Below are positions 1 through 64,000 of a stretch of 64,000 nucleotides of DNA, piece by piece; the stretch's first letter is position 1, and each line of letters opens with the position of its first letter. This stretch comes from Paludisphaera borealis (lineage in GTDB: Bacteria > Planctomycetota > Planctomycetia > Isosphaerales > Isosphaeraceae): NCBI RefSeq assembly GCF_001956985.1, contig NZ_CP019082.1, positions 5,704,001-5,768,000 on the forward strand, written 5' to 3'. A program made the position numbers and the translations under genes. Under the pieces are notes generated by a model, which was not told where the DNA came from, searched no databases, and saw only the letters and a program-made list of their open reading frames with translations.

Positions 1-3000
1 TGTACGGCTTCTTTTCCGGCGTCTTGGGCTTATCCTTCCCGTCCTTCTTGTACCGGTCCTCGTCGGACTTCTTGTCCGGCTCATCCTTCTTGGCCGCGGC
101 GTCAGACTTCGCGTTCTTGGAGCTAGGATCGTCTTTCTTGGCCTTGGCGTTCTGATCCTTCTTCGCCTTCTCGTCGGCTTGAACCTGTGAGCCGTCGGGC
201 TTGGCGTTCTTGTCGTCGCGAGCGGTCTGGTCTTTCTTCGCCTTCTCGTCGGCTTGAACCTGTGAGCCGTCGGGCTTGGCGTTCTTGTCGTCGCGAGCGG
301 TCTGGTCTTTCTTCGCCTGCTCGTCGGCCTGAGCCTGCGAGCCATCGGCCTTGCGCTGCGACTTCTCACTGTCGCCCGCGTTGGGTTCGGCGTTCTTGTC
401 GTCAGGGGACTTGGCCCCCGTTTCGACGCCGCGCGGATCGGGACCGCGATGGTCGATGTCGCGCGGGTCGATGACGCGATCCTTCATAACGTCGTCGCGT
501 TTCGTCTGCGGTTTGGTCTGGGGATCGCCGGATTCCTTGGTCGATTTCGGCTTGCCTTGAGCTTCCTTATCGGTCGCCGGGCTCGGTTGCCCGGTCTCGT
601 CGCCCTTGGGCTGAGAGTTCTCGGTGGCGGGGCCTTCGGCTTGCTTGGAGCCATCGGCCTTGGAGCCTTCGGCCTGCTTGGAGCCGTCGGCCTTGGAGCC
701 TTCGGCCTGCTTGGAACCGTCGGCCTTGGAGCCTTCGGCCTGCTTGGAGCCATCGGCCTTGGAGCCTTCGGCCTGCTTGGAGCCGTCGGCCTTGGAGCCT
801 TCGGCCTGCTTGGAACCGTCGGCCTTGGAGCCTTCGGCCTGCTTGGAGCCGTCGGCCTTGGAGCCTTCGGCCTGCTTGGAACCTTCGGCCTTGGAGCCTT
901 CGGCCTGCTTGGAGCCGTCGGCCTTGGAGCCTTCGGCTTTCTTGGAACCTTCGGCCTTGGAGCCTTCGGCTTGCTTGGAACCTTCGGCCTTTGAGCCTTC
1001 GGCTTGCTTGGAACCTTCGGCCTTTGAGCCTTCGGCTTGCTTGGAGCCTTCGGCCTTGGAGCCTTCGGCCTGCTTGGAGCCGTCGGCCTGCTTGGAACCG
1101 TCGGCCTTGGAGCCTTCGGCCTGCTTTGAACCGTCGGCCTTGGAGCCTTCGGCCTGCTTGGAGCCTTCGGCCTGCTTGGAGCCGTCGGCTTGCTTGGAAC
1201 CTTCGGCCTTGGAACCGTCGGCCTTTGAGCCTTCGGCTTGCTTGGAACCTTCGGCCTTGGAGCCTTCGGCTTGCTTGGAGCCTTCGGCTTGCTTGGAGCC
1301 ATCGGCCTTGGAGCCATCGGCCTGCTTGGAGCCTTCGGCTTGCTTGGAACCGTCGGCCTTGGAGCCGTCGGCCTGCTTGGAACCGTCGGCCTTTGAGCCT
1401 TCGGCCTGCTTGGAGCCGTCGGCCTTGGAGCCGTCGGCCTTGGAGCCGTCGGCCTGCTTGGAACCTTCGGCCTTGGAGCCTTCGGCCTGCTTGGAGCCGT
1501 CGGCCTTGGAGCCTTCGGCTTGCTTGGAACCTTCGGCCTTGGAACCGTCGGCCTTTGAGCCTTCGGCTTGCTTGGAACCTTCGGCCTTTGAGCCTTCGGC
1601 TTGCTTGGAGCCTTCGGCCTGCTTGGAGCCGTCGGCCTGCTTGGAACCGTCGGCCTTGGAGCCTTCGGCCTGCTTTGAACCGTCGGCCTTGGAGCCTTCG
1701 GCCTGCTTGGAGCCTTCGGCCTGCTTGGAGCCGTCGGCCTGCTTGGAGCCGTCGGCTTGCTTGGAACCTTCGGCCTTGGAGCCTTCGGCTTGCTTGGAAC
1801 CGTCGGCCTTGGAGCCTTCGGCCTGCTTGGAACCGTCGGCCTTGGAGCCTTCGGCCTGCTTTGAACCGTCGGCCTTGGAGCCTTCGGCCTGCTTGGAACC
1901 GTCGGCCTTTGAGCCTTCTTCTTGCTTTGAGCCTTCGGCTTGCTTGGAGCCTTCGGCCTTTGAGCCTTCTTCTTGCTTTGAGCCTTCGGCTTGCTTGGAA
2001 CCGTCGGCCTTTGAGCCTTCGGCCTGCTTGGAGCCGTCGGCCTTGGAGCCTTCGGCCTGCTTGGAGCCGTCGGCCTTGGAGCCTTCGGCTTGCTTGGAAC
2101 CGTCGGCCTTGGAGCCTTCGGCTTGTTTTCCAGCTTGTTTCTGCTGGTCGTCGCCGGCGTCGGGCTGATTCGGGGTCTCGCTCCGCTCGCCTTGCTTGAC
2201 TTCCGAGCCGGCGGATTCGCCGCCGGTGTTACGGCGCGGTTGGGGCGTGTTGGATCCGTCGGACGGGGCGGGTTCTTGCTTCTGAGGACGCTCGGACGGG
2301 TTGGCTTGACCGTCGTTCGGTTGAGACTCGCCCTTCTGGCCTTGCTTCGTGTCGCCGTTGCGGCCGGCGGGGGAAGGCTTGTCGTTGTTTGGCAGGGTGC
2401 CCGTCTTCTTGAGGCCCTCGGTCAACTGCTGCATCCGCGGGTCGTCGCGAGCCGAGTTGGGCTCGGTCGCCCCGTTCTGGTCGTTCGCGCCGTCCTTGCC
2501 GGCCTGGTCGTCGCGGTTTTGCTGGTTCGCGTTCTCACGGTCGGCCGACGGGGTGCTGGATCCGGTTCCGGTGCCGGCGCCCTCTTGTTGGTCGGGGCCG
2601 CGCTGGTTGTCTTCGCGATTTTCGGCGCCGCCTTGATCTTTTCCGTCTTGTTTGTCGGCCGGGTCGCGCTGGTCGGGTGCGGTTCGCGGCTGGTCGTTGT
2701 TGTCGGCCTGCGGCGGCTGGCTCTGCTCGAACTGCTTGCGGTCCTCGGCCTGCTGCTCCTCGATCTTCTTCTGCTCGGGAGGGGCGACGGCCTCGCCGAC
2801 TTCGATGGTCTGCTTGGTGGTTTCCATCCGGTTCGAGGTCGGCTCGCGGTTGTCGCGGACGGTCAGCCAGTACGAGAGGGTCGAGCCGGGCTTGACGCGG
2901 AGCGCGGCCAGATCCAGCGTCTCGGTGACCTGGAACTCCGGCGTGGGGGGGCGGCCTTCGAGGAGGTTCTTGGAGACGAGGTGGTCGTTGCCCTGGACGA

Positions 3001-4339
3001 CGTGGAGGGTCGCGTCCTTGACTCCCTGGTCGTCGGAGCCGGTGGCCACCATGTCGACCTTGACGTTGACCGGAACCTTGACGGTCGGCTTGTCGGGGCG
3101 GAGGAACTTGGCGGTGGGCTGGTTGTCCTTGTGCGCGACGATGCTATAGACCACCGGTCTGGGGTTCAACTGCCCGCCTGTCGTGCGAAAGTTGATCGTG
3201 TAGGTGCCGTCCTGCTCGACCTTGAACTTGCCCGTCAGCTGCCTGGGGTCTTGTTCCGAGACCGTCATGCTCGCCGGCACGCCGGTGGTTAGGTTCAGGG
3301 TGGCGAGCCGGGCGGGCTCGTTGGTCGTGGCGTGGACGGTGACGATGGTCCCCTCGATCGCCTCGACGTCGCCCCCCTCGATGTTGGTGCGTGGCGGGAT
3401 CTTGGTGTATTGGGGGAACTCATAGTCGATCGAGACCGACGTGACCATCGGCGCGGGCAGGACGGTCAGGACGTACCGGAGCGACTCGGCGTCGTTGGCC
3501 GTGAGGTAGTAATCGAGGGTCTGCTCGACGCTGGTTAGGGTCGTCTGCCAGGGGTCGTAGTAGTTCTTGCCCGGCTCGAACTCCTTGACCGCGAAGAATT
3601 TGCCGCCGTCGGTGCTGTAGTGGAGCTTGACCTTCTCGGGGCGGACGCCCTGGACGTCGACCGTGAACGTGACGTGCGTGCCGGCGACGACCTTGGAAAG
3701 CTCGGCGTTGGGGCCGGGCTTGATGTTCACCAGCTTGGTGTTGGTGGGCCGGACCACGTCGGCGAGGAACGCGCGCTTGGTGGAATCGAGGATGCTCTTG
3801 GGGGTGAACGCGGCGTAAAGGCAGAAGGCGACGACGATTCCGCAGAGCGCGTAGGCCGTCTGCATCGCCCGCTGCTGGTTGACCACCTGGTCGAGCTCGA
3901 CGTGCGTCAAGTCGTTCACGGCCCGGGCTTCGAGCGCCGCCATCACGGTCTTGGAGACCTGGCCCTGGTGGCGGCGCAGCTCCAGGTAATTGATGAGGCT
4001 GTTCTTGATCGTCGGGTCGGCGCCCTCGATCGTCTTGGCGGCGTAGACCGCATTGATCGAGAACAAGAGCGGCAGCACGATCTTGTAGAGCGAAAACCCA
4101 AACGCCGCCGTAAGCCCCAGGACGAGAATCGCCTGGCGGGCGACGATCGGGAGGCCCAGGGCGTGGTCGAGGACGACTTCGAGCAGCAACACGAGCGCGA
4201 CGCCGGCCAGCAGCATGAGGCAGGCGGTGACGAAATCGGTGTACTTGATCCGCGATCGCGTGCGAGCGATCTGGTGCTCGATGAACTCTTTGTAGTCCAG
4301 GAGTTTGCCTTGCGGCTGCGTCTGGGCGCCCAGCGTCAT
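1..4339 (-). CDS. Giant repeat-bearing membrane protein, DUF4175-like N-terminus (3' end off the window)
   Basis: The frame is open without a stop from the ATG at 4339 to the left edge, 1,446 codons, so the C-terminus lies outside. Residues about 36-56, 66-94 and 160-179 are hydrophobic membrane segments separated by charged helices. Residues about 190-490 look like extracytoplasmic beta-rich domains, followed by a Gln/Glu/Asp/Asn-rich stretch. Residues about 736-1235 are a tandem array of five- and six-residue units (KADGS, KAEGS, KQAEGS, KQADGS), and the remaining visible part is very Lys/Asp-rich. The three-segment N-terminus and large soluble part resemble proteins annotated DUF4175 in planctomycetes; that name is a tentative family assignment. 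The repeats are near-neutral polyampholytes with one Lys and one acidic residue per unit. Function is unknown; a surface or envelope-spanning role is inference. All frames are open across the repeats because stops are absent from the unit, so other long frames here are not genes. Confidence 0.85.
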   Translation of the reverse strand, partial: MTLGAQTQPQGKLLDYKEFIEHQIARTRSRIKYTDFVTACLMLLAGVALVLLLEVVLDHALGLPIVARQAILVLGLTAAFGFSLYKIVLPLLFSINAVYAAKTIEGADPTIKNSLINYLELRRHQGQVSKTVMAALEARAVNDLTHVELDQVVNQQRAMQTAYALCGIVVAFCLYAAFTPKSILDSTKRAFLADVVRPTNTKLVNIKPGPNAELSKVVAGTHVTFTVDVQGVRPEKVKLHYSTDGGKFFAVKEFEPGKNYYDPWQTTLTSVEQTLDYYLTANDAESLRYVLTVLPAPMVTSVSIDYEFPQYTKIPPRTNIEGGDVEAIEGTIVTVHATTNEPARLATLNLTTGVPASMTVSEQDPRQLTGKFKVEQDGTYTINFRTTGGQLNPRPVVYSIVAHKDNQPTAKFLRPDKPTVKVPVNVKVDMVATGSDDQGVKDATLHVVQGNDHLVSKNLLEGRPPTPEFQVTETLDLAALRVKPGSTLSYWLTVRDNREPTSNRMETTKQTIEVGEAVAPPEQKKIEEQQAEDRKQFEQSQPPQADNNDQPRTAPDQRDPADKQDGKDQGGAENREDNQRGPDQQEGAGTGTGSSTPSADRENANQQNRDDQAGKDGANDQNGATEPNSARDDPRMQQLTEGLKKTGTLPNNDKPSPAGRNGDTKQGQKGESQPNDGQANPSERPQKQEPAPSDGSNTPQPRRNTGGESAGSEVKQGERSETPNQPDAGDDQQKQAGKQAEGSKADGSKQAEGSKADGSKQAEGSKADGSKQAEGSKADGSKQAEGSKQEEGSKAEGSKQAEGSKQEEGSKADGSKQAEGSKADGSKQAEGSKADGSKQAEGSKADGSKQAEGSKAEGSKQADGSKQADGSKQAEGSKQAEGSKADGSKQAEGSKADGSKQADGSKQAEGSKQAEGSKAEGSKQAEGSKADGSKAEGSKQAEGSKADGSKQAEGSKAEGSKQADGSKADGSKADGSKQAEGSKADGSKQADGSKADGSKQAEGSKQADGSKADGSKQAEGSKQAEGSKAEGSKQAEGSKADGSKAEGSKQADGSKQAEGSKQAEGSKADGSKQAEGSKADGSKQADGSKQAEGSKAEGSKQAEGSKAEGSKQAEGSKAEGSKQAEGSKAEGSKKAEGSKADGSKQAEGSKAEGSKQAEGSKADGSKQAEGSKADGSKQAEGSKADGSKQAEGSKADGSKQAEGSKADGSKQAEGSKADGSKQAEGSKADGSKQAEGPATENSQPKGDETGQPSPATDKEAQGKPKSTKESGDPQTKPQTKRDDVMKDRVIDPRDIDHRGPDPRGVETGAKSPDDKNAEPNAGDSEKSQRKADGSQAQADEQAKKDQTARDDKNAKPDGSQVQADEKAKKDQTARDDKNAKPDGSQVQADEKAKKDQNAKAKKDDPSSKNAKSDAAAKKDEPDKKSDEDRYKKDGKDKPKTPEKKPY
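143..345. repeat. 75-bp tandem repeat inside the giant protein gene
   Basis: A 75-bp unit occurs about 2.5 times in tandem: a partial copy ends at 187, full copies span about 188-262 and 263-337. The middle copies are nearly identical. On the minus strand each unit encodes a 25-residue Lys/Asp/Gln-rich block containing the motif AKPDGSQVQADE. It lies beyond the short-unit array and keeps frame. Confidence 0.85.
635..2130. repeat. Coding minisatellite of 15- and 18-bp units
   Basis: About 1.5 kb consists of roughly 90 tandem units of 15 bp (encoding KADGS or KAEGS) and 18 bp (encoding KQAEGS or KQADGS), read on the minus strand. Both unit lengths are multiples of three, so gain or loss preserves the frame. 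Units differ by only a few, mostly GAA/GAC or synonymous changes, and longer blocks recur, for example 990-1260 resembles 1560-1800, which points to recent segmental duplication. A few units near 1915-1985 carry an extra Glu instead of Ala. Confidence 0.95.
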
Positions 4340-4480
4340 ATCGCCTGACTCCTCGAGTTGTGCGAACCGGGCCTCTCGACTCGACTTGTGCGATCCATTA
4401 TACGTCAAGCCGACGCGAAAAGAACGATCAACGCAACGAACCCGTTCGTTTTCAGGCGGCGCGACGGCTTAGGCTCATTC

Positions 4481-4685
4481 GTCGGGTGGCTGGGGAGGAG
4501 CGAAGCGACGCCCCAGGATAGACGCCGCGGCACCCGCATCTGTGGCATGCTGCCACAGCCACCCAACTCAGAGAGGGCGGTAAGGCGAAAAGGGGGGGGC
4601 GTCGGATGGCTGGGGAGGAGCGAAGCGACGCCCCAGGATAGACGCCGCGGCACCCGCATCTGTGGCATGCTGCCACAGCCACCCA
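4481..4685. repeat. Two direct copies of an 85-bp intergenic element with inverted ends
   Basis: Positions 4481-4565 and 4601-4685 are almost identical (one difference near the start) and are spaced exactly 120 bp apart. Each copy begins GGGTGGCTG (first copy; GGATGGCTG in the second) and ends CAGCCACCC, so the ends are inverted repeats, and each holds an inner inverted repeat TGTGGCATGCTGCCACA. There is no coding potential beyond chance. The structure suits a dispersed, foldable, non-autonomous intergenic repeat between the giant protein and purM. The 367-bp gap holds nothing else recognisable except the 23-bp repeat at 4574-4596. Confidence 0.85.
4574..4596 (-). repeat. Copy of a 23-bp dispersed repeat
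   Basis: The minus strand here reads as a C5 run followed by TTTTCGCCTTACCGCCCT. An exact second copy lies on the plus strand at 6810-6832, also in an intergenic repeat cluster. It separates the two 85-bp repeats. Confidence 0.8.
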
Positions 4686-4706
4686 TCCGACGTCGGGTCG
4701 ACGGCC

Positions 4707-5774
4707 TCAGGCCCATTCGACCTCGCGGTTTCCGGGGACGACGTCGCCGATGATCCAGGCGGGGATCTTGGCTTTCTGGTTGATGTGGCGGACGATCGAC
4801 TCGGCGTAGTACTCGGCGACGATCATCGTCATGCCGACGCCCATGTTGAAAACCCGAAACATCTCGTCGTCGTTGATCGAGCCGAGGCTCTGGAGCCAGG
4901 GGAAGACCGGGGGGACGTCCCACGAGCCGCGCCGGAGGACCACGCCGAGGCCCTCGGGGAGGATGCGGGGGGTGTTGTCGGTTAGGCCGCCGCCGGTGAT
5001 GTGGGCGATGCCGTGGACGATCCGCTTGACCCGGTAGTTCCGGTAGACTTCCTTGAGCGCCCGGGTGTAGATCCGGGTGGGGGCGAGCAGCTCGTCGGCG
5101 ACGGTCCGGCCCAGGGCCTCGACGTGGTCGTCGTAGGCGAGGCCGGCGTGGTCGAAGACGATCTTGCGGGCCAGGCTGTAGCCGTTGGAATGGAGGCCCG
5201 AGGAGGCCAGCCCGATGACCTTGTCGCCGGCCCGGACGTCTTGCCCGTTGAGGAGCAGCTTGCGCTCGACCACGCCCAGGCAGAAGCCCGCCAGGTCGTA
5301 CTCGCCGGGCTGGTAGAACTCGGGGAGGATGGCCGTCTCGCCGCCGATCAGGGCGCATTCGGCCTCGATGCAGCCGTCGCTGATCCCCTTGACGACCTGG
5401 GTGGTCAACTCGGGGTCGTCCTTGCTCATGGCGACGTAATCGAGGAACAGCAGCGGCTCGGCGCCGGCGCAGAGGCAGTCGTTGACCGACATCGCCACCA
5501 GGTCGACGCCGACCGTCGAGTGCCGGCCGGTCGCGAACGCCAGCTTGAGCTTGGTGCCGACGCCGTCGGTCGAGGCCACGAGCACGGGGTCGCGGTAGGT
5601 CCGCGACAGCAGCCCGATGTGGGCGTCGAGCCGAAACAGTCCCGCGAAGCCGTCCTTCCACTCCATGACTCGCGGCGTGAACGTCCGGCGCATGAGCGGA
5701 GGAAGCCGGGCCATCGTCTCGTCATAGGTGTTCAGGTCGACGCCGGCCGATCGATAATCCAGTGGCTCGCTCAT
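4707..5774 (-). CDS. purM: Phosphoribosylformylglycinamidine cyclo-ligase (AIR synthetase)
   Basis: Converts formylglycinamidine ribonucleotide to aminoimidazole ribonucleotide with ATP in the fifth step of purine synthesis; cytosolic. The 355-aa product begins MSEPLDYRSAGVD, the usual PurM opening, and carries STDGVGTKLKLA (ATP/phosphate binding region), GGETAILPEFY and the C-terminal HITGGGLTDNTPR and FNMGVGM signatures, all collinear with the family. The in-frame TTG at 5825 would add 17 residues that do not look like PurM, so the ATG at 5774 is preferred, although no strong ribosome binding site precedes it. It stands alone, away from other pur genes, with repeats on its 3' side. The length matches bacterial PurM (about 345-355 aa). 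Confidence 0.95.
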   Translation of the reverse strand: MSEPLDYRSAGVDLNTYDETMARLPPLMRRTFTPRVMEWKDGFAGLFRLDAHIGLLSRTYRDPVLVASTDGVGTKLKLAFATGRHSTVGVDLVAMSVNDCLCAGAEPLLFLDYVAMSKDDPELTTQVVKGISDGCIEAECALIGGETAILPEFYQPGEYDLAGFCLGVVERKLLLNGQDVRAGDKVIGLASSGLHSNGYSLARKIVFDHAGLAYDDHVEALGRTVADELLAPTRIYTRALKEVYRNYRVKRIVHGIAHITGGGLTDNTPRILPEGLGVVLRRGSWDVPPVFPWLQSLGSINDDEMFRVFNMGVGMTMIVAEYYAESIVRHINQKAKIPAWIIGDVVPGNREVEWA

Positions 5775-6038
5775 ATCCGTCCGCAAGGAGGGGAAAATCG
5801 GGATTCCAGAGACAACGGCATTCAAGAATCATCGCCGACCAACGCCGACGCCGACAAGATGCAATCGCCGTCGGGCCGAGGGTTCGCATGAGACTCAACT
5901 CCTTGATCGAACCCGACGATGGGGATAGATTAAGGTTCCCCGGACCGAACTGCGAGGTTTCGGTCGACCAATCGGACCCGCCCGTTTTTTCCTTACTCCG
6001 CAAGCATGCTCCCGATTCCGCACAGGAGTTTCTCAATC

Positions 6039-6500
6039 ATGAACCGCAAGTGGTTTGGTTTGGCCGTGGGCCTCGCCCTCGGGTTGGGCATGGGTATGAC
6101 CGCCCTGACGTTCGCCGCCGACGAGAAGGAAACTGAACTCGGCAAGCTCATGGAGAAGGTCCAGAAGAACAAGACCACGATCACCAAGGGCACGCGCAAC
6201 GTCGCTGCGTACAAGAAGTCGCAGGCGGAGATCGAGAAGGCCGCCAAGGATTGGGTGAAGCAGGCCAAAGAGGCCAAGCCCCACAACGAGGTCGTCAAGT
6301 CCGCCAAGGGCGAGGCCGACCCGCAGAAGAAGTGGGACGAACTGATGGACCTCTGGGGCAAGGAGTCGCAGAAGCTCGCCGACCTCGTCGCCAAGAGCGA
6401 GTCGACCCAGAAAGACGCCAAGGACCAGCTCAATACGATCAACAAGACCTGCACCGAGTGCCACCAGGTCTTCCGCGTCGACGCCGACGAGAAGTTCTGA
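6039..6500 (+). CDS. Secreted cytochrome c, c-prime-like (one C-terminal CxxCH)
   Basis: A 153-aa protein starting at ATG 6039 behind AGGAG at 6023-6027. Residues 1-25 form a signal peptide (MNRKWFGLAVGLALGLG, cleavage near FAA). The rest is predominantly charged helix with a single heme-attachment motif CTECH near the C-terminus, the arrangement of class II cytochrome c-prime proteins. A periplasmic electron-carrier or ligand-binding role is inferred from the fold type; the partner is unknown. The upstream ATG at 6006 is in frame but lacks a binding site and would bury the signal peptide. It is flanked on both sides by non-coding repeats, so it looks monocistronic. Confidence 0.85.
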   Translation: MNRKWFGLAVGLALGLGMGMTALTFAADEKETELGKLMEKVQKNKTTITKGTRNVAAYKKSQAEIEKAAKDWVKQAKEAKPHNEVVKSAKGEADPQKKWDELMDLWGKESQKLADLVAKSESTQKDAKDQLNTINKTCTECHQVFRVDADEKF

Positions 6501-6562
6501 GGCGAGGGGCCACGAGTTCGGTTCGGTCCGGTTCGGTTCGAGCCCGTGCCACCCCCGAATAA

Positions 6563-6765
6563 TACAAGCCCGAAGCGCCAGCGAGTGCATGGTTTCGGCG
6601 TCGGCTGATTCAGCACGATCGCTGGGAAGGCACGCGCTGGCGCTTCGAGCTGCTCTGAAAATACTCCCGCGAGGTCATGCCCCGATACAAACCCGAAGCG
6701 CCAGCGAGTGCATGTTCTCCGGTGCTCGGCTCGGGAATGCACTCGCTGGCGCTTCGGGCTTGTAT
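6563..6765. repeat. Cluster of 28-bp repeats in direct and inverted orientation
   Basis: A unit of about 28 bp with core CCCGAAGCGCCAGCGAGTGC appears at 6563-6590 and 6686-6713, and inverted at about 6629-6651 (diverged) and 6737-6765. The last two form a near-perfect 28-bp stem with a 23-nt loop, and the first pair a weaker hairpin. The 390-bp gap between the cytochrome and the lipoate ligase contains only this cluster, short GGTTC-type repeats near 6519-6540 and the 23-bp repeat at 6810-6832. Very similar repeats are widespread between genes in planctomycetes, to my recollection. Confidence 0.85.
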
Positions 6766-6809
6766 CGTGCCCGGGCGACCGCGATCCCCATTTTCAGACT
6801 GCTCTGATT

Positions 6810-6832
6810 CCCCCTTTTCGCCTTACCGCCCT
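6810..6832 (+). repeat. Copy of a 23-bp dispersed repeat
   Basis: Exact match, in the opposite orientation, to 4574-4596. It sits 10 bp upstream of an in-frame ATG (6843) of the lipoate ligase gene. Confidence 0.8.
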
Positions 6833-6890
6833 GTCCGGTCGAATGATAGACTTCGGCGCGGTCCCGTCCGACGGGGGGAACCGCGGTGGC

Positions 6891-7670
6891 ATGGAGCGGA
6901 AGGGGAGTCCCGAGGTGAGTGGTTCAACCGACTGGAGGGTCGACGTCGGCTGGCTCGACCTGACGCTGCCGACCGTCGAGGAGAACCTGGCGGTCGACGA
7001 GGCGCTGCTGGTCGCCGCCGACGAGCGCAACGGCAAGGCGGTGTTGAGGTTCTGGGAACAGCCGGGCTCGGCCGTGGTGCTCGGCGCGTCGCGGCGGATC
7101 GACGCCGACGTCCAGGTCGAGCGGTGCGTCGCGGACGGCGTGCCGATCGCGAGGCGGTCGAGCGGCGGGGGCTCGGTCTTGATCGGTCCGGGGGCGTTGA
7201 ACGTCACGCTCGTCCTGCCGATCGCCGCCAACCCCGCGCTGGCGACGGTGGACGGGGCGCAGAGTTCGGTGCTGGAACGGATCGCGGCGGGAATCCGGGT
7301 CGGCGGGGCGGCCGTCGAGGTTTGCGGCTCGGGCGACCTGACGGTCGGCGGCAGGAAGTTCGCGGGGAGCGCCCAGCGGCGGCTCAAGAACTGGATTCTG
7401 GTCCACGCGTCGATCCTCTACGATCTTCCTATCCACCGTATTGATCGGTACTTGCGTCTTCCCGGCCGGCAGCCGACGTATCGGCGGGGGAGATCGCACG
7501 AGGATTTCTTGATGAATCTGCCGATTTCTCGTACAATCTTATGCGATTTGATCCGCTCGACGTGGTCACCCTCCTCTCTTCTCACTGCGACGTCGGATGT
7601 TCCCCAAGATCTCCTCGAAAGTCTACTCGCCGAGAAGTTCGCGAACCGATCTTGGATCGAGCGACTATGA
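6891..7670 (+). CDS. lplA: Lipoate-protein ligase A family protein
   Basis: Expected to attach lipoate or transfer lipoyl/octanoyl groups to a Lys of lipoyl domains. Family signatures are present in order: VLGASRRIDADV, the RRSSGGGSVLIGPG glycine-rich loop, NVTLVLP, the lysine-bearing GGRKFAGSAQRR, the histidine of LVHASILYD and the RQPTYRRGRSHEDF motif, 259 aa in all. The start is uncertain: ATG 6891 is used here, ATG 6843 and GTG 6915 (with AAGGGGAG just upstream) are alternatives. It stands directly ahead of sucA-sucB-lpdA, and SucB is a lipoylated protein, so a dedicated role in activating this complex is a reasonable inference. Whether it uses free lipoate (LplA) or acts as an octanoyltransferase (LipM-like) cannot be told from sequence alone. 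Confidence 0.85.
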   Translation: MERKGSPEVSGSTDWRVDVGWLDLTLPTVEENLAVDEALLVAADERNGKAVLRFWEQPGSAVVLGASRRIDADVQVERCVADGVPIARRSSGGGSVLIGPGALNVTLVLPIAANPALATVDGAQSSVLERIAAGIRVGGAAVEVCGSGDLTVGGRKFAGSAQRRLKNWILVHASILYDLPIHRIDRYLRLPGRQPTYRRGRSHEDFLMNLPISRTILCDLIRSTWSPSSLLTATSDVPQDLLESLLAEKFANRSWIERL

Positions 7671-7825
7671 CGCCGAGGCGACGGAGCCGCCGGAAGTGAT
7701 GCAGCGACGGCGAAATCAACCGATTGAGCGTGTGTCTCAAACGCGCAACGGGTCCGTAGCCGTCTATAGTACTGAGATGGGCGGCGCGCGCCGTTCGGAT
7801 CGGGGAGTCGCCGAATCAACGGACA

Positions 7826-7866
7826 GGCGGAGGGGGGCCGGCAACGCGGGTCGGCCCTCCTCCGCC
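7826..7866 (+). terminator. Strong hairpin between lplA and sucA
   Basis: Stem of 17 bp (7826-7842 with 7850-7866), starting GGCGGAGG and ending CCTCCGCC, with two G-T wobbles and a 7-nt loop, followed by a T-rich stretch (CGTTCGTCTTTCTT). It may terminate lplA transcripts or act in the sucA leader 76 bp upstream of that start. The T tract is interrupted, so efficiency is uncertain. The rest of the 272-bp gap shows nothing else. Confidence 0.6.
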
Positions 7867-7942
7867 CGTTCGTCTTTCTTACGTCAAGTCCGCGGCTCGT
7901 CCCGGGGCCTTGAGGCCGGGATCAGCCAGGAGATCCATTTCG

Positions 7943-10759
<2,817 letters not shown>

Positions 10760-10761
10760 AG

Positions 10762-12000
10762 ATGTCCGCTGTTTCGATTAGCGTTCCAGGGGTTGGTGAA
10801 TCGATCTCGGAAGGAATTCTCTCGCGTTGGCTCGTCGCCGACGGCTCGCAGGTGAAAGCCGGCGACCCCCTGTTCGAGCTGGAGACCGACAAGGCGACCA
10901 ACATCGTCCCCGCGCCGGCGTCGGGCGTGCTCAAGGTCGGCGCGGCCGAGGGGGACGTCGTCGCCATCGGCGCGAACATCGGCACGATCGATCCGTCGGG
11001 TGCCCCCGCGTCGGCCGCCAAGGCCGTCGTCCTCGCCGAGTCGGCCGCCGCGAAGCCCGCGGCCGCGAACGCCGCCGGCGGCTCGACGGCGACGCTCGCC
11101 CCGTCCGTCCGTCGGATCGTCGCCGAGGAAGGGGTCGACGCGTCGCAGGTCGCCGGCACCGGTCGTGACGGCCGGATCACTAAGGGCGACGTGCTGGGAC
11201 ACCTCGAACAAGGCGCGGCGACGAAGCCGGCCCAAGCGGCCCCGGCCGCTCCCCCCGCCCCTGTCGCCAAGCCGGCCGCTCCGGTCGCCCCCGGGCGCGG
11301 CGAGCGCGAGACCCGGCAGCGGATGAGCGGGTTGCGGCAGCGGATCGCGCAGCGGCTGGTCGAGGTCCAGCAGACCGCCGCCATCCTGTCGACCTTCAAC
11401 GAGGTCGACATGTCCCGCGTCATGGACCTGCGCGCCAAGTACAAGGATAAGTACCAGAAGACCCACGGCGTGTCCCTGGGCTTCATGTCGTTCTTCGTCA
11501 AGGCGACGATCGAGGCGATCAAGGCCTTCCCGGCCGTCAACGCCCGGATCGAGGGGAACGAGATCGTCTACCAGAACTACTTCAACATCGGGGTGGCGGT
11601 CAGCACCGAGCGCGGGCTGATGGTGCCCGTGCTCCGCGACGCCGACACGCTCTCGTTCGCTGGGATCGAGAAGGCCATCGGCGAATTCGCCGACAAGGCC
11701 CGCAAGGGGACGATCGGCGTCGACGACCTCCAGGGCGGCACGTTCACGATCACCAACGGCGGCGTCTTCGGCTCGCTGCTCTCGACCCCGATCCTCAACC
11801 CTCCCCAGAGCGGCATCCTCGGCATGCACGCGATCAAGAAGCGTCCGGTGGTCGTCGACGACCAGATCGTGATCCGGCCGATGATGTACCTGGCGCTCTC
11901 CTACGACCACCGGCTGATCGACGGCCGCGAAGCCGTCAGCGCCCTGGTTCGGATCAAGGATTGCCTCGAAGACCCCGAGCGCATGCTGCTGTCGATCTGA
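10762..12000 (+). CDS. sucB: Dihydrolipoyl succinyltransferase, E2 of 2-oxoglutarate dehydrogenase
   Basis: Carries the lipoyl arm and transfers succinyl to CoA. The 412-aa product has an N-terminal lipoyl domain with the lipoylated Lys in ETDKATN, an Ala/Pro-rich linker, an E3-binding domain ([14 protein letters not shown] to [11 protein letters not shown]), a second Ala/Pro linker and the C-terminal catalytic domain with [13 protein letters not shown], where the His is catalytic. It opens [15 protein letters not shown], typical of SucB. ATG 10762 lies 2 bp after the sucA stop, with AAGGAG inside the sucA end. A single lipoyl domain and the adjacent E1 of 2-oxoglutarate type argue for SucB rather than pyruvate E2. 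Confidence 0.96.
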
Positions 12001-12066
12001 GGCTGAAACGACCGCGTCGCGGCGGCGGGCTTACGAGATCCCTTCGAACACGATGAGGAGAATTCG

Positions 12067-13473
<1,407 letters not shown>

Positions 13474-13619
13474 CCGGAGGGGGGCTCACGAAAAAATTCG
13501 GTTCTTTGTCGGGAGAACGCCAAACCGACATTGAACCCGATTCGTCTCCTCGGTAATATGTCTTCAGTTCGACGTGAAACACGCCGATGAATATCTTAGC
13601 GAGATTCATCAGCATCACG

Positions 13620-13695
<76 letters not shown>

Positions 13696-13822
13696 CTTCT
13701 CGTCAACGATCGGGTTTGACAAAGACTCGGTCGTCCCACCTTTTATCCGCATCTAGCTTCGCAACCAACTTTCATTCATCCGGTTCGCGGCTATCATCGG
13801 CCGCTTCGAGCCGCTTCAATCT

Positions 13823-13873
13823 CTCCACGGTTTGGTGCTCTCCTGTTTTGGGAGTTCCGCCGTGGAGTTTTTC
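13823..13873 (+). terminator. Intrinsic terminator downstream of tRNA-Ala
   Basis: Outer stem CTCCACGG (13823-13830) pairs with CCGTGGAG (13860-13867), enclosing a smaller CTCC/GGAG hairpin, and is followed at once by TTTTTCC. It is the best terminator candidate for the tRNA transcript, about 130 bp on. The stretch 13696-14114 otherwise shows no gene; a small RNA ending here cannot be excluded. Confidence 0.65.
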
Positions 13874-14114
13874 CTTTTCGGTCGCTCCCGCACCGTCGAG
13901 GTCTATCGCGGTTGCCGGACACGGGTTTCTCGCACCGAGGACGGTGTGAGGAAGCCCTAGGCGAAGCTTCAGCGCGTCATGGTCCGTCCCTCCCGGACCC
14001 TCGCGCCGGGTGACGCGTCGACTGGCTTGGACTGGATGGAATGGAAAGGAAGTGGTCCGTAGGTCGAGGACTCGACCGACCGGCTTGGCGCTCCGCCGAT
14101 TGGGAGTAGGTTCG

Positions 14115-14402
14115 ATGCATGAGCCCTGGTTGACTGATCAGATCCGATCCCGAGTCTTCGTCGTCCACCTGCCCGGGATGACCCGCGAGCGCGAGCGGGC
14201 GCTCATCCGCCGTTGCAGCCTGCTGGCCCGTACCGCCTTGGCGGCTGGCGTGCCTCTGACCGTCGCCTGGAACATGCTCGGCGAGCGGATCGAGTGGTTG
14301 TCCGCCCGCCTCCGCACCGAGCACGAGCGCGAGTCGTTCGCGGCCGTCATGCACCGGCTTCGCCTCGAACTCTTCCAGGATCGCGCCTACGCCTCGCGCT
14401 GA
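14115..14402 (+). CDS. Small hypothetical protein
   Basis: A 95-aa protein from ATG 14115 with GGGAGTAGG just upstream. The composition is helical and basic (repeated Arg/Leu with MTRERERALIRRCSLLAR and a C-terminal MHRLRLELFQ), with high third-position GC like its neighbours. No signal peptide, membrane segment or recognised motif. It faces the ceramidase-like gene, 10 bp from that gene's stop. I do not recognise a family. Confidence 0.55.
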   Translation: MHEPWLTDQIRSRVFVVHLPGMTRERERALIRRCSLLARTALAAGVPLTVAWNMLGERIEWLSARLRTEHERESFAAVMHRLRLELFQDRAYASR

Positions 14403-14412
14403 GCAACTCCGT

Positions 14413-15744
14413 TCAGGGCGCCGGTTGCGGCTGCTCGCCGGGGAACTTGCCACGGAGCCGGAACAGGTCGACGAGGGCCCGATCGATCATCCGTTCCCCC
14501 GCTCCCAGGGCGATGGGCGACATCGTGGCGTCGGCGCCGTAGCCCCCTTCGGCGGCGGCCTCGATGGTCGGGAAGTAGAGAAAGTGGCCGTTGCAATAGC
14601 CGAAGACCAGCGCGTGCGGCAGGTCGGCCCGCTCCCGCAATCGCAGGGCGTGCTGACAGAACGGCTCGCCGGGCAGGGCGACGACGCCAAGCTGATCGCC
14701 CAGAAGCACGGTCGTCGTCTCGGTCTTCATGCCGTCGCCGTATTCTTCGAGGATGTTCCGCACCAGCTCCGGGAAGAACGCGCGGCCGTAGAGCAGCAGA
14801 TTCACCGCGCTCTTGAGATTGACCCGCGTCGGGAAGTCGAACCGGTCGACGGCGACCCCGAGAGTCGGCCGGACGGGCGGGGCGCCGTTCAAGGACTTCA
14901 CCAGCTCGACCGCCTGGAGGCCGAGGCTTCGGCCGAAGGCGGCGGGACCGCGGTCGGCGGCTTGCGGGTTGGGGCTGAGGTTCCCCGCTGAGCCCTGGAT
15001 GAACAGGCAAGGGACTTTCAGTTCTTGCTCGACCGTGTTCCGGAGCGCTCCGGGGTAGTCGGCGGAAAAGGACAGGACCGCCCCCGGCGTCATCACCGGG
15101 TGGGCCGAGAAGTGGACCAGGACGGCCAGCGGGGCCCCGTCGGGCCGGTCGAATCGGATCACGGTGAGCCGAGGATCGACCGGCTTTGGCTCTCGTTTCG
15201 TGTGGCGGTTGCGGTTGAACGCCAGGTCGCGGCCGGCGATCCGGATCTGGGCGGGTTCGAGCTTCTGGTCGGCGTCGAGGATCGCCCCGGCGAGCAGGTC
15301 GGGGAGTTTCTTGGCGTAGGCGACGGCGTCGTCGAACTTCCCTTGGCCGTATCCCGGCCGATCCGTCAGCTCAAGGACGGGGCCGTGGTGCGTGTGGCTG
15401 CCGCAGATCAGCACCGTGTCGATCTTCCGGGCTGAGACGAGGCTGCGGATACGGTCCATCATGGCGGGCGTCGGACCTCGGCCGAGGTCCATGCCGACGA
15501 TCGCCAGCTTGGCCTCGCCGGCCTGGATCACGACGGCCTTGGCACGGAGCCGATCGAGCACGCCTTCCGAGAGCTTGTCGTGCCGCGCTCCATAGCCCCA
15601 CATCGGGGTCGGCTTGTCGGGCGTCACGTCGCATTCCGCGACTCCCACGCGGAACGTCGGCGGTTCGTCGCCCAGGGCGACCGTGGCGAAGGCTGTGGCG
15701 AGGAGGCCGAGAAATGCGGCTCGATGGATGATCGTCGCGGTCAT
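14413..15744 (-). CDS. Secreted neutral/alkaline ceramidase-like hydrolase
   Basis: A 443-aa protein starting at ATG 15744 behind GAGGAG, with a signal peptide (residues 1-25, ending ALGDE). The first mature residues FRVGVAECDVTPDKPTPMWGYG and the ICGSHTHHGPVLELT block match the N-terminal domain of neutral ceramidases, whose His residues bind zinc and surround the catalytic Ser. Further conserved elements are VLVHFSAHPVMT, FIQGSAGNLSP and LPGEPFCQHAL. The length is shorter than full ceramidases (about 650 aa or more), so the C-terminal immunoglobulin-like domain is missing, as usual for planctomycete homologs. The true substrate is unknown; ceramide is only the family name. Periplasmic or exported. 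It is monocistronic, and a paralogous type lies at 51480-52970. Confidence 0.8.
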   Translation of the reverse strand: MTATIIHRAAFLGLLATAFATVALGDEPPTFRVGVAECDVTPDKPTPMWGYGARHDKLSEGVLDRLRAKAVVIQAGEAKLAIVGMDLGRGPTPAMMDRIRSLVSARKIDTVLICGSHTHHGPVLELTDRPGYGQGKFDDAVAYAKKLPDLLAGAILDADQKLEPAQIRIAGRDLAFNRNRHTKREPKPVDPRLTVIRFDRPDGAPLAVLVHFSAHPVMTPGAVLSFSADYPGALRNTVEQELKVPCLFIQGSAGNLSPNPQAADRGPAAFGRSLGLQAVELVKSLNGAPPVRPTLGVAVDRFDFPTRVNLKSAVNLLLYGRAFFPELVRNILEEYGDGMKTETTTVLLGDQLGVVALPGEPFCQHALRLRERADLPHALVFGYCNGHFLYFPTIEAAAEGGYGADATMSPIALGAGERMIDRALVDLFRLRGKFPGEQPQPAP

Positions 15745-16093
15745 TCAGCGGCTCCTCGGAGGCATGCAAACCCTGAGGTTCGCCTTGTAGTCTCTTGCAA
15801 CACGGCCCTGGCCTAGTAAAATCATACTTCTGTACGAACAGCAAGCACGTCCTGCTCACCGTATTCTCGGTCCTGACGGCTGTTCGGCCCAAAAGCGTGA
15901 AAGAAATGGCGGGCGAATCAACGCCCTCGCTCGAATTCGAACGCAGTTCGACTGCGAATCGACACCTGTCTCGATAGATCTCCTGCCGACTCCCTGTGTT
16001 CTTCCTTGGACCGGGAGCTCTCCGATCGACCACGCGACGACGTGGATCAAGGATCGCGGATCGGCCGGCGTCACCTCGTCGGAGGCCTTGTTC
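15745..16093. other. Intergenic region with no gene seen
   Basis: 349 bp between the divergent ceramidase-like and antitoxin genes, which must hold both promoters. No convincing start-proximal frame exists. The only structure noticed is a short palindrome CGCAGTTCGACTGCG at 15942-15956. Confidence 0.6.
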
Positions 16094-16390
16094 ATGGCGG
16101 AAAAGACCTCGGAGTCTCCAGTGCGGATCATCGGTAGTCGGGAACTGCATCAGAATCTGCCAGGCATTCTCAGAGAACTTGAGAATGACAAGGTTCGCTA
16201 CGTCCTGACCGTCCACGGCAAGCCTCGCGCCGTGTTGATCGGGGCTGAGCCCTACCTGAGCATGATCATCGACGGCAAGCGGTCGAGCGAGGCCCTCGTC
16301 GGCTTGCAGCTCACGGCCCTCCTCGGGGGCGACATGGGGGCCGTCGCCCTCGACGACCTCGAACGCGCGCTCGACAAGCGCGGCGACTAA
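16094..16390 (+). CDS. Phd/YefM-family antitoxin without a visible toxin
   Basis: A 98-aa protein from ATG 16094, GGAGG at 16080-16084. The N-terminal IIGSRELHQNLPGILRELE and VLTVHGKPRAVLIGAEPYLSMI match the Phd/YefM DNA-binding fold, which represses its operon and neutralises a toxin through its C-terminal tail. No toxin frame follows on the plus strand; the next gene is the oppositely oriented DedA protein, 35 bp away. It may be a solitary regulator, a remnant of a pair, or act with a toxin elsewhere. Confidence 0.8.
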   Translation: MAEKTSESPVRIIGSRELHQNLPGILRELENDKVRYVLTVHGKPRAVLIGAEPYLSMIIDGKRSSEALVGLQLTALLGGDMGAVALDDLERALDKRGD

Positions 16391-16425
16391 GAATCCAAGT
16401 CCTCCCATCAATCACGCCGACCCAC

Positions 16426-17127
16426 TCACGGCGCATCGTCGCCGACCATCGACGGCTTGGCCGCTTCGAGAGCCCTCTTGCCCGCCATCCGCACGCGGAG
16501 GTACTCGACCACGCCCGGCAGGATCGAGACGAAGATGATCGCGACGATCACCAGCTTGAAGTTCTTTTGAACGCTCTCCAGCCCGCCGAATTTCCAGCCG
16601 CCGATCAGGAAGATCAGCACCCAGGCGATGCCGCCGGTCACGTTGTAGAGCGCGAACTTCGCGTAGTTCATCCGGCCGATGCCGGCCACGAACGGCGCGA
16701 ACGTCCGGACGATCGGGATGAACCGAGCCAGGATGATCGTCACTCCGCCGTGCTTCTCGTAGAACTCGTGCGCCTTCAGCAGGTGCTTGCGGTTCAAGAG
16801 CCGCGACCGCTCGCTCGCGAAGACCTTCGGCCCGACGTAGTAACCGATCACGTAGTTCACCGCATCGCCGAGAATCGCCGCCACGATCAAGAGGATGCAG
16901 AGCAGACTCAGGTTGATCGGCGAATCCGGATGCGCCGCGACGGCGCCGGCGGCGAACAGGAGCGAATCGCCGGGCAGGAACGGCGTGATCACCAGCCCCG
17001 TCTCCGCGAAGACGATGGCGAACAGGATCACGTACAGCCACGCACCTACCGAGTGCGCCAGTGCGTTCATCGACTCGGGACCGAGGTGCATCACATACTC
17101 GAAGAGTTGCCGGACGAGATCCATCAT
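16426..17127 (-). CDS. DedA family (VTT domain) inner-membrane protein
   Basis: A 233-aa membrane protein with about five hydrophobic segments. It shows the family features: ETGLVITPFLPGDSLLFAAG near the N-terminus, LGDAVNYVIGYYVG, and the basic signature ARFIPIVRTFAPFVAGIGRM with conserved Arg and Pro. DedA proteins are linked to lipid-carrier flipping and membrane homeostasis. It starts at ATG 17127 (or the adjacent ATG 17124) with GGAG upstream. It lies on the same strand as the ExbD-ExbB pair but 83 bp away, and could be in that transcription unit. Confidence 0.88.
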   Translation of the reverse strand: MMDLVRQLFEYVMHLGPESMNALAHSVGAWLYVILFAIVFAETGLVITPFLPGDSLLFAAGAVAAHPDSPINLSLLCILLIVAAILGDAVNYVIGYYVGPKVFASERSRLLNRKHLLKAHEFYEKHGGVTIILARFIPIVRTFAPFVAGIGRMNYAKFALYNVTGGIAWVLIFLIGGWKFGGLESVQKNFKLVIVAIIFVSILPGVVEYLRVRMAGKRALEAAKPSMVGDDAP

Positions 17128-17210
17128 CTACTCCATGGGGGCCAATCGACGCCCTCGGCCGGACGTCCGGACGAAGGCTGGAATCGGGCGTGAACGGTGA
17201 CGGTCGACGA

Positions 17211-17663
17211 TCAGGGGAGGGGACGCGACTCGGCGGCTTTCTTCGATTCGTCGCGCGACCGCACGGGCAGGTGGACGTTCCGGATCCCCGCGCTGTCGCA
17301 CACGGACAGCACGTCGGCCAGGTCCTGGTAGGCCAGCTTCGCCTCGCCCCGGATCATGACTCCCTGGTTCGCGTACCGCCCGCGGGCTTCGCGAAGCAGA
17401 GTGCCGAGGCTGTCGAGGTCGTGGATCTTTTCGCCCACGGCGACGCTCGCGGGCTTGACGATGGTGAGGACCAGGTCGTCCGGTGCCGCTGTCAGCGGGG
17501 CCGCGTCGGCGACTTCGGGGACCTTCACCGCGAACTCGCTTTCGTCCCAATCGTATAAACGCGTGGCGGCCATGAAGAAGACCAGGAGACAGAGAATCAC
17601 GTCCACCATCGGCGTCATGTTGATGAACGGCGCTTCGTCGGTCTGGAGGTGGTGGGTGAGCAT
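17211..17663 (-). CDS. exbD: ExbD/TolR biopolymer transport protein
   Basis: A 150-aa protein with one N-terminal membrane segment. The sequence INMTPMVDVILCLLVFFMAATR holds the Asp essential for proton coupling in ExbD/TolR (PMVDV), and the rest is a periplasmic domain with VMIRGEAKLAYQDLADVLSVCDSAG. It works with ExbB to use the proton gradient for energising outer-membrane or envelope processes. It starts 24 bp downstream of the exbB stop, forming a two-gene operon. No TonB or TolA is visible nearby. Confidence 0.9.
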   Translation of the reverse strand: MLTHHLQTDEAPFINMTPMVDVILCLLVFFMAATRLYDWDESEFAVKVPEVADAAPLTAAPDDLVLTIVKPASVAVGEKIHDLDSLGTLLREARGRYANQGVMIRGEAKLAYQDLADVLSVCDSAGIRNVHLPVRSRDESKKAAESRPLP

Positions 17664-17687
17664 CGCGGGTCTCTCGATGGACGGCTG

Positions 17688-18602
17688 TTAGAAGACCCGG
17701 GTTTCCTGCGAGCGCAACGAGTCGGTCGCGGGGGACGGCGGCGGCGCGAGCCGCCGGTCGATCGCCACCGGACGCGTCGCGTCGCTCGAAACCATGTCGA
17801 TCACCTGCCTCGCCCGGTCGTCCAGCTCGCGAACCAGGACGTCGAGCCGGTTCAGCAAGTAGTAGTACATCGACACCGCCAGGATCGCGATCCCCAGCCC
17901 GAACGCCGTGGCGATCAGCGCGAGGCTGATGCCCTGTGCGAGCGCCTCGCCGCGTGCCGGGCCCGCTCGGCCGCCGAGGGCGTCGAACGACTGGATGATC
18001 CCCACCACCGTCCCCAGCAAGCCAAGTAACGGGCCGAGCGTCGCCATGGCGCTCAGAATGCGCATGTTGCGCTTCAGCTCGATGATCTCGCCCGCCGCGT
18101 CGAAGGCGAGCATCTGGCGGATCGTCGCCCCCGGCAGGCCCCAGGCCTTGACGATGTGCGTGAAGATCCGCGCGGCGGTGCTGTCGTGGGCCTTGCAAAG
18201 CTCGATTGCCCGGTCGCGGTCGAGCTTGCCGGCGGCCAGCCGATCGAGGAAGCGGTCGACGAACTCGGGCGGGACGACCCGCTTCCGGCGCAGGGCCGAG
18301 AGCCGTTCGAGTGCGAATCCGACCGTCAGCACCGAACACGCGGCCAGCGGCCAGAGCATCGGGTTCGAGGCCGACAGCAGCCGACCGAACGTACTCCGGT
18401 TGACCCCCGGCCGGGCCGCGGCGGGCGGCTTGGGCATCGTCGCCGACTCGGCGGCCGCGTCGGGTTTGGCGGCCGTCGGCTCGGAAGGGGCCGGGGCGGG
18501 CGGCTCCTGGCTGTGAGCCGTCGGCGGGGCCGCGACCAAGATCAGCAGGCCGATCGCGAACCAGCAGTCGAGAAGCCATCGGCGAGTCGGCGGACAACGC
18601 AT
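17688..18602 (-). CDS. exbB: ExbB/TolQ/MotA-family proton channel protein
   Basis: About 304 aa. An N-terminal signal-like segment (LLDCWFAIGLLILVAA) is followed by a Pro/Ala-rich periplasmic linker, a membrane segment (LWPLAACSVLTVGFALERL), a cytoplasmic part and the conserved pair of segments around LSAMATLGPLLGLLGTVVGIIQSF and GISLALIATAFGLGIAILAVSMYYY, typical of ExbB/TolQ. ATG 18602 has GAGGG at about 9 bp; the in-frame ATG 18611 directly abuts that site and is less likely. The extended N-terminus with signal peptide occurs in a known ExbB subgroup. It is followed by exbD. Confidence 0.88.
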   Translation of the reverse strand: MRCPPTRRWLLDCWFAIGLLILVAAPPTAHSQEPPAPAPSEPTAAKPDAAAESATMPKPPAAARPGVNRSTFGRLLSASNPMLWPLAACSVLTVGFALERLSALRRKRVVPPEFVDRFLDRLAAGKLDRDRAIELCKAHDSTAARIFTHIVKAWGLPGATIRQMLAFDAAGEIIELKRNMRILSAMATLGPLLGLLGTVVGIIQSFDALGGRAGPARGEALAQGISLALIATAFGLGIAILAVSMYYYLLNRLDVLVRELDDRARQVIDMVSSDATRPVAIDRRLAPPPSPATDSLRSQETRVF

Positions 18603-18773
18603 CGCAACCATCCCTCGGGAGCCATTCTCAGGGCGATCCTAAAGCCCTTCCCCCGGGAGACTTTCGCGATTTCGAAAAAGACGCCGGACGGCGTCGCGGG
18701 GATGGCTCGCCGGCGCAATTCTGACCGGTTGCACCGATACTGTCAATCGCGACGGCGACGGCGCGAACCCCCG

Positions 18774-19400
18774 TTAGACCTCGGCGTCGTCGTCCGCAAC
18801 GACTTCTCCCACGGCGATCCGCCCGAGTTCGACGCCGTCGATCACCACCGGCGCTTCCGATGAGCGGTCATGAGTCGTCGACGCACCATATCCATTCGGT
18901 CCGGGCTCGCGGTACGCCTCGATCCGGCGATCAACGAGGTTGATGATCCAGTAATGGGCGATTCCCGCCCGGGCGTAGGCGCGGAGCTTGTCGCCTCGAT
19001 CGATTCGCAGGCTCGACGCGGAGACGTCGACGACCATCGCCACGTCCTCCGGTCCGGGGTGCCGACTCCGGTAATCGCCGGGCTTGCCTCGGAGGACGGC
19101 AAGGTCGGGCTCGGGCTCGTCGTAGGTTGGCAGGCGAATCGGCCGCCCGATGCGGACGTACCAGCTTTTCGGGATCAGGCTCCGAAGGGCTTCGTCGAGC
19201 ACCCCAAGCGTCGAGGAATGTATGGGGGATTTGGCCTTTTTCCGCACCATGAGACCGTTGATGAGTTCGACGCGGGGGTCGTCGAGCACGCCGAGACGGG
19301 CCGCCTCGTCATACTGATCGACCGTCATCCGCGCGAGGTCTCCGAGTTCGATCGACGACGGCTCGTCGTGCGGATTGCTGGTCTCCGTCGTCGGGCTCAT
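18774..19400 (-). CDS. Uma2 family (DUF820) restriction-endonuclease-fold protein
   Basis: A 208-aa protein starting at ATG 19400 behind GGAGG. The Uma2 core is clear: VDQYDEAARLG, VELINGLMV, the PD-(D/E)xK-like pair EPEPDLAVLRG and VVDVSASSLRIDRGDKLRAYARAG, and HYWIINLVDRRIE. The usual Glu of the VxEVxxxS strand is Asp here, a mild change. The biological role of the family is not settled. It occurs in many copies in cyanobacteria and planctomycetes; a second copy is at 45533-46150. Confidence 0.88.
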   Translation of the reverse strand: MSPTTETSNPHDEPSSIELGDLARMTVDQYDEAARLGVLDDPRVELINGLMVRKKAKSPIHSSTLGVLDEALRSLIPKSWYVRIGRPIRLPTYDEPEPDLAVLRGKPGDYRSRHPGPEDVAMVVDVSASSLRIDRGDKLRAYARAGIAHYWIINLVDRRIEAYREPGPNGYGASTTHDRSSEAPVVIDGVELGRIAVGEVVADDDAEV

Positions 19401-19461
19401 CGATTGATCCTCCCGGCATCGCCTTCCATGCGATTATTCTACCAGCATCGTGAGCCTGCGC

Positions 19462-19506
19462 AAAAACGATGGCCGCGTCGTCTCCGACGAGAGAGGCGAC
19501 GCGGCC
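19462..19506 (-). terminator. Intrinsic terminator of the sigma-factor gene
   Basis: On the minus strand a perfect 10-bp stem GGCCGCGTCG/CGACGCGGCC (19471-19480 with 19497-19506) is followed after three bases by TTTTT (19462-19466 read in reverse). It lies 42 bp past the sigma gene stop and has the standard Rho-independent form. Confidence 0.85.
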
Positions 19507-19547
19507 GGGATCAGGAGTTCAGGGTAACGAGATCGATCGGGCGTTGT

Positions 19548-20522
19548 TCAGCCGGCGGCTTCGCAGTAGATCCGTTCTTGCTGCGCCAGGGTGCGGAGTT
19601 TGGCGAGGGCGGCGTCCTGGATCTGGCGGATGCGCTCCTTGGAGACGTCGAGGACGTGGCTGACCTGGCTGAGCGAGTGGCATTCGTGGCCGTTCAGGCC
19701 GAACCGGAGCTGGAGGACGACCTGCTCGCGCGGCTTGAGCTGCTGGATCAGGGAGCCCACCTGCTCGTCGAGGTCGAGATGCTCGACTTCGTCTTGGGGC
19801 GGATAGCTGAGGGTGTCGAGCAGGCTGATCCCGCCTTCCGTTCGCGTGGTGGCGTTGAGCGACACCGCGGGCCGGGTGGCCGAGTGGATCTGTTTGAGCG
19901 TGTTGGCGGCGGCCTGCGACCGTTTGCGCTTGGGAGCGGCTCCCGGGTGCTCGTCTTCGAAGCTGCTTTCGGCCAGCTTCTGGAGGTGGCGCGGGTTCAG
20001 CCGCACTGGGTAGGCGCCGGCCGCGACGGCTCGCTGAAGGGCCTGACGAATCCACCACACCGCGTACGACGCGAGCCGCGTGTTGTTGGACGTGTCGTAG
20101 CGGTCGATGGCGGTCAACAGGCCGCAGAACCCTTCCTGCAGGAGGTCGGAGATCGACAGGCCGCGATCGCGATAGCGGCGGGCGACGTGGGCGACCAGTC
20201 GCAGGTTGGCCATCGCCAGCCGGGTGCGAAGCTGGTTGTACCGCGTGGCCAGCGACCGCAGGGGCTGCTCACGGGCCGTCGGATTCTTGGCGTCGGCCAG
20301 CAGCGACCGGACCACGTCAAGGATGTCGAGTTCTTCGTCGGAGCCGGTCTTCGGGTCGTTCGACCCTTGAAGCCGGGTGTACTCTTCCATCAACAGCTTC
20401 TTGCAGACGTCGAGATCGACCAGCAGTTCGCGTTCGTCCTCTGGGGTCAAGACTCGGACGTCCGCCCGGTTGAGGAGCACCGAGCTGGAGAGGTCGTCAG
20501 GTTGATAGCGGTCGGTTGACAT
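19548..20522 (-). CDS. RNA polymerase sigma factor, sigma-70 family (group 2-like)
   Basis: A 324-aa sigma factor with regions 2, 3 and 4. Region 2 is ANLRLVAHVARRYRDRGLSI...LLQEGFCGLLTAIDRYD and RLASYAVWWIRQAL (-10 recognition and melting); region 4 is LKPREQVVLQLRFGLNGHE...VSKERIRQIQDAALAKLR (-35 recognition helix). There is no long region 1.1, so it resembles a group 2 or alternative primary-like factor more than the housekeeping one. The sequence just before region 2 contains a spacer rich in charged residues (DDPKTGSDEELDILDVV-like). It starts at ATG 20522, has its own terminator, and stands apart, so it is probably monocistronic. Its regulon cannot be predicted. Confidence 0.92.
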   Translation of the reverse strand: MSTDRYQPDDLSSSVLLNRADVRVLTPEDERELLVDLDVCKKLLMEEYTRLQGSNDPKTGSDEELDILDVVRSLLADAKNPTAREQPLRSLATRYNQLRTRLAMANLRLVAHVARRYRDRGLSISDLLQEGFCGLLTAIDRYDTSNNTRLASYAVWWIRQALQRAVAAGAYPVRLNPRHLQKLAESSFEDEHPGAAPKRKRSQAAANTLKQIHSATRPAVSLNATTRTEGGISLLDTLSYPPQDEVEHLDLDEQVGSLIQQLKPREQVVLQLRFGLNGHECHSLSQVSHVLDVSKERIRQIQDAALAKLRTLAQQERIYCEAAG

Positions 20523-20774
20523 CGTGGTTCGTATCCTTTCCTACCTGTCGGTGTTTCGGGCGGAGCGGTGGAAAGGTCAGCTGGTGGAGACGTGCAACGG
20601 CTCCTGACGCCGCTTACAACGGCGTAATCGGCGCCCGGCTGACCTTGGGTCTGGGCGTGGACCGATCTTCGCGTTCGCACCAGGAGGAACGTCGCGATCG
20701 GCCCGGCGCAGCAGACGCGCTGGATATCAGATCAACGTGGTTTTACGGGTCGTGAGCGGCCACGATCGGCCGAC

Positions 20775-21050
20775 TCATCTCCGGGGGAAGATCCACCGCG
20801 CCCGCTGACGCAGCGCGGTCGACGATCCGGTTTCGACGAGCACTGGGATCGGCTGCCAGCGCCGGGGCCGAAACAGATAAGACAGGGGCGAGTGGAAGTC
20901 GGCTCGCATCGCGAGGTCGCCGCACAAGCGGAGGTCTCGAACCACGTTCCGGAACTTCTCGACGCCGACGAACCAGATCCAACAGATGATAAAATGAGAG
21001 CGTGACGTCGTCGGACCACGGCGAACTTCGGTCTTCCCAAGGTTTTCCAT
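20775..21050 (-). CDS. Possible small hypothetical protein
   Basis: A 91-aa frame starting at ATG 21050 with GGAGG seven bases upstream, the only reason to list it. The product is basic with a Trp-rich patch (FIICWIWFVGVEKF) and no recognised motif; codon use is less biased than neighbouring genes. The surrounding stretch 20523-21257 holds no other candidate and carries the upstream regions of both flanking sigma-factor genes. Confidence 0.3.
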   Translation of the reverse strand: MENLGKTEVRRGPTTSRSHFIICWIWFVGVEKFRNVVRDLRLCGDLAMRADFHSPLSYLFRPRRWQPIPVLVETGSSTALRQRARWIFPRR

Positions 21051-21257
21051 GATCAAGCCTCCGTCGGAATAATGTGGGGGGCGGCGAGCCAATCGATTCG
21101 CTTCCCCTCCACCATCAAGTACGTGCGATATCACGAACTGTCACGGAGGTTTTCCGTTTTTTGATTCTCGGGCCGTCTCGGGGCTGTTAGAATTAACCCT
21201 CAATGACGGCTTGAAGCGTGCGATCCCAGACCGTTGCAATGGTTTACGTCGAGGAGA

Positions 21258-22022
21258 ATGGTCTTGGATCGGAGCGACGCGAACGAGCGACTCTCGGAGT
21301 TGTCGACTCAGACGACGCTGCTTTTTCGAGCCCATCACGGGACGCCCGAGCAGTCGGACGAGGCCATGCAGTTGCTGATGCTTCGCTATTCGGGGGCGGT
21401 GCACCGGTACTTGATGAAGGCGGTCGGCGATCCCGAGGTCGCTAAGGACCTGAACCAGGAGTTCTCCGTCAAGTTCCTCTCCGGCGGGTTCCGCACCTTC
21501 GACCCCAGCCGAGGCCGGTTCCGCGATTACATCAAGCGGGCCGTCCACAACCTGATGGTCGACTACTTCCGCAAGAAAGACCCCGCTCGACGGCTCGACA
21601 CCGACTATGAGACGCCGACGATGGGCGACCCGGGGCTCGTCGCCTTTGACCGCGACTTCCTCACAAGCTGGCGGCAAGACCTCCTCGACCGCGCCTGGGA
21701 CTCCCTCGAAGACTTCGAACGGCGTACCGGCCAGCCGTACTTGCAGGTCTTGCGGATGCGGGTGGCGCAGCCCAATTTCCGATCGCCCGAACTCGCCGAG
21801 GCGCTCGCCCCCAAGCTCGGCCGGGCGATGACCCCCGGCAACCTCCGGCAGACCCTCCACCGCGCGCGCGACAAGTTCGCGGGGTTTCTCATCGACGAGG
21901 TCCGCATCAGCCTCCGCGAGCCCACCCGCGAGGAAGTCGAAGAAGAACTCGGCGACCTGAAGCTCCTGGAATTCTGCAAGCCGACGCTCAAAAAAGTGAA
22001 CTTCGACAACGAGAAGAACTGA
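21258..22022 (+). CDS. ECF-like sigma-70 family factor
   Basis: About 254 aa. A region 2-like stretch (LMLRYSGAVHRYLMKAVGDPEVAKDLNQEFSVKF...RFRDYIKRAVHNLMVDYFRKK) is followed by a long linker and a C-terminal helix-turn-helix-like segment (GNLRQTLHRARDKFAGFLIDEV). This is the layout of planctomycete ECF-type factors. ATG 21258 is only about one base from GAGGAG; the TTG at 21264 has better spacing and may be the true start. No anti-sigma factor is adjacent; instead the giant WD40 gene follows 143 bp later, which could be co-regulated or a partner. Confidence 0.8.
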   Translation: MVLDRSDANERLSELSTQTTLLFRAHHGTPEQSDEAMQLLMLRYSGAVHRYLMKAVGDPEVAKDLNQEFSVKFLSGGFRTFDPSRGRFRDYIKRAVHNLMVDYFRKKDPARRLDTDYETPTMGDPGLVAFDRDFLTSWRQDLLDRAWDSLEDFERRTGQPYLQVLRMRVAQPNFRSPELAEALAPKLGRAMTPGNLRQTLHRARDKFAGFLIDEVRISLREPTREEVEEELGDLKLLEFCKPTLKKVNFDNEKN

Positions 22023-22165
22023 AGCCGCACGGCCTCCCCGATCCTTCCCGCCCCAACCCGCGCCGCTCTGAAGGGTTGCGACCGCACGCCCCGCGCTAGT
22101 ATGTTGTGCATTTGTCGAACACAAAGAATGCGACCGCGAGAGTTTGGGTGAAGGAGAGGGACTTT

Positions 22166-24892
22166 ATGGGACGCGTCGTGCGAACACACGGACGAATCTG
22201 GGGGGCCTTGGCGACGACCGTCGCGACCACGGGCCTGGCGTATGCGCAGCAGGCGGCCTCGGTGGGCACGCTCGACGGCCACACCGATCCGGTCTACGGC
22301 GTCGCCTGGAGCCCGGACGGCAAGACGATCGCCACGGCGGGGTTCGACAACACGGTCCGGCTCTGGGACGCGGCGACGCGGAAGAACCTCAAGGTCCTGG
22401 ACGGACATTCGAAGATCGTCCTGGGCGTCGCGTTCTCTCCCGACGGCTCGAAGCTCGCCTCGGGGAGCCTCGACCACTCCGCCCGGATCTGGGATCTGCC
22501 CCCGACCGCCCCGGCGCGGACGATCGACGGCAACTCCGGAATCGTCGCCGCCCTGGCCGTCAAACCCGACGGCAAGCAGGCGGCCGTCGTGTCCGGGAAG
22601 GCCGTGAAGGTCTGGGATCTCGCCAAGGGCGAGGCGGTCAAGGATCTGCCCGAGCACGCCGGCGACGTCCTGAGCGCCTCGTGGCGGCAAGACGGCGCGC
22701 AACTGGCCACCGGCGACAAGTCGCGGGCGATCCGGCTGTGGAAGGCCGATTTCGCGCCCGAAGGGGTCATCGAAGTTCCCGGTGGCGAGGTCCAGGGGCT
22801 CGCGTACGTCCCCGGCAAGCCGTTGCTGGCCTCGGCCGGCTCGGACGGCCTGGCAAGACTCTGGCAGATTCCTCCGGTCGCGGCCAAGAAGATCGACGCC
22901 AAGGCGCCCGCGCAGGTCTTCGCGGCGAGCGCCGACGGGACCAAGGTCGCCACGGCGGGCGCCGACAAGATCGTCCGGATCTGGAAGCCCGACGATGGCG
23001 CGCTGGTCAAGGAACTTCCCGCGGCCGGGCAGCCGGTCGTCGCATTGGCGCTCAAGGGGGACGGAGCTCTGATCGCGGTGGCGACGGGCGACAAGATCGT
23101 GCAGGTGTTCCAGACGGCCGACGCCAAGTCGACGGCCAAGTCGGCCGCCTTGGCTTCGCCGGTCTCAGCGCTGTCCTTCCGCGCTGACGGCCAGCAAGTC
23201 GCCGTCGGCGGCGAGGATGGCGTCATTCAGATCCTCGGGGCGGCGGATGGCAAGCCCGTCAAGGAGCTGAAGGGACACGCGGCGAAGCTTCAGGCGCTCG
23301 GCTTTCACCCCGGCGACGGCGCCCAACTCGTCTCAGGCTCGGCCGACAAGTCGGTGAAGCTCTGGAACGTGAACGACGCCAAGGTAGTCCGCGAGTTCGC
23401 CGGGCACGGCGAGCCGGTCGTCTCGGTGCAGATCAGCCGTGACGGCGCCCGGCTCGCGACCGGGTCGGCCGACAAGACGGCCCGCGTCTGGAGCCTGGCC
23501 GACGCCAAGCTGCTGGCGACCCTCGGCGGCCATCCCGGCGCCGTCTCGTCCGTCTCGCTTTCGGCCGACGGCAAGCGCGCCGTCACAACCTCGACCGACG
23601 CGCACGTCCACTACTGGGAGGTCGACGGCGGCCGAGAGTTACAGACGGTCGTGGAGCATCAGGGAGCGGTCGCCGGGGCGACGATCCTGGCCGACAACGC
23701 AACGATCCTGTCGGCCGGCGCCGACGGCTCGTTGCGGATCGGCAAGCCCTCGGCGGTCCGGATCTTCGCCGGCCACGAAGGCCCCATCCAGGCGATCGCC
23801 GCTCATCCCAACGGCGCCTGGCTGTTCACAGCCTCGAACGACAAGAGCGTCCGCCAGTTCGACGTCGAGACTGGCGCGGTTGTCCGGACCCTCGCGGGAC
23901 ACGGCGACGTCGTCCGCGCGGTCGTGGTGACGGCCGACGGCGCGAAGGTCGTCTCGGGGGGCGACGACAAGATCGTCCGGGTCTGGAACCCGGTCGACGG
24001 CAAGCTGTTGCTGACATCCGCCCCGTTGCCGGCCGCCGTGTTGGCGCTCGCGAGCAGCCACGACGGCAAGCTCGCAGCGGTGGGGCTGGCCGACGGCTCG
24101 ACGCGGCTTTTCGACCTCGCCGCGACCGATCCGGCCAAGGCGGAAATCCGGTCGCTCCCTGGCGCGGGGCCGATCCGCGCGTTGGTCTTCACGGCCGATC
24201 CCCGGGGGTTGTGGACGGCCGGCACCGACAAGGCGATCCGGGTCTGGAACGTCGGCGCGGCCGACGCCGCCAAGACGCTCGCGGGCCACACCCAGCAGGT
24301 TTACGGCGTCGCCTGGTCGCCCGACGGCGCCCAGCTCGCCTCGGCCGCGGCCGACAAGTCGGTCCGGCAGTGGGACGTCGCCAAAGGGACGCAGATCCGC
24401 GAGATCAAGGCGCACGCCAACGTGGTCTACGCGGTCGCTTACAGCCGCAAGGGCGATCTACTGCTCACCGGCGGCGACGACGGCCTCGTCAAGTACTGGA
24501 ACGCCGCCGACGGCAAGGAGCTGCGCGTAAGCAAGGGGCACGGGGCTCCGGTTTACTCGCTGTCGGTCCATCCGGACGGCGCCCGGGTCGCCTCGGGGTC
24601 GGTCGACAAGACGATCCGGATCTGGAACATCGCCGACGGCAAGGAGCTGAACAAGCTCGACGGCCATCCCGACGACGTCTACTCAGTCGCCTTCAGCCCC
24701 GACGGCAAGCTGCTGGTCTCGGTGGGATGGGGCGGCTCGATCTTCTTCTGGGACGTCGCGACCGCGAAGGCGCTCGGCAGCCAGAAACTCCCGCAAGGCG
24801 TCATGGCCTATAACGTCGCCTGGAGCCCCGACGGCAAATCAATCGTCGTCGCCGGCTCGAACGACAAGGCCCATATCTTCAAGCTTCCCTGA
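22166..24892 (+). CDS. Large secreted WD40-repeat protein
   Basis: 908 aa from ATG 22166 with AAGGAG nine bases upstream. Residues 1-28 are a signal peptide ending in AYA. Practically all of the rest is WD40 repeats, about 20 blades, with recurring VAWSPDGKTIATAG and VRLWD motifs. Complete repeats sit at both ends (GTLDGHTDPVYGVAWSPDG and HPDDVYSVAFSPDGKLLVS), with diverged ones in the middle. It would form two or three beta-propellers in the periplasm and serve as an interaction scaffold; the partner is unknown. It follows the ECF-like factor on the same strand. No protease, kinase or peptidase domain is fused to it. Confidence 0.9.
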   Translation: MGRVVRTHGRIWGALATTVATTGLAYAQQAASVGTLDGHTDPVYGVAWSPDGKTIATAGFDNTVRLWDAATRKNLKVLDGHSKIVLGVAFSPDGSKLASGSLDHSARIWDLPPTAPARTIDGNSGIVAALAVKPDGKQAAVVSGKAVKVWDLAKGEAVKDLPEHAGDVLSASWRQDGAQLATGDKSRAIRLWKADFAPEGVIEVPGGEVQGLAYVPGKPLLASAGSDGLARLWQIPPVAAKKIDAKAPAQVFAASADGTKVATAGADKIVRIWKPDDGALVKELPAAGQPVVALALKGDGALIAVATGDKIVQVFQTADAKSTAKSAALASPVSALSFRADGQQVAVGGEDGVIQILGAADGKPVKELKGHAAKLQALGFHPGDGAQLVSGSADKSVKLWNVNDAKVVREFAGHGEPVVSVQISRDGARLATGSADKTARVWSLADAKLLATLGGHPGAVSSVSLSADGKRAVTTSTDAHVHYWEVDGGRELQTVVEHQGAVAGATILADNATILSAGADGSLRIGKPSAVRIFAGHEGPIQAIAAHPNGAWLFTASNDKSVRQFDVETGAVVRTLAGHGDVVRAVVVTADGAKVVSGGDDKIVRVWNPVDGKLLLTSAPLPAAVLALASSHDGKLAAVGLADGSTRLFDLAATDPAKAEIRSLPGAGPIRALVFTADPRGLWTAGTDKAIRVWNVGAADAAKTLAGHTQQVYGVAWSPDGAQLASAAADKSVRQWDVAKGTQIREIKAHANVVYAVAYSRKGDLLLTGGDDGLVKYWNAADGKELRVSKGHGAPVYSLSVHPDGARVASGSVDKTIRIWNIADGKELNKLDGHPDDVYSVAFSPDGKLLVSVGWGGSIFFWDVATAKALGSQKLPQGVMAYNVAWSPDGKSIVVAGSNDKAHIFKLP

Positions 24893-24926
24893 TCCTCGAA
24901 ACGGATGAAGAAGCCGCTCCCACTTC

Positions 24927-24986
24927 CGTCCGGGGCGATTCTCAATGCTTGCGCAGAGGATTGCCCCGGACGATTGCGCGCGCAAT
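24927..24986 (+). terminator. Hairpin and palindrome after the WD40 gene
   Basis: A 17-bp stem (24927-24943 with 24956-24972; CGTCCGGGGC opposite GCCCCGGACG, two G-T pairs) with a 12-nt loop is followed directly by the perfect palindrome ATTGCGCGCGCAAT (24973-24986). There is no T tract, so it could be a terminator of unusual type, a transcript stabiliser, or a protein site. The 322-bp gap to the CsbD gene contains nothing else. Confidence 0.5.
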
Positions 24987-25214
24987 GGGTTCGACGGATT
25001 CGAGGCTTCGTGAACGTGCTTTGGCCCGAACGCGCGGCTCGTGGCACGAGGATTGCGATTGTTATCTTTCGACCGGCTGAGGGCGGCCGAGCCATCGGGG
25101 CATCGGTCGAGTCCCAGTTCGAGGCGAGTCGGCATGACGATTGCCCTCATGAATCACGAAGTCGCGAGTCGTTTCAGGCTCACGGCGGACTCGAATCAAA
25201 AGGAGACGCAAGCC

Positions 25215-25664
25215 ATGGCTATCAACGTTCAAGGGCTGCAAGGCCAGTGGAACCAGCTCAAGGGTGAAGTCAAGAAGAAATGGGGCCAGTTGACCGACGA
25301 CGATCTGCGCTGGTCCAACGGCAACATCGATCAGCTCATCGGCCGCATCCAGGAGCGGACCGGCGAGAAGCGCGAGGCGATCGAGAAGTTCTTCGATCAC
25401 CTGACCAGCGAAGGGGCGTCGGCGTTTTCGAGCGCAGTCGAGACCGTCGGCCACGCGGCCGGCCATGCCACCAACCGGCTTCGCGAAGGCTACTCGCAGG
25501 TCGCCGACACCGCCCGCGATCAGTACGGCAACGCGCGGGAGATCGTCGTGCGCAATCCCATGCAGTGGGTCGCCGCCGCCTTCGGCATCGGCTTCATGGC
25601 GGGGATGATCGCCGGCTACACCAGCTCGCATTCGCACCACCAGCCGCCGCGACGCTTCTTCTGA
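25215..25664 (+). CDS. CsbD-like protein fused to a DUF883-like membrane-anchored tail
   Basis: 149 aa from ATG 25215, AGGAG at 25201-25205. Residues 1-65 match the CsbD-type stress protein (GQWNQLKGEVKKKWGQLTDDDL, then IQERTGEKREAIEKFFD). Residues 66-149 are a helical segment with AVETVGHAAGHATNRL and a C-terminal membrane helix (NPMQWVAAAFGIGFMAGMIAGY), followed by a His-rich tail, resembling the DUF883/ElaB pattern that binds ribosomes or membranes. An osmotic or general-stress role is inferred from both families. The DUF1328 gene follows 105 bp later on the same strand, another small stress-associated membrane protein. Confidence 0.85.
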   Translation: MAINVQGLQGQWNQLKGEVKKKWGQLTDDDLRWSNGNIDQLIGRIQERTGEKREAIEKFFDHLTSEGASAFSSAVETVGHAAGHATNRLREGYSQVADTARDQYGNAREIVVRNPMQWVAAAFGIGFMAGMIAGYTSSHSHHQPPRRFF

Positions 25665-25769
25665 TCGGCGCTGATCGGCGCCGGCTCATCGGTCCGTCGT
25701 CCGCGACGTCCATTGAGACGTCCGACGACGGGCGGAGCTCGACGGTCGACTCCGGAGAGGAGTTTCTCG

Positions 25770-25946
25770 ATGCTCAAACTCGCTCTGTTCCTCGCGATCA
25801 TCTCAATTCTCGCCGGCGCATTCGGCTTCTACGGCGTCAGCGACGCGTTCGCCACGTTCGCCAAGATGTTCGCTCTGATCTGCGCGATCCTGTTCGTCGT
25901 GACCTTCGTCATCGGCCTGATTGCCGTTCGAGACACGACGGCGTAG
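25770..25946 (+). CDS. DUF1328 family small membrane protein
   Basis: 58 aa from ATG 25770, AGAGGAG upstream. It has two hydrophobic segments with the family pattern MLKLALFLAIISILAGAFGFYG and FAKMFALICAILFVVTFVIGLI. The family (YtjA type) is often encoded with stress-response genes such as CsbD, as here. Function is unknown. Confidence 0.85.
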   Translation: MLKLALFLAIISILAGAFGFYGVSDAFATFAKMFALICAILFVVTFVIGLIAVRDTTA

Positions 25947-26015
25947 AAGACCGGACCCTTCCCGGCCTGATCGAGTCGCGCGGCGACCAGCCAACGGGCT
26001 GGTCGTTCTCTTGCG

Positions 26016-26786
26016 CTATCCGCGTTCCGAGGACTCCCAGCGGTCGAGGTCGCACCACGGGCCTCGGCTTCGGAACTTCGGTTCGGGCAGCGAACGCGCC
26101 AACTCAAGGGCGGCGGCGGGTTCGACGTCGCTTCGGCGGCGGCCGATCCCTCGGAAGATCTTCAACCCGCGCTGGCGGGCGACGATCTCGCGGCGGGTGC
26201 GGCCTTCGGGGCTGTCGGGCCAGGGCTCGGCCTGTTCCTGAAACGCGAAGAAATGGGGGACGACGCGGACCATGTACTCCCAGTAGTCCGGGTTGTCGGT
26301 CTGGACGACGAACAGACCGTCCGGCTGAAGCGCGCGGTGGACGTCGGCCAGAAACCGGGGGGTGAACAGCCGGCGGTGCGCCTGGCGGGCGTCGTGATAG
26401 GGCTGGGGATGGTAGAGGTGGACTTCCGCGACGCCGCCGTCGCCCGCGTACTGTCGAGCGAACGTTTCGGCGTCCTTGACGGCGAATCGGACGTTGCTCA
26501 GCCCGCGTTGATTGCCGCGACGGGTCGCGTACCGGATCACCATCGGGAGGACGTCGATCGCGAAGTGGTCGACCTCGGGCCTCGCCAGCGCGCTTCCCAG
26601 CGTGAAGCGACCGTTGCCGCAGCCGAGATCCAGGACGATCGGCGCCTTGCGCCCGAAGATCGCTTCCCAGTCGAGCGGGCCGTCCTCGGGAAGCCGCTTG
26701 ATGCCCGTCTTGACCCATTGGTCGGAAGGCAGAATTCGCCCCGGAATAGGGACGCCGAATTCCATCTCGATCTCGGCCGGCTGCAT
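26016..26786 (-). CDS. trmB: tRNA (guanine-N7)-methyltransferase, variant
   Basis: 256 aa from ATG 26786. The SAM-binding motif VLDLGCGNGRFTLGSA and FAIDVLPMVIRYATRR with NQRGLSNVRFAVKDAE are as in TrmB, and TDNPDYWEYM matches the C-terminal TD motif. The substrate signature that is usually FxDPWPKxRHxKRRL reads LYHPQPYHDARQAHRRL here, so the conserved Asp is His and the Trp is Gln; activity may be altered, or this is a lineage subgroup. Family identity is supported, the exact reaction less so. It lies beside a frameshifted hisE on the opposite strand, 192 bp away. Confidence 0.78.
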   Translation of the reverse strand: MQPAEIEMEFGVPIPGRILPSDQWVKTGIKRLPEDGPLDWEAIFGRKAPIVLDLGCGNGRFTLGSALARPEVDHFAIDVLPMVIRYATRRGNQRGLSNVRFAVKDAETFARQYAGDGGVAEVHLYHPQPYHDARQAHRRLFTPRFLADVHRALQPDGLFVVQTDNPDYWEYMVRVVPHFFAFQEQAEPWPDSPEGRTRREIVARQRGLKIFRGIGRRRSDVEPAAALELARSLPEPKFRSRGPWCDLDRWESSERG

Positions 26787-26978
26787 GGCACGTCGTCTTT
26801 CGTCGTGGGCCTCGGGGCGGTCGTCGGTCGTCGGTCCGCTCGCAGTCAGAGCCTGTATCGGATGGTATCCTCGCCCTCGGCAATGTTATTCTAATGTCAA
26901 ACACGGAGCCTGGGCGAGCGTGGTTCGATGAGAATCCGCCCTGTTCGGGTCAGTCGCGATCGAGCTCGAGGAGTCATC

Positions 26979-27319
26979 ATGGCGGGTTCTGCAAGCATGA
27001 CGTCGCTGATGAGGGTGATCGCCGAGCGCAAGGCGCGTTCGGGCGGTGAGCCCTCCTACGTGGCCACCCTGATGAAGGGGGGGCGGCGGCCATCGGGGCC
27101 AAGATCATCGAGGAGGCCGCCGAGGTCGTCGAGGCGAGCGACGAGCCGGGCGACGCCGGCCGCGAGCACCTCGTCAAGGAAGTCGCCGACCTCGTGTTTC
27201 ACACCGCGGTCTTGCTCGGCTACCGCGACATCGAGTGGGACGCCGTCGAGGCCGAACTCGACCGCCGTTCCGGTCTCAGCGGGATCGCCGAGAAGGCCGC
27301 GCGGAAGCCGAAATCGTGA
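26979..27319 (+). pseudogene. hisE: Phosphoribosyl-ATP diphosphatase gene with a one-base frameshift
   Basis: Second step of histidine synthesis. The frame from ATG 26979 (AGGAG upstream) encodes MTSLMRVIAERKARSGGEPSY then VATLMKGG, the HisE N-terminus. The C-terminal half, AAIGAKIIEEAAEVVEA and EVADLVFHTAVLLGYRDI, is present but in the next frame, from the run of seven G at 27077-27083 to the stop at 27319. Adding one G would restore a single frame and a normal HisE of about 113 aa. Both halves are well conserved, so this is a sequencing/assembly error, a recent mutation, or slippage at the G run, rather than an old decay product. No other his gene is nearby. Confidence 0.8.
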
Positions 27320-27387
27320 CCGTCCCCACGCCCGCCCCCGCCTTCCCTCCCAATTTCCCTCCCGTGGTTCCCGAATCGGAGAATTGC

Positions 27388-30300
27388 ATGGTTCCTGACG
27401 ACGTCCGTCACCTTCCATCGCTCGCAATCCGCGGCGCGCGGCGTTCGCGCGGATGGCGAATCGCCACCCTCCTCGGCCTGCTCTTGGCCGTCTCGGTCCG
27501 GGTCGACGCCCAGGAGGGCGCGACGCCTCCGCACTGGATCTGGCATCCCGCGGCCGACGGCTCGAAAAGCTTCCCAGCCGAGACGCGGTACTTCCGCAAG
27601 GTGTTCCACGTCAAAGAGCCGTCGCGGCTGGCCCTGGACGTGACCGCCGACAACGCGTTCACGCTCTATCTCGACGGCAAGCCGGTGGCGGAAGGCGAAA
27701 ACTGGGAGACGAGCGTCCGGGTGGAGACGAAGATCGAGACCGGCTCGCACGTGCTGGCGGCCTCGGCGAAGAACACGGACGCGGAGAAAGGCGCGGCGGG
27801 CTTCCTCGTCGGAGGCGGCGTGCTGCCGCTCGGCCAGGGGGTCCCCATCCACACGAACTCCTCCTGGAAGACGAGCGCCGCAGTCCCTGCCGGCGATGGC
27901 TGGAAGCAGGTCGCCTTCGACGACTCCGCCTGGGTCGCGCCGGTCGATCTGGGACAGCTCGGCGTCGCGCCGTGGGGAAAGCTGACCGTCGGCCTGGGCG
28001 ACCCCGCCGAGCGGTTCACCACCCCCGAGGGCTTCAAGGTCGAGACCGCCGGAACGCCCCAGGTGACCGGCTCGGTCGTGGCCTTCACGTTCGATAACAA
28101 CGGCGCTCCGTGCGTCTCGATCGAGCGCGGGCCGATCGCCCGGCTGATCGACGACGACCACGACGGCCGCTACGACCGCCGGGTGACGATCACGCCCAAG
28201 ATGAACAATTGCCAGGGCCTTTATTTCCACAAGGATCTGCTGTACGCGGTCGGCGACGGCCCCGAGGGCGCGGGCATCTATCGCCTGGCCGACAAGGACC
28301 GCGACGGCGTGTTCGAGCAGACCGAGCTGATTCGCGGCTCGGAAGGCGGCATGGGCGAGCACGGCCCGCACTCGATCTACCTCGGCCCCGACGGCAAGCT
28401 CTACTTCACGAGCGGCAACCATACGCATCTGAAGCCGCCGATCGACCCGGCCAGCCCGATGAACGTGCTGTACGAGGGCGAGCTGCTGCCGCACTACGGC
28501 GACCCGCGCGGCCACGCGGTCGGCATCAAGGCGCCCGGCGGCGAGATCTCCCGCAGCGACGACTCGGGCAAGACCTGGAAGCGCGTCGTCGGCGGGTTCC
28601 GCAACGAGTATGACTCGGCGTTCAACAGCCAGGGCGAGCTGTTCACCTTCGACAGCGACATGGAGTGGGACATCGGCCTCCCCTGGTATCGCCCCGTCCG
28701 CGTCAACCACTGCCCGATCGGCGCGGATCTCGGCTGGCGGACCGGCTCGGCCGACTGGCCCGAGTACTACTTCGACAGCCTGCCGGCCACCGTCGACCTC
28801 GGTCGTGGCAGCCCGACCGGCGTCACGTTCTACAATGCGAGCCGGTTCCCCGAAGCGTATCGCGACCAGTTCCTGATCTGCGATTGGTCGCAGGGACGCA
28901 TCCTGGCGATCAAGCTCGACCGCGACGGCGCGTCGTACCGCGGTAAGGCGACCGAACTGGTCACCGGCCAGCCGCTCAACTGCACCGACATCGAGACCGG
29001 CCCCGACGGCAACGTGTACTTCTCGACCGGCGGCCGCGCGACGCAAGGCGGATTCTTCCGCCTCAAGCCGACCCGAGCGGTCGAGCCGGCCACGACTCAG
29101 GGCGACTTCCTCGTCACGGCCCTCGACATCGATTCGCCTCTCTCCAGCTTCTCGCAGCACACGCTCGAAAAGCTCCACGCGGCGCATCCCGGCGAGTGGG
29201 GACGTCGGTTGAACGAGGTGGCCGGCAACGGCTCCGGCGCGCACGGCGTCCGGCATCGCGTTCGGGCCCTTGAGATCATGAGCCAGATCGGCCCCGCGCC
29301 GACCGAGAAGCTCTTGATCGCCCTGGCCGCCGATCGCGAGCCCGAGGTCCGTTCGCGGGCCGTCGGTCTGCTCGGCTTCCACACGACCGACGCTGCCCGG
29401 CAGGCGCTCACGGCCGCGCTCGGCGATCAAGACGACTTCGTCCGCCGCCACGCCTGTGAATCCCTGATGCAGCAGCCGGCCGAGACGATCCCGGTGGCGG
29501 CTCTCTTGCCGCTGCTCGGCGACTCCGACCGGTTCCTCCGATTCGCCGCCCGGACCGCGATCGAGCACGCCGGCCCTGCACGGCATCGCGACGCGATCCT
29601 GGGCCTCGGCTTGCCCCGGGCGAGGATCGAAGGGATGCTCGCGCTGGTGCGGACGAGCCAGCTCGATGAGTCGGCTCAGGATGACCTTCTCGACCAGCAG
29701 CTCGTCCTCCTGAGAGGGCCGCTCGGCTCCGATCAGCAGCTCGACCTGCTCCGCCTGATCCAGGTGACGTACCTGCTCGGCCCTCAGAAGCGCGAGGCCG
29801 CGGCGTCGCGGGAGTTCGCTCTCCGGCTGCTCGGCCTGTACTCGGACAGCGTCGACACGCCCGTCAATCGCGAGGTCGGCCGGCTCCTGGCCTTCCTTGA
29901 CGAGCCCAAGGCCGTTCAGGCCATCCTGGCCCATCAGGACAAGGTGGCCGACAGGCCGTCGCAGATTCACGACGCCTATTGCCTCCGGGCGATCAAGAGC
30001 GGCTGGGATCGCGACTCCAAGAAGCGGTTCTGGAAGTGGTTCGAGAAGGCGAGCGTCTGGGACGGCGGCTACAGCTTCCTCGGCTACCTCGACAACATGA
30101 TCGCCGAGCTCGTCGCGCTTTTTGACGCCGACGAGCGCGCCGGTCTGCTGGCTGAGGGTGAGCGGTATCCGTTCCCGACACGGGTGCTGGCCCGCGAGCT
30201 GAACGTCGAGAAGGATGTTAAGGGAATCGCGCCGCTGGCCGCGCTTTACGGGCGGCTCGTCCAGAAGCAGGCGGCCGGACCTCAGGTCGACGACCTGAAG

Positions 30301-31242
30301 TCGATCATCATCGAGACGCTCGGTCGTAGTACAAGCCCCGAGGCGCATGCCGCCTTGCAGGCCCTGTACGGGACCGATTCGGGCCGTCACGAGCAGCTCG
30401 TCCGCGCTATCGCCGCACATCCGAAGCGCGACGACTTGCCGATCCTCACGAAGGCTCTCGGCTCGCGTGACGACAACACGCTGGCCATGGCCCTTGGCGC
30501 CCTGATCCACCTCGACGTCGCACCGGACGCCCCCGAGCCGCTGGCCAACCTGATCCGCGCGGCCCGTCGCGCGACCCCTCAGACGCAGCCGTTGGTTCGC
30601 AAGCTGGCCGCGCGCTGGACCGGCAAGCCGGCCTCGGCCGACTCGGCTCCGTTCCCGGCCGAACTCGCCGCCTGGGAAGCGGCCTACAAGACCCGTTACC
30701 CCAACGGCCCGTCGCTCGCGGCCGACGCCGAGGCCAAGACCCACAACTACGACCTGCCGCAGCTCGTCAAGAACGTGCTCCAGTCCGGCCTGATGAAGTC
30801 GGCCTCGCCCCAGCGCGGGGAGCTGGTCCTGGCGCGCATCCGTTGCCTCGACTGCCACAAGTTCGGCGACAAGGGGCAGGGGCTCGGTCCCGACCTGTCG
30901 ACCGTCAACAGCCGGTTCCAGCCGGCCGACATCCTCGACTCGATCGTCGCGCCTTCGAAGGTCATCTCCGACCAGTACAAGACCGTTGTCGTCGCCACCG
31001 GCGACGGCCGCATCGTCAGCGGCATGCCGATCGTCACCGACGGCCCGAACCTGGTGCTCCTGCTGTCCGACGGCTCGAAGGTCACGATCCCCAAGAGCGA
31101 GATCGACGAGCAGAAGCCGTCGCCCACGTCGGTCATGCCCGAGGGGCTGCTCAACACCCTTGAGTATCAGGACGTCGCCGACCTGATCGCCCTGTTCGAG
31201 TCGATCCCGCGCGTCGCCGCTCCGGCGGCCGCGAAACCGTAA
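27388..31242 (+). CDS. PVC-type secreted dehydrogenase / HEAT / heme-binding protein
   Basis: 1,284 aa from ATG 27388 (GGAGA upstream), with a cleavable signal (IATLLGLLLAVSVRVDAQ). Order: a beta-sandwich module with HWIWHPAADG (residues about 45-190), a membrane-bound-dehydrogenase-type beta-propeller starting FTTPEGFKVETAG with GPHSIYLGPDGKLYFTSGNHTH, then HEAT repeats (about 600-1000), and a C-terminal c-type cytochrome with the heme site CLDCHKFGDKGQGLGPDLS and a distal DILDSIVAPSKVISDQY segment. This is the common planctomycete architecture, probably a periplasmic quinone- or heme-linked sugar/alcohol oxidase, but the substrate is unknown. The full heme motif is intact. It is an independent transcription unit beginning 68 bp after the hisE stop. 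Confidence 0.92.
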   Translation: MVPDDVRHLPSLAIRGARRSRGWRIATLLGLLLAVSVRVDAQEGATPPHWIWHPAADGSKSFPAETRYFRKVFHVKEPSRLALDVTADNAFTLYLDGKPVAEGENWETSVRVETKIETGSHVLAASAKNTDAEKGAAGFLVGGGVLPLGQGVPIHTNSSWKTSAAVPAGDGWKQVAFDDSAWVAPVDLGQLGVAPWGKLTVGLGDPAERFTTPEGFKVETAGTPQVTGSVVAFTFDNNGAPCVSIERGPIARLIDDDHDGRYDRRVTITPKMNNCQGLYFHKDLLYAVGDGPEGAGIYRLADKDRDGVFEQTELIRGSEGGMGEHGPHSIYLGPDGKLYFTSGNHTHLKPPIDPASPMNVLYEGELLPHYGDPRGHAVGIKAPGGEISRSDDSGKTWKRVVGGFRNEYDSAFNSQGELFTFDSDMEWDIGLPWYRPVRVNHCPIGADLGWRTGSADWPEYYFDSLPATVDLGRGSPTGVTFYNASRFPEAYRDQFLICDWSQGRILAIKLDRDGASYRGKATELVTGQPLNCTDIETGPDGNVYFSTGGRATQGGFFRLKPTRAVEPATTQGDFLVTALDIDSPLSSFSQHTLEKLHAAHPGEWGRRLNEVAGNGSGAHGVRHRVRALEIMSQIGPAPTEKLLIALAADREPEVRSRAVGLLGFHTTDAARQALTAALGDQDDFVRRHACESLMQQPAETIPVAALLPLLGDSDRFLRFAARTAIEHAGPARHRDAILGLGLPRARIEGMLALVRTSQLDESAQDDLLDQQLVLLRGPLGSDQQLDLLRLIQVTYLLGPQKREAAASREFALRLLGLYSDSVDTPVNREVGRLLAFLDEPKAVQAILAHQDKVADRPSQIHDAYCLRAIKSGWDRDSKKRFWKWFEKASVWDGGYSFLGYLDNMIAELVALFDADERAGLLAEGERYPFPTRVLARELNVEKDVKGIAPLAALYGRLVQKQAAGPQVDDLKSIIIETLGRSTSPEAHAALQALYGTDSGRHEQLVRAIAAHPKRDDLPILTKALGSRDDNTLAMALGALIHLDVAPDAPEPLANLIRAARRATPQTQPLVRKLAARWTGKPASADSAPFPAELAAWEAAYKTRYPNGPSLAADAEAKTHNYDLPQLVKNVLQSGLMKSASPQRGELVLARIRCLDCHKFGDKGQGLGPDLSTVNSRFQPADILDSIVAPSKVISDQYKTVVVATGDGRIVSGMPIVTDGPNLVLLLSDGSKVTIPKSEIDEQKPSPTSVMPEGLLNTLEYQDVADLIALFESIPRVAAPAAAKP

Positions 31243-31248
31243 CGAGGC

Positions 31249-32538
31249 TCAGCCGTGAACGCGCCGGGGATGACTCCTCGGCGCGGGCTGAGCGGCGATG
31301 TGGGGACGGGGGATGCCGCTCGGGCGGCCGTTCCCCGACGCCACATCGGCGAGCAAATCGAGCAGCCGCCGCCGGAAGACCGGCAGCGAGTAAAGCTCGG
31401 CGCGGCGGCGGGCGAGGGCCGGGTCATGAGGACGACCATCGGCCTCCCAGCCGTCGACGGCCGCGCCTAGGGCGTCGGCCGTGGGTTCCGGATACAGCCG
31501 GCCGAAGGCGTCGTCGACGGTCTCGGCCACGCCTCCACGCCTCAGCGCGATCACCGGCGCGCCGCAGGCGAGGGCCTCGACGGGCACGATCCCGAAGTCT
31601 TCCTCACCCGGGAAAATCAACGCCCGACACCGCCGGTAGTGGTCGCGGATGGATTGGTCCGACTGCCACCCCAGGAACGTCACGGTCGGTCCGGCGAGCG
31701 CTTCCAGCCGCGCCCGTTCCGGCCCCGCGCCGATGATCACGAGCCGTCGCCCCGATCGGTTGCAGGCGTCGATCGCCTGATCGACCCGCTTGTAGGGGAC
31801 GAGGGCCGAGACGATGAGGTAGAAGTCTTCACGCGGCGTCGGGTCGGGGGCCGGGTCGTAGAAGTCGGTGTCGACCGGCGGCGGAATGACGTGGCTGTCG
31901 CGGTGGTAACAGCCGGCGATCCGGTCGCGGATCGTCTCGGAGATCGCCACGAAGTCGCTGACGCGCTTCGAGGTGTCGCGGTCCCAGTCGCGCAGGCGGT
32001 TGAGCAGCGACCGGGCCATCACGCGCCGGATCGGCCGGTCCGACCAGCTTTCCAGGTAGGCTTCGCGCCCCTGCCAGGCGTATCGCATCGGCGTGAAGCA
32101 ATAGCAGACGTGCGGCACGCCCGGCGGCGCCTGCACCGATTTCGCGACGCAGTGGCTCAGGCTGACGACGAGGTCGACGTTTTTGAGCTTCCACCGGCCG
32201 GCCGCGGCGGGCATGAGCGGCAGCAGGTGCCGGTAGTAGCGGAACACCCCCGGCACGCCCTGAAGCGGCGACGTCCGGATCGCCATCGACTCGATGGCGG
32301 GGCTCGTCGAGCCCTTGCGGTGGATCAGCGTATAGAGCGTGGCGCGGGGGAAGGCTCGACAGAGCACTTCCAGGCATTTCTCGCCGCCGCGCATGCCGGT
32401 CAGCCAGTCGTGGACGAGGGCGACCCGCAATCCCTGAAGCGCCGGCGGGAGGTCTTCGGACGTGACCGAAGCCGAAGCCGAAGCCGTGAACTCGGAAATT
32501 CTCGCGCCGGGCGTCGCCCCGCGGCTGCTGGCGTCCAT
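31249..32538 (-). CDS. Glycosyltransferase family 4 (WbaZ-like)
   Basis: 429 aa from ATG 32538 behind GAGGAGG. The N-terminal domain opens RVALVHDWLTGMRGGEKCLEVLCRAFPRATLYTL, the C-terminal domain holds LIVSALVPYKRVDQAI, RLVIIGAGPERARLEALA and the donor-sugar motif IFPGEEDFGIVPVEALACGAPVIALRRGGVAE. This is the GT4 EX7E signature and most resembles mannosyl-type WbaZ proteins in surface polysaccharide pathways. The N-terminal 30 residues are low complexity. It is divergent from glcD and stands alone; the specific sugar is not predictable. Confidence 0.88.
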   Translation of the reverse strand: MDASSRGATPGARISEFTASASASVTSEDLPPALQGLRVALVHDWLTGMRGGEKCLEVLCRAFPRATLYTLIHRKGSTSPAIESMAIRTSPLQGVPGVFRYYRHLLPLMPAAAGRWKLKNVDLVVSLSHCVAKSVQAPPGVPHVCYCFTPMRYAWQGREAYLESWSDRPIRRVMARSLLNRLRDWDRDTSKRVSDFVAISETIRDRIAGCYHRDSHVIPPPVDTDFYDPAPDPTPREDFYLIVSALVPYKRVDQAIDACNRSGRRLVIIGAGPERARLEALAGPTVTFLGWQSDQSIRDHYRRCRALIFPGEEDFGIVPVEALACGAPVIALRRGGVAETVDDAFGRLYPEPTADALGAAVDGWEADGRPHDPALARRRAELYSLPVFRRRLLDLLADVASGNGRPSGIPRPHIAAQPAPRSHPRRVHG

Positions 32539-32871
32539 GCCGGCCTCCTCGTGTGGTGTTCGCGTCGTGTCGCGAGGCGCGACGACCCCTCCTGGGGCGC
32601 ATCGCCTCGCTCGATCCAAGTTCCTCGAAAGCCCGGCCTGGTTGCGACGTGGTGTAAGCTCTAGGCGGCCGCGCTCGCGGGAAGAGACCCTCCTCCAGCG
32701 ATCGGAAGGGCCGGAAAATACCCGATCCCCCCAGATTGGGCAAGACGGCAATGACGACGCCCGAGCCCGACGTGGCGACGATCGTTTGAGACGAGTACGA
32801 TGGAGCCTCGATACGCGCCGCATCATCGCGGCTTCCGTCCTGGATCGATTTCTGGCGAGGAAAACCCTCTG
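32539..32871. other. Divergent promoter region, no gene seen
   Basis: 333 bp between the glycosyltransferase and glcD starts. No repeat, RNA fold or coding frame stands out, and the frames running through it are the antisense extensions of the flanking genes. Confidence 0.6.
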
Positions 32872-34344
32872 ATGTCCGCGACCGCCGCACAACCAGCGAC
32901 CGCCTCGACGGCTTCTCGGCTGCTCGCCGATTTGAGGGCCGTCGTGGGACCAGAGAACATTCTGAATCATCACGACGAGCTGCTGGTCTACGAGTGCGAC
33001 GGCTACGTGATCGAGAAGAAGGTTCCCGACGTGGTCGTCTTCCCGACGTCCACCGAGCACGTCGTCGCGATTGTCAAGGTCTGCAACGCGCATGACGTTC
33101 CGTTCGTTCCGCGAGGCGCGGGAACCAGCCTCGCCGGGGGGACGCTCCCGGTCGGCGGCGGGGTGATGATCTGCCTGACCCGGATGAAGCGCATCCTCGA
33201 AATCAACGCCCGCGACCGGTACGCGATCGTCGAGCCGGGCGCGGTCAACGTCTGGCTGACCCGGGCGCTGGCGGGGACCGGCGTCCATTTCGCGCCCGAT
33301 CCGTCGAGCCAGACGGCCTGCACGATCGGCGGCAACGTGGCGACCAACGCCGGCGGGCCGCACACGCTCAAGTACGGCGTGACCGTCAACCACGTCCGGG
33401 GCGTCGAGATCGTCCTGCCCGACGCCTCGGTCGTCCAGATCGGCGGCGTGGCCGAGGACGATCCCGGCTACGACCTGACCGGGCTCGTGGTCGGCAGCGA
33501 GGGGACCTTCGGGATCGTCACCAAGGTGATCGTCGGCCTGACCCGCAATCCCGAAGGGGGCCGGACGCTCCTCGGCGTCTTCGACAGCGTCGAGTCGGCC
33601 ACCGAGGCCGTCAGCGGGATCATCGCCGCCGGCATCGTTCCCGCCGCGCTCGAGATGCTCGACAATATTATGGTCCGGGCCGTCGAGGATGCGTTCCACT
33701 TCGGCTTCCCGGTAGAGGCCGGCGCGGTGCTCATCATGGAGGTCGACGGCGTCGAGGCCGCGATGGACCGCGAGGCCCAGGCCATCACCGAGGTCGTCCA
33801 CGCCCACGGCGGGAAGGTTGACAAGGCGATCGCCTGGCGGACCCGCAAGGAGCCCGAGTACATGGCGATCTGGAAGAGCCGCAAGTCGGCCTTCGGCGCC
33901 ATCGGCCGCGTCAGCCCGACGTTCTGCACCCAGGACGGCGTCGTCCCCCGGACGATGCTGCCAAACATTCTCCGATTCATGGAAGGCGTGTCGAAGCGGT
34001 ACGACATCCGCATCGCCAACGTCTTTCACGCCGGCGACGGCAACATCCACCCGATCCTCATGTTCGACGAGCGCGATCCCGACCAGGTCAAACGCGTGCT
34101 CGAGGCCAGCCACGAGATCCTCGAAGAGTGCATCCGCCTGGGGGGCAGCGTCACCGGCGAGCACGGGATCGGCGTCGAGAAGATGGCCATGATGCCCAAG
34201 CTGTTCACCCCGGACGACCTCGCGGCGATGGCCGCCGTCCGCGACGCCTTCAATCCCGACGGCCGTTGCAGCCCGTCGAAGCTGCTGCCGACCGGCGGCC
34301 ATTGCATCGAGCGCGCAAGCCCCGGCCGCCGGGCCTCGGCCTGA
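32872..34344 (+). CDS. glcD: Glycolate oxidase FAD-linked subunit
   Basis: Oxidises glycolate (or another 2-hydroxyacid) to glyoxylate. 490 aa from ATG 32872 with GAGGA upstream. It has the PCMH-type FAD domain: VPFVPRGAGTSLAGGTLP, IVEPGAVNVWLTRAL, SQTACTIGGNVATNAGGPHTLKYG, GLVVGSEGTFGIVTKV, then the C-terminal FAD-linked oxidase domain with VFHAGDGNIHPILMFD and GGSVTGEHGIGVEKM. The C-terminal catalytic HxGDGNIHP motif is intact. It is followed by a ribbon-helix-helix-like gene, glcE and glcF on the same strand. Confidence 0.93.
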   Translation: MSATAAQPATASTASRLLADLRAVVGPENILNHHDELLVYECDGYVIEKKVPDVVVFPTSTEHVVAIVKVCNAHDVPFVPRGAGTSLAGGTLPVGGGVMICLTRMKRILEINARDRYAIVEPGAVNVWLTRALAGTGVHFAPDPSSQTACTIGGNVATNAGGPHTLKYGVTVNHVRGVEIVLPDASVVQIGGVAEDDPGYDLTGLVVGSEGTFGIVTKVIVGLTRNPEGGRTLLGVFDSVESATEAVSGIIAAGIVPAALEMLDNIMVRAVEDAFHFGFPVEAGAVLIMEVDGVEAAMDREAQAITEVVHAHGGKVDKAIAWRTRKEPEYMAIWKSRKSAFGAIGRVSPTFCTQDGVVPRTMLPNILRFMEGVSKRYDIRIANVFHAGDGNIHPILMFDERDPDQVKRVLEASHEILEECIRLGGSVTGEHGIGVEKMAMMPKLFTPDDLAAMAAVRDAFNPDGRCSPSKLLPTGGHCIERASPGRRASA

Positions 34345-34486
34345 GGCCCCTCGGCCCGGACGGACCACGATTCGGCCCAAGGCTCTCGCCTCGACGCGTT
34401 TCGGAGGTATCATATGAGAGGAGTGGTCGCGGGCCTTGGCGGGCCCGGTCGCGCTTTCGTTGGGAAGGGTCGGTCGTCCGAAAGGC

Positions 34487-35431
34487 ATGGGGAACGTGAC
34501 CGAGCGAAACCGATTCTCGCGGTGGCGACGCTTGCCCCCGGTCTTTCGTTCGGGGGAGCATAAGCTGCCGGGCTACGAGGACGAGACGCAACGCCTGACC
34601 GTCTACCTGCCGGGCAGCCTCCTCGACCTCGCCGAGGAGCTGGCCGAGCTTGCGAACGTACCGACCATCCAAGAGTACTGCACGCGACTCCTGGCCCACG
34701 CCCTCGAAAACGAGCGCGTCAGCCGGCAGGTCGCCGACCTCGAAGTCCAGCGCGGGCCGCTCGAAGGGCTGAAGGAGATCGCTCAAGATCCGCAGTACCT
34801 CGCCGAATGGCGCAACCAGCTCGAATCCCGAGACCCGCGAGCCTCGGACGACCGCTCCGACGACGAGGCCGACACGTTCCCCGAGTTGACCGTCCCCATC
34901 GCCTTCCTCCCGGATCTCTCCGGCCCCGACGAGGCCGGAGAGTCGTCCTCGGAGGATCACGACGGGGAAGCGGCCGTCGAGCCGTTGACGATACGCATCG
35001 AGACGCGGCAGCGGTTCGTCGAGCCCGTCGTTTCCGAGAGGATGGTCCCCGAAGTGATCGATGGTCGAGCCCTGGACGTCGTCTGGAACCATGTCGCGCC
35101 CGGCGACGCCGACGCGCAAGGCTTCCTCCCCTGCCTGCGTCGGGGCGAACCGCCTTCGGCCGCCAGAACCGCCGAGCTGCTCGCGGCGCTTCGCCTGCTG
35201 GAGGAAGAGAACCGAAGCCTGGAAGGGCTCGACCGCCGGCTCGCCTACGCGCTGCACCGGCTGTCGCTCGAATCCCAGGTCTTGATGACGGAAGCCTGGC
35301 CCGGCGCCTTCGACGAGCCGACCATCGGCTCGATCCGCGCGGTCCAGGAGATGGTCGAGCGGATCATCTCGGGCGAAGACGTCCGCTTCTACTCGAACGC
35401 GGAGAGCCAGGCTACGGAGCGAGAGTCTTGA
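34487..35431 (+). CDS. Ribbon-helix-helix-like protein inside the glycolate oxidase operon
   Basis: 314 aa from ATG 34487 (GTG 34496 is an alternative). Residues about 37-75 (RLTVYLPGSLLDLAEELAEL then NVPTIQEYCTRLLAHALENE) follow the pattern of a ribbon-helix-helix DNA-binding domain: a beta strand with alternating residues and two helices. The rest is acidic in the middle and helical at the end (EEENRSLEGLDRRLAYALHRL). The stop overlaps the TTG start of glcE, so it is translationally coupled to it. A transcriptional or assembly role in the operon is inference. I recognise no full-length family. Confidence 0.75.
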   Translation: MGNVTERNRFSRWRRLPPVFRSGEHKLPGYEDETQRLTVYLPGSLLDLAEELAELANVPTIQEYCTRLLAHALENERVSRQVADLEVQRGPLEGLKEIAQDPQYLAEWRNQLESRDPRASDDRSDDEADTFPELTVPIAFLPDLSGPDEAGESSSEDHDGEAAVEPLTIRIETRQRFVEPVVSERMVPEVIDGRALDVVWNHVAPGDADAQGFLPCLRRGEPPSAARTAELLAALRLLEEENRSLEGLDRRLAYALHRLSLESQVLMTEAWPGAFDEPTIGSIRAVQEMVERIISGEDVRFYSNAESQATERES

Positions 35432-36699
35432 ATCGAGACGAAGAGGCCGGATGGCCCGAGGCCCCCGGGGCCGGTCCGCTCGGCGACGGCCGCTGGGCGA
35501 CCGAGACGTTGCATCCCCGGACGGTGGACGAGGTCTGCGAGGTCGTGCGCGGTCAGGCGGAAGCCGGTCGAGCCATCTATCCCCAAGGTGGGAGGACGGC
35601 ACTCCACTACGGCCGTCCCCCGGGCCGACCGGGCGCGGCGATCGACGTCACGGGCTTGAACCAGGTGATCGACTACCCCCACGCCGACATGACGATCACG
35701 ATCCAGGCGGGGGCGACCGTCGCGGCGTTGCGCTCGATCCTGGGCGAGCACCGCCAGCGGCTCTTGATCGACGTCCCCCAGGCCGATCGGGCCACGCTCG
35801 GGGGCGTCTACGCGACCAACGCCAGCGGGCCGCGACGCTTCGGTCTGGGGCGTCCGCGCGACCAGATCATCGGCGTCTCGTTCGTGACCTCCGAAGGGGT
35901 CGCGGTCAAAGGGGGCGGCCGCGTCGTCAAGAACGTCGCCGGCTACGACTTCCCGAAGCTCCTGACCGGCTCGATGGGGACGCTCGGGGTCATCACCCAA
36001 TTGACCCTCAAAGTCCGGCCGCTCCCTGAAGCCTCGGCCCTCGTCTGGCTACGCGTCCCGGACGTCGGCCGGATCGACGCGCTGCTCGCGGCTTTCGACA
36101 CGTCGGCGACCCGGCCCGTCGCGATCGAGCTGCTCAATCCGGCCGCCTCGCGAATCATTGGCGGAGCGGCGGGCGCCGCGGCCGACTCGTGGGTCCTGGC
36201 CGTCGGCCTGGAGGACGGCGTCGATTCCGTCAACTGGCAGATCGACCGCCTCGGAACGGACTTCGGGGGACTCGATTTCGAGGTTTTCCGGGACGCCGGG
36301 TCGGAGTCTCTCTGGTCGGCTCTGATCGAGTTCCAGGCCGGTGAGCCGGGGCCGATCGGCTGCGTCGCCAACCTGAGACCTTCGCGAGTCGCCGCGTTCG
36401 TCGGCGATCTCGACCCCGAACGATGGGCCGTCCAGGCGCACGCCGGCAACGGCGTCGTCCGGATGCAGGCGATCGGGGAATGCACCGAGGATCAGGCCGC
36501 TCGCGAGATCGACGCGCGCCGGGCCGCGGCCGTCCGCGACGGCGGCAACCTGATCGTCGCCCGTTGTCCGACCGCTTGGAAAGACCGCCTGCGCGTCTGG
36601 GGCGAGCCTCGGGCCGACTGGGCGCTGGCCCGGCGCGTCAAGCAGGCGCTCGACCCCCGGGGCCTGATGAACCCGGGCCGGTTCGTGGGCGACATCTGA
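35428..36699 (+). CDS. glcE: Glycolate oxidase FAD-binding subunit
   Basis: 423 aa from a TTG start at 35428 that overlaps the preceding stop (TTGA), with GGAG at 35416-35419. The PCMH FAD-binding domain shows AIYPQGGRTALHYGRP, MTITIQAGATVAALRS, ATLGGVYATNASGPRRFGLG, DQIIGVSFVTSEG and KGGGRVVKNVAGYDFPKLLTG, all as in GlcE; the C-terminal MNPGRF is the usual end. No other start fits the family N-terminus, which argues for TTG. It forms the second flavin subunit of the GlcDEF complex. Confidence 0.9.
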   Translation: MNRDEEAGWPEAPGAGPLGDGRWATETLHPRTVDEVCEVVRGQAEAGRAIYPQGGRTALHYGRPPGRPGAAIDVTGLNQVIDYPHADMTITIQAGATVAALRSILGEHRQRLLIDVPQADRATLGGVYATNASGPRRFGLGRPRDQIIGVSFVTSEGVAVKGGGRVVKNVAGYDFPKLLTGSMGTLGVITQLTLKVRPLPEASALVWLRVPDVGRIDALLAAFDTSATRPVAIELLNPAASRIIGGAAGAAADSWVLAVGLEDGVDSVNWQIDRLGTDFGGLDFEVFRDAGSESLWSALIEFQAGEPGPIGCVANLRPSRVAAFVGDLDPERWAVQAHAGNGVVRMQAIGECTEDQAAREIDARRAAAVRDGGNLIVARCPTAWKDRLRVWGEPRADWALARRVKQALDPRGLMNPGRFVGDI

Positions 36700-36729
36700 C
36701 ACCGAATTCGCGTTGCGAGGCACTGTTCG

Positions 36730-38055
36730 ATGACGGAGGCGAAGACGACGGACCGAGACCATGCGCTCAACCCCGGGGTCGACCTGGAGTGGCTGGCCGA
36801 GCGGATCGAGTACCGTCACTTCCAGGAATGCGTCCACTGCGGGCTCTGCACCGCGAGCTGTCCCACGTACGTCGAGACCGGCGACGAGAACGACAGCCCG
36901 CGCGGGCGGATCTACCTGATGCGCGCCGTGACCGACGGCCGCCTGGCGATGGGCCCCGACGTTCGCCGGCACCTTGATCTGTGCCTCGACTGCCGGGCTT
37001 GTGAGTCGGCCTGCCCGTCGGGCGTCCAGTATGGCAAGCTGATCGAGCCGTACAAGATCGCGATGCAGAAGGACGCCCCGCCCGGCGATCGCACGAGCCT
37101 GCTCCAGCGGCTGATCCTCCATCATCTGTTCCCCTACGCCGGCCGGGTCAAGGCCGCCCTGTTGCCGGCGCGCTGGCTCCAGAAGCTGGGCGTCCTCGAC
37201 CTGGCCGAGCGGTCCGGCGTGCTCCGGCTGCTCCCCCCGACCTTGCGACGGATGGAGGCGATGCTCCCCCGGCTGTCGGGCTCGCCCTCCCGGCTTCCCG
37301 AGGTCTTGCCCCCAATCGGCCCGAAGCGCGCCCGGGTGGCCCTGTTTCTGGGCTGCGTCGCCGACGCCATGTACCCCGAAACGACGGCCGCCACCGCGCG
37401 GGTGCTCCAGCAGAACGGCTGCGAAGTCGTCATCCCCAAGGGGCAGGGCTGCTGCGGGGCGATCCATTACCACTCGGGCGCCGAGGCGCCGGCGCTCGCG
37501 CTGGCCCGTCAAAACATGAAGACGTTCAATCCCGACGACTTCGACGCGATCGTGGTCAACGCGGCCGGCTGCGGGGCGATGTTCAAGGACTACGCCCACA
37601 TCCTCTCCGCCGCCGAGCACGATCAGGCGACCCGGTTCGTCGCCAAGGTCAAGGACGTCTCGGAGTTCCTCGTCGCCCTCGGCCCGATCCCCCCCACGCA
37701 CGCGGTCCCGATCCGGGCGACCTACCACGACGCCTGCCACCTCTGCCACGCGCAGCAGATCCGCAGCCAGCCCCGCCAGCTCCTCGCCATGATACCAGGC
37801 CTCGAACTGACGCCGCTGGAGGAATCCGAGCTGTGCTGCGGCGCGGCCGGCACCTACAACCTGACCCAGCCCGAGATGTCGGAGCGGCTGGGCCGACGCA
37901 AGATGGACCACATCGAGGCGACCGGCGCCCAGGTCGTCGCCACGGGCAACGTCGGCTGCATCCTTCAGATCGCCCGCAAGATCAAGGAGCGAGGCGCGGC
38001 GATCGAGGTCGTCCACCCCGTCGAGCTGCTTGACCGCGCGTACCGCGGCGAATGA
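36730..38055 (+). CDS. glcF: Glycolate oxidase iron-sulfur subunit
   Basis: 441 aa from ATG 36730. Two ferredoxin-type clusters, CVHCGLCTASCPTYVET and CLDCRACESACPSGVQYG, precede two cysteine-rich CCG domains (GCCGAIHYHSGAE and ELCCGAAGTYNLTQPEMSERLG), with DACHLCHAQQIRSQP between them. It takes electrons from GlcD/GlcE to the quinone pool at the membrane. It starts 30 bp after glcE and completes the oxidase. Confidence 0.94.
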   Translation: MTEAKTTDRDHALNPGVDLEWLAERIEYRHFQECVHCGLCTASCPTYVETGDENDSPRGRIYLMRAVTDGRLAMGPDVRRHLDLCLDCRACESACPSGVQYGKLIEPYKIAMQKDAPPGDRTSLLQRLILHHLFPYAGRVKAALLPARWLQKLGVLDLAERSGVLRLLPPTLRRMEAMLPRLSGSPSRLPEVLPPIGPKRARVALFLGCVADAMYPETTAATARVLQQNGCEVVIPKGQGCCGAIHYHSGAEAPALALARQNMKTFNPDDFDAIVVNAAGCGAMFKDYAHILSAAEHDQATRFVAKVKDVSEFLVALGPIPPTHAVPIRATYHDACHLCHAQQIRSQPRQLLAMIPGLELTPLEESELCCGAAGTYNLTQPEMSERLGRRKMDHIEATGAQVVATGNVGCILQIARKIKERGAAIEVVHPVELLDRAYRGE

Positions 38056-38187
38056 GATTCGGGGGCGATCTCGACCGGGAGTGACCGCGTCCCCTGTCTC
38101 GGTCGCGGCCGTCTGCTTATAATGATCTTTTGACCCACCGGGCGGCCTTGGGGCGGCCGGTGAATCGACCTCGGCGCGTTGGCGAGC

Positions 38188-39189
38188 ATGATGAATCGTA
38201 TTGCGGTACTGGGTGGCGGAGGGATGGGGACGGCGATGGCGATGGTTTTCGCCAGGTCGGCCGGCGACGTCCGCCTCTGGGTTCGCGACCCCGAGCACGC
38301 CCGCGCGATCGCCGAGTCGCGGTGCAACCGGCGACACCTGCCCGAGATCCGCGTCCCCGAGTCGATCCGCGTGGTCGGAGACGCCGAGGAGGCCCTCCAG
38401 GACGCCGAGCTGATCCTGGCGGCGGTGCCGTCGGTGTACCTGCGCGACTGCCTGTCGCGGGTTGCGCCGGCCGTCGCGGCGGATACGCCGGTGCTCAGCG
38501 TGGTCAAGGGGATCGAGTTCGGCAGCTTCGCCCGGCCCAGCCAGATCATCGTCGAGGCGCTCGGGCCTCGGCCGGTCGCGATTCTCAGCGGCCCCAGCCA
38601 CGCCGAGGAGCTGGCGCGGGGGTTGCCGGCGTCGGTCGTGGTCGCGGGCTCGTCGCAGCCGTTGTGCGAGGCCGTTCAGCGGGCGTTCAGTCATGAGTCG
38701 TTCCGGATCTACACGAATTCCGACGCCCTGGGCGTCGAACTCGCCGGGGCTCTCAAGAACATCCTGGGGATCGCGGCGGGCGTGTGCGACGGACTCGGCT
38801 TCGGCGACAACGCCAAGGCCGCGATGCTGACGCGGGGACTCGCGGAAATCGCCCGGCTGGCGGTCCATCTGGGCGCCCGCCAGGGGACCTTCTACGGCCT
38901 GGCCGGCGTCGGCGACCTGATTACCACCTGCTACAGCCCGTTCGGCCGCAACCGGTCGGTCGGTGAGCGGATCGGCCGGGGCGAGACCCTGGCCGCGATC
39001 CTCGAAGGCATGGAAAACGTCGCCGAAGGCGTACCGACGATCCGCAGCGTCCACGCCCTGGCGGCGCGAGCCGGCGTCGATATGCCGATCACCGGCGAGC
39101 TGCACGCGGTCCTGTTCGAGGGCAAGAACGCCCGAGCGGCGGTCGTCGATCTCATGGTCCGCATGCCCAAGGATGAATGGGAATCATGA
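38188..39189 (+). CDS. gpsA: NAD(P)-dependent glycerol-3-phosphate dehydrogenase
   Basis: Makes sn-glycerol 3-phosphate from dihydroxyacetone phosphate for phospholipid synthesis. 333 aa; ATG 38188 or the adjacent ATG 38191 (the TTG at 38179 is less likely). Motifs: the Rossmann IAVLGGGGMGTAMAMVFARS, SVVKGIEFG, ILSGPSHAEELARGLPASVV, the catalytic Lys in GALKNILGIAAGVCDGLGFGDNAKAAMLTRGLAE, and GLAGVGDLITTC. It is 132 bp after glcF and overlaps the DUF1802 gene by ATGA, so the downstream pair is coupled to it. Confidence 0.95.
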   Translation: MMNRIAVLGGGGMGTAMAMVFARSAGDVRLWVRDPEHARAIAESRCNRRHLPEIRVPESIRVVGDAEEALQDAELILAAVPSVYLRDCLSRVAPAVAADTPVLSVVKGIEFGSFARPSQIIVEALGPRPVAILSGPSHAEELARGLPASVVVAGSSQPLCEAVQRAFSHESFRIYTNSDALGVELAGALKNILGIAAGVCDGLGFGDNAKAAMLTRGLAEIARLAVHLGARQGTFYGLAGVGDLITTCYSPFGRNRSVGERIGRGETLAAILEGMENVAEGVPTIRSVHALAARAGVDMPITGELHAVLFEGKNARAAVVDLMVRMPKDEWES

Positions 39190-39752
39190 GCGAAATCGAC
39201 CTCCCCAAGTCGTGCGGCGTCGGCTTCAAGGAATGGAGCGGGGTCTGCAACGCCCTGGCCGCCGGCGCCCAGACCGTCATTCTCCGCAAGGGGGGAATCG
39301 CCGAGGGGCCGGGCGGCTTCACGCCGGAGCACCCGTTCTTCTGGCTCTACCCGACCCACCTCCACGAGGCCCAGCAAGGCTTGCGGACCGGGGACGAGCG
39401 GCCTGCTCCGGGAGGCGATCCTGGAGAAGTCGCCATCCGCGCCCTCGCGGCGGTCGACTCGGTCCGCCGCATCGACCGCGAGGACGACCTGGACGCGCTC
39501 GAAGAGTTTCATGTGTGGACCTCCGAGACCGTCCATAAGCGATTCCAGTATCGAAATCCCGGCCTGTGGGCGTTGGTGGTCCGGGTCTGGGCCCGCGAGC
39601 GGCCGACGAGCCTGATCGCGACGCCCGAGCAGCTTGGCTGCAAGACCTGGGTCGAGCTCATCCCGCCGTTGCCGACGGCCGGCCTCGCGCCGGTGCTCGA
39701 CGACGAGGCGTGGGAGCGGCGGCGCGAGGCTTTGCGGGCCGTCCTCGGATGA
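39186..39752 (+). CDS. DUF1802 family protein
   Basis: 188 aa from ATG 39186, whose ATGA overlaps the gpsA stop. The signature GFKEWSGVCNALAAGAQTVILRKGGIAE and HPFFWLYPTHLHEAQ, plus the basic EEFHVWTSETVHKRF segment, match DUF1802, found in cyanobacteria and planctomycetes. Function is unknown. Its stop overlaps the rhomboid start as ATGA, so it sits in the gpsA-rhomboid operon. Confidence 0.85.
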   Translation: MSEIDLPKSCGVGFKEWSGVCNALAAGAQTVILRKGGIAEGPGGFTPEHPFFWLYPTHLHEAQQGLRTGDERPAPGGDPGEVAIRALAAVDSVRRIDREDDLDALEEFHVWTSETVHKRFQYRNPGLWALVVRVWARERPTSLIATPEQLGCKTWVELIPPLPTAGLAPVLDDEAWERRREALRAVLG

Positions 39753-40924
39753 CCCCCCCGGCGTGCGAGGCGTCCTTGACACGTTCGACACGATCCATTG
39801 GGACCGGCATGATTCTCCGCACCGCGGCTCGAGAAATTCGGGACTACCCGGCGACGGCCGTCTTCTGTGCGAGCTGGATCGCCGTCTTCGCGGCCATGGT
39901 CGTCGCGCGGTACGGCGTCGCCCCGCCGACGTTCTGGCGACTGGCCGTGCTCGGCATCGGCGAGGCCCACCGCTTCGGCGACCTCACCCTGCGCGACCTG
40001 TCCAACGGCGAAGTCTGGCGGTTGATGACATGTAATTTCGTCCATTACAGCCTCATCCACATCGGCATGAACCTGTTCGCGTTCTACATCCTGGGGACGC
40101 TGCTGGAATCGTGGTACGGCTCGTGGCAGTTAGTGGCGATCTACGGGGCCGCCGGGGTCGGCGGCAACCTGCTCTCGGCGATGGTCCGGTACGGCCTGGG
40201 GTCCAATCCGCTCGTGCACTCGGGCGGAGGTTCGGTGGTCATCATGGGTCTCATCGGCTTCTGCGCCACGGCGGGCTGGCGGTCCCGTTCGGGCCGCGAC
40301 CGCGACCTGACGTGGCAGATGGTCAAGGCCCTGGCTATCACGGGCGCGCTGGGGATCGCCTTTCCTCGGTACATCGACAACTGGGGGCATGCGGGGGGAG
40401 CGCTCATCGGCCTACCACTCGGTTTAACCCATCGAAGCATGCTGGCCCGACGCGGTCGGCCCGGGGCCTGGGGCGTGGGAGTCGCGACCAGCCTGGTGAT
40501 CGTCGCCAGCGTTTTCGCCCAGGCGAGGTCCGACCGCCAGGAGGCCCAGCTCCGGCTCGGTCGCGAGATCCGCGCGAGGCTCGACGAATCGACCAGGACG
40601 ATGCGGTTGATTCAGGTCCTCCGACAGTGGGCCGAGCAGGGGGGCGACGGCCGGCTCATCGCACGGGTTCTGGAGTCGCAGGCCGCGGCCCTCGACCGCC
40701 CGCCGACGACCGCCTCGTACCAGCGCTTGCACGCGCTGGCCGTTCAGGCGGCGGAGCGGAAGCTCACCGAGGCCGAGACCAAGGCCTTCCGCGACGACCT
40801 GGCGATTGTTCAGAAGCATCAGCGGGGCGAGCTGAACGCGCGGCAGCGGGCGTTCTGGGACTACCAGCGGAAATCAGGAAAACGCGACGAGCCGTCGGCC
40901 GTCAGTCGACGGGTCCCGAGCTGA
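39749..40924 (+). CDS. Rhomboid-family intramembrane serine protease with C-terminal helical domain
   Basis: 391 aa; ATG 39749 overlaps the DUF1802 stop (ATGA). About six membrane segments. The catalytic Ser lies in LVHSGGGSVVIMGLIGF and the His in DNWGHAGGALIGLPLG, with conserved NLFAFYILGTLLE and GAAGVGGNLLSAM. The motif around the Ser is GGSV rather than the more usual GxSG/GxSA, so the enzyme may be divergent. After about residue 250 there is a soluble helical tail (charged, with RQEAQLRLGREIRARLDESTRT). Substrate is unknown. It overlaps the PHP gene by 23 bp at its 3' end. Confidence 0.85.
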   Translation: MTPPACEASLTRSTRSIGTGMILRTAAREIRDYPATAVFCASWIAVFAAMVVARYGVAPPTFWRLAVLGIGEAHRFGDLTLRDLSNGEVWRLMTCNFVHYSLIHIGMNLFAFYILGTLLESWYGSWQLVAIYGAAGVGGNLLSAMVRYGLGSNPLVHSGGGSVVIMGLIGFCATAGWRSRSGRDRDLTWQMVKALAITGALGIAFPRYIDNWGHAGGALIGLPLGLTHRSMLARRGRPGAWGVGVATSLVIVASVFAQARSDRQEAQLRLGREIRARLDESTRTMRLIQVLRQWAEQGGDGRLIARVLESQAAALDRPPTTASYQRLHALAVQAAERKLTEAETKAFRDDLAIVQKHQRGELNARQRAFWDYQRKSGKRDEPSAVSRRVPS

Positions 40925-41540
40925 GCCGGACCTTGCCCTGGCGGTGCCTCGGCCTCACGGCCCCTTTGCGGAGGGCCGCCACGAAGTCGGCCATCGACTC
41001 GATGGGGGCCTCGAACTCGCTGTAGTAACATCCGAGGGTCTCCACGTCGTGGGCGTCGCTCGATCCGGTGGCGGGCATGGGGGTGGTCCGCAGCAGGGCG
41101 TCGGCGAGGCTCCGGGTCTCCGGCGTGACGTTGTTGCTGACGTACTCGACGCCGTGGAAGACCGGCCCGTGCTGGGCGACGATCGCGTCGAACGGCTGGC
41201 TCCAGCGGAACGGATGGGCCGCGACCACCGCCGCCTGGTGGCGGTCGACCAGCCGCAGCAGGTCGCTGAGGGCGATCCCCGGCCCGGCGTCGGTCAGATC
41301 CGGCAGTCCATAAACCAAGAAATGCCCCTCGCGGGCCGAGACCTCGACTCCCGAGAAGACCTTCAGACCGTCGGCCCGACTCGCCAGTTCGGCCAGCTCG
41401 TCGGCATCCCACTGGTAGTCGTGCTCGGTGATGACGACTCCGTCCAGGCCCACGGCGCGGGCCTGTTTGATCATTTTCAAGGGGTCCATGATGCTGTCGG
41501 GAGAGTGGCGGGATGTATGCAAGTGGTGGTCGAATTTCAT
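40902..41540 (-). CDS. PHP-domain phosphoesterase/hydrolase
   Basis: 212 aa. ATG 41540 overlaps the stop of the LpxH-like gene as ATGA. PHP metal motifs are intact: FDHHLHTSRHSPDS, VVITEHDYQWD, SGVEVSAREGHFLVYG, VVAAHPFRWSQPFDAIV and ATGSSDAHDVETLGC. PHP proteins hydrolyse phosphoesters with a tri-metal site; the substrate is unknown. The 3' end overlaps the rhomboid gene on the other strand by 23 bp. It is translationally coupled with the upstream hydrolase. Confidence 0.88.
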   Translation of the reverse strand: MKFDHHLHTSRHSPDSIMDPLKMIKQARAVGLDGVVITEHDYQWDADELAELASRADGLKVFSGVEVSAREGHFLVYGLPDLTDAGPGIALSDLLRLVDRHQAAVVAAHPFRWSQPFDAIVAQHGPVFHGVEYVSNNVTPETRSLADALLRTTPMPATGSSDAHDVETLGCYYSEFEAPIESMADFVAALRKGAVRPRHRQGKVRLSSGPVD

Positions 41541-42304
41541 GTTGCTGTGCGGCTCGGCTGATGGGGTGACGGGCTCGTCGACGAGCCCGAGGCGGCCGGC
41601 GATTTGTCCGGTCCACCGCTCTCGATGGTGAAACTTGCGCCTGCGGCGTCGATCTTGAGGAAGCTGATCCGGTGCTGCCAGCCTCCCAGGACGATCAGCC
41701 TGGGAGGGCCCGGCTCGTCGATCGCCCGGTGGACATGGCCGAAAACCACCACGTCGGCCTGGTCGCGGAGTCGGGCGGCGTACTCGCGATAGACCGCCAT
41801 GTGCCGGTGCTCGTCGTCGGCCAGCCCGCGCTGGTTCTTGGCCTCCAGGACCGCGTCGAGCCCCCGGGCGACCGGCGAGGGCACCAGTCCGAACCCCCCG
41901 AAGAACTCGCGCGACTCCAGGAACGACTTCCATTTCCGCCGGGCGCCTAGCAGGTGCCCGTGGACCAGGTGAAGGCGTAAGCCGTTGGACACCAAAGAAT
42001 AAGGCTCTGAGGCGATCGTCGCCCCGAGCCTTTGTTCGTAGAACGGGCAGAGCCAGTGGTCGTGGTTGCCGGCCAGGATTTCCAGGGTTCCGCCGGCCTG
42101 GCGGAAGGCGGCGAGGGCTTGGATTCCGGGGGACTGGATGAGCTGTTCGTTGCTCTCGCGCGAGCCCATCCAGAAGTCGCAGAGGTCGCCGACGATCACC
42201 AGTCGGTCGTCGGGTTTCAGCCGTTCCGCGAACCGAGCGAGCCGCTGGCCGCGCTCGGGGCGGTCGGAGCGGAGATGGACGTCGCTGAGGAAGTAGTCGC
42301 TCAC
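41537..42304 (-). CDS. Metallophosphoesterase, UDP-2,3-diacylglucosamine hydrolase-like
   Basis: 255 aa from a GTG start at 42304 (GGAG eight bases upstream). The dimetal motifs are SDVHLRSDRPERGQRLARF, GDLCDFWMGS, LAGNHDHW, HGHLLGARRKW and VFGHVHRAI. This is the LpxH-type arrangement, an enzyme of lipid A biosynthesis. The last 25 residues are Ser/Pro/Thr-rich and unlike the family. LpxH function is likely but not certain, since related metallophosphoesterases are numerous. The ATGA overlap with the PHP gene indicates co-translation. Confidence 0.82.
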   Translation of the reverse strand: MSDYFLSDVHLRSDRPERGQRLARFAERLKPDDRLVIVGDLCDFWMGSRESNEQLIQSPGIQALAAFRQAGGTLEILAGNHDHWLCPFYEQRLGATIASEPYSLVSNGLRLHLVHGHLLGARRKWKSFLESREFFGGFGLVPSPVARGLDAVLEAKNQRGLADDEHRHMAVYREYAARLRDQADVVVFGHVHRAIDEPGPPRLIVLGGWQHRISFLKIDAAGASFTIESGGPDKSPAASGSSTSPSPHQPSRTAT

Positions 42305-42320
42305 AAACGATCTCCGGCCG

Positions 42321-43268
42321 TCAAGCGATCTCCAGATTCAGGCCTGGCAGCAGGCCGACGACCTCGCGCGTCGATCGCCCGGCCGCTTTCGAACGACCCG
42401 CGCCGGCGAGGCTGGCTTTCCAATCGAACGACGACCGTGTCGGTTTGAACCGGAGGTCGGGATGCGCCGGCGCCTGTCGAGCCGCGTGGACCAACACCTG
42501 CCGACCGCTTTCCCGGACCGCGTCGCAGGCCGACCGCAGCGCCAGTTCCGGCGAATTGCACTGCTCGCTCAGGTGGAGCAGAACCAGGTGGCTGACCCGA
42601 TCCTGTCGGGAGCGTTCGAGGATCGAGGCGACCAGGGCGGCCCCCTGCCGGTTCGAGAGGTGGCCGCGATCCCCCAGGTTCCGCGCGATCAGGGCGGGGC
42701 TCCGGCCCGACCCTTGTTGCAACGCCACGTCGTGGTTGAACTCGATCCCCAGGACGTCGACGTTGGCCAGCGCGTCGGCCGTCGCGTCGCACCAGGTGCC
42801 GGTGTCGGCAAGGTAGCCGACGGCCACCCCGCGCCGCTTGAGGCCCATGCCGGCTTCGAGCCGAAATCCGTAGGTGGGTCCGCCGTCGTGCCAGGCCGTG
42901 ATCGGCTCGACCCGGAACCCGCTGGGCGCCAGGAACGGCCGTTCATCATAGTGCCGGACCAGACCCAGACGGTCGAGGGCCTCGAAACCGCCGTCGCCGT
43001 TCAGGTTCTCGCGGTGTCCCTCGTGGCAGTAGAGGGCGATCCCTCGTTTGGCCATCCCCTTGAACGAGCCGGTGTCGACATGGTCGCCGTGGGTGTGGGT
43101 CAGGACGACCGCGTTGATCCGCGACCAGTCCGATCCGACGCTGTTGAGCCGATCGGCCAGCACGCGCGGGCCGAGCCCGACGTCGATCAGCAGGCCCGCG
43201 GATTCGTGGCTGAACAGCGCCGAGTTGCCCCTCGAGCCGCTCCCGAGCATAGCGAACTGGAAGGTCAT
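42321..43268 (-). CDS. Metallo-beta-lactamase fold hydrolase (YycJ/WalJ-like)
   Basis: 315 aa from ATG 43268. It has the metal motifs LTHTHGDHVDTGSFKG, GYLADTGTWCDATADAL, LGIEFNHDVAL and HLVLLHLSEQCNSPELAL, the order typical of YycJ/WalJ-type MBL proteins, which link to cell-wall and DNA metabolism in Gram-positives. The last ~50 residues (AGRSKAAGRS and onward) are extra. It starts only 16 bp upstream of the LpxH-like gene's GTG on the same strand, so the three hydrolase genes form an operon. Confidence 0.85.
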   Translation of the reverse strand: MTFQFAMLGSGSRGNSALFSHESAGLLIDVGLGPRVLADRLNSVGSDWSRINAVVLTHTHGDHVDTGSFKGMAKRGIALYCHEGHRENLNGDGGFEALDRLGLVRHYDERPFLAPSGFRVEPITAWHDGGPTYGFRLEAGMGLKRRGVAVGYLADTGTWCDATADALANVDVLGIEFNHDVALQQGSGRSPALIARNLGDRGHLSNRQGAALVASILERSRQDRVSHLVLLHLSEQCNSPELALRSACDAVRESGRQVLVHAARQAPAHPDLRFKPTRSSFDWKASLAGAGRSKAAGRSTREVVGLLPGLNLEIA

Positions 43269-43428
43269 GACAGGTTCCACCCCGGTCCGGCACCGGCAGC
43301 CCCCGAGAGCCATCCGTAAAGGGCCAAGTGTAATGAGACCCCCGCCCGGCGAACAAGCCCGATCGCCTTTGTCCGCCGCTCGGCGCCCCCGGTTATTGGC
43401 TTCTTCTGAAAATCTTCCGGGCCATGTG

Positions 43429-44577
43429 TCAGGCTGCAGGGGCTGGTAGTTGGCGTTCGCGGTAGTCGGCCCCGTTCTTGAGCAGGTGCCAGATCACCAC
43501 CAGGATCTTGTGCGCCACGGCGATCAGAGCCTTCTTTTTCCCGAGTCGTGGGACCCATCGACGGTAGCAGATGCTGAAGGCGGTGTTCTTGGCGTGGCTG
43601 GCCGACCACGCCGACTGCACCAGGAGCGAACGCAGCCACGGACTCCCCTTGGTCGTCTTGCCGCTGCGGCGTTTGCCGGCGCTTTGGTCGTTGCCCGGGC
43701 ACAGCCCCGCCCAGGAGCAGAGGTGGCCCGCGGTCGGGAACGACTCCACGTCCGGCCCGATCTCCCCCACGATCACCTCCGCCGCCCGATCCCCCACTCC
43801 GGGGATCCCCTGGAGCCGGCCCGCCGCCTCGTCGAACGGCCTCATGGCCTCGTCGATCCGCTCGTCCAGCCGCTCGATCAGGCGTTCCAACGCGTCGATC
43901 TGATCCGTCAGCAGCCGGAGCACGAAGCGGTGGTGGTCGGTGACCCGGCCCAACAGCGCCCGCCTCAGCTCGGGGATCTTGCCCCGGAGCCGCTGCTTGG
44001 CCAGATCGGCCAGCTTCTCCGGGTCGTCCTGGCCGTCGATGATCGCCCGGATCATGGCGCGCCCCGAGGCCCCCAGGACGTCGCTGGCCACCGACCCCAG
44101 CTTGACGTTGGCGTCCTCCAGCGTCTTCTGGAGGCGATTGGCCACCGCGGCGCGGTCGCGGACCAACTCGGTGCGCTGCCGGGTCAGGTCGCGAAGCTCG
44201 CGGATCTCCGGCTTGGGGATGAAGCTGGGCGACAGCAGGCCGTGCTGGAGCAACTGGGCGATCCACTCGGCGTCCTTGACGTCGGTCTTGCGGCCGGGGA
44301 CCTGCTTGAGCCGGCCGGCGTTGACCAGCATCACGTTGAACCGCCCTTCCAGGATGTGGAAGATCGGCTTCCAGTAGACGCCCGTGCTCTCCATGGCGAC
44401 CTCGCGGACGCCGTGGGCGTCGAGCCAGTCGGCCAGGGCCAGCAAGTCCGCGGTCATCGTGCCGAAGGTGTGGACCACCGAGGCGACCGAGCCGTCGGGG
44501 TTGATGTGGCGGACGCAGGCGACGACGGTCTTCTTGTGGACGTCGAGCCCGGCGCAGCGATCGTGAACGATGTCCAT
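43429..44577 (-). mobile_element. IS110-family transposase (DEDD recombinase)
   Basis: 382 aa from ATG 44577, GGAGGGG upstream. The N-terminal DEDD RuvC-like domain shows the acidic residues in AGLDVHKKTVVAC, REVAMESTGVYWKPIFHIL and RKTDVKDAEWIAQLLQHGL. The C-terminal Transposase_20 domain shows LQGIPGVGDRAAEVIVGEIG, the Ser-containing GLCPGNDQSAGKRRSGKTTKGSPWLRS, and HAKNTAFSICYRRW. Length and both domains are complete, so the enzyme could be active. The element ends cannot be fixed because IS110 elements lack terminal inverted repeats; candidate ends lie in the flanks. High GC matches the host, so it is not an obvious recent arrival by base composition. Confidence 0.93.
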
Positions 44578-44835
44578 GACGTCCCCTCCAACTCGAGTGG
44601 TCGGAAACGAAGCAGTCCGAGCCGGTGGGACGACCTCGGGGCGTAAAGCAGTTTCTTCTACGTGCTTCCCCGCTTCCGGGGGGCGACAGGACGGGGTTCG
44701 ACGTGAAGTCGAGCCGAGGCCGGGGCCAAGTTCCTTCGCGGGTTCGCGACACCAAAGCCAATGACGGCCTCTCGCCCAGGGCCGGACATCCGCAGCATAA
44801 CCCAACCCGACCCCATTTTCATGGGACGGGTTGAG
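44578..44835 (-). mobile_element. Probable non-coding end of the IS110 element
   Basis: The transposase start is preceded by about 250 bp without a gene. It includes a hairpin: AACCCG (44804-44809) and CCCAT (44812-44816) pair with ATGGG and CGGGTT (44821-44832) around TTTC. In IS110-group elements the long non-coding end next to the recombinase start encodes the bridge RNA, so this stretch is where such an RNA would lie. No RNA was modelled; this is inference. Confidence 0.35.
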
Positions 44836-44903
44836 CCAAAGGCTCATGACCGTTCCTTCGTCGCGTTTTCGAGCGACCCAACCCGGCCTGGGCCCCCATC
44901 CGA

Positions 44904-45240
44904 GATTGGCTTTGTTCGTCCCCGCTTCACCTCGCCGAACCCGCTCGACTCGCCCCGGCGACCTTCCCGAAGTCCGATGGGACCGGCCGCTGGATTGGCT
45001 TCGTTCGTCGCTGGAAGGAGAGACATAACATGTGACTTACCAGGATGTTGCATCGCCAAATCGGATTGGATTCGATCGCGCGGAAAACGGGGCCTTTCGC
45101 TGCTGCGGACGTCGGACTTCACCCTGGCGATGCTTCCCTCCGTCTCTCCGGCGATTGGCTTTGATCGCGCGTTTTTTGGGAAGACTCACTGGCTGTTACA
45201 CGGTGATCGGGGCTTCGGCGGATTGGCTTTGATCGCGCGG
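44904..45240 (+). repeat. Five degenerate copies of a GATTGGC-type repeat
   Basis: The core GATTGGCTTYGWTCG recurs at 44904-44920, 44993-45010, 45064-45083, 45153-45171 and 45221-45240; the last three continue with ATCGCGCG. Spacing is 68-90 bp with unrelated sequence between. The 955-bp gap from the transposase to the Uma2 gene contains these repeats and no gene; the open frame across them is repeat-derived. Confidence 0.75.
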
Positions 45241-45532
45241 TTTTCCAGGTACTTCCAGGTGTGCAAAACGCCTCGCGGCGATCGTCCGGCGCGGTCCTCT
45301 CGCATCAAGGAGGCGGCGTGCAGGCGGCGATACATGGTGTCGTCGAATTGACAAGGAGCGTCCCGGACCTTTCGGTCTACCATTAGTATGCGATGTGATG
45401 GACGGATTCGGACAAAGATCTCCTCTCTGAAAAGTCGAGATCGCCTGCATTTACGGACCTCCCGACGCTTCGAGTGAGGATAGAATCGAGGAGTGAAACG
45501 CCGATCGTCTGCGCCGATGCCGAAGGAGAAGG

Positions 45533-46150
45533 ATGATGAGCCTGACGACGGGACTGATGGAAGGAAGGACGTCGCTTGAGATGAGCGATCTGGCGCGAAT
45601 CACGGTCGACCAGTACGAGGAGCTCGCTCGGCTAGGGACGCTCGCCGATCCGGGGATCGAACTGGTCAACGGCCTGCTGGTAAAAAAAATGACCAAGAGA
45701 CCCAGGCATTCCGCGACGCTCATGGTGATCGAGGAGGTCATCCGGGCCATCACGCCCGAGGGTTGGCATGTCCGGGTTGAACAGCCTGTGCGGCTTCCCG
45801 AGCATGACGAGCCGGAGCCCGACCTGGCGATCGTCCGAGGCAAGCCGATCGATTATCTCGAACACCACCCCGGACCGGCCGACGTCGCCCTGGTCATCGA
45901 GGTCGCGGCGGCAAGTATTCGCATCGATCGGGGCGATAAGCTGCGGGCCTATGGTCGAAGCGGCATCCCGGCATACTGGATCGTCAACCTGATCGAACGT
46001 CGGATCGAGGTCTACAGCGCCCCGGTTTCCGAAGGCTACGGCTCCCTCGTCACGCACGAACCAACCTCCGACATCGTTCTACTCATCGAGGGCCAGGAGA
46101 CGGGTCGTATCGCTGCCGGGGACCTGCTCCCGGAACCAAAGTTGCCTTGA
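45533..46150 (+). CDS. Uma2 family (DUF820) protein, second copy
   Basis: 205 aa from ATG 45533, AAGGAG upstream. Core motifs: VDQYEELARLGTL, IELVNGLLVKKM, EPEPDLAIVRGKPIDYLEHHPGPADVALVIEVAAASIRIDRGDKLRAYGRSGIPAYWIVNLIERRIE. It is a clear paralog of 18774-19400 (the N-terminus shares LARMTVDQYDE-like and DKLRAYxRxGI sequence), but here the VIEVA strand keeps the Glu. It is near the IS110 element in an accessory-looking stretch. Confidence 0.88.
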   Translation: MMSLTTGLMEGRTSLEMSDLARITVDQYEELARLGTLADPGIELVNGLLVKKMTKRPRHSATLMVIEEVIRAITPEGWHVRVEQPVRLPEHDEPEPDLAIVRGKPIDYLEHHPGPADVALVIEVAAASIRIDRGDKLRAYGRSGIPAYWIVNLIERRIEVYSAPVSEGYGSLVTHEPTSDIVLLIEGQETGRIAAGDLLPEPKLP

Positions 46151-46212
46151 GCGCGGTCGGCAGGGTGGATCCTGTGGACGACCTAACACCAGCATGGAGA
46201 AAGCGAGAGACC

Positions 46213-46917
46213 ATGATGATGCATTCCACATTGATTCGCGCGGTCTTGCTGCTGTCGGGCCTGGGCTTGGCGGCCTCGGAGGCGAACGCCGAGCAGTTCG
46301 TCCTGTTCGACGTGACTTTCACCTACACGAAGGACGACGCCGACCATTCGAAGCCGAGCAAGTCGCACTATTACGTGAAGGACAAGTTGATCAACCCGGA
46401 CCGTCCCCGCGACTGGACGACCCCGGTCGACTACCGCAACGGCACGGTCCACATCCGGGCCGAGGTCATCGAGAAGCCAGCCGGGGGCGCGCCGACGACC
46501 TGGACCATCTGCTACATTCCGAACAAAGGTAAGGGCAACGGCTACGGCTGCACGGGGACGGAGATCTATCGCGAGAAGGGGGTGTACGAAAAGGACGTCT
46601 CGATGACGAAGTTCTGGGAGAACGACTCGATCATCTGGTCGGAAGGCATCAAGCAGATGGACCTGGTCATCAAGGACGACAGCGGCGGCAAGGGCCACGC
46701 CCACAAGCGAGCCGACCACGAGAAGTTCTTCCCGACCAAAATGCGGATCACCGTCGTCCAGGTCTCGGCCGGCTCGAAGTACGACCCAAGCCTCGTCCCC
46801 AACCTCACTCCCAAGCCCGCCGACGCCGATAAGAAGCCCTCGCCCAAGCCCGAACCGAAAAAGACCGCCGCCGCCACGAAGCCAGATGAATGCGATGCGT
46901 GCGGCGAGGCGGAGTAG
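46213..46917 (+). CDS. Secreted hypothetical protein with Pro/Lys-rich tail
   Basis: 234 aa from ATG 46213. Signal peptide (MMMHSTLIRAVLLLSGLG, ending EANAEQF). The body is hydrophilic with repeated Lys/Asp and many Tyr/Trp residues, and a Cys pair (TICYIPNKGKGNGYGCTG). The last 35 residues are Pro/Lys-rich and end in DECDACGEAE. I recognise no family. Its exported status is the only firm inference. Confidence 0.7.
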   Translation: MMMHSTLIRAVLLLSGLGLAASEANAEQFVLFDVTFTYTKDDADHSKPSKSHYYVKDKLINPDRPRDWTTPVDYRNGTVHIRAEVIEKPAGGAPTTWTICYIPNKGKGNGYGCTGTEIYREKGVYEKDVSMTKFWENDSIIWSEGIKQMDLVIKDDSGGKGHAHKRADHEKFFPTKMRITVVQVSAGSKYDPSLVPNLTPKPADADKKPSPKPEPKKTAAATKPDECDACGEAE

Positions 46918-47042
46918 CGGAACGGACGAAGGAACCGCTGGATAGATCAACCTCTGCTTTTGGCGCGGTTTGCGTTTGGGTTGCACGCGGGCCGAGGTCG
47001 GTTGATGGTGCTGAGACCAGAATCAGGGCGTGGCATGGTGAT

Positions 47043-47243
47043 TCACAGGCTTGAACAACGCCCCTCGTCAAGATCCGCAAGAGCGTCGTCGCCGAGCTGA
47101 TCGAGGAGGCCGGCCCGCAGGTCCTCGTCGAGATCGCGATCCCACCCTTCGGCGTCGAACGCGACGAACCAGGCGCGGAGTTCCGTCAGCTTCTCGGGAG
47201 GGAGTTGCTGGATGGCACGTTCGATCTCCTCGACAGTGCTCAT
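47043..47243 (-). CDS. Small antitoxin-like (addiction-module) protein
   Basis: 66 aa from ATG 47243, GAGGAGG upstream. It follows the pattern of small proteins placed before RelE/ParE-type toxins: MSTVEEIERAIQQLPPEKLTELRAWFVAFDAEGW then ADLDEGRC. No toxin frame is seen downstream on the minus strand. It may be a remnant or act alone. Confidence 0.6.
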   Translation of the reverse strand: MSTVEEIERAIQQLPPEKLTELRAWFVAFDAEGWDRDLDEDLRAGLLDQLGDDALADLDEGRCSSL

Positions 47244-47509
47244 GGCGTCGAAATCCTCCTCTACATGGGGCCCGATTCCGTCAGATGATCACGTAACAAA
47301 CCACCGATCCGCTTTGGTGTTGTAACCGCATGGCTTGATCTGCCACGCCAGTGGGTCAGAGGCTCAAGAGGGGGACGGCGATCAAAGATAACGCGTGCGT
47401 GTGTCTGGATTTGACAGGTTGACGTCGGGAGGCGATGCCCAGGCCACGAATCTTCTTGACCTGTTATCGATCTAGACGCAGCGCGGCGGGGCGAATCATC
47501 GGAGATGCC

Positions 47510-47914
47510 ATGATCTTGATGCTCGAGGACGATGGCGAGCGGATTGAGCGATTCACCGCAGTTCTCACGTCGATCGCACCCACACTGCAACATGTCGTCT
47601 GGCGAAGTGCCAGGACGATGGTCCGGGAGGTCGGGCCCTTCCTCGCCTCCGCGCGCCTCATCTCGCTCGATCACGATCTTGAGCCGCAGGACGGAGAAAC
47701 GGAAGACCCTGGCGACGGGATCGAGGTGGCCCGATTCCTGGCGGAGCGGCCTCCGGTCTGCCCGGTCATCGTCCATTCCAGCAACGGAACGCGCTCGGAG
47801 TGGATGGTGGGCGAGCTTGAACTCGGCGGTTGGGACTACAAGCGTGTCGCGCCGATCGGAGACGACTGGATCGAGGCGTACTGGCGGGTCGTCGCCCGAG
47901 ACTTGTTGCAGTGA
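47510..47914 (+). CDS. Cyclic-phosphate-processing receiver (cREC)-like protein
   Basis: 134 aa from ATG 47510, GGAG at 47501-47504. The sequence opens MILMLEDDGERIERF and contains LISLDHDLE followed by GDGIEVARFLAERPPVCPVIVHSSNGTRSEWMVGELE, matching the cREC receiver domain, a receiver-like fold proposed to act on cyclic phosphates in nucleotide-signalling systems. It has no phosphoacceptor kinase partner or effector nearby. Convergent with the GH127-like gene, 36 bp apart. Confidence 0.72.
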   Translation: MILMLEDDGERIERFTAVLTSIAPTLQHVVWRSARTMVREVGPFLASARLISLDHDLEPQDGETEDPGDGIEVARFLAERPPVCPVIVHSSNGTRSEWMVGELELGGWDYKRVAPIGDDWIEAYWRVVARDLLQ

Positions 47915-47950
47915 TAGATTATCCTCCATTTTTCTGAGCCTTCATCGGAA

Positions 47951-49843
47951 TCACTCTAACGAAGGGGCAGGAGGAAGCACGCGCGGTTTGCCCAGAAAAA
48001 GGGGCGTCAGGGTGGTGGCGGGCTCAGCGGAAGTCACCATGTTGCCGAGCCAGCGGAAGGTAAGTTTGAGGTTCGGCGCGGTGGCTTTCCAGAGGCCGTC
48101 GACCTTGTGGGTGAAGCCGATCAGCGGGTAGGTGATGGTGAGCTCGTCGCCGGGGGAGGCGTCGAACCGGACGTAGGCGCCGGACCAGCGGACGGGGGCC
48201 GGCTTCGTGCCGACGAACGCGCGCACCTGGTCGTGCGGGGCCCAGTGGGGCGGGCGGAGGAAGAAGGCGTCGGCGACGGCCGCCTTGACCGTCAGGCGGC
48301 CGGCGTCGGGCATGAACGACACGACCTCGCCCCAGGGCGACGTGCGGGATAGGCTCATGTCGACGTAGACGCCGGCGGGCCCGAGCTTCGACTCCGGGCG
48401 ACGGCCGATCGTCTCGGTCCAGGCGGTGTAGATCGCGCGCATGCCTTCGGGAGCGCAGCAGCCGAACATCTCGAAGCTGGAAACCCGGCCGAGCAGCTCG
48501 TTCTCGAAGTCGTTCAGGCCGGTGCCGCCGATCACGCCCCCCTGGAACCGTCGCAGGGCGTCCAGGCCCGCCGTGACGGCCGGCTCTCCCTTGGCGGCGT
48601 TCAGCCGCCGGTAATAGGCTTCGAACTCGGGCGTCACGATGAACTGCGTGTTGCTGATGGAGTTGCGCAGGTAACGCTCGGCGTAGTCGAAGTATTCGGG
48701 ATACCCGGAACGGGCGATCAGGGCCGCGATGGAGATCATGTCGGAGACGCAGCAGGTCTCATTGCAACTGTCCGGCCCGGCCGGGAACCAGCCGGTGCCG
48801 GTGCCTCGGGTGAGCATGTAGTCCCAGGCCCCCTTGGCGAGCTGGGTGTACTTCGCCTCGCCGGTCGCGAGGCCCAGGCGGGCGACACCCCATACCGCGT
48901 GCATCGTGGCGTGGCTGTGGCCGTCGAACCGGCCGTCGGCGGCGAACCGGAGGCCGTCGGGCTGGACGCCGGCGATCATGCCGTCGGCGTAGGCGCGGGC
49001 GAAGGCCAGGGCGTCGGCGTCGCCGGTCGCCTGCCAGTAGACCACCAGCGGACCGACGATCGGCGCGGGCTGGCGATTCCAGCCGTTGGGTGAGACCGAG
49101 CCGTCGGCCTTGAACGCGCCCATCCCGCAGGCGAACCAGCACCGCCCCTGATCGTCCCAGGTCGCCAGCTTCTTGAGCGCGAGCATCACCTTGCGGGCCA
49201 GGGCCTTCGATTCGGCGTCGTTGTGGCGCGTGTGGTGCTCGGCGAGGCTCTGAAGGATCTTGGTCGCGCCCCAGATGTGGATGACGCGGTCTTTCTCGCC
49301 GTACTTCGCGCCGATGTCTCCCTCGTTGAACGCTCCGGGATGGCTCCAAACCTTGCCGTCGGGCGCGATGTAGGACCGAATCCGCTTATGGAACGCCGTT
49401 TCGACCTCGCGGCCGGCGTTTGACCCCGAGACCTCGCGCATGTAGTACCATTCCCAGTCCATCCGGGCGTCGGTGTCGCACGCGACGACCGGGTCTTGCC
49501 CCTCGGGGGCCGGCGGACAGCGAAGCGGGTGGCACTGAAACACGGGTTCATAGCCAAGGTCCGGGCGCGGGGTCCGGATCAAATAGTTCATCGCCCACTC
49601 GGCCATCCGCTTGAGGTCGACGTCGGCCGCGCGGGGCGTGTCCGCCAGCGTCCCGACCGACTCGGCTCCCGGAACGACGACCTTGACGTCGCCGACCTCG
49701 CCGGTCAGCCCTCGGACGATCGGTCGATCCGCCGAATCCTCCCCGGCCGGCGACCGGATCGGACCGAGCACGGCGGCCGATCCGACGATGAGGATCATCC
49801 ACTTCGTCCGCGGCCGGGCCGTCGCCTTTTCGCGCGAGTCCAT
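47951..49843 (-). CDS. GH127-like (beta-L-arabinofuranosidase type) secreted glycoside hydrolase
   Basis: 630 aa from ATG 49843, GGAGG upstream, with a signal-like segment (WMILIVGSAAVLGPI). The (alpha/alpha)6-barrel part has FACGMGAFKADG and GHSHATMHAVWGVARLG. The cysteines of the GH127 metal/catalytic centre appear as NETCCVSDMISIAALIARSG and FEMFGCCAPEGMRAIY, the Glu-x-Cys and Cys-Cys elements of that family. A C-terminal beta domain follows. Polysaccharide degradation is inferred; the substrate is uncertain because homologs vary. It is divergent from a sulfatase, suggesting use of sulfated or decorated glycans. Confidence 0.72.
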   Translation of the reverse strand: MDSREKATARPRTKWMILIVGSAAVLGPIRSPAGEDSADRPIVRGLTGEVGDVKVVVPGAESVGTLADTPRAADVDLKRMAEWAMNYLIRTPRPDLGYEPVFQCHPLRCPPAPEGQDPVVACDTDARMDWEWYYMREVSGSNAGREVETAFHKRIRSYIAPDGKVWSHPGAFNEGDIGAKYGEKDRVIHIWGATKILQSLAEHHTRHNDAESKALARKVMLALKKLATWDDQGRCWFACGMGAFKADGSVSPNGWNRQPAPIVGPLVVYWQATGDADALAFARAYADGMIAGVQPDGLRFAADGRFDGHSHATMHAVWGVARLGLATGEAKYTQLAKGAWDYMLTRGTGTGWFPAGPDSCNETCCVSDMISIAALIARSGYPEYFDYAERYLRNSISNTQFIVTPEFEAYYRRLNAAKGEPAVTAGLDALRRFQGGVIGGTGLNDFENELLGRVSSFEMFGCCAPEGMRAIYTAWTETIGRRPESKLGPAGVYVDMSLSRTSPWGEVVSFMPDAGRLTVKAAVADAFFLRPPHWAPHDQVRAFVGTKPAPVRWSGAYVRFDASPGDELTITYPLIGFTHKVDGLWKATAPNLKLTFRWLGNMVTSAEPATTLTPLFLGKPRVLPPAPSLE

Positions 49844-50046
49844 CGCTATCCTCCAGCGCCTGAGTTCAACACGCTCCAGCAGGACTGTAAGGGAGCCTCG
49901 CCCCGGTCGCAATCTGGAGCCGATCGTCCCACGCTCTTGTTCTCAGCGTCTGATTGTTGATAGATTGTTAAGTCTATCGGAATAGGGTGGAATCTCTGCC
50001 TCCTTGCGTGGTGGCAGTTGGGAACAGAGATTTTCGAGGTCGACGC

Positions 50047-51468
50047 ATGAGAATGTTTCGGATGATGGTCGCGGCGTGGACGGGCTTGCTGGGTCTATTG
50101 TCGTCGGGCGTGGCGGTTCGCGCAGAAGAGAAGGCGTCACGGCCGAACGTCGTGGTGATCCTCGCCGACGACATGGGGTGGGGCGACGTCGGCTGGCACG
50201 GTTCGGAGATCAAGACGCCGAACCTGGACCGCCTGGCGGCTTCCGGGGCGCGGCTTGAGCAGTTTTACGTGCAGCCGGTTTGCTCGCCGACCCGCGCGGC
50301 GTTGATGACGGGCCGGTATCCGATGCGGCACGGGCTCCAGGTGGGCGTGGTTCGGCCGTGGGCCCAGTACGGCCTGCCGCTGGAGGAGCGCACGCTGCCC
50401 CTGGGGCTCAAGGAGGCGGGTTATGAGACGGCGATCGTCGGCAAATGGCACCTCGGTCACTTCCGGCCCGAGTACCTGCCGACCCGTCGCGGGTTCGACC
50501 ACCAGTACGGCCATTACAACGGCGCGCTCGACTACAACACGCACGTCCGCGACGGCGGGCACGACTGGCACCGCGACGACAAGGAGAACCATGACGAGGG
50601 CTACAGCACCCACCTGATCGCCCGCGAGGCGACGCGGGTGATCGCCGAGCATGACGTCGCCCGGCCGCTGTTCTTGTACGTTCCGTTCAACGCCGTCCAC
50701 GCCCCGCACCAGGTTCCGGCGAGCTACAAGGAGCCGTACGCCGCTCTCGCCGAACCGCGACGGACGTACGCGGGGATGCTGGCCGCCCTCGACGAGGCGG
50801 TGGGGCAGATCGCCTCGGCCATCGAGAAGAAGGGGATCGGCTCGAACACGCTCGTCCTGTTTTCGAGCGACAACGGCGGCCCGAACCCGGGCGTCGTCAC
50901 CAGCAACGGTCCGCTCCGAGGTGCGAAGGCGACGCTCTACGAAGGTGGCGTGCGGGTCGCTGCCTTCGCGAACTGGCCGGGACGCATCAAGGCGGGCTCG
51001 GTCGTGAACGCCCCGCTGCACATCGTCGACTGGTATCCGACGCTGCTCAAGCTCGCGGGAGTCACCTCCGCGCAGAACCTGCCGCTCGACGGCCGCGACG
51101 CCTGGCCGGCGATCACCGAGGGCAAACCTTCGCCCCACGACGAGATCCTCCTGAACGCCGCGCCCGGCGGCGGCGCGATCCGCGTCGGCGACTGGAAGCT
51201 CATCGTTACCAATTCCAGCGGCCCCGGCGTCCTTGACGACGAGGCCCCCAAGGCCGCTCGGAAGAACGCGACGCGGAATGAGCCGGTGCAGTTGTTCCAC
51301 ATCAGCGACGACCCCAACGAGAAGACCAACCTGGCCTCGAAGGAGCCCGCGAAGGTTGCCGAGCTTCGCGCCCGCTACGATGCGTTGGCCGCCCAAGCCG
51401 TCCCCCCGAAGATCGCGCCGATCACCCCGGGCTTCAAGTCGCCGCGCGTCTGGGGGGAGTCGGAATAA
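50047..51468 (+). CDS. Secreted formylglycine-dependent sulfatase
   Basis: 473 aa from ATG 50047 (a second in-frame ATG at 50053). Signal peptide to about residue 29 (VRAEE). The metal site VVVILADDMGWGDVGWHG, the FGly motif CSPTRAALMTGR (Cys modified to formylglycine), VGKWHLGH, and FSSDNGG are intact, and LPLDGRDAWPAI and WKLIV close the domain as in arylsulfatase A/B-like enzymes. No maturase is in the window. It is divergent from the GH127-like gene, with 203 bp between. Confidence 0.92.
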   Translation: MRMFRMMVAAWTGLLGLLSSGVAVRAEEKASRPNVVVILADDMGWGDVGWHGSEIKTPNLDRLAASGARLEQFYVQPVCSPTRAALMTGRYPMRHGLQVGVVRPWAQYGLPLEERTLPLGLKEAGYETAIVGKWHLGHFRPEYLPTRRGFDHQYGHYNGALDYNTHVRDGGHDWHRDDKENHDEGYSTHLIAREATRVIAEHDVARPLFLYVPFNAVHAPHQVPASYKEPYAALAEPRRTYAGMLAALDEAVGQIASAIEKKGIGSNTLVLFSSDNGGPNPGVVTSNGPLRGAKATLYEGGVRVAAFANWPGRIKAGSVVNAPLHIVDWYPTLLKLAGVTSAQNLPLDGRDAWPAITEGKPSPHDEILLNAAPGGGAIRVGDWKLIVTNSSGPGVLDDEAPKAARKNATRNEPVQLFHISDDPNEKTNLASKEPAKVAELRARYDALAAQAVPPKIAPITPGFKSPRVWGESE

Positions 51469-51479
51469 GCGGGCTGGTT

Positions 51480-52970
51480 TCAAGGGCGCGCCGCTTTTCG
51501 CTGCGCGTCGAGATCGGCGAATAGCTCCATGAGGGTTTTGACGATCTTCGTGGAGGCTTCGGGCTCGACGTTGTTGGTTCCGAGCCAGGTTTCGTAGCCG
51601 CCGATGTCGAAGTGTCGAGGGGTCGGCAGGTAGCCGTAACTGCCGCCGGCCAGCTCGATCGTGAACGTCGGCTGGAAGGGGCTTTTTTTCTTGATTTCGA
51701 GGCCGATCTCGGTGAAGACCTCGAACGGGATCGAGGCGATTCCGAGGTCGCCGATGCGCAGGGCCTGGAGCGGGGCGGAGATCTCGGCGGGCGCGTCGTT
51801 CAGCTCCAGCGTGCGCTGGGCGTAGGCGCGTTCGAGCCCGTGCTGCTTCGGGGCGTCGGCGGGCTGGGCGAGGATCTTGCGGGCGCGGTCGAGCTGTTCG
51901 GGCGTCGGCTTTCGCGTGGCGAGAGTCAGCTCGCGATGGGCGGCGGCCAGGGGGACGTGGTCGTGGAACGCGACCTTGCGATACGCGCCGGCGACGGCGT
52001 CGGCGAGTTCGTCGGCGACGACGTTCATCTTCTGATAAGGCCCGTAGGAGCGGGTCGAGGTCCCCTTGACGTCGATGTTGTTCACGTCGCCGCTGGTGCC
52101 GTTCGACATGATCCCGACGAACGGGGGGAAGCCTCGCGAATCGGCGTCCAGCAAGAGGCCGATCCGCTGGCCGAAGCACGCGAAATAGTCGGCCGAGACA
52201 TGGCCGATGGGCACGCCGCCGATGTAGTGCAGCGAGTAGTTCGCCAGGAGCGCGAGGGGGCGTCCCTGGGGAGTCCGGACGGCCAGGAACGAAACCTGGG
52301 GGTCGGTCGGGCCGGCCGGTTCGAGGAGGTCCGGGCGGTTGCCGGGGTTCATGACCGCCCGGTCGTTGCCGCCGAACGGGTTCTTCGCCGTCTTGCCGGG
52401 CTGCAAGAGCCACCGGCGATTGAAAAGCGGGCCGGGGACGTCGACGGCGCCCCAGCCGATCTGGGCCGGCTCCAGGTTGTTGGCGGCCACCTGGATCACA
52501 TCGGCGATTCGTTGTGAAAGCAACTGCTGATAGGGAGTCAGCCTTTCGTTCGCTCGCATCATGTTTTCGGATTGCGAGCTGGTCCCCGAATGGGTGTGCG
52601 TGGCCGCCGCCAGGATGTTTCGCGCGGGGATTCCCGTCTTCTCGGCCGCGAGCTTCTTCGCGGCGTCGTAAACCTCGCGCGAGACGCCGACGCTGTCGAC
52701 GAGAACGATCGCCAGCTTCGTCGCGCCGTCGTCGAGAACCAGGCAGCGGGCGTGCAGTTCGTCGTGGATGTGGCTGGCGGGCGGGGTCTCGAAGTTGCCG
52801 ACGATCGGCTCGCCCAGAAACGGCGTGACGTTCGCGGTCGCCGCGCCCGCTCGAAACAAGGGCTTCGCGGCGGCCGTCTGACTTTCCGCCCGGCCGACGA
52901 ACAGGCCGAGTGTCACGAGGGCCGCGGCGGTCGTCGACAGTGTTCGGAAGGATCGTCGTCGAGTGTTCAT
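51480..52970 (-). CDS. Secreted neutral ceramidase-like protein, second type
   Basis: 496 aa from ATG 52970. Signal peptide (TTAAALVTLGLFVGRAESQ). FRAGAATANVTPFLGEPIVGNF, the AAATHTHSGTSSQSEN histidine block, LLANYSLHYIGG and GIMSNGTSGDVNNID match the N-terminal ceramidase domain, whose histidines bind zinc. The C-terminal part has GSYGYLPTPRHFDIGGYET, also typical. Compared with 14413-15744 it is about 50 residues longer and diverged. The 3' end is 11 bp from the sulfatase stop (convergent). Substrate unknown. Confidence 0.82.
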   Translation of the reverse strand: MNTRRRSFRTLSTTAAALVTLGLFVGRAESQTAAAKPLFRAGAATANVTPFLGEPIVGNFETPPASHIHDELHARCLVLDDGATKLAIVLVDSVGVSREVYDAAKKLAAEKTGIPARNILAAATHTHSGTSSQSENMMRANERLTPYQQLLSQRIADVIQVAANNLEPAQIGWGAVDVPGPLFNRRWLLQPGKTAKNPFGGNDRAVMNPGNRPDLLEPAGPTDPQVSFLAVRTPQGRPLALLANYSLHYIGGVPIGHVSADYFACFGQRIGLLLDADSRGFPPFVGIMSNGTSGDVNNIDVKGTSTRSYGPYQKMNVVADELADAVAGAYRKVAFHDHVPLAAAHRELTLATRKPTPEQLDRARKILAQPADAPKQHGLERAYAQRTLELNDAPAEISAPLQALRIGDLGIASIPFEVFTEIGLEIKKKSPFQPTFTIELAGGSYGYLPTPRHFDIGGYETWLGTNNVEPEASTKIVKTLMELFADLDAQRKAARP

Positions 52971-53227
52971 ATCGCGCTTGGCTCCGGAGGGCGTCTCGTC
53001 GATTCGTGAAGCGGCGTCGCCCGCATTCTACTTGGCCCGACGCAGCGCGGCCATTGTGAGGATTCCCCGGCTTTTGAAGGCGGCCGGCGCTCACAGGCTA
53101 CTGGCTTCGGGCCGTGGAATGTGACAAACTTCGAAGGATCACGACCCCCTCGCGGCGACTGCCGCGGGCGGGGCCGGTCGAGATTTCCGTGTCGGAACGC
53201 ATCGTGTCGCGAAGTGGAGCCACCCGC

Positions 53228-53884
53228 GTGCAGCCGGTTTTCCCGTCATCGCATCCGATCGTTCATCACAAGATCGCCTCCCTGCGCGACGTTCGCACGG
53301 GCCCGGCCGAGTTCCGCGCGCTGGTGCGGAGTCTGGCCGTTTTGCTGGGGCACGAGGCGTGCCAGGATCTTCCCACGCGGAACACCCAGGTGACGACGCC
53401 GCTGGGGCCGGCGACGGCCCACGTACTCAGCGACGTCGTGGGCGTGGTGCCGGTCCTCCGCGCGGGGCTGGGGATGGCTGATGGGCTGATCGATCTGATT
53501 CCGCAGGCCGAGGTCTGGCACATCGGCCTGTTTCGCGACGAGACGACGCTCCGTCCGACCGAATATTACAACAAGTTCCCCGTGCGGCCGCGGCTGACCG
53601 TCGCGTTCGTGGTCGATCCCATGCTCGCCACGGGGGGCTCGGCGGTGCGGACCTGCGAGATCCTCAAGGCGGCGGGCGTCCCTCGCCTGAAGCTGATCTC
53701 GCTGATCGCCGCGCCCGAGGGGATCGCCCGGATGGCCGAGGCCATGCCCGACGTGCCGATCCACGTCGGCGTGATCGATGAGCGGCTCACCGAGATCGGC
53801 TTCATCTACCCCGGACTCGGCGACGCCGGAGACCGCCAGTTCGCGACTTCGGCCGACCCGGACGAGGCCGCGCATCATCCCTGA
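53228..53884 (+). CDS. upp: Uracil phosphoribosyltransferase
   Basis: 218 aa from GTG 53228 (GGAG nine bases upstream); this start gives VQPVFPSSHPIVHHKIASLRD, the family N-terminus. The PRPP-binding motif VVDPMLATGGSAVRTCEIL and the uracil loop GFIYPGLGDAGDRQF are intact, and the Arg-rich LSDVVGVVPVLRAGLGM matches. Salvages uracil to UMP. First gene of a four-gene nucleoside-salvage operon. The in-frame ATG at 53114 would add a non-conserved extension. Confidence 0.93.
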   Translation: MQPVFPSSHPIVHHKIASLRDVRTGPAEFRALVRSLAVLLGHEACQDLPTRNTQVTTPLGPATAHVLSDVVGVVPVLRAGLGMADGLIDLIPQAEVWHIGLFRDETTLRPTEYYNKFPVRPRLTVAFVVDPMLATGGSAVRTCEILKAAGVPRLKLISLIAAPEGIARMAEAMPDVPIHVGVIDERLTEIGFIYPGLGDAGDRQFATSADPDEAAHHP

Positions 53885-53902
53885 TCGGACCGAGGCCCTG
53901 CC

Positions 53903-55225
53903 ATGACGCGAGCGGTGGACGTCATCCGGAAGAAGCGCGACGGCGAGACGCTCTCGGCGGCCGAGATCGACTGGATGGTCGAAGGCATCGCGCGCGGCGA
54001 CGTCGCCGACTACCAGTGGTCGGCTCTCCTGATGGCGATCGTCTGGCGCGGGATGGACCGCGGCGAGACGTCGGCGCTGACCAACGCGATGATGCGGTCG
54101 GGCGTCGTGGTCGACCTGTCGTCGATCCCCGGCCCGAAGATCGACAAGCACAGCACCGGGGGCGTGGGCGACAAGACGTCGCTGATCCTCGCGCCGATCG
54201 CCGCGGCGGCCGGCGTGATGGTCCCCATGGTCTCGGGCCGAGGGCTGGGGCACACCGGCGGGACGCTCGACAAGCTCCAGTCGATCCCCGGCCTTCAGGT
54301 CGACGTCGACCTGGAACGGTACAAGGCGATCCTTCGCGAGGCCGGCCTGGTGCTGATCGGTCAGACGGCCGAGATCGCCCCGGCCGACAAGTTCTTGTAC
54401 GCGCTGCGCGACGCGACTTCGACGGTGGAATCGATTCCCTTGCTGGCCTCGTCGATCATGTCGAAGAAGCTGGCCGAGGGGATCGACGGCCTGGTGCTGG
54501 ACGTCAAGACGGGGGGCGGCGCCTTCTTGGCGGATCTCGAAGACTCGCGACGGCTCGCCGAGACGATGTGCGACATCGGCCACGCGATGGGCAAGAAGGT
54601 GGTCGCCTTGATCACGAGGATGGATCAACCGCTGGGCCGGGCGGTGGGCAACGCGGTGGAAATCGTCGAGAGCCTGGCCTGCCTGCGGGGCGAAGGGCCG
54701 GACGACCTGATGGAAGTCTCGTTGTTACTGGCCGCCGAGATGGTGCTGCTGGCGGGGCTGGCCGGCACGATCGACGAGGCCCGCGCGGCGTGCGCTCGAA
54801 CGATCGACGACGGCTCGGCCCTGGAGCGGTTCCGCCGCCTGATCGCCGCCCAGGGGGGCGACCCGCGGGTGGTCGATGATCCGAGTCTCCTGCCGCAAGC
54901 CAGGCGGGCGATCGAGCTGGAGTCGAAGCGCGCGGGGTTCGTGCACGCGCTGGCCGCCCGGCCGATCGGCGTGGCGACCATGCTGCTGGGCGCGGGGCGG
55001 GCGCGAGTCGATTCGACGATCGACCCGGCGGTGGGAGTGATCCTGCACAAGAAGCTTGGCGACCGGGTCGAGGTCGGCGAGTCGCTCTGTACGGTCCTGG
55101 TCAACGACGAGCGCGCGCTTCCGGAAGCCCTGACGATGATCGAAGACGCCTACAGGATGGCGGACGAGCCGATGGACGGGCCGACGCTGGTGGTCGTGGA
55201 GCGGCTTGAAGCCGACTTCACGTGA
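53903..55225 (+). CDS. Pyrimidine-nucleoside phosphorylase (thymidine/uridine type)
   Basis: 440 aa from ATG 53903, 18 bp after upp. The family signature IDKHSTGGVGDKTSLILAPIAAA, GRGLGHTGGTLDKL, the phosphate-binding SSIMSKKLAEG and DVKTGGGAF are present, followed by the C-terminal PYNP domain with GAGRARVDSTIDPAVGV. The sequence fits the Gram-positive-type pyrimidine nucleoside phosphorylase (Pdp) or DeoA, so no symbol is assigned. Its stop overlaps the in-frame GTG at 55222. The released uracil would feed upp. Confidence 0.94.
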   Translation: MTRAVDVIRKKRDGETLSAAEIDWMVEGIARGDVADYQWSALLMAIVWRGMDRGETSALTNAMMRSGVVVDLSSIPGPKIDKHSTGGVGDKTSLILAPIAAAAGVMVPMVSGRGLGHTGGTLDKLQSIPGLQVDVDLERYKAILREAGLVLIGQTAEIAPADKFLYALRDATSTVESIPLLASSIMSKKLAEGIDGLVLDVKTGGGAFLADLEDSRRLAETMCDIGHAMGKKVVALITRMDQPLGRAVGNAVEIVESLACLRGEGPDDLMEVSLLLAAEMVLLAGLAGTIDEARAACARTIDDGSALERFRRLIAAQGGDPRVVDDPSLLPQARRAIELESKRAGFVHALAARPIGVATMLLGAGRARVDSTIDPAVGVILHKKLGDRVEVGESLCTVLVNDERALPEALTMIEDAYRMADEPMDGPTLVVVERLEADFT

Positions 55226-55266
55226 GCGAGCCGACCCCGTCCCTCCGAGAACCTGGAAAAGGCGAA

Positions 55267-56697
55267 ATGATGCGAACGGCGATTCTGGCCCTGTTTTTCA
55301 CGCTCGGCGGCTTGCTGCTTCCGGCCTCCGCCCGCGACGGCCAGGACGCGAACGCCGCGCCTACGGAAGCCGTGGAGCCCGCGCCCGACGCGGGCGGCGA
55401 CCCGGCGCCGCTGGACCCCCAGCCAACGATCCGGATCGAGCCGATCGTGATTCATCACGGCTATCGCCTGTCGATCGGGCGGTGGTCGTTCCAGTTCACG
55501 GTCCCCTCGGGCCTCGACTTGCTGGACCTGGGCGACCGGGTGCGGGGCCTGCTGGGCATGGTGCTCATCGTCGGGGTGGCGATCTATCTGTCGGAGAACC
55601 GGGCCGCGATCTCCTGGAAGGTGATCTTCTGGGGCCTGGCCCTCCAGTGGGTCTTCGCGATCCTCGTGTTGCGGGTTCCGGCGGGGGTCTGGCTGGTCCG
55701 TCAGGCGGGGTCGCTCGTCGAGGCGGTCTTCGGCAAGCCGCACGTCGATCGCGACGGTCTGGCGGGGTTCGTGTTCGCGATCCTTGTGCTGCCGACGGTC
55801 GTCTACGCCTCGGCCTTGTCCGCCGTGCTCTACCACCTGGGAGTCATGCAACGGGTGGTCCGAGGATTCGCGGCGACGACGTCGCGGCTGATGGGGACCA
55901 GCGGCGCCGAGTCGCTCGACGTGGCGGCGTCGATGTTCCTGGGACAGACCGAAGCGCCGCTGGCGATCCGGCCGTACTTGCCGAAGCTGACGACGTCGGA
56001 GCTGCTGACCGTGACGACCGTCGGCATGGCGAACGTCTCCGGCCTGATCATGGCGGCGTATTTCGCTTTCGGAGTCGAGCCCCGGCGCGTCCTGACCGCC
56101 ATGCTCATCACCGCGCCCGGCGCCGTTCTCCTCTCCAAGCTGCTGATCCCGGAGACCGAGACGCCCGAGACCCTCGGCCGCGTTCGGACCGACGACCGTC
56201 GCCCCGACGCCAACATTCTCGCCGCCACGGTGCGGGGGACGCGCGAGGGGTTTCGCATGGCGCTCTCCATCGCCGCGACGCTCCTCGCCGTCACCGGCCT
56301 GATCGTCTTGATCAATCTGGGGCTCGACCGAATGGGAACCTCGCTCGAGGCGTTCTTCGGCTGGGCGCTCGCGCCGGTGGCCTACATGCTGGGCGTGGCC
56401 TGGGAAGACTGCCGTTCCGTCGGCGGGCTTCTCGGAACGCGCACGGCGCTCAACGAATTGATCGCGTTTCAAGACCTGGTGCGGCTTCGCGGCGCGATCC
56501 TCGACCGCTCGTTCCTGATCGCGAGCTTCGCCCTTTGCGGCTTCGCCAACATCGGCTCGCTCGGCATCCAGCTCGGCGGCCTCGGAGCGCTGATCCCCGA
56601 GCGTCGGCGCGACCTGGCGCGGATCGGAATTCGCGCGCTGCTGGCCGCGACGCTGGCCAATTTCCTAACGGCGTGTATCGCGGGGGTCCTGTTATGA
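55267..56697 (+). CDS. nupC: Concentrative nucleoside transporter (NupC/CNT family)
   Basis: 476 aa from ATG 55267 (AAAAGG upstream); GTG 55222, overlapping the preceding stop, is an alternative 15 codons longer. Signal-like N-terminus (MMRTAILALFFTLGGLLLPASA) and a Pro/Ala-rich linker precede the CNT core. The core has about eight hydrophobic segments, with FLGQTEAPLAIRPYL, LTVTTVGMANVSGL, TRTALNELIAF and CGFANIGSLGIQLGGLGAL, the conserved CNT motifs. Imports nucleosides with cation symport. The signal-like extension is unusual for this family. Confidence 0.9.
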   Translation: MMRTAILALFFTLGGLLLPASARDGQDANAAPTEAVEPAPDAGGDPAPLDPQPTIRIEPIVIHHGYRLSIGRWSFQFTVPSGLDLLDLGDRVRGLLGMVLIVGVAIYLSENRAAISWKVIFWGLALQWVFAILVLRVPAGVWLVRQAGSLVEAVFGKPHVDRDGLAGFVFAILVLPTVVYASALSAVLYHLGVMQRVVRGFAATTSRLMGTSGAESLDVAASMFLGQTEAPLAIRPYLPKLTTSELLTVTTVGMANVSGLIMAAYFAFGVEPRRVLTAMLITAPGAVLLSKLLIPETETPETLGRVRTDDRRPDANILAATVRGTREGFRMALSIAATLLAVTGLIVLINLGLDRMGTSLEAFFGWALAPVAYMLGVAWEDCRSVGGLLGTRTALNELIAFQDLVRLRGAILDRSFLIASFALCGFANIGSLGIQLGGLGALIPERRRDLARIGIRALLAATLANFLTACIAGVLL

Positions 56698-57593
56698 AAC
56701 CGTCCTCCAGCAGCCTCGACGTGACGGCCCGAGCCGACGAGGCGGCGGCCGTGCTGCGGTCGGCTCTCGGCGAACCGCCGGCCGCGGCGGTGATCCTGGG
56801 GTCGGGGATGGGCTCGTTGGTCGACCGGTTCACCGACCAGACGGTCATCCCCTACGATCAGGTTCCCCACTTCCCGAAGCCGACCGTCGCGGGCCACGCG
56901 GGCAACGTGGTCTTCGGCTCGGTCGAGGGGGCGAAGGCGATCCTGTTCCAGGGCCGATTCCACTACTACGAGGGGCACGACCTGGAGACGGTGACGTTCC
57001 CGGTCCGCGTGCTCCAGCGCCTGGGCGTCCGCACGCTGATCCTCACCGCGGCGACCGGTGGCGTTCGGCCCGAACTGCGGCCCGGCAACATCGTCTGCCT
57101 TTCCGACCACATCAACCTGATCGGGTCCAATCCGCTGCGCGGTTCCAACGACGCCGGGCTCGGTGAGCGGTTCCCCGACATGAGCGAGGTCTATTCGAAG
57201 CGGCTGAGGAACCTTGCGCGAAGCGAGGCCAAGCGACTGGCGATCAACCTGATCCCGGCCGTCTATGCGTGCCTTCCCGGCCCGAGCTACGAGACGCCCG
57301 CCGAGATCAAGATGTTGCGCGTGCTGGGCGCCGACGTGGTCGGCATGTCGACGGCGCCCGAGGCGATCGTCGCGCGGCACGCCGGGATGGAGATTCTCGG
57401 GCTGGCGCTGGTGACGAACGCGGCGGCCGGCGTCGCGGCGACGCCGGTCCGCCACGAGGACGTTCTGGAAGCCGGCCGCAAGGCGACGCCGCTGATCGGC
57501 AAGCTGATCCGCCGGATCGTGCTTCGACTGGCCGGCGTCGGATCGGGGGAAATCGGGCTTTCCGGCGAGTTTTCTACGATCGGCGGTCCCTGA
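56694..57593 (+). CDS. Purine nucleoside phosphorylase
   Basis: 299 aa from ATG 56694, overlapping the nupC stop as ATGA. Motifs: AVILGSGMGSLVDRF, the phosphate/ribose residues in GRFHYYEG and LTAATGGVRPEL, SDHINLIGSNPL, GPSYETPAEIKML and VVGMSTAPEAIVARH, ending LALVTNAAAG. It is the trimeric PNP (PunA/XapA-type) class by these motifs. It phosphorolyses purine nucleosides to free bases. Its 3' end overlaps the opposite-strand HAD gene by 20 bp. Confidence 0.94.
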   Translation: MKPSSSSLDVTARADEAAAVLRSALGEPPAAAVILGSGMGSLVDRFTDQTVIPYDQVPHFPKPTVAGHAGNVVFGSVEGAKAILFQGRFHYYEGHDLETVTFPVRVLQRLGVRTLILTAATGGVRPELRPGNIVCLSDHINLIGSNPLRGSNDAGLGERFPDMSEVYSKRLRNLARSEAKRLAINLIPAVYACLPGPSYETPAEIKMLRVLGADVVGMSTAPEAIVARHAGMEILGLALVTNAAAGVAATPVRHEDVLEAGRKATPLIGKLIRRIVLRLAGVGSGEIGLSGEFSTIGGP

Positions 57594-58257
57594 GCCGGGC
57601 GAGCAAGGCGGTGACGTCGTAGCCGCGAAGATCGGCGACGACCTCGTCGGCTCCGGCGTCCCAGAGCGCCTGGGCGGGGTTGCTCGACTCGACGCCCACC
57701 GCGTACATGCCGGCGGCCTTGGCAGCCTGGACGCCGACTGGGGCGTCTTCGAAGACGACCGACCGCTCGGGCGCGCCGCCCGCCCCGGCCGCGGCGGCCA
57801 GGAAGACCTGTGGGTCGGGCTTGCCCCGCGTGACGTCTTCGAGCGAGGCGATCTTGGCGAACCGGCCGTCCAGGCCGCACTCGCTCACCGTCAGGTCGAG
57901 GTTCGCGCGGACGCCGCTCGACCCGATCGCCAGCGCCACTCCGGCCTCGGTCAGGGCGTCGAGCACGTCGCGGACGCCGTCCATCAGGGCGATCCGGCCG
58001 CGTGCGAGGTCGCGATAACAGACTTCCTTGCGGTCGGAGAGGCCGGCGATCTCAGCGTCGGTGATCGTCTCGCCCGCGACCATGCGGAGGATGCTCGGGT
58101 TCGTCATCCCGAACGTCTGGTGGATGAATTCCGGAGACAGGGCCATTCCAGTCTGCCGGCCCAGCTCCTCCCAGGCGTCCTGGTGAAGCTTGAGCGTATC
58201 GACGAGCACGCCGTCGTGGTCGAAGATGGCGAGAAACGAACCGTTGGTGGTGGACAA
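57574..58257 (-). CDS. HAD-superfamily phosphatase/phosphoglucomutase-like
   Basis: 227 aa from a TTG start at 58257, AGGAG upstream. Motif I FDHDGVLVDTLK (nucleophile and acid/base Asp), motif II GSSGVR, motif III RGKPDPQVFL and motif IV VVFEDAPVGVQAAKAAGM are intact with a cap domain inserted after motif I. It resembles beta-phosphoglucomutase or small-sugar phosphatases; substrate unknown. It is followed downstream by the convergent PNP, overlapping by 20 bp. Confidence 0.88.
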   Translation of the reverse strand: MSTTNGSFLAIFDHDGVLVDTLKLHQDAWEELGRQTGMALSPEFIHQTFGMTNPSILRMVAGETITDAEIAGLSDRKEVCYRDLARGRIALMDGVRDVLDALTEAGVALAIGSSGVRANLDLTVSECGLDGRFAKIASLEDVTRGKPDPQVFLAAAAGAGGAPERSVVFEDAPVGVQAAKAAGMYAVGVESSNPAQALWDAGADEVVADLRGYDVTALLARLRDRRS

Positions 58258-58329
58258 GGCGGGCTCCTGGAGGGGCGGGCGGGAGGCCGACGTCGATGTC
58301 GGCGTCGGCTCTGTGATTTCGGCGGGGGG

Positions 58330-59718
58330 CTACACGGATTCGCAGACCGCGTCGATCTCGTTGACGATCTGTCGCATCGTGATGGTGCGGTCGCCCGGGT
58401 CGGGGGTCAGCATCGACTGCAACAGCCCCGTGAACGGCTCGCCGGCCTCGGAGGCCATCGCGTGACGGTCGAGGTTGCGGATCTGGTCGAGAACCCGAAG
58501 GATGTTGCCGTCGGCGAACGCCGTCTTGCCGGTCGTCAGTTCGTAGAACACGATACCCAGCGAGAAGACGTCGCTGGCGAACGAGGCGGGCTCGCCCCGG
58601 GTCTGTTCGGGCGCCAGGTAGCGCGGGGTTCCGAACAGGCCGTCGCCCGACTCGGCGATGCCAAGCTCGGTCGTCTCGTCGGTCTTCATCGCCTGAATCC
58701 GGTGCAGCCGCCGGGCGAGGCCGAAGTCGAGGATTTTGACGAACCCGTCTTCGCTGAGCATGATGTTTTCGGGCTTGAGGTCGCCGTGGACGATGCCGGC
58801 GTCGTGGGCGGCGGCCATGCCCGCCGCGATCTGGCGGCTGACGTCGAGCAGGCCGTCGGACGCCAGCGTCCGGGCCCGGGCCACCTGCGCGAGCGACAGG
58901 CCGTCGACGAATTCCATGGCGATGATCGGCAGCCCCGCCGTGTCGTCGACGGCGTAGATCGTCGACACGTTCGGGTGGTTGAGCGCCGCCGCCGAGCGCG
59001 CTTCGGCCAGCACGGTGCTCGGCGTGACCGGGCAATCCTTGCGGAAGATCTTGAGGGCGACCGGACGATCGAGCTGGAGGTCGCGGGCCAGGTAGACCCG
59101 AGCGAACGTCCCCACGCCGATCTCGGAGTCGATCAGGTAGTGCGAGAAGATATGACCCGGCCGCAAGGCGGCGTAGGGGTCGATGTGCGAGCTGTCCGAC
59201 ATCCAGTCCTCGCGGCAGAGGCCGCCCGACTGAAGCGCGGTGAGGACCCGGATCACTTCCTGGCTCCGCCGGCCGACGCTCAGGCTGTGGACGACCTGAT
59301 ACTGGATCAGCCCCTCGGGATCGATGATGAACGTCCCGCGAACCGCCACGTTCTCGCGCGACTGGTAAACGCCGTAGGCGCGCGAGACCTCGCCGTCGGG
59401 ATCGCTGGCCAGGGGGAAGTTGAGCCCTCCCAGCCCCCCTTGGGCCTTCGGGGTGGCCATCCACCGCTCGTGCAGGTCGACCGGATCGCAACCGATCGCC
59501 AGCAGGTCGCAATTCAGTTCCGCGAGTTCCTCATGCCGCTGGCTCAGGCCGATCAACTCGGTGGGGCAGACCATCGAGAAGTCGCGCGGATAGAAGACCA
59601 GGATCAGCCAGCGGCCGCTGGAGTCGCTCAACCGCGCCCGGCCTCGATCCGGGTCGGGGAATCGCGTGCAGGGCAGATCGAACGCCGGCGCGGGGTTGCC
59701 GATCAAGGTGGTTTGCAT
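58330..59718 (-). CDS. 2-Cys peroxiredoxin fused to a Ser/Thr protein kinase
   Basis: 462 aa from ATG 59718. Residues 1-175 are an AhpC-type peroxiredoxin: PAFDLPCTRF, FYPRDFSMVCPTELIGL with the peroxidatic Cys51, the Arg-containing FPLASDPDGEVSRAYGV, and LCREDW with the resolving Cys168, in the position AhpC uses. Residues about 193-460 are a complete bacterial Ser/Thr kinase domain: G-loop IGVGTFARVYLARD, Lys223 in VALKIF, Glu239, HGDLKPENIM with catalytic Asp313, DFG at 331-333, YLAPEQTRGE. No membrane segment is seen, so it is cytosolic. Direct domain fusion suggests peroxide-controlled kinase activity through the Cys pair; that is inference. No weak ribosome site decides the start, but the N-terminus fits peroxiredoxins. 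Confidence 0.92.
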   Translation of the reverse strand: MQTTLIGNPAPAFDLPCTRFPDPDRGRARLSDSSGRWLILVFYPRDFSMVCPTELIGLSQRHEELAELNCDLLAIGCDPVDLHERWMATPKAQGGLGGLNFPLASDPDGEVSRAYGVYQSRENVAVRGTFIIDPEGLIQYQVVHSLSVGRRSQEVIRVLTALQSGGLCREDWMSDSSHIDPYAALRPGHIFSHYLIDSEIGVGTFARVYLARDLQLDRPVALKIFRKDCPVTPSTVLAEARSAAALNHPNVSTIYAVDDTAGLPIIAMEFVDGLSLAQVARARTLASDGLLDVSRQIAAGMAAAHDAGIVHGDLKPENIMLSEDGFVKILDFGLARRLHRIQAMKTDETTELGIAESGDGLFGTPRYLAPEQTRGEPASFASDVFSLGIVFYELTTGKTAFADGNILRVLDQIRNLDRHAMASEAGEPFTGLLQSMLTPDPGDRTITMRQIVNEIDAVCESV

Positions 59719-59890
59719 CGTGTTCCGAAACTCACAAACGCTTCGGCCGTCGAATTCTTCGGACCGTTCGGGTTGGTCGATTATACCACGGCCGACAAGC
59801 CCAGGAGGTCGAGCGGCGGTTGTTTCGCGGGTCGGCTTGTCCTACGCTGGCGAGTGTTAGGGCGAGGCTGACGGCCGGGGAGGTGTTTCA

Positions 59891-60505
59891 ATGCGAGCCG
59901 CGATGCACACGGTGGGCGAGGAGATCGAGGGGATCTTTGGGTTCCTCGGCGTGATCTGGGCGGTCTACCTCGTCAGTTTCATGGCGCCGGGCGTCGACCG
60001 GTTCGGCGTCGTGCCGCGCACGGTCGGCGGGCTGGTCGGAATCGCGGCCATGCCGTTCCTGCATGCGAGCTTCGCGCATTTGCTGGGCAATACGGTCCCC
60101 CTTTTCATCCTCCTGACGATACTCGCGGGGTCGCGGGCTCAGTCCTGGAAGATCGTCGCCGGCATCACCTTTTTGAGCGGGTTCCTGCTGTGGGTCTTCG
60201 GCCGGCCCGCGATCCACATCGGGGCGAGCGGGCTGGTCTTCGGGTTGATCACGTTTTTAATCGCTTCGGGCCTGCTCGAACGCCGACCGATCCCGTTGCT
60301 TGTTTCGGTGCTCGTTGGGTTCCTGTACGGCGGATCGCTCGTCTTCGGCGTTGTGCCGGGGCTGCAATCCGGCGTCTCCTGGGACGGCCATCTCTGCGGC
60401 GCGGTCGCCGGGGGGGCGGCGGCCTACGCGCTGGTTTCCGGCGGCCCGCGACGCGTCGGTGGAATCGAATCAGAGCCGATGTCGATCGAGAAGCCCGTCT
60501 TGTGA
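59891..60505 (+). CDS. Rhomboid-family intramembrane serine protease, minimal form
   Basis: 204 aa from ATG 59891, GGAGG upstream. The catalytic Ser is in IHIGASGLVFGLITF and the His in SWDGHLCGAVAGGAAAYAL; HASFAHLLGNTVPLFIL supplies the N-terminal Asn/His element. About six membrane segments fill the protein, with only a short C-terminal tail, unlike the longer rhomboid at 39749-40924. Substrate unknown. It is divergent from the peroxiredoxin-kinase gene, 172 bp away. Confidence 0.9.
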   Translation: MRAAMHTVGEEIEGIFGFLGVIWAVYLVSFMAPGVDRFGVVPRTVGGLVGIAAMPFLHASFAHLLGNTVPLFILLTILAGSRAQSWKIVAGITFLSGFLLWVFGRPAIHIGASGLVFGLITFLIASGLLERRPIPLLVSVLVGFLYGGSLVFGVVPGLQSGVSWDGHLCGAVAGGAAAYALVSGGPRRVGGIESEPMSIEKPVL

Positions 60506-60656
60506 GAAATCGGATTTTGGGGTAATCGAGGCTTTCGAGAATCCGGCGCGGCGTCACGTCACATCTTCAACGGCTCGCGGCGCGGCTCTCTCGATTCGTC
60601 CCAACGTACCTGGAATCGGATTCGATCCACACCGAATCTCGTGGTGCTCGATCGTT

Positions 60657-61814
60657 ATGAATGCAAACAGCTCCCGCTCGAAGACGACCCGCGAACAGGG
60701 GTGGTCCTGGCGCCGGGCCAAGGACGGCGTCCCGTTCCTGGCGTGCGCCTCGCTGCTGGCGATCTCGACGATCCAGCCCGAGACCGACCTGCTGCGGGTG
60801 GCGAAGGGGAAGACCCGCGTCGGTCGCGAGCTGCGACACGTCGAGACCGGGGGATATTACGAGCAACTGATCGGCAAGAGCGGGCTTTCGGAGCGCGACG
60901 CGGTCGTCGACGACGAGAACGGCCAGCCCCCCCCGGGTTGGGTTCCGTCGGGCGCTTCGGGCATCGTCGATTCGGACCCGACGTATCTCCGATGGCGGAT
61001 GAAGCCCAACCTCGACATGGTGTGGAACGGCGCTCCATTTCACACCAACAGCCGGGGGTACCGAACTCCGGAGGTGTCGCTCGACAAGCCCGCAGACGTC
61101 TATCGGATCGTCGTCATCGGCTCATCGAACACCATGGGGCACGGGGTCACCGACGACGAGGCGTACCCGCGCCTCCTGGAGACCTGGCTTCAGGGCTTGC
61201 CCGATTTGGGCCGCCGCGTCGAGGTCGTGAACCTGGCGGTCTCGGGCGATTCGCCCTCGCGGCGCCTGCTCCGGATGTCGATGGAGGCCGAGCGCTACCA
61301 GCCCGACTGGATCCTCTGCGACGCCTCGATCCTCGACCCGTCGCTTGAAGAACGGCATCTCGACGCGATTGTTCACACGGACCCGCGGCCGACAGTCCCT
61401 CTGGAGTACGTCGCCGCTGCACTCCGTCGATCGAAGGTCTCGGCCGGCGACTCGCCCGAAGAGTTTCAGCGGAAGATCCGCTTCGAGCTGAAAGCCTTGC
61501 TCGATGGCGCTTACGGCGGCTGGGGCGACTTCTCGAGGCGGACCGGCTTGCCGGTCACCGTGGTGATGCTCCCCCGAGCCGACGAGAAACGCGATAATCC
61601 GATCATGCAGAAATTGATGCACGGTTATGTGCGTCGCTATCGGCTCGACTGCCTCGACCTGAGCGCCGCGTTCGGCGATCTCCGCGTCGACGAGTTCCGG
61701 GTTTCCGCCTGGGACAAGCACCCCAGCGTCAAGGGCCACCAGGTGATCTTCCAGGCCCTTCGCGACGCGCTCGCAGCTCGGGGGACGCTTCCGGGCTTGC
61801 GACTGCCCGAGTGA
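60657..61814 (+). CDS. SGNH/GDSL-like hydrolase
   Basis: 385 aa from ATG 60657. An N-terminal hydrophobic segment (VPFLACASLLAIS) suggests a signal or membrane anchor. The catalytic blocks are IVVIGSSNTMGHGV (Ser nucleophile), NLAVSGDSPSRR and, near the C-terminus, AWDKHPSVKGHQVIF with the Asp-His pair. The Ser motif is GSSN rather than GDSL, as in several SGNH acyl-hydrolase groups (the AlgX/O-acetyl type). Extracytoplasmic esterase or acyltransferase is likely. No strong ribosome site is seen. Confidence 0.8.
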   Translation: MNANSSRSKTTREQGWSWRRAKDGVPFLACASLLAISTIQPETDLLRVAKGKTRVGRELRHVETGGYYEQLIGKSGLSERDAVVDDENGQPPPGWVPSGASGIVDSDPTYLRWRMKPNLDMVWNGAPFHTNSRGYRTPEVSLDKPADVYRIVVIGSSNTMGHGVTDDEAYPRLLETWLQGLPDLGRRVEVVNLAVSGDSPSRRLLRMSMEAERYQPDWILCDASILDPSLEERHLDAIVHTDPRPTVPLEYVAAALRRSKVSAGDSPEEFQRKIRFELKALLDGAYGGWGDFSRRTGLPVTVVMLPRADEKRDNPIMQKLMHGYVRRYRLDCLDLSAAFGDLRVDEFRVSAWDKHPSVKGHQVIFQALRDALAARGTLPGLRLPE

Positions 61815-61994
61815 ATGCGATGCGTCCGAACGTCGCGTTCCGCGGCGGGGCGTCGGGCGGTTTGATTGGCATTGTCGATCTTCCCCAATTCGACTAAAGT
61901 CCGGCGCGAGTCGGGACGACGGGGGCACGAGCGTGCGCCTGTTCGTCTAACGCTGGCGGGATCGTGTCGCTGTTCATGGAAGAGCAGTGTGGGG

Positions 61995-62408
61995 ATGAGG
62001 CGATTGATCGCGATGAACGGCCTGGTCTTGATCCTGGGGATTTCCTCGGGGTGCGGTCTGGGCCCGCGCAACTTTCGCAAGATCCAGCATCCCGCGCCCC
62101 TGGTGCGGGCCCGGGCGCTCAGTCTCGGCGATCAGCGGTCGAGTTCGCAGGTCGTGCCGGCGCTGGTCGCGCGGTTGAACGACGCCGATCCGGTCGTCCG
62201 GCTCGCGGCTCACGAGGAGTTGAAGAAGCGGACCGGCCAGGATTTCGGCTACGTGCCGTGGGCCGAGGAGCCCGAGCGGCAGGCCGCTGTGGCGCGCTGG
62301 AAAGACTGGCTGGGCGGGCGACCGCCGGCCGGGACGCCCTCGCCGCAGAAGCCGGGCAAGACGCTGCCGGCGACGGCCACGCAGTACCGCCAAACCATCC
62401 GGGGGTGA
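61995..62408 (+). CDS. Small lipoprotein with a HEAT-like segment
   Basis: 137 aa from ATG 61995. The N-terminus (LIAMNGLVLILGISSGC) fits a lipobox ending in Cys at about residue 20. The remaining part contains a HEAT-repeat-like stretch (VVPALVARLNDADPVVRLAAHEELKKRTG) and an aromatic C-terminal segment (WKDWLGGRPPAG). It is 7 bp upstream of the MlaE-like gene, so probably in the same operon. Lipidation is inferred. Confidence 0.75.
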   Translation: MRRLIAMNGLVLILGISSGCGLGPRNFRKIQHPAPLVRARALSLGDQRSSSQVVPALVARLNDADPVVRLAAHEELKKRTGQDFGYVPWAEEPERQAAVARWKDWLGGRPPAGTPSPQKPGKTLPATATQYRQTIRG

Positions 62409-62415
62409 GATCGAC

Positions 62416-63375
62416 ATGGCGCTTGGCACCAGCATGAACGCCTCCGAATCCGAATCGCCCGCCTGGCTGGCGCCGATCGGCTGGCTTGGCTGGTTGGTCG
62501 TGGGGACGCTCGGCCACCTGGGCGCGACGGCCGTGGTGATGATCTCGGCCGCGACATCGTTCGTTCGATCGTCCGACGACGACGAGGAAGCCGGGCTCTG
62601 GTCGGCGACGATCGCCGAGCTGTCGTGGATGCTGTTCGCCGGCTGTCCGCTCGTCGGCCTGGTTCACGTCGCGATGGGCTCGTTCCTGTCGTTGCAGGCG
62701 TATTACGGCAGCACATTCGTGGACGGCACGGGGGCGGTCGTGGGAGTCGGGCTGCTCCGCAACCTCGCCTCGATGATGACCGGCCTGACACTGGCGGGCC
62801 TCTTGCCCGTGCGGATCATCCCCGAGCTTCGCGGCATGCAACGCCGACGCCGGATCGAGCGGGCGCGGGCGACTCAAGCGGAAGCCGTCCGCGGCTCGAC
62901 GGGTCGGCCGACGGCCGCCGAGCGCGAGGCGCCGATCCCCTCGCCGGGCCGGCTGGCCGGGCCCAGGCTGTTGGCGGCCGTCGTGGCGACGCCGCTGCTC
63001 TCGATCTGGGGGTGCCTCGTGGGGACGGTCGTGGGCTGGCAATCGTCGGGAACGCTCATGGGCCTCCCCTCGGAGACGTTCTTCCTGATGTTCGTGCGGA
63101 TGATCTGGTACCGCGACGTGGTCGGGCTGCTGGTCAAGGGGTCGCTGTTCGGCCTCTTCACCGCGGCGCTCTCCTGTTCGGAAGGGCTGAGAAACGACGA
63201 GTCGGAAACGGACGGAGACGAGGTCCGGGGCGGGTCGACGCACGGGGCGGCGATCCTCCGCGCCTCGTGCCTGTCGATGGCGGCCATCCTGCTGATCAAC
63301 ATGACCTGGTTCGTCCTGATCTATCATGCGGCTCCGGTCTACGGGCCGTCGCTGTTGCAACCACCGACTCCGTGA
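62416..63375 (+). CDS. MlaE-family ABC transporter permease
   Basis: 319 aa from ATG 62416, 7 bp after the lipoprotein gene. About five hydrophobic segments, with the family's conserved C-terminal part LPSETFFLMFVRMIWYRDVVGLLVKGSLFGLFTAALSCSEGL. The middle holds a charged low-complexity insert (GMQRRRRIERARATQAEAVRG to PTAAEREAP) that is longer than usual. It should form the permease of an MCE-type lipid transporter with the following MlaD-like protein and an ATPase not in the window. Confidence 0.85.
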   Translation: MALGTSMNASESESPAWLAPIGWLGWLVVGTLGHLGATAVVMISAATSFVRSSDDDEEAGLWSATIAELSWMLFAGCPLVGLVHVAMGSFLSLQAYYGSTFVDGTGAVVGVGLLRNLASMMTGLTLAGLLPVRIIPELRGMQRRRRIERARATQAEAVRGSTGRPTAAEREAPIPSPGRLAGPRLLAAVVATPLLSIWGCLVGTVVGWQSSGTLMGLPSETFFLMFVRMIWYRDVVGLLVKGSLFGLFTAALSCSEGLRNDESETDGDEVRGGSTHGAAILRASCLSMAAILLINMTWFVLIYHAAPVYGPSLLQPPTP

Positions 63376-63422
63376 CGGGCCGGGCCGTCGTAAGTACAAT
63401 CCACACCGGGGAGGGAACCCCA

Positions 63423-64000
63423 ATGCGTGCGCGATCGTCGATGCGAGAAGTCTGGATCGGTCTCCTTGTGATCGGGGCCCTGGCGGGCCTGCTCGGTCTC
63501 GTGGGGCTGGCCAGCGACGGCCCGGGCTTCCTTGCGCCGCAGAAGACCATCAACGTGATCTTCCGCGACGGCCAGGGCATCCGGGTGGGGAGTCCGGTGC
63601 GAATCGCCGGGCTCGACGCCGGCAACGTCGTCGACCTGTCGTTGGTCGAGGTCGAGGGCTCGCTCCGCGCCCAGGTGCGGCTGTCGCTCCCCACGAGCCT
63701 GCTCAAGAAGCTCAAGCAGGACGTGAAGGTGACGATCGCGCCGGGGCTCACGGGGATGAGCCACGTCAACGTGGTGGCCTCCGGCCGGTCGGACGTCGCG
63801 CTGGTGCCGGGGCAGACGATCCAGGGGGTCGAGTCGTCGTTCTTCGACCCGATCATCGAACAGGTGGGCCTGGGGCCGCAGGAGCGGAACCACCTCAGCC
63901 ACACGATCGCTGAGGTCCGCCAGACGGTCGACTCCGTCGGGCCCAGGCTGCGGCAGATCCTGGCGTCGTTCGAGGACGCCTCGGGCAACGTCAAGGAGAT
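63423..64000 (+). CDS. MlaD/MCE-domain protein (C-terminus off the window)
   Basis: From ATG 63423 with GGAGGG upstream, 192 codons to the right edge without a stop. One N-terminal membrane segment (EVWIGLLVIGALAGLLGLVGLAS) is followed by a single MCE domain: INVIFRDGQGIRVGSPVRIAGLDAGNVVDLSL and VTIAPGLTGMSHVNVV. The later QTVDSVGPRLRQILASFED part is a helical region typical of MCE proteins. It should be the substrate-binding ring of the lipid transporter begun by the MlaE-like permease. Confidence 0.9.
   Translation, partial: MRARSSMREVWIGLLVIGALAGLLGLVGLASDGPGFLAPQKTINVIFRDGQGIRVGSPVRIAGLDAGNVVDLSLVEVEGSLRAQVRLSLPTSLLKKLKQDVKVTIAPGLTGMSHVNVVASGRSDVALVPGQTIQGVESSFFDPIIEQVGLGPQERNHLSHTIAEVRQTVDSVGPRLRQILASFEDASGNVKE

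Follow-up and report, generated by a model that had tools for sequence, protein, structure and literature searches.

A peroxiredoxin-Ser/Thr kinase fusion of planctomycetes as a candidate peroxide-responsive kinase, with very likely selenocysteine-containing forms

Introduction

Typical 2-Cys peroxiredoxins are defined by a PxxxT/SxxC motif together with a supporting arginine, and enzymes of the Prx1 type form an intersubunit disulfide with local unfolding of the C-terminal arm, followed by reduction by thioredoxin. Besides, a GGLG/YF signature marks peroxiredoxins that are sensitive to overoxidation. Among Ser/Thr kinases, a membrane span and PASTA repeats are typical of PknB, and the cyanobacterial kinase SpkB is reportedly modulated by redox state. 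SelO, which is presumably the kinase-like selenoprotein referred to below, carries selenocysteine (Sec) at the C-terminus of its kinase-like fold and has no peroxiredoxin domain.

This paper describes a gene encoding a peroxiredoxin-Ser/Thr kinase fusion protein in a 64,000-nucleotide stretch of the Paludisphaera borealis genome (the window), and its homologues in other planctomycetes. The fusion protein resembles Prx1/AhpC-type 2-Cys peroxiredoxins in fold, PxxxSxxC site, Arg127, and C-terminal resolving cysteine, but differs from these by the kinase that follows and by its position in a clade apart from 23 stand-alone planctomycete proteins. Likewise, it shares the kinase fold and catalytic residues of PknB-type kinases, but has HGD in place of HRD and carries a peroxiredoxin where a membrane span and PASTA repeats would be typical.

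Both the parts of this arrangement and the idea of coupling them are known. Yeast Tsa1, a 2-Cys peroxiredoxin, acts on protein kinase A by way of cysteine oxidation in response to H2O2 (PMC7392609) and in this resembles what is proposed here, but Tsa1 and its target are separate proteins and a conserved kinase cysteine is modified, whereas the kinase half of the fusion has no invariant cysteine. Engineered roGFP2-peroxiredoxin probes combine a peroxiredoxin as H2O2 sensor with a reader in one chain (PMC6778086), but are man-made and have an optical read-out, whereas the fusion is natural and carries a kinase. A natural combination of a kinase with a thioredoxin-fold thiol domain is encountered in a mycobacterial Ser/Thr kinase, of which the domain placed outside the membrane is DsbA-like rather than a peroxiredoxin (PMC1262709). 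Bacterial selenocysteine peroxiredoxins have Sec at the peroxidatic site (T/SxxU) and represent a known Sec/Cys family (PMC1794560); the peroxidatic site very likely holds Sec also in two of the fusion genes described below (L064 and L065), which differ by being fused to a kinase. Moreover, a selenoprotein with a protein-kinase-like domain was already known (PMC3281104) and combines selenocysteine with a kinase-like fold, as L064 and L065 very likely do, so that this combination is not new in itself. Kinases of the planctomycete group have been associated with 105 accessory domain groups (PMC11032199), and the terms "AhpC", "redox", and "peroxide" are absent from the main text of that survey. 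An earlier note on this DNA, made from the sequence alone, knew of no characterised example of a peroxiredoxin-kinase arrangement, and a literature search with supplements outside its scope found no description of one either; the architecture may be present in the supplementary tables of PMC11032199. The novelty therefore lies in the arrangement itself, together with its very likely selenium version.

Results

Gene organization and neighborhood

The fusion gene (58330-59718, minus strand) starts with ATG and encodes a protein of 462 residues. The earlier note, which gave no strand, had proposed a single uninterrupted frame encoding an AhpC-type peroxiredoxin followed by a Ser/Thr kinase, and this is borne out by the open frame, by homologues spanning both halves, and by matches to both Pfam families, i.e., AhpC-TSA at residues 6-140 (59299-59703, minus strand, E 2e-36) and Pkinase at residues 196-453 (58360-59133, minus strand, E 5.1e-46, 157.6 bits against a cut-off of 31.7). 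Similarity to the Prx1 type extends beyond the AhpC-TSA domain to about residue 181. The individual residues that had been pointed out are likewise all present in the translation: Cys51 of VCPTE and Cys168 of LCREDW occur in the contexts FSMVCPTE and GGLCREDW, and the kinase is complete with G-loop, catalytic lysine, HGD, and DFG.

The fusion gene is followed on the same strand by a gene for a HAD-family hydrolase (57574-58257, minus strand) and preceded by a divergently oriented rhomboid gene (59891-60505, plus strand), both assigned by Pfam and in agreement with the HAD phosphatase and rhomboid that had been named as neighbors. Gene neighborhoods were compared at 31 loci (the window and 30 others) by a crude comparison of stop-to-stop frames without a gene caller. 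By this comparison the HAD frame was matched at nine of the 30 other loci, and it lies directly downstream on the same strand at six loci (L043, L093, L094, L096, L097, and L103), all of which belong to the family of the window. The fusion itself and a second kinase frame in L045 aside, none of the frames was listed in more than nine other loci among the 31 compared. The absence of a widely recurring neighbor frame does not point to an operon partner, in line with the earlier view that no partner or substrate gene is evident nearby, and the fusion gene behaves like a self-contained unit.

Conserved features of the peroxiredoxin half

For the analysis of conserved positions, 51 rows with a fusion were read and 46 distinct genes were aligned, leaving out L028, L031, L061, and L070 (same contigs as named records) and the interrupted L076; the in-frame TGA codons of L064 and L065 were taken as Sec and entered as Cys, and L055 was shortened to 520 residues. 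Residue 51 (Cys or Sec; 59566-59568, minus strand, TGC in the window), Cys168 (59215-59217, minus strand), and Arg127 are invariant among the 46 genes, Pro44 is kept in 45, and position 48 is Ser in 45 and Thr in one. The fusion thereby has the PxxxT/SxxC peroxidatic motif as well as the supporting arginine. Among PDB chains, the best phmmer match of the peroxiredoxin half was 1qq2, a mammalian 2-Cys Prx (E 3.8e-39), and the Cys168 segment aligns with the C-terminal VCPAGW segment of this chain, which we take to be its resolving-cysteine segment. None of the 60 PDB sequences considered, out of 133 matched, was matched over both halves. The protein scores below the cut-offs of the NCBIfam models for AhpC (TIGR03137, 102.6 against 272 bits) and PrxU (NF040737, 123.8 against 270 bits), which makes it a relative rather than a member. 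The window protein has GGLG, and GGVG, GGIG, or GGVE is found in other members. The C-terminal tail of an ordinary peroxiredoxin is replaced in the fusion by the kinase.

Conserved features of the kinase half

The closest sequence match of the kinase half is PknB. However, the NCBIfam model for the PASTA kinase PknB/Stk1 (NF033483) gave 199.8 bits against a cut-off of 450, with residues 193-403 matched. In the window protein the residues expected of a Hanks-type Ser/Thr kinase (Gly-loop, Lys, Glu, HxD, Asn, and DFG) are found as the Gly-loop residues G201 and G203, K223 (59050-59052, minus strand), E239, HGD at 311-313 (58780-58788, minus strand), N318, and DFG at 331-333 (58720-58728, minus strand), next to Glu371 of APE. 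Lys223, Glu239, His311-Gly312-Asp313, Lys315, Asn318, Asp331, Glu371, and Asp383 are present in all 46 genes, and Phe332 and Gly333 in 45. One copy, L048:5998-7311, has neither the FG of DFG nor the greater part of the activation segment, and may encode an inactive or unusual kinase.

The HGD motif is of the non-RD type and is shared by all 46 fused kinases, vs. none of the 19 closest kinases of the window's genome, of which 15 have HRD, two have HCD, and two have no match to the pattern used. In many non-RD kinases, phosphorylation of the activation loop is not what controls activity, and a different switch is conceivable here. However, 43 of the 46 genes have Thr at position 349 of the activation segment by alignment column (32 by a looser motif count), so that ordinary loop phosphorylation may also be the switch. 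Position 252 is Cys in 41 genes and Ser in the window protein, Cys occurs at position 229 in 11 and at position 459 in six, and the 46-gene alignment contains no invariant cysteine in the kinase half; a disulfide relay into a kinase cysteine is therefore not favored for the window protein.

Geometry and structure model

Residue 51 and Cys168 are 117 residues apart in all 46 genes. An arm or linker (residues 169-195; 59134-59214, minus strand) leads from the resolving cysteine to the kinase, and the distance from Cys168 to Gly201 of the Gly-loop is 33 residues in 42 genes and 34 in the other four. By contrast, the length of the activation segment (Asp331 to Gly363) varies between 9 and 69 residues. 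The near-constant length of the tether in sequences with identities down to 37% suggests that it matters where the kinase sits with respect to the resolving-cysteine arm.

Modeling of the two halves had been proposed in the earlier note. An AlphaFold2 monomer model based on seven sequences was of middling quality (mean pLDDT 70.7, pTM 0.55), with low confidence at residues 48-50, 164-181, and 333-365, and is adequate for both folds rather than for their arrangement. Foldseek retrieved PknB chains and Prx1/Prx2 chains for the two halves; the peroxiredoxin fold is assigned from these Foldseek rows, and the kinase part (residues 183-462) also aligns to PknA with a Z score of 28.5 and an rmsd of 2.4 over 256 residues.

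Distribution and origin of the fusion

Using the whole protein and E values up to 1e-60, matches to the fusion were found in 17 of 45 genomes of the window's family, in 42 of 397 sampled genomes of the class (22 of 185 genera), and in 12 of 392 sampled genomes of the phylum, these being lower bounds from overlapping samples that cannot be summed, with incomplete genomes among them and only a few candidates per genome scored for class and phylum. Profile searches, which with E values up to 1e-90 also give lower bounds, detected the fusion in four of 102 genomes of the order of G660 and in two of nine genomes of another class. Homologues over both halves occur in many genera with 37-76% identity, the upper value being that of the Paludisphaera soli locus, and all 23 members that were scanned singly matched both AhpC-TSA and Pkinase. 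The family search that had been suggested earlier thus reveals recurrence across planctomycetes, and two genes joined by an assembly error, which had been named as a finding that would overturn the fusion, as well as a frame-shift artefact, are ruled out by the same architecture in 46 aligned distinct genes and by its recurrence across genera, families, and more than one class.

Matches that ended near residues 330-375 continue through both halves when read, with the exception of L076 (G507:C6:122000-132000), whose kinase half is interrupted in frame by a TAG codon close to query residue 231, owing either to decay of the gene or to a sequencing error. A longer form of 827 residues is encoded by L055:1486-3969, in which peroxiredoxin and kinase are followed by a second kinase domain at residues 546-806. 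A scan of genome_contigs, which reaches close relatives only, yielded six fusion loci, five with planctomycete names and one from an uncultured bacterium. Among plasmids, the fusion had no match at 1e-40, and among phages five records were matched, none of them over both halves. These records (OR847153.1, OR848389.1, OR847152.1, OR848553.1, and PQ520169.1), which are named as Listeria or Enterococcus phage, are short and unannotated, contain kinase stretches 37-43% identical to the kinase half, and may be host DNA.

In quick maximum-likelihood trees, made by short searches without bootstrap, the peroxiredoxin halves of the 46 fusions fell on one side of a branch vs. 23 other planctomycete peroxiredoxins (stand-alone, all in frames of at most 333 residues) with an SH-aLRT of 95, and the 46 kinase halves were split from the 19 closest other kinases of the window's genome with an SH-aLRT of 100, an outgroup from one genome, so that a wider sample could place other kinases inside. 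As each half forms its own clade, it is likely that the fusion arose once, long ago, and that the halves have been kept together since.

In a class sample of 148 genomes, the peroxiredoxin half matched 27 genomes with at least 165 bits, all in frames of at least 463 residues, and after a gap the remaining matches had at most 132 bits. A second peroxiredoxin match was found in 21 of these 27 fusion-bearing genomes, and bulk scavenging is therefore not an obvious reason to keep the fusion. In the window's genome and five others of the 27 no second peroxiredoxin was detected at E 1e-22 (the window's genome has a weaker match elsewhere, at 6.5e-15), and there the fusion could also act as a scavenger.

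In-frame UGA codons at the peroxidatic position

The codon for residue 51 is TGC in 30 of the 46 genes, TGT in 14, and TGA in two, L064 (G684) and L065 (G660). This TGA is the single one within the match in both genes (L064:1636-1638 and L065:1639-1641) and is located in the context FSLV-U-PTEL. The two proteins are 59% identical and derive from different genera of one family, of which the third fusion gene, L066 (G550), has Cys at residue 51.

Six fusion-bearing genomes were examined for selenocysteine machinery. SelA and SelB were above cut-off in four of them (G684, G660, G550, and the window's own) and not in G731 and G747. The tRNA-Sec scores were 72.9-78.8 bits in the former four and 51.4 and 49.8 bits in G731 and G747, respectively, all above the family cut-off of 47; 14 named controls all responded somewhat, five of them above the cut-off, and consequently the tRNA-Sec search alone does not discriminate. 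The tRNA-Sec genes of G684 and G660 were also called by an Rfam scan. The window's genome has this machinery though its fusion uses Cys, with adjacent selA and selB genes at about G000:C1 4038554-4041810 and the tRNA-Sec at about G000:C1 7008587-7008681.

L064 and L065 hence combine an in-frame UGA at a redox position with SelA, SelB, and tRNA-Sec in the genome. An identical 5-bp stem (ACCGC/GCGGU) begins 13 nt after the UGA in both genes, with loops GGUCG and CGUGA that have a G among their first two bases. As a putative SECIS-like hairpin, it is supported by folding statistics in L065 but not in L064. The UGA codons of L064 and L065 very likely encode selenocysteine. That they are inactivating stops or sequencing errors instead is very improbable, for although both genomes are drafts (600 and 220 contigs, 86% and 79% complete), the hairpin of L064 is not statistically stable (z -0.97 and +0.44, vs. 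-3.45, and -2.42 in a longer stretch, for L065), and another copy, L076, does contain an interrupting stop codon, the identical codon is hit in two genera, precisely where Sec makes chemical sense and with the remaining frames open, SelA and SelB are above cut-off and tRNA-Sec reaches 73-75 bits in both genomes, and the shared stem has no matching 3' arm in the Cys homologue L066, as judged by eye. A residue that takes part in redox chemistry is where exchange of Cys and Sec is to be expected, and the very likely exchange at residue 51 therefore bears on the peroxidatic role of the fusion.

Discussion

The invariant active sites, the fixed spacing, and the Cys/Sec exchange at the peroxidatic site support the notion that both halves of the fusion are catalytically competent. 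From these sequence features, the fusion is probably a peroxide-responsive Ser/Thr kinase contained in one chain, in which oxidation of the residue 51-Cys168 pair would alter kinase output. H2O2 would oxidize residue 51 (Cys in the window protein, and very likely Sec in two lineages), which would subsequently form a disulfide with Cys168 of a partner subunit, with unfolding of the C-terminal arm. Because this arm is the kinase tether in the fusion, its change would reposition the kinase, by which inhibition may be released or imposed, or trans-phosphorylation may be allowed; a thioredoxin-type partner would then reduce the disulfide and reset the kinase. That the kinase changes after peroxiredoxin oxidation is what we infer, and the same applies to the sign of the change and its substrate.

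A reverse coupling, in which phosphorylation by the kinase of its own peroxiredoxin half or of a stand-alone AhpC turns peroxide removal on or off and the output is peroxidase activity rather than signaling, is unlikely. Eukaryotic Prx1 is controlled by phosphorylation, and the tethering in cis of two domains with both active sites kept would suit such control, but 21 of the 27 fusion-bearing genomes in the class sample have a second peroxiredoxin match for bulk peroxide removal. Slightly less probable still is that the peroxiredoxin half, being clearly of the ring-forming Prx1 type, acts as a scaffold that assembles a dimer or decamer or binds clients, and thereby clusters or targets the kinase, with redox chemistry as a side aspect: for scaffolding alone, neither the invariant residues 51, Cys168, and Arg127 nor the selenocysteine that two lineages very likely have would be required. 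Finally, domain fusions need not be regulatory and conserved partner genes are absent, but that two uncoupled enzymes were joined by chance or for co-expression is quite improbable given the near-constant linker over sequences down to 37% identity and the 148-genome sample, in which every match with a bit score like that of the fused clade lies in a frame long enough to hold both halves.

A peroxide-responsive kinase is accordingly preferred as the reading of the fusion. Going further, and at chances slightly short of even, the fusion may be a natural one-protein transducer from H2O2 to phosphorylation, in which the peroxiredoxin catalytic cycle, acting via the C-terminal arm, would itself switch the kinase, and which constitutes an old planctomycete invention, with some lineages having retuned the sensor with selenocysteine, which would make the kinase sensor selenium-dependent.

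It is a long-standing question whether peroxiredoxins only destroy peroxide or also pass the signal directly to targets, and the usual separation of sensor and target, together with the fleeting nature of their contacts, has made an answer difficult. The natural fusion fixes a sensor-kinase pair in one chain, so that the question can be addressed with a single purified protein and its point mutants. Moreover, the very likely Sec-containing forms offer a natural experiment in changing the rate or the overoxidation tolerance of the sensing step. For the planctomycetes themselves, the fusion would suggest an input signal for one of their many kinases.
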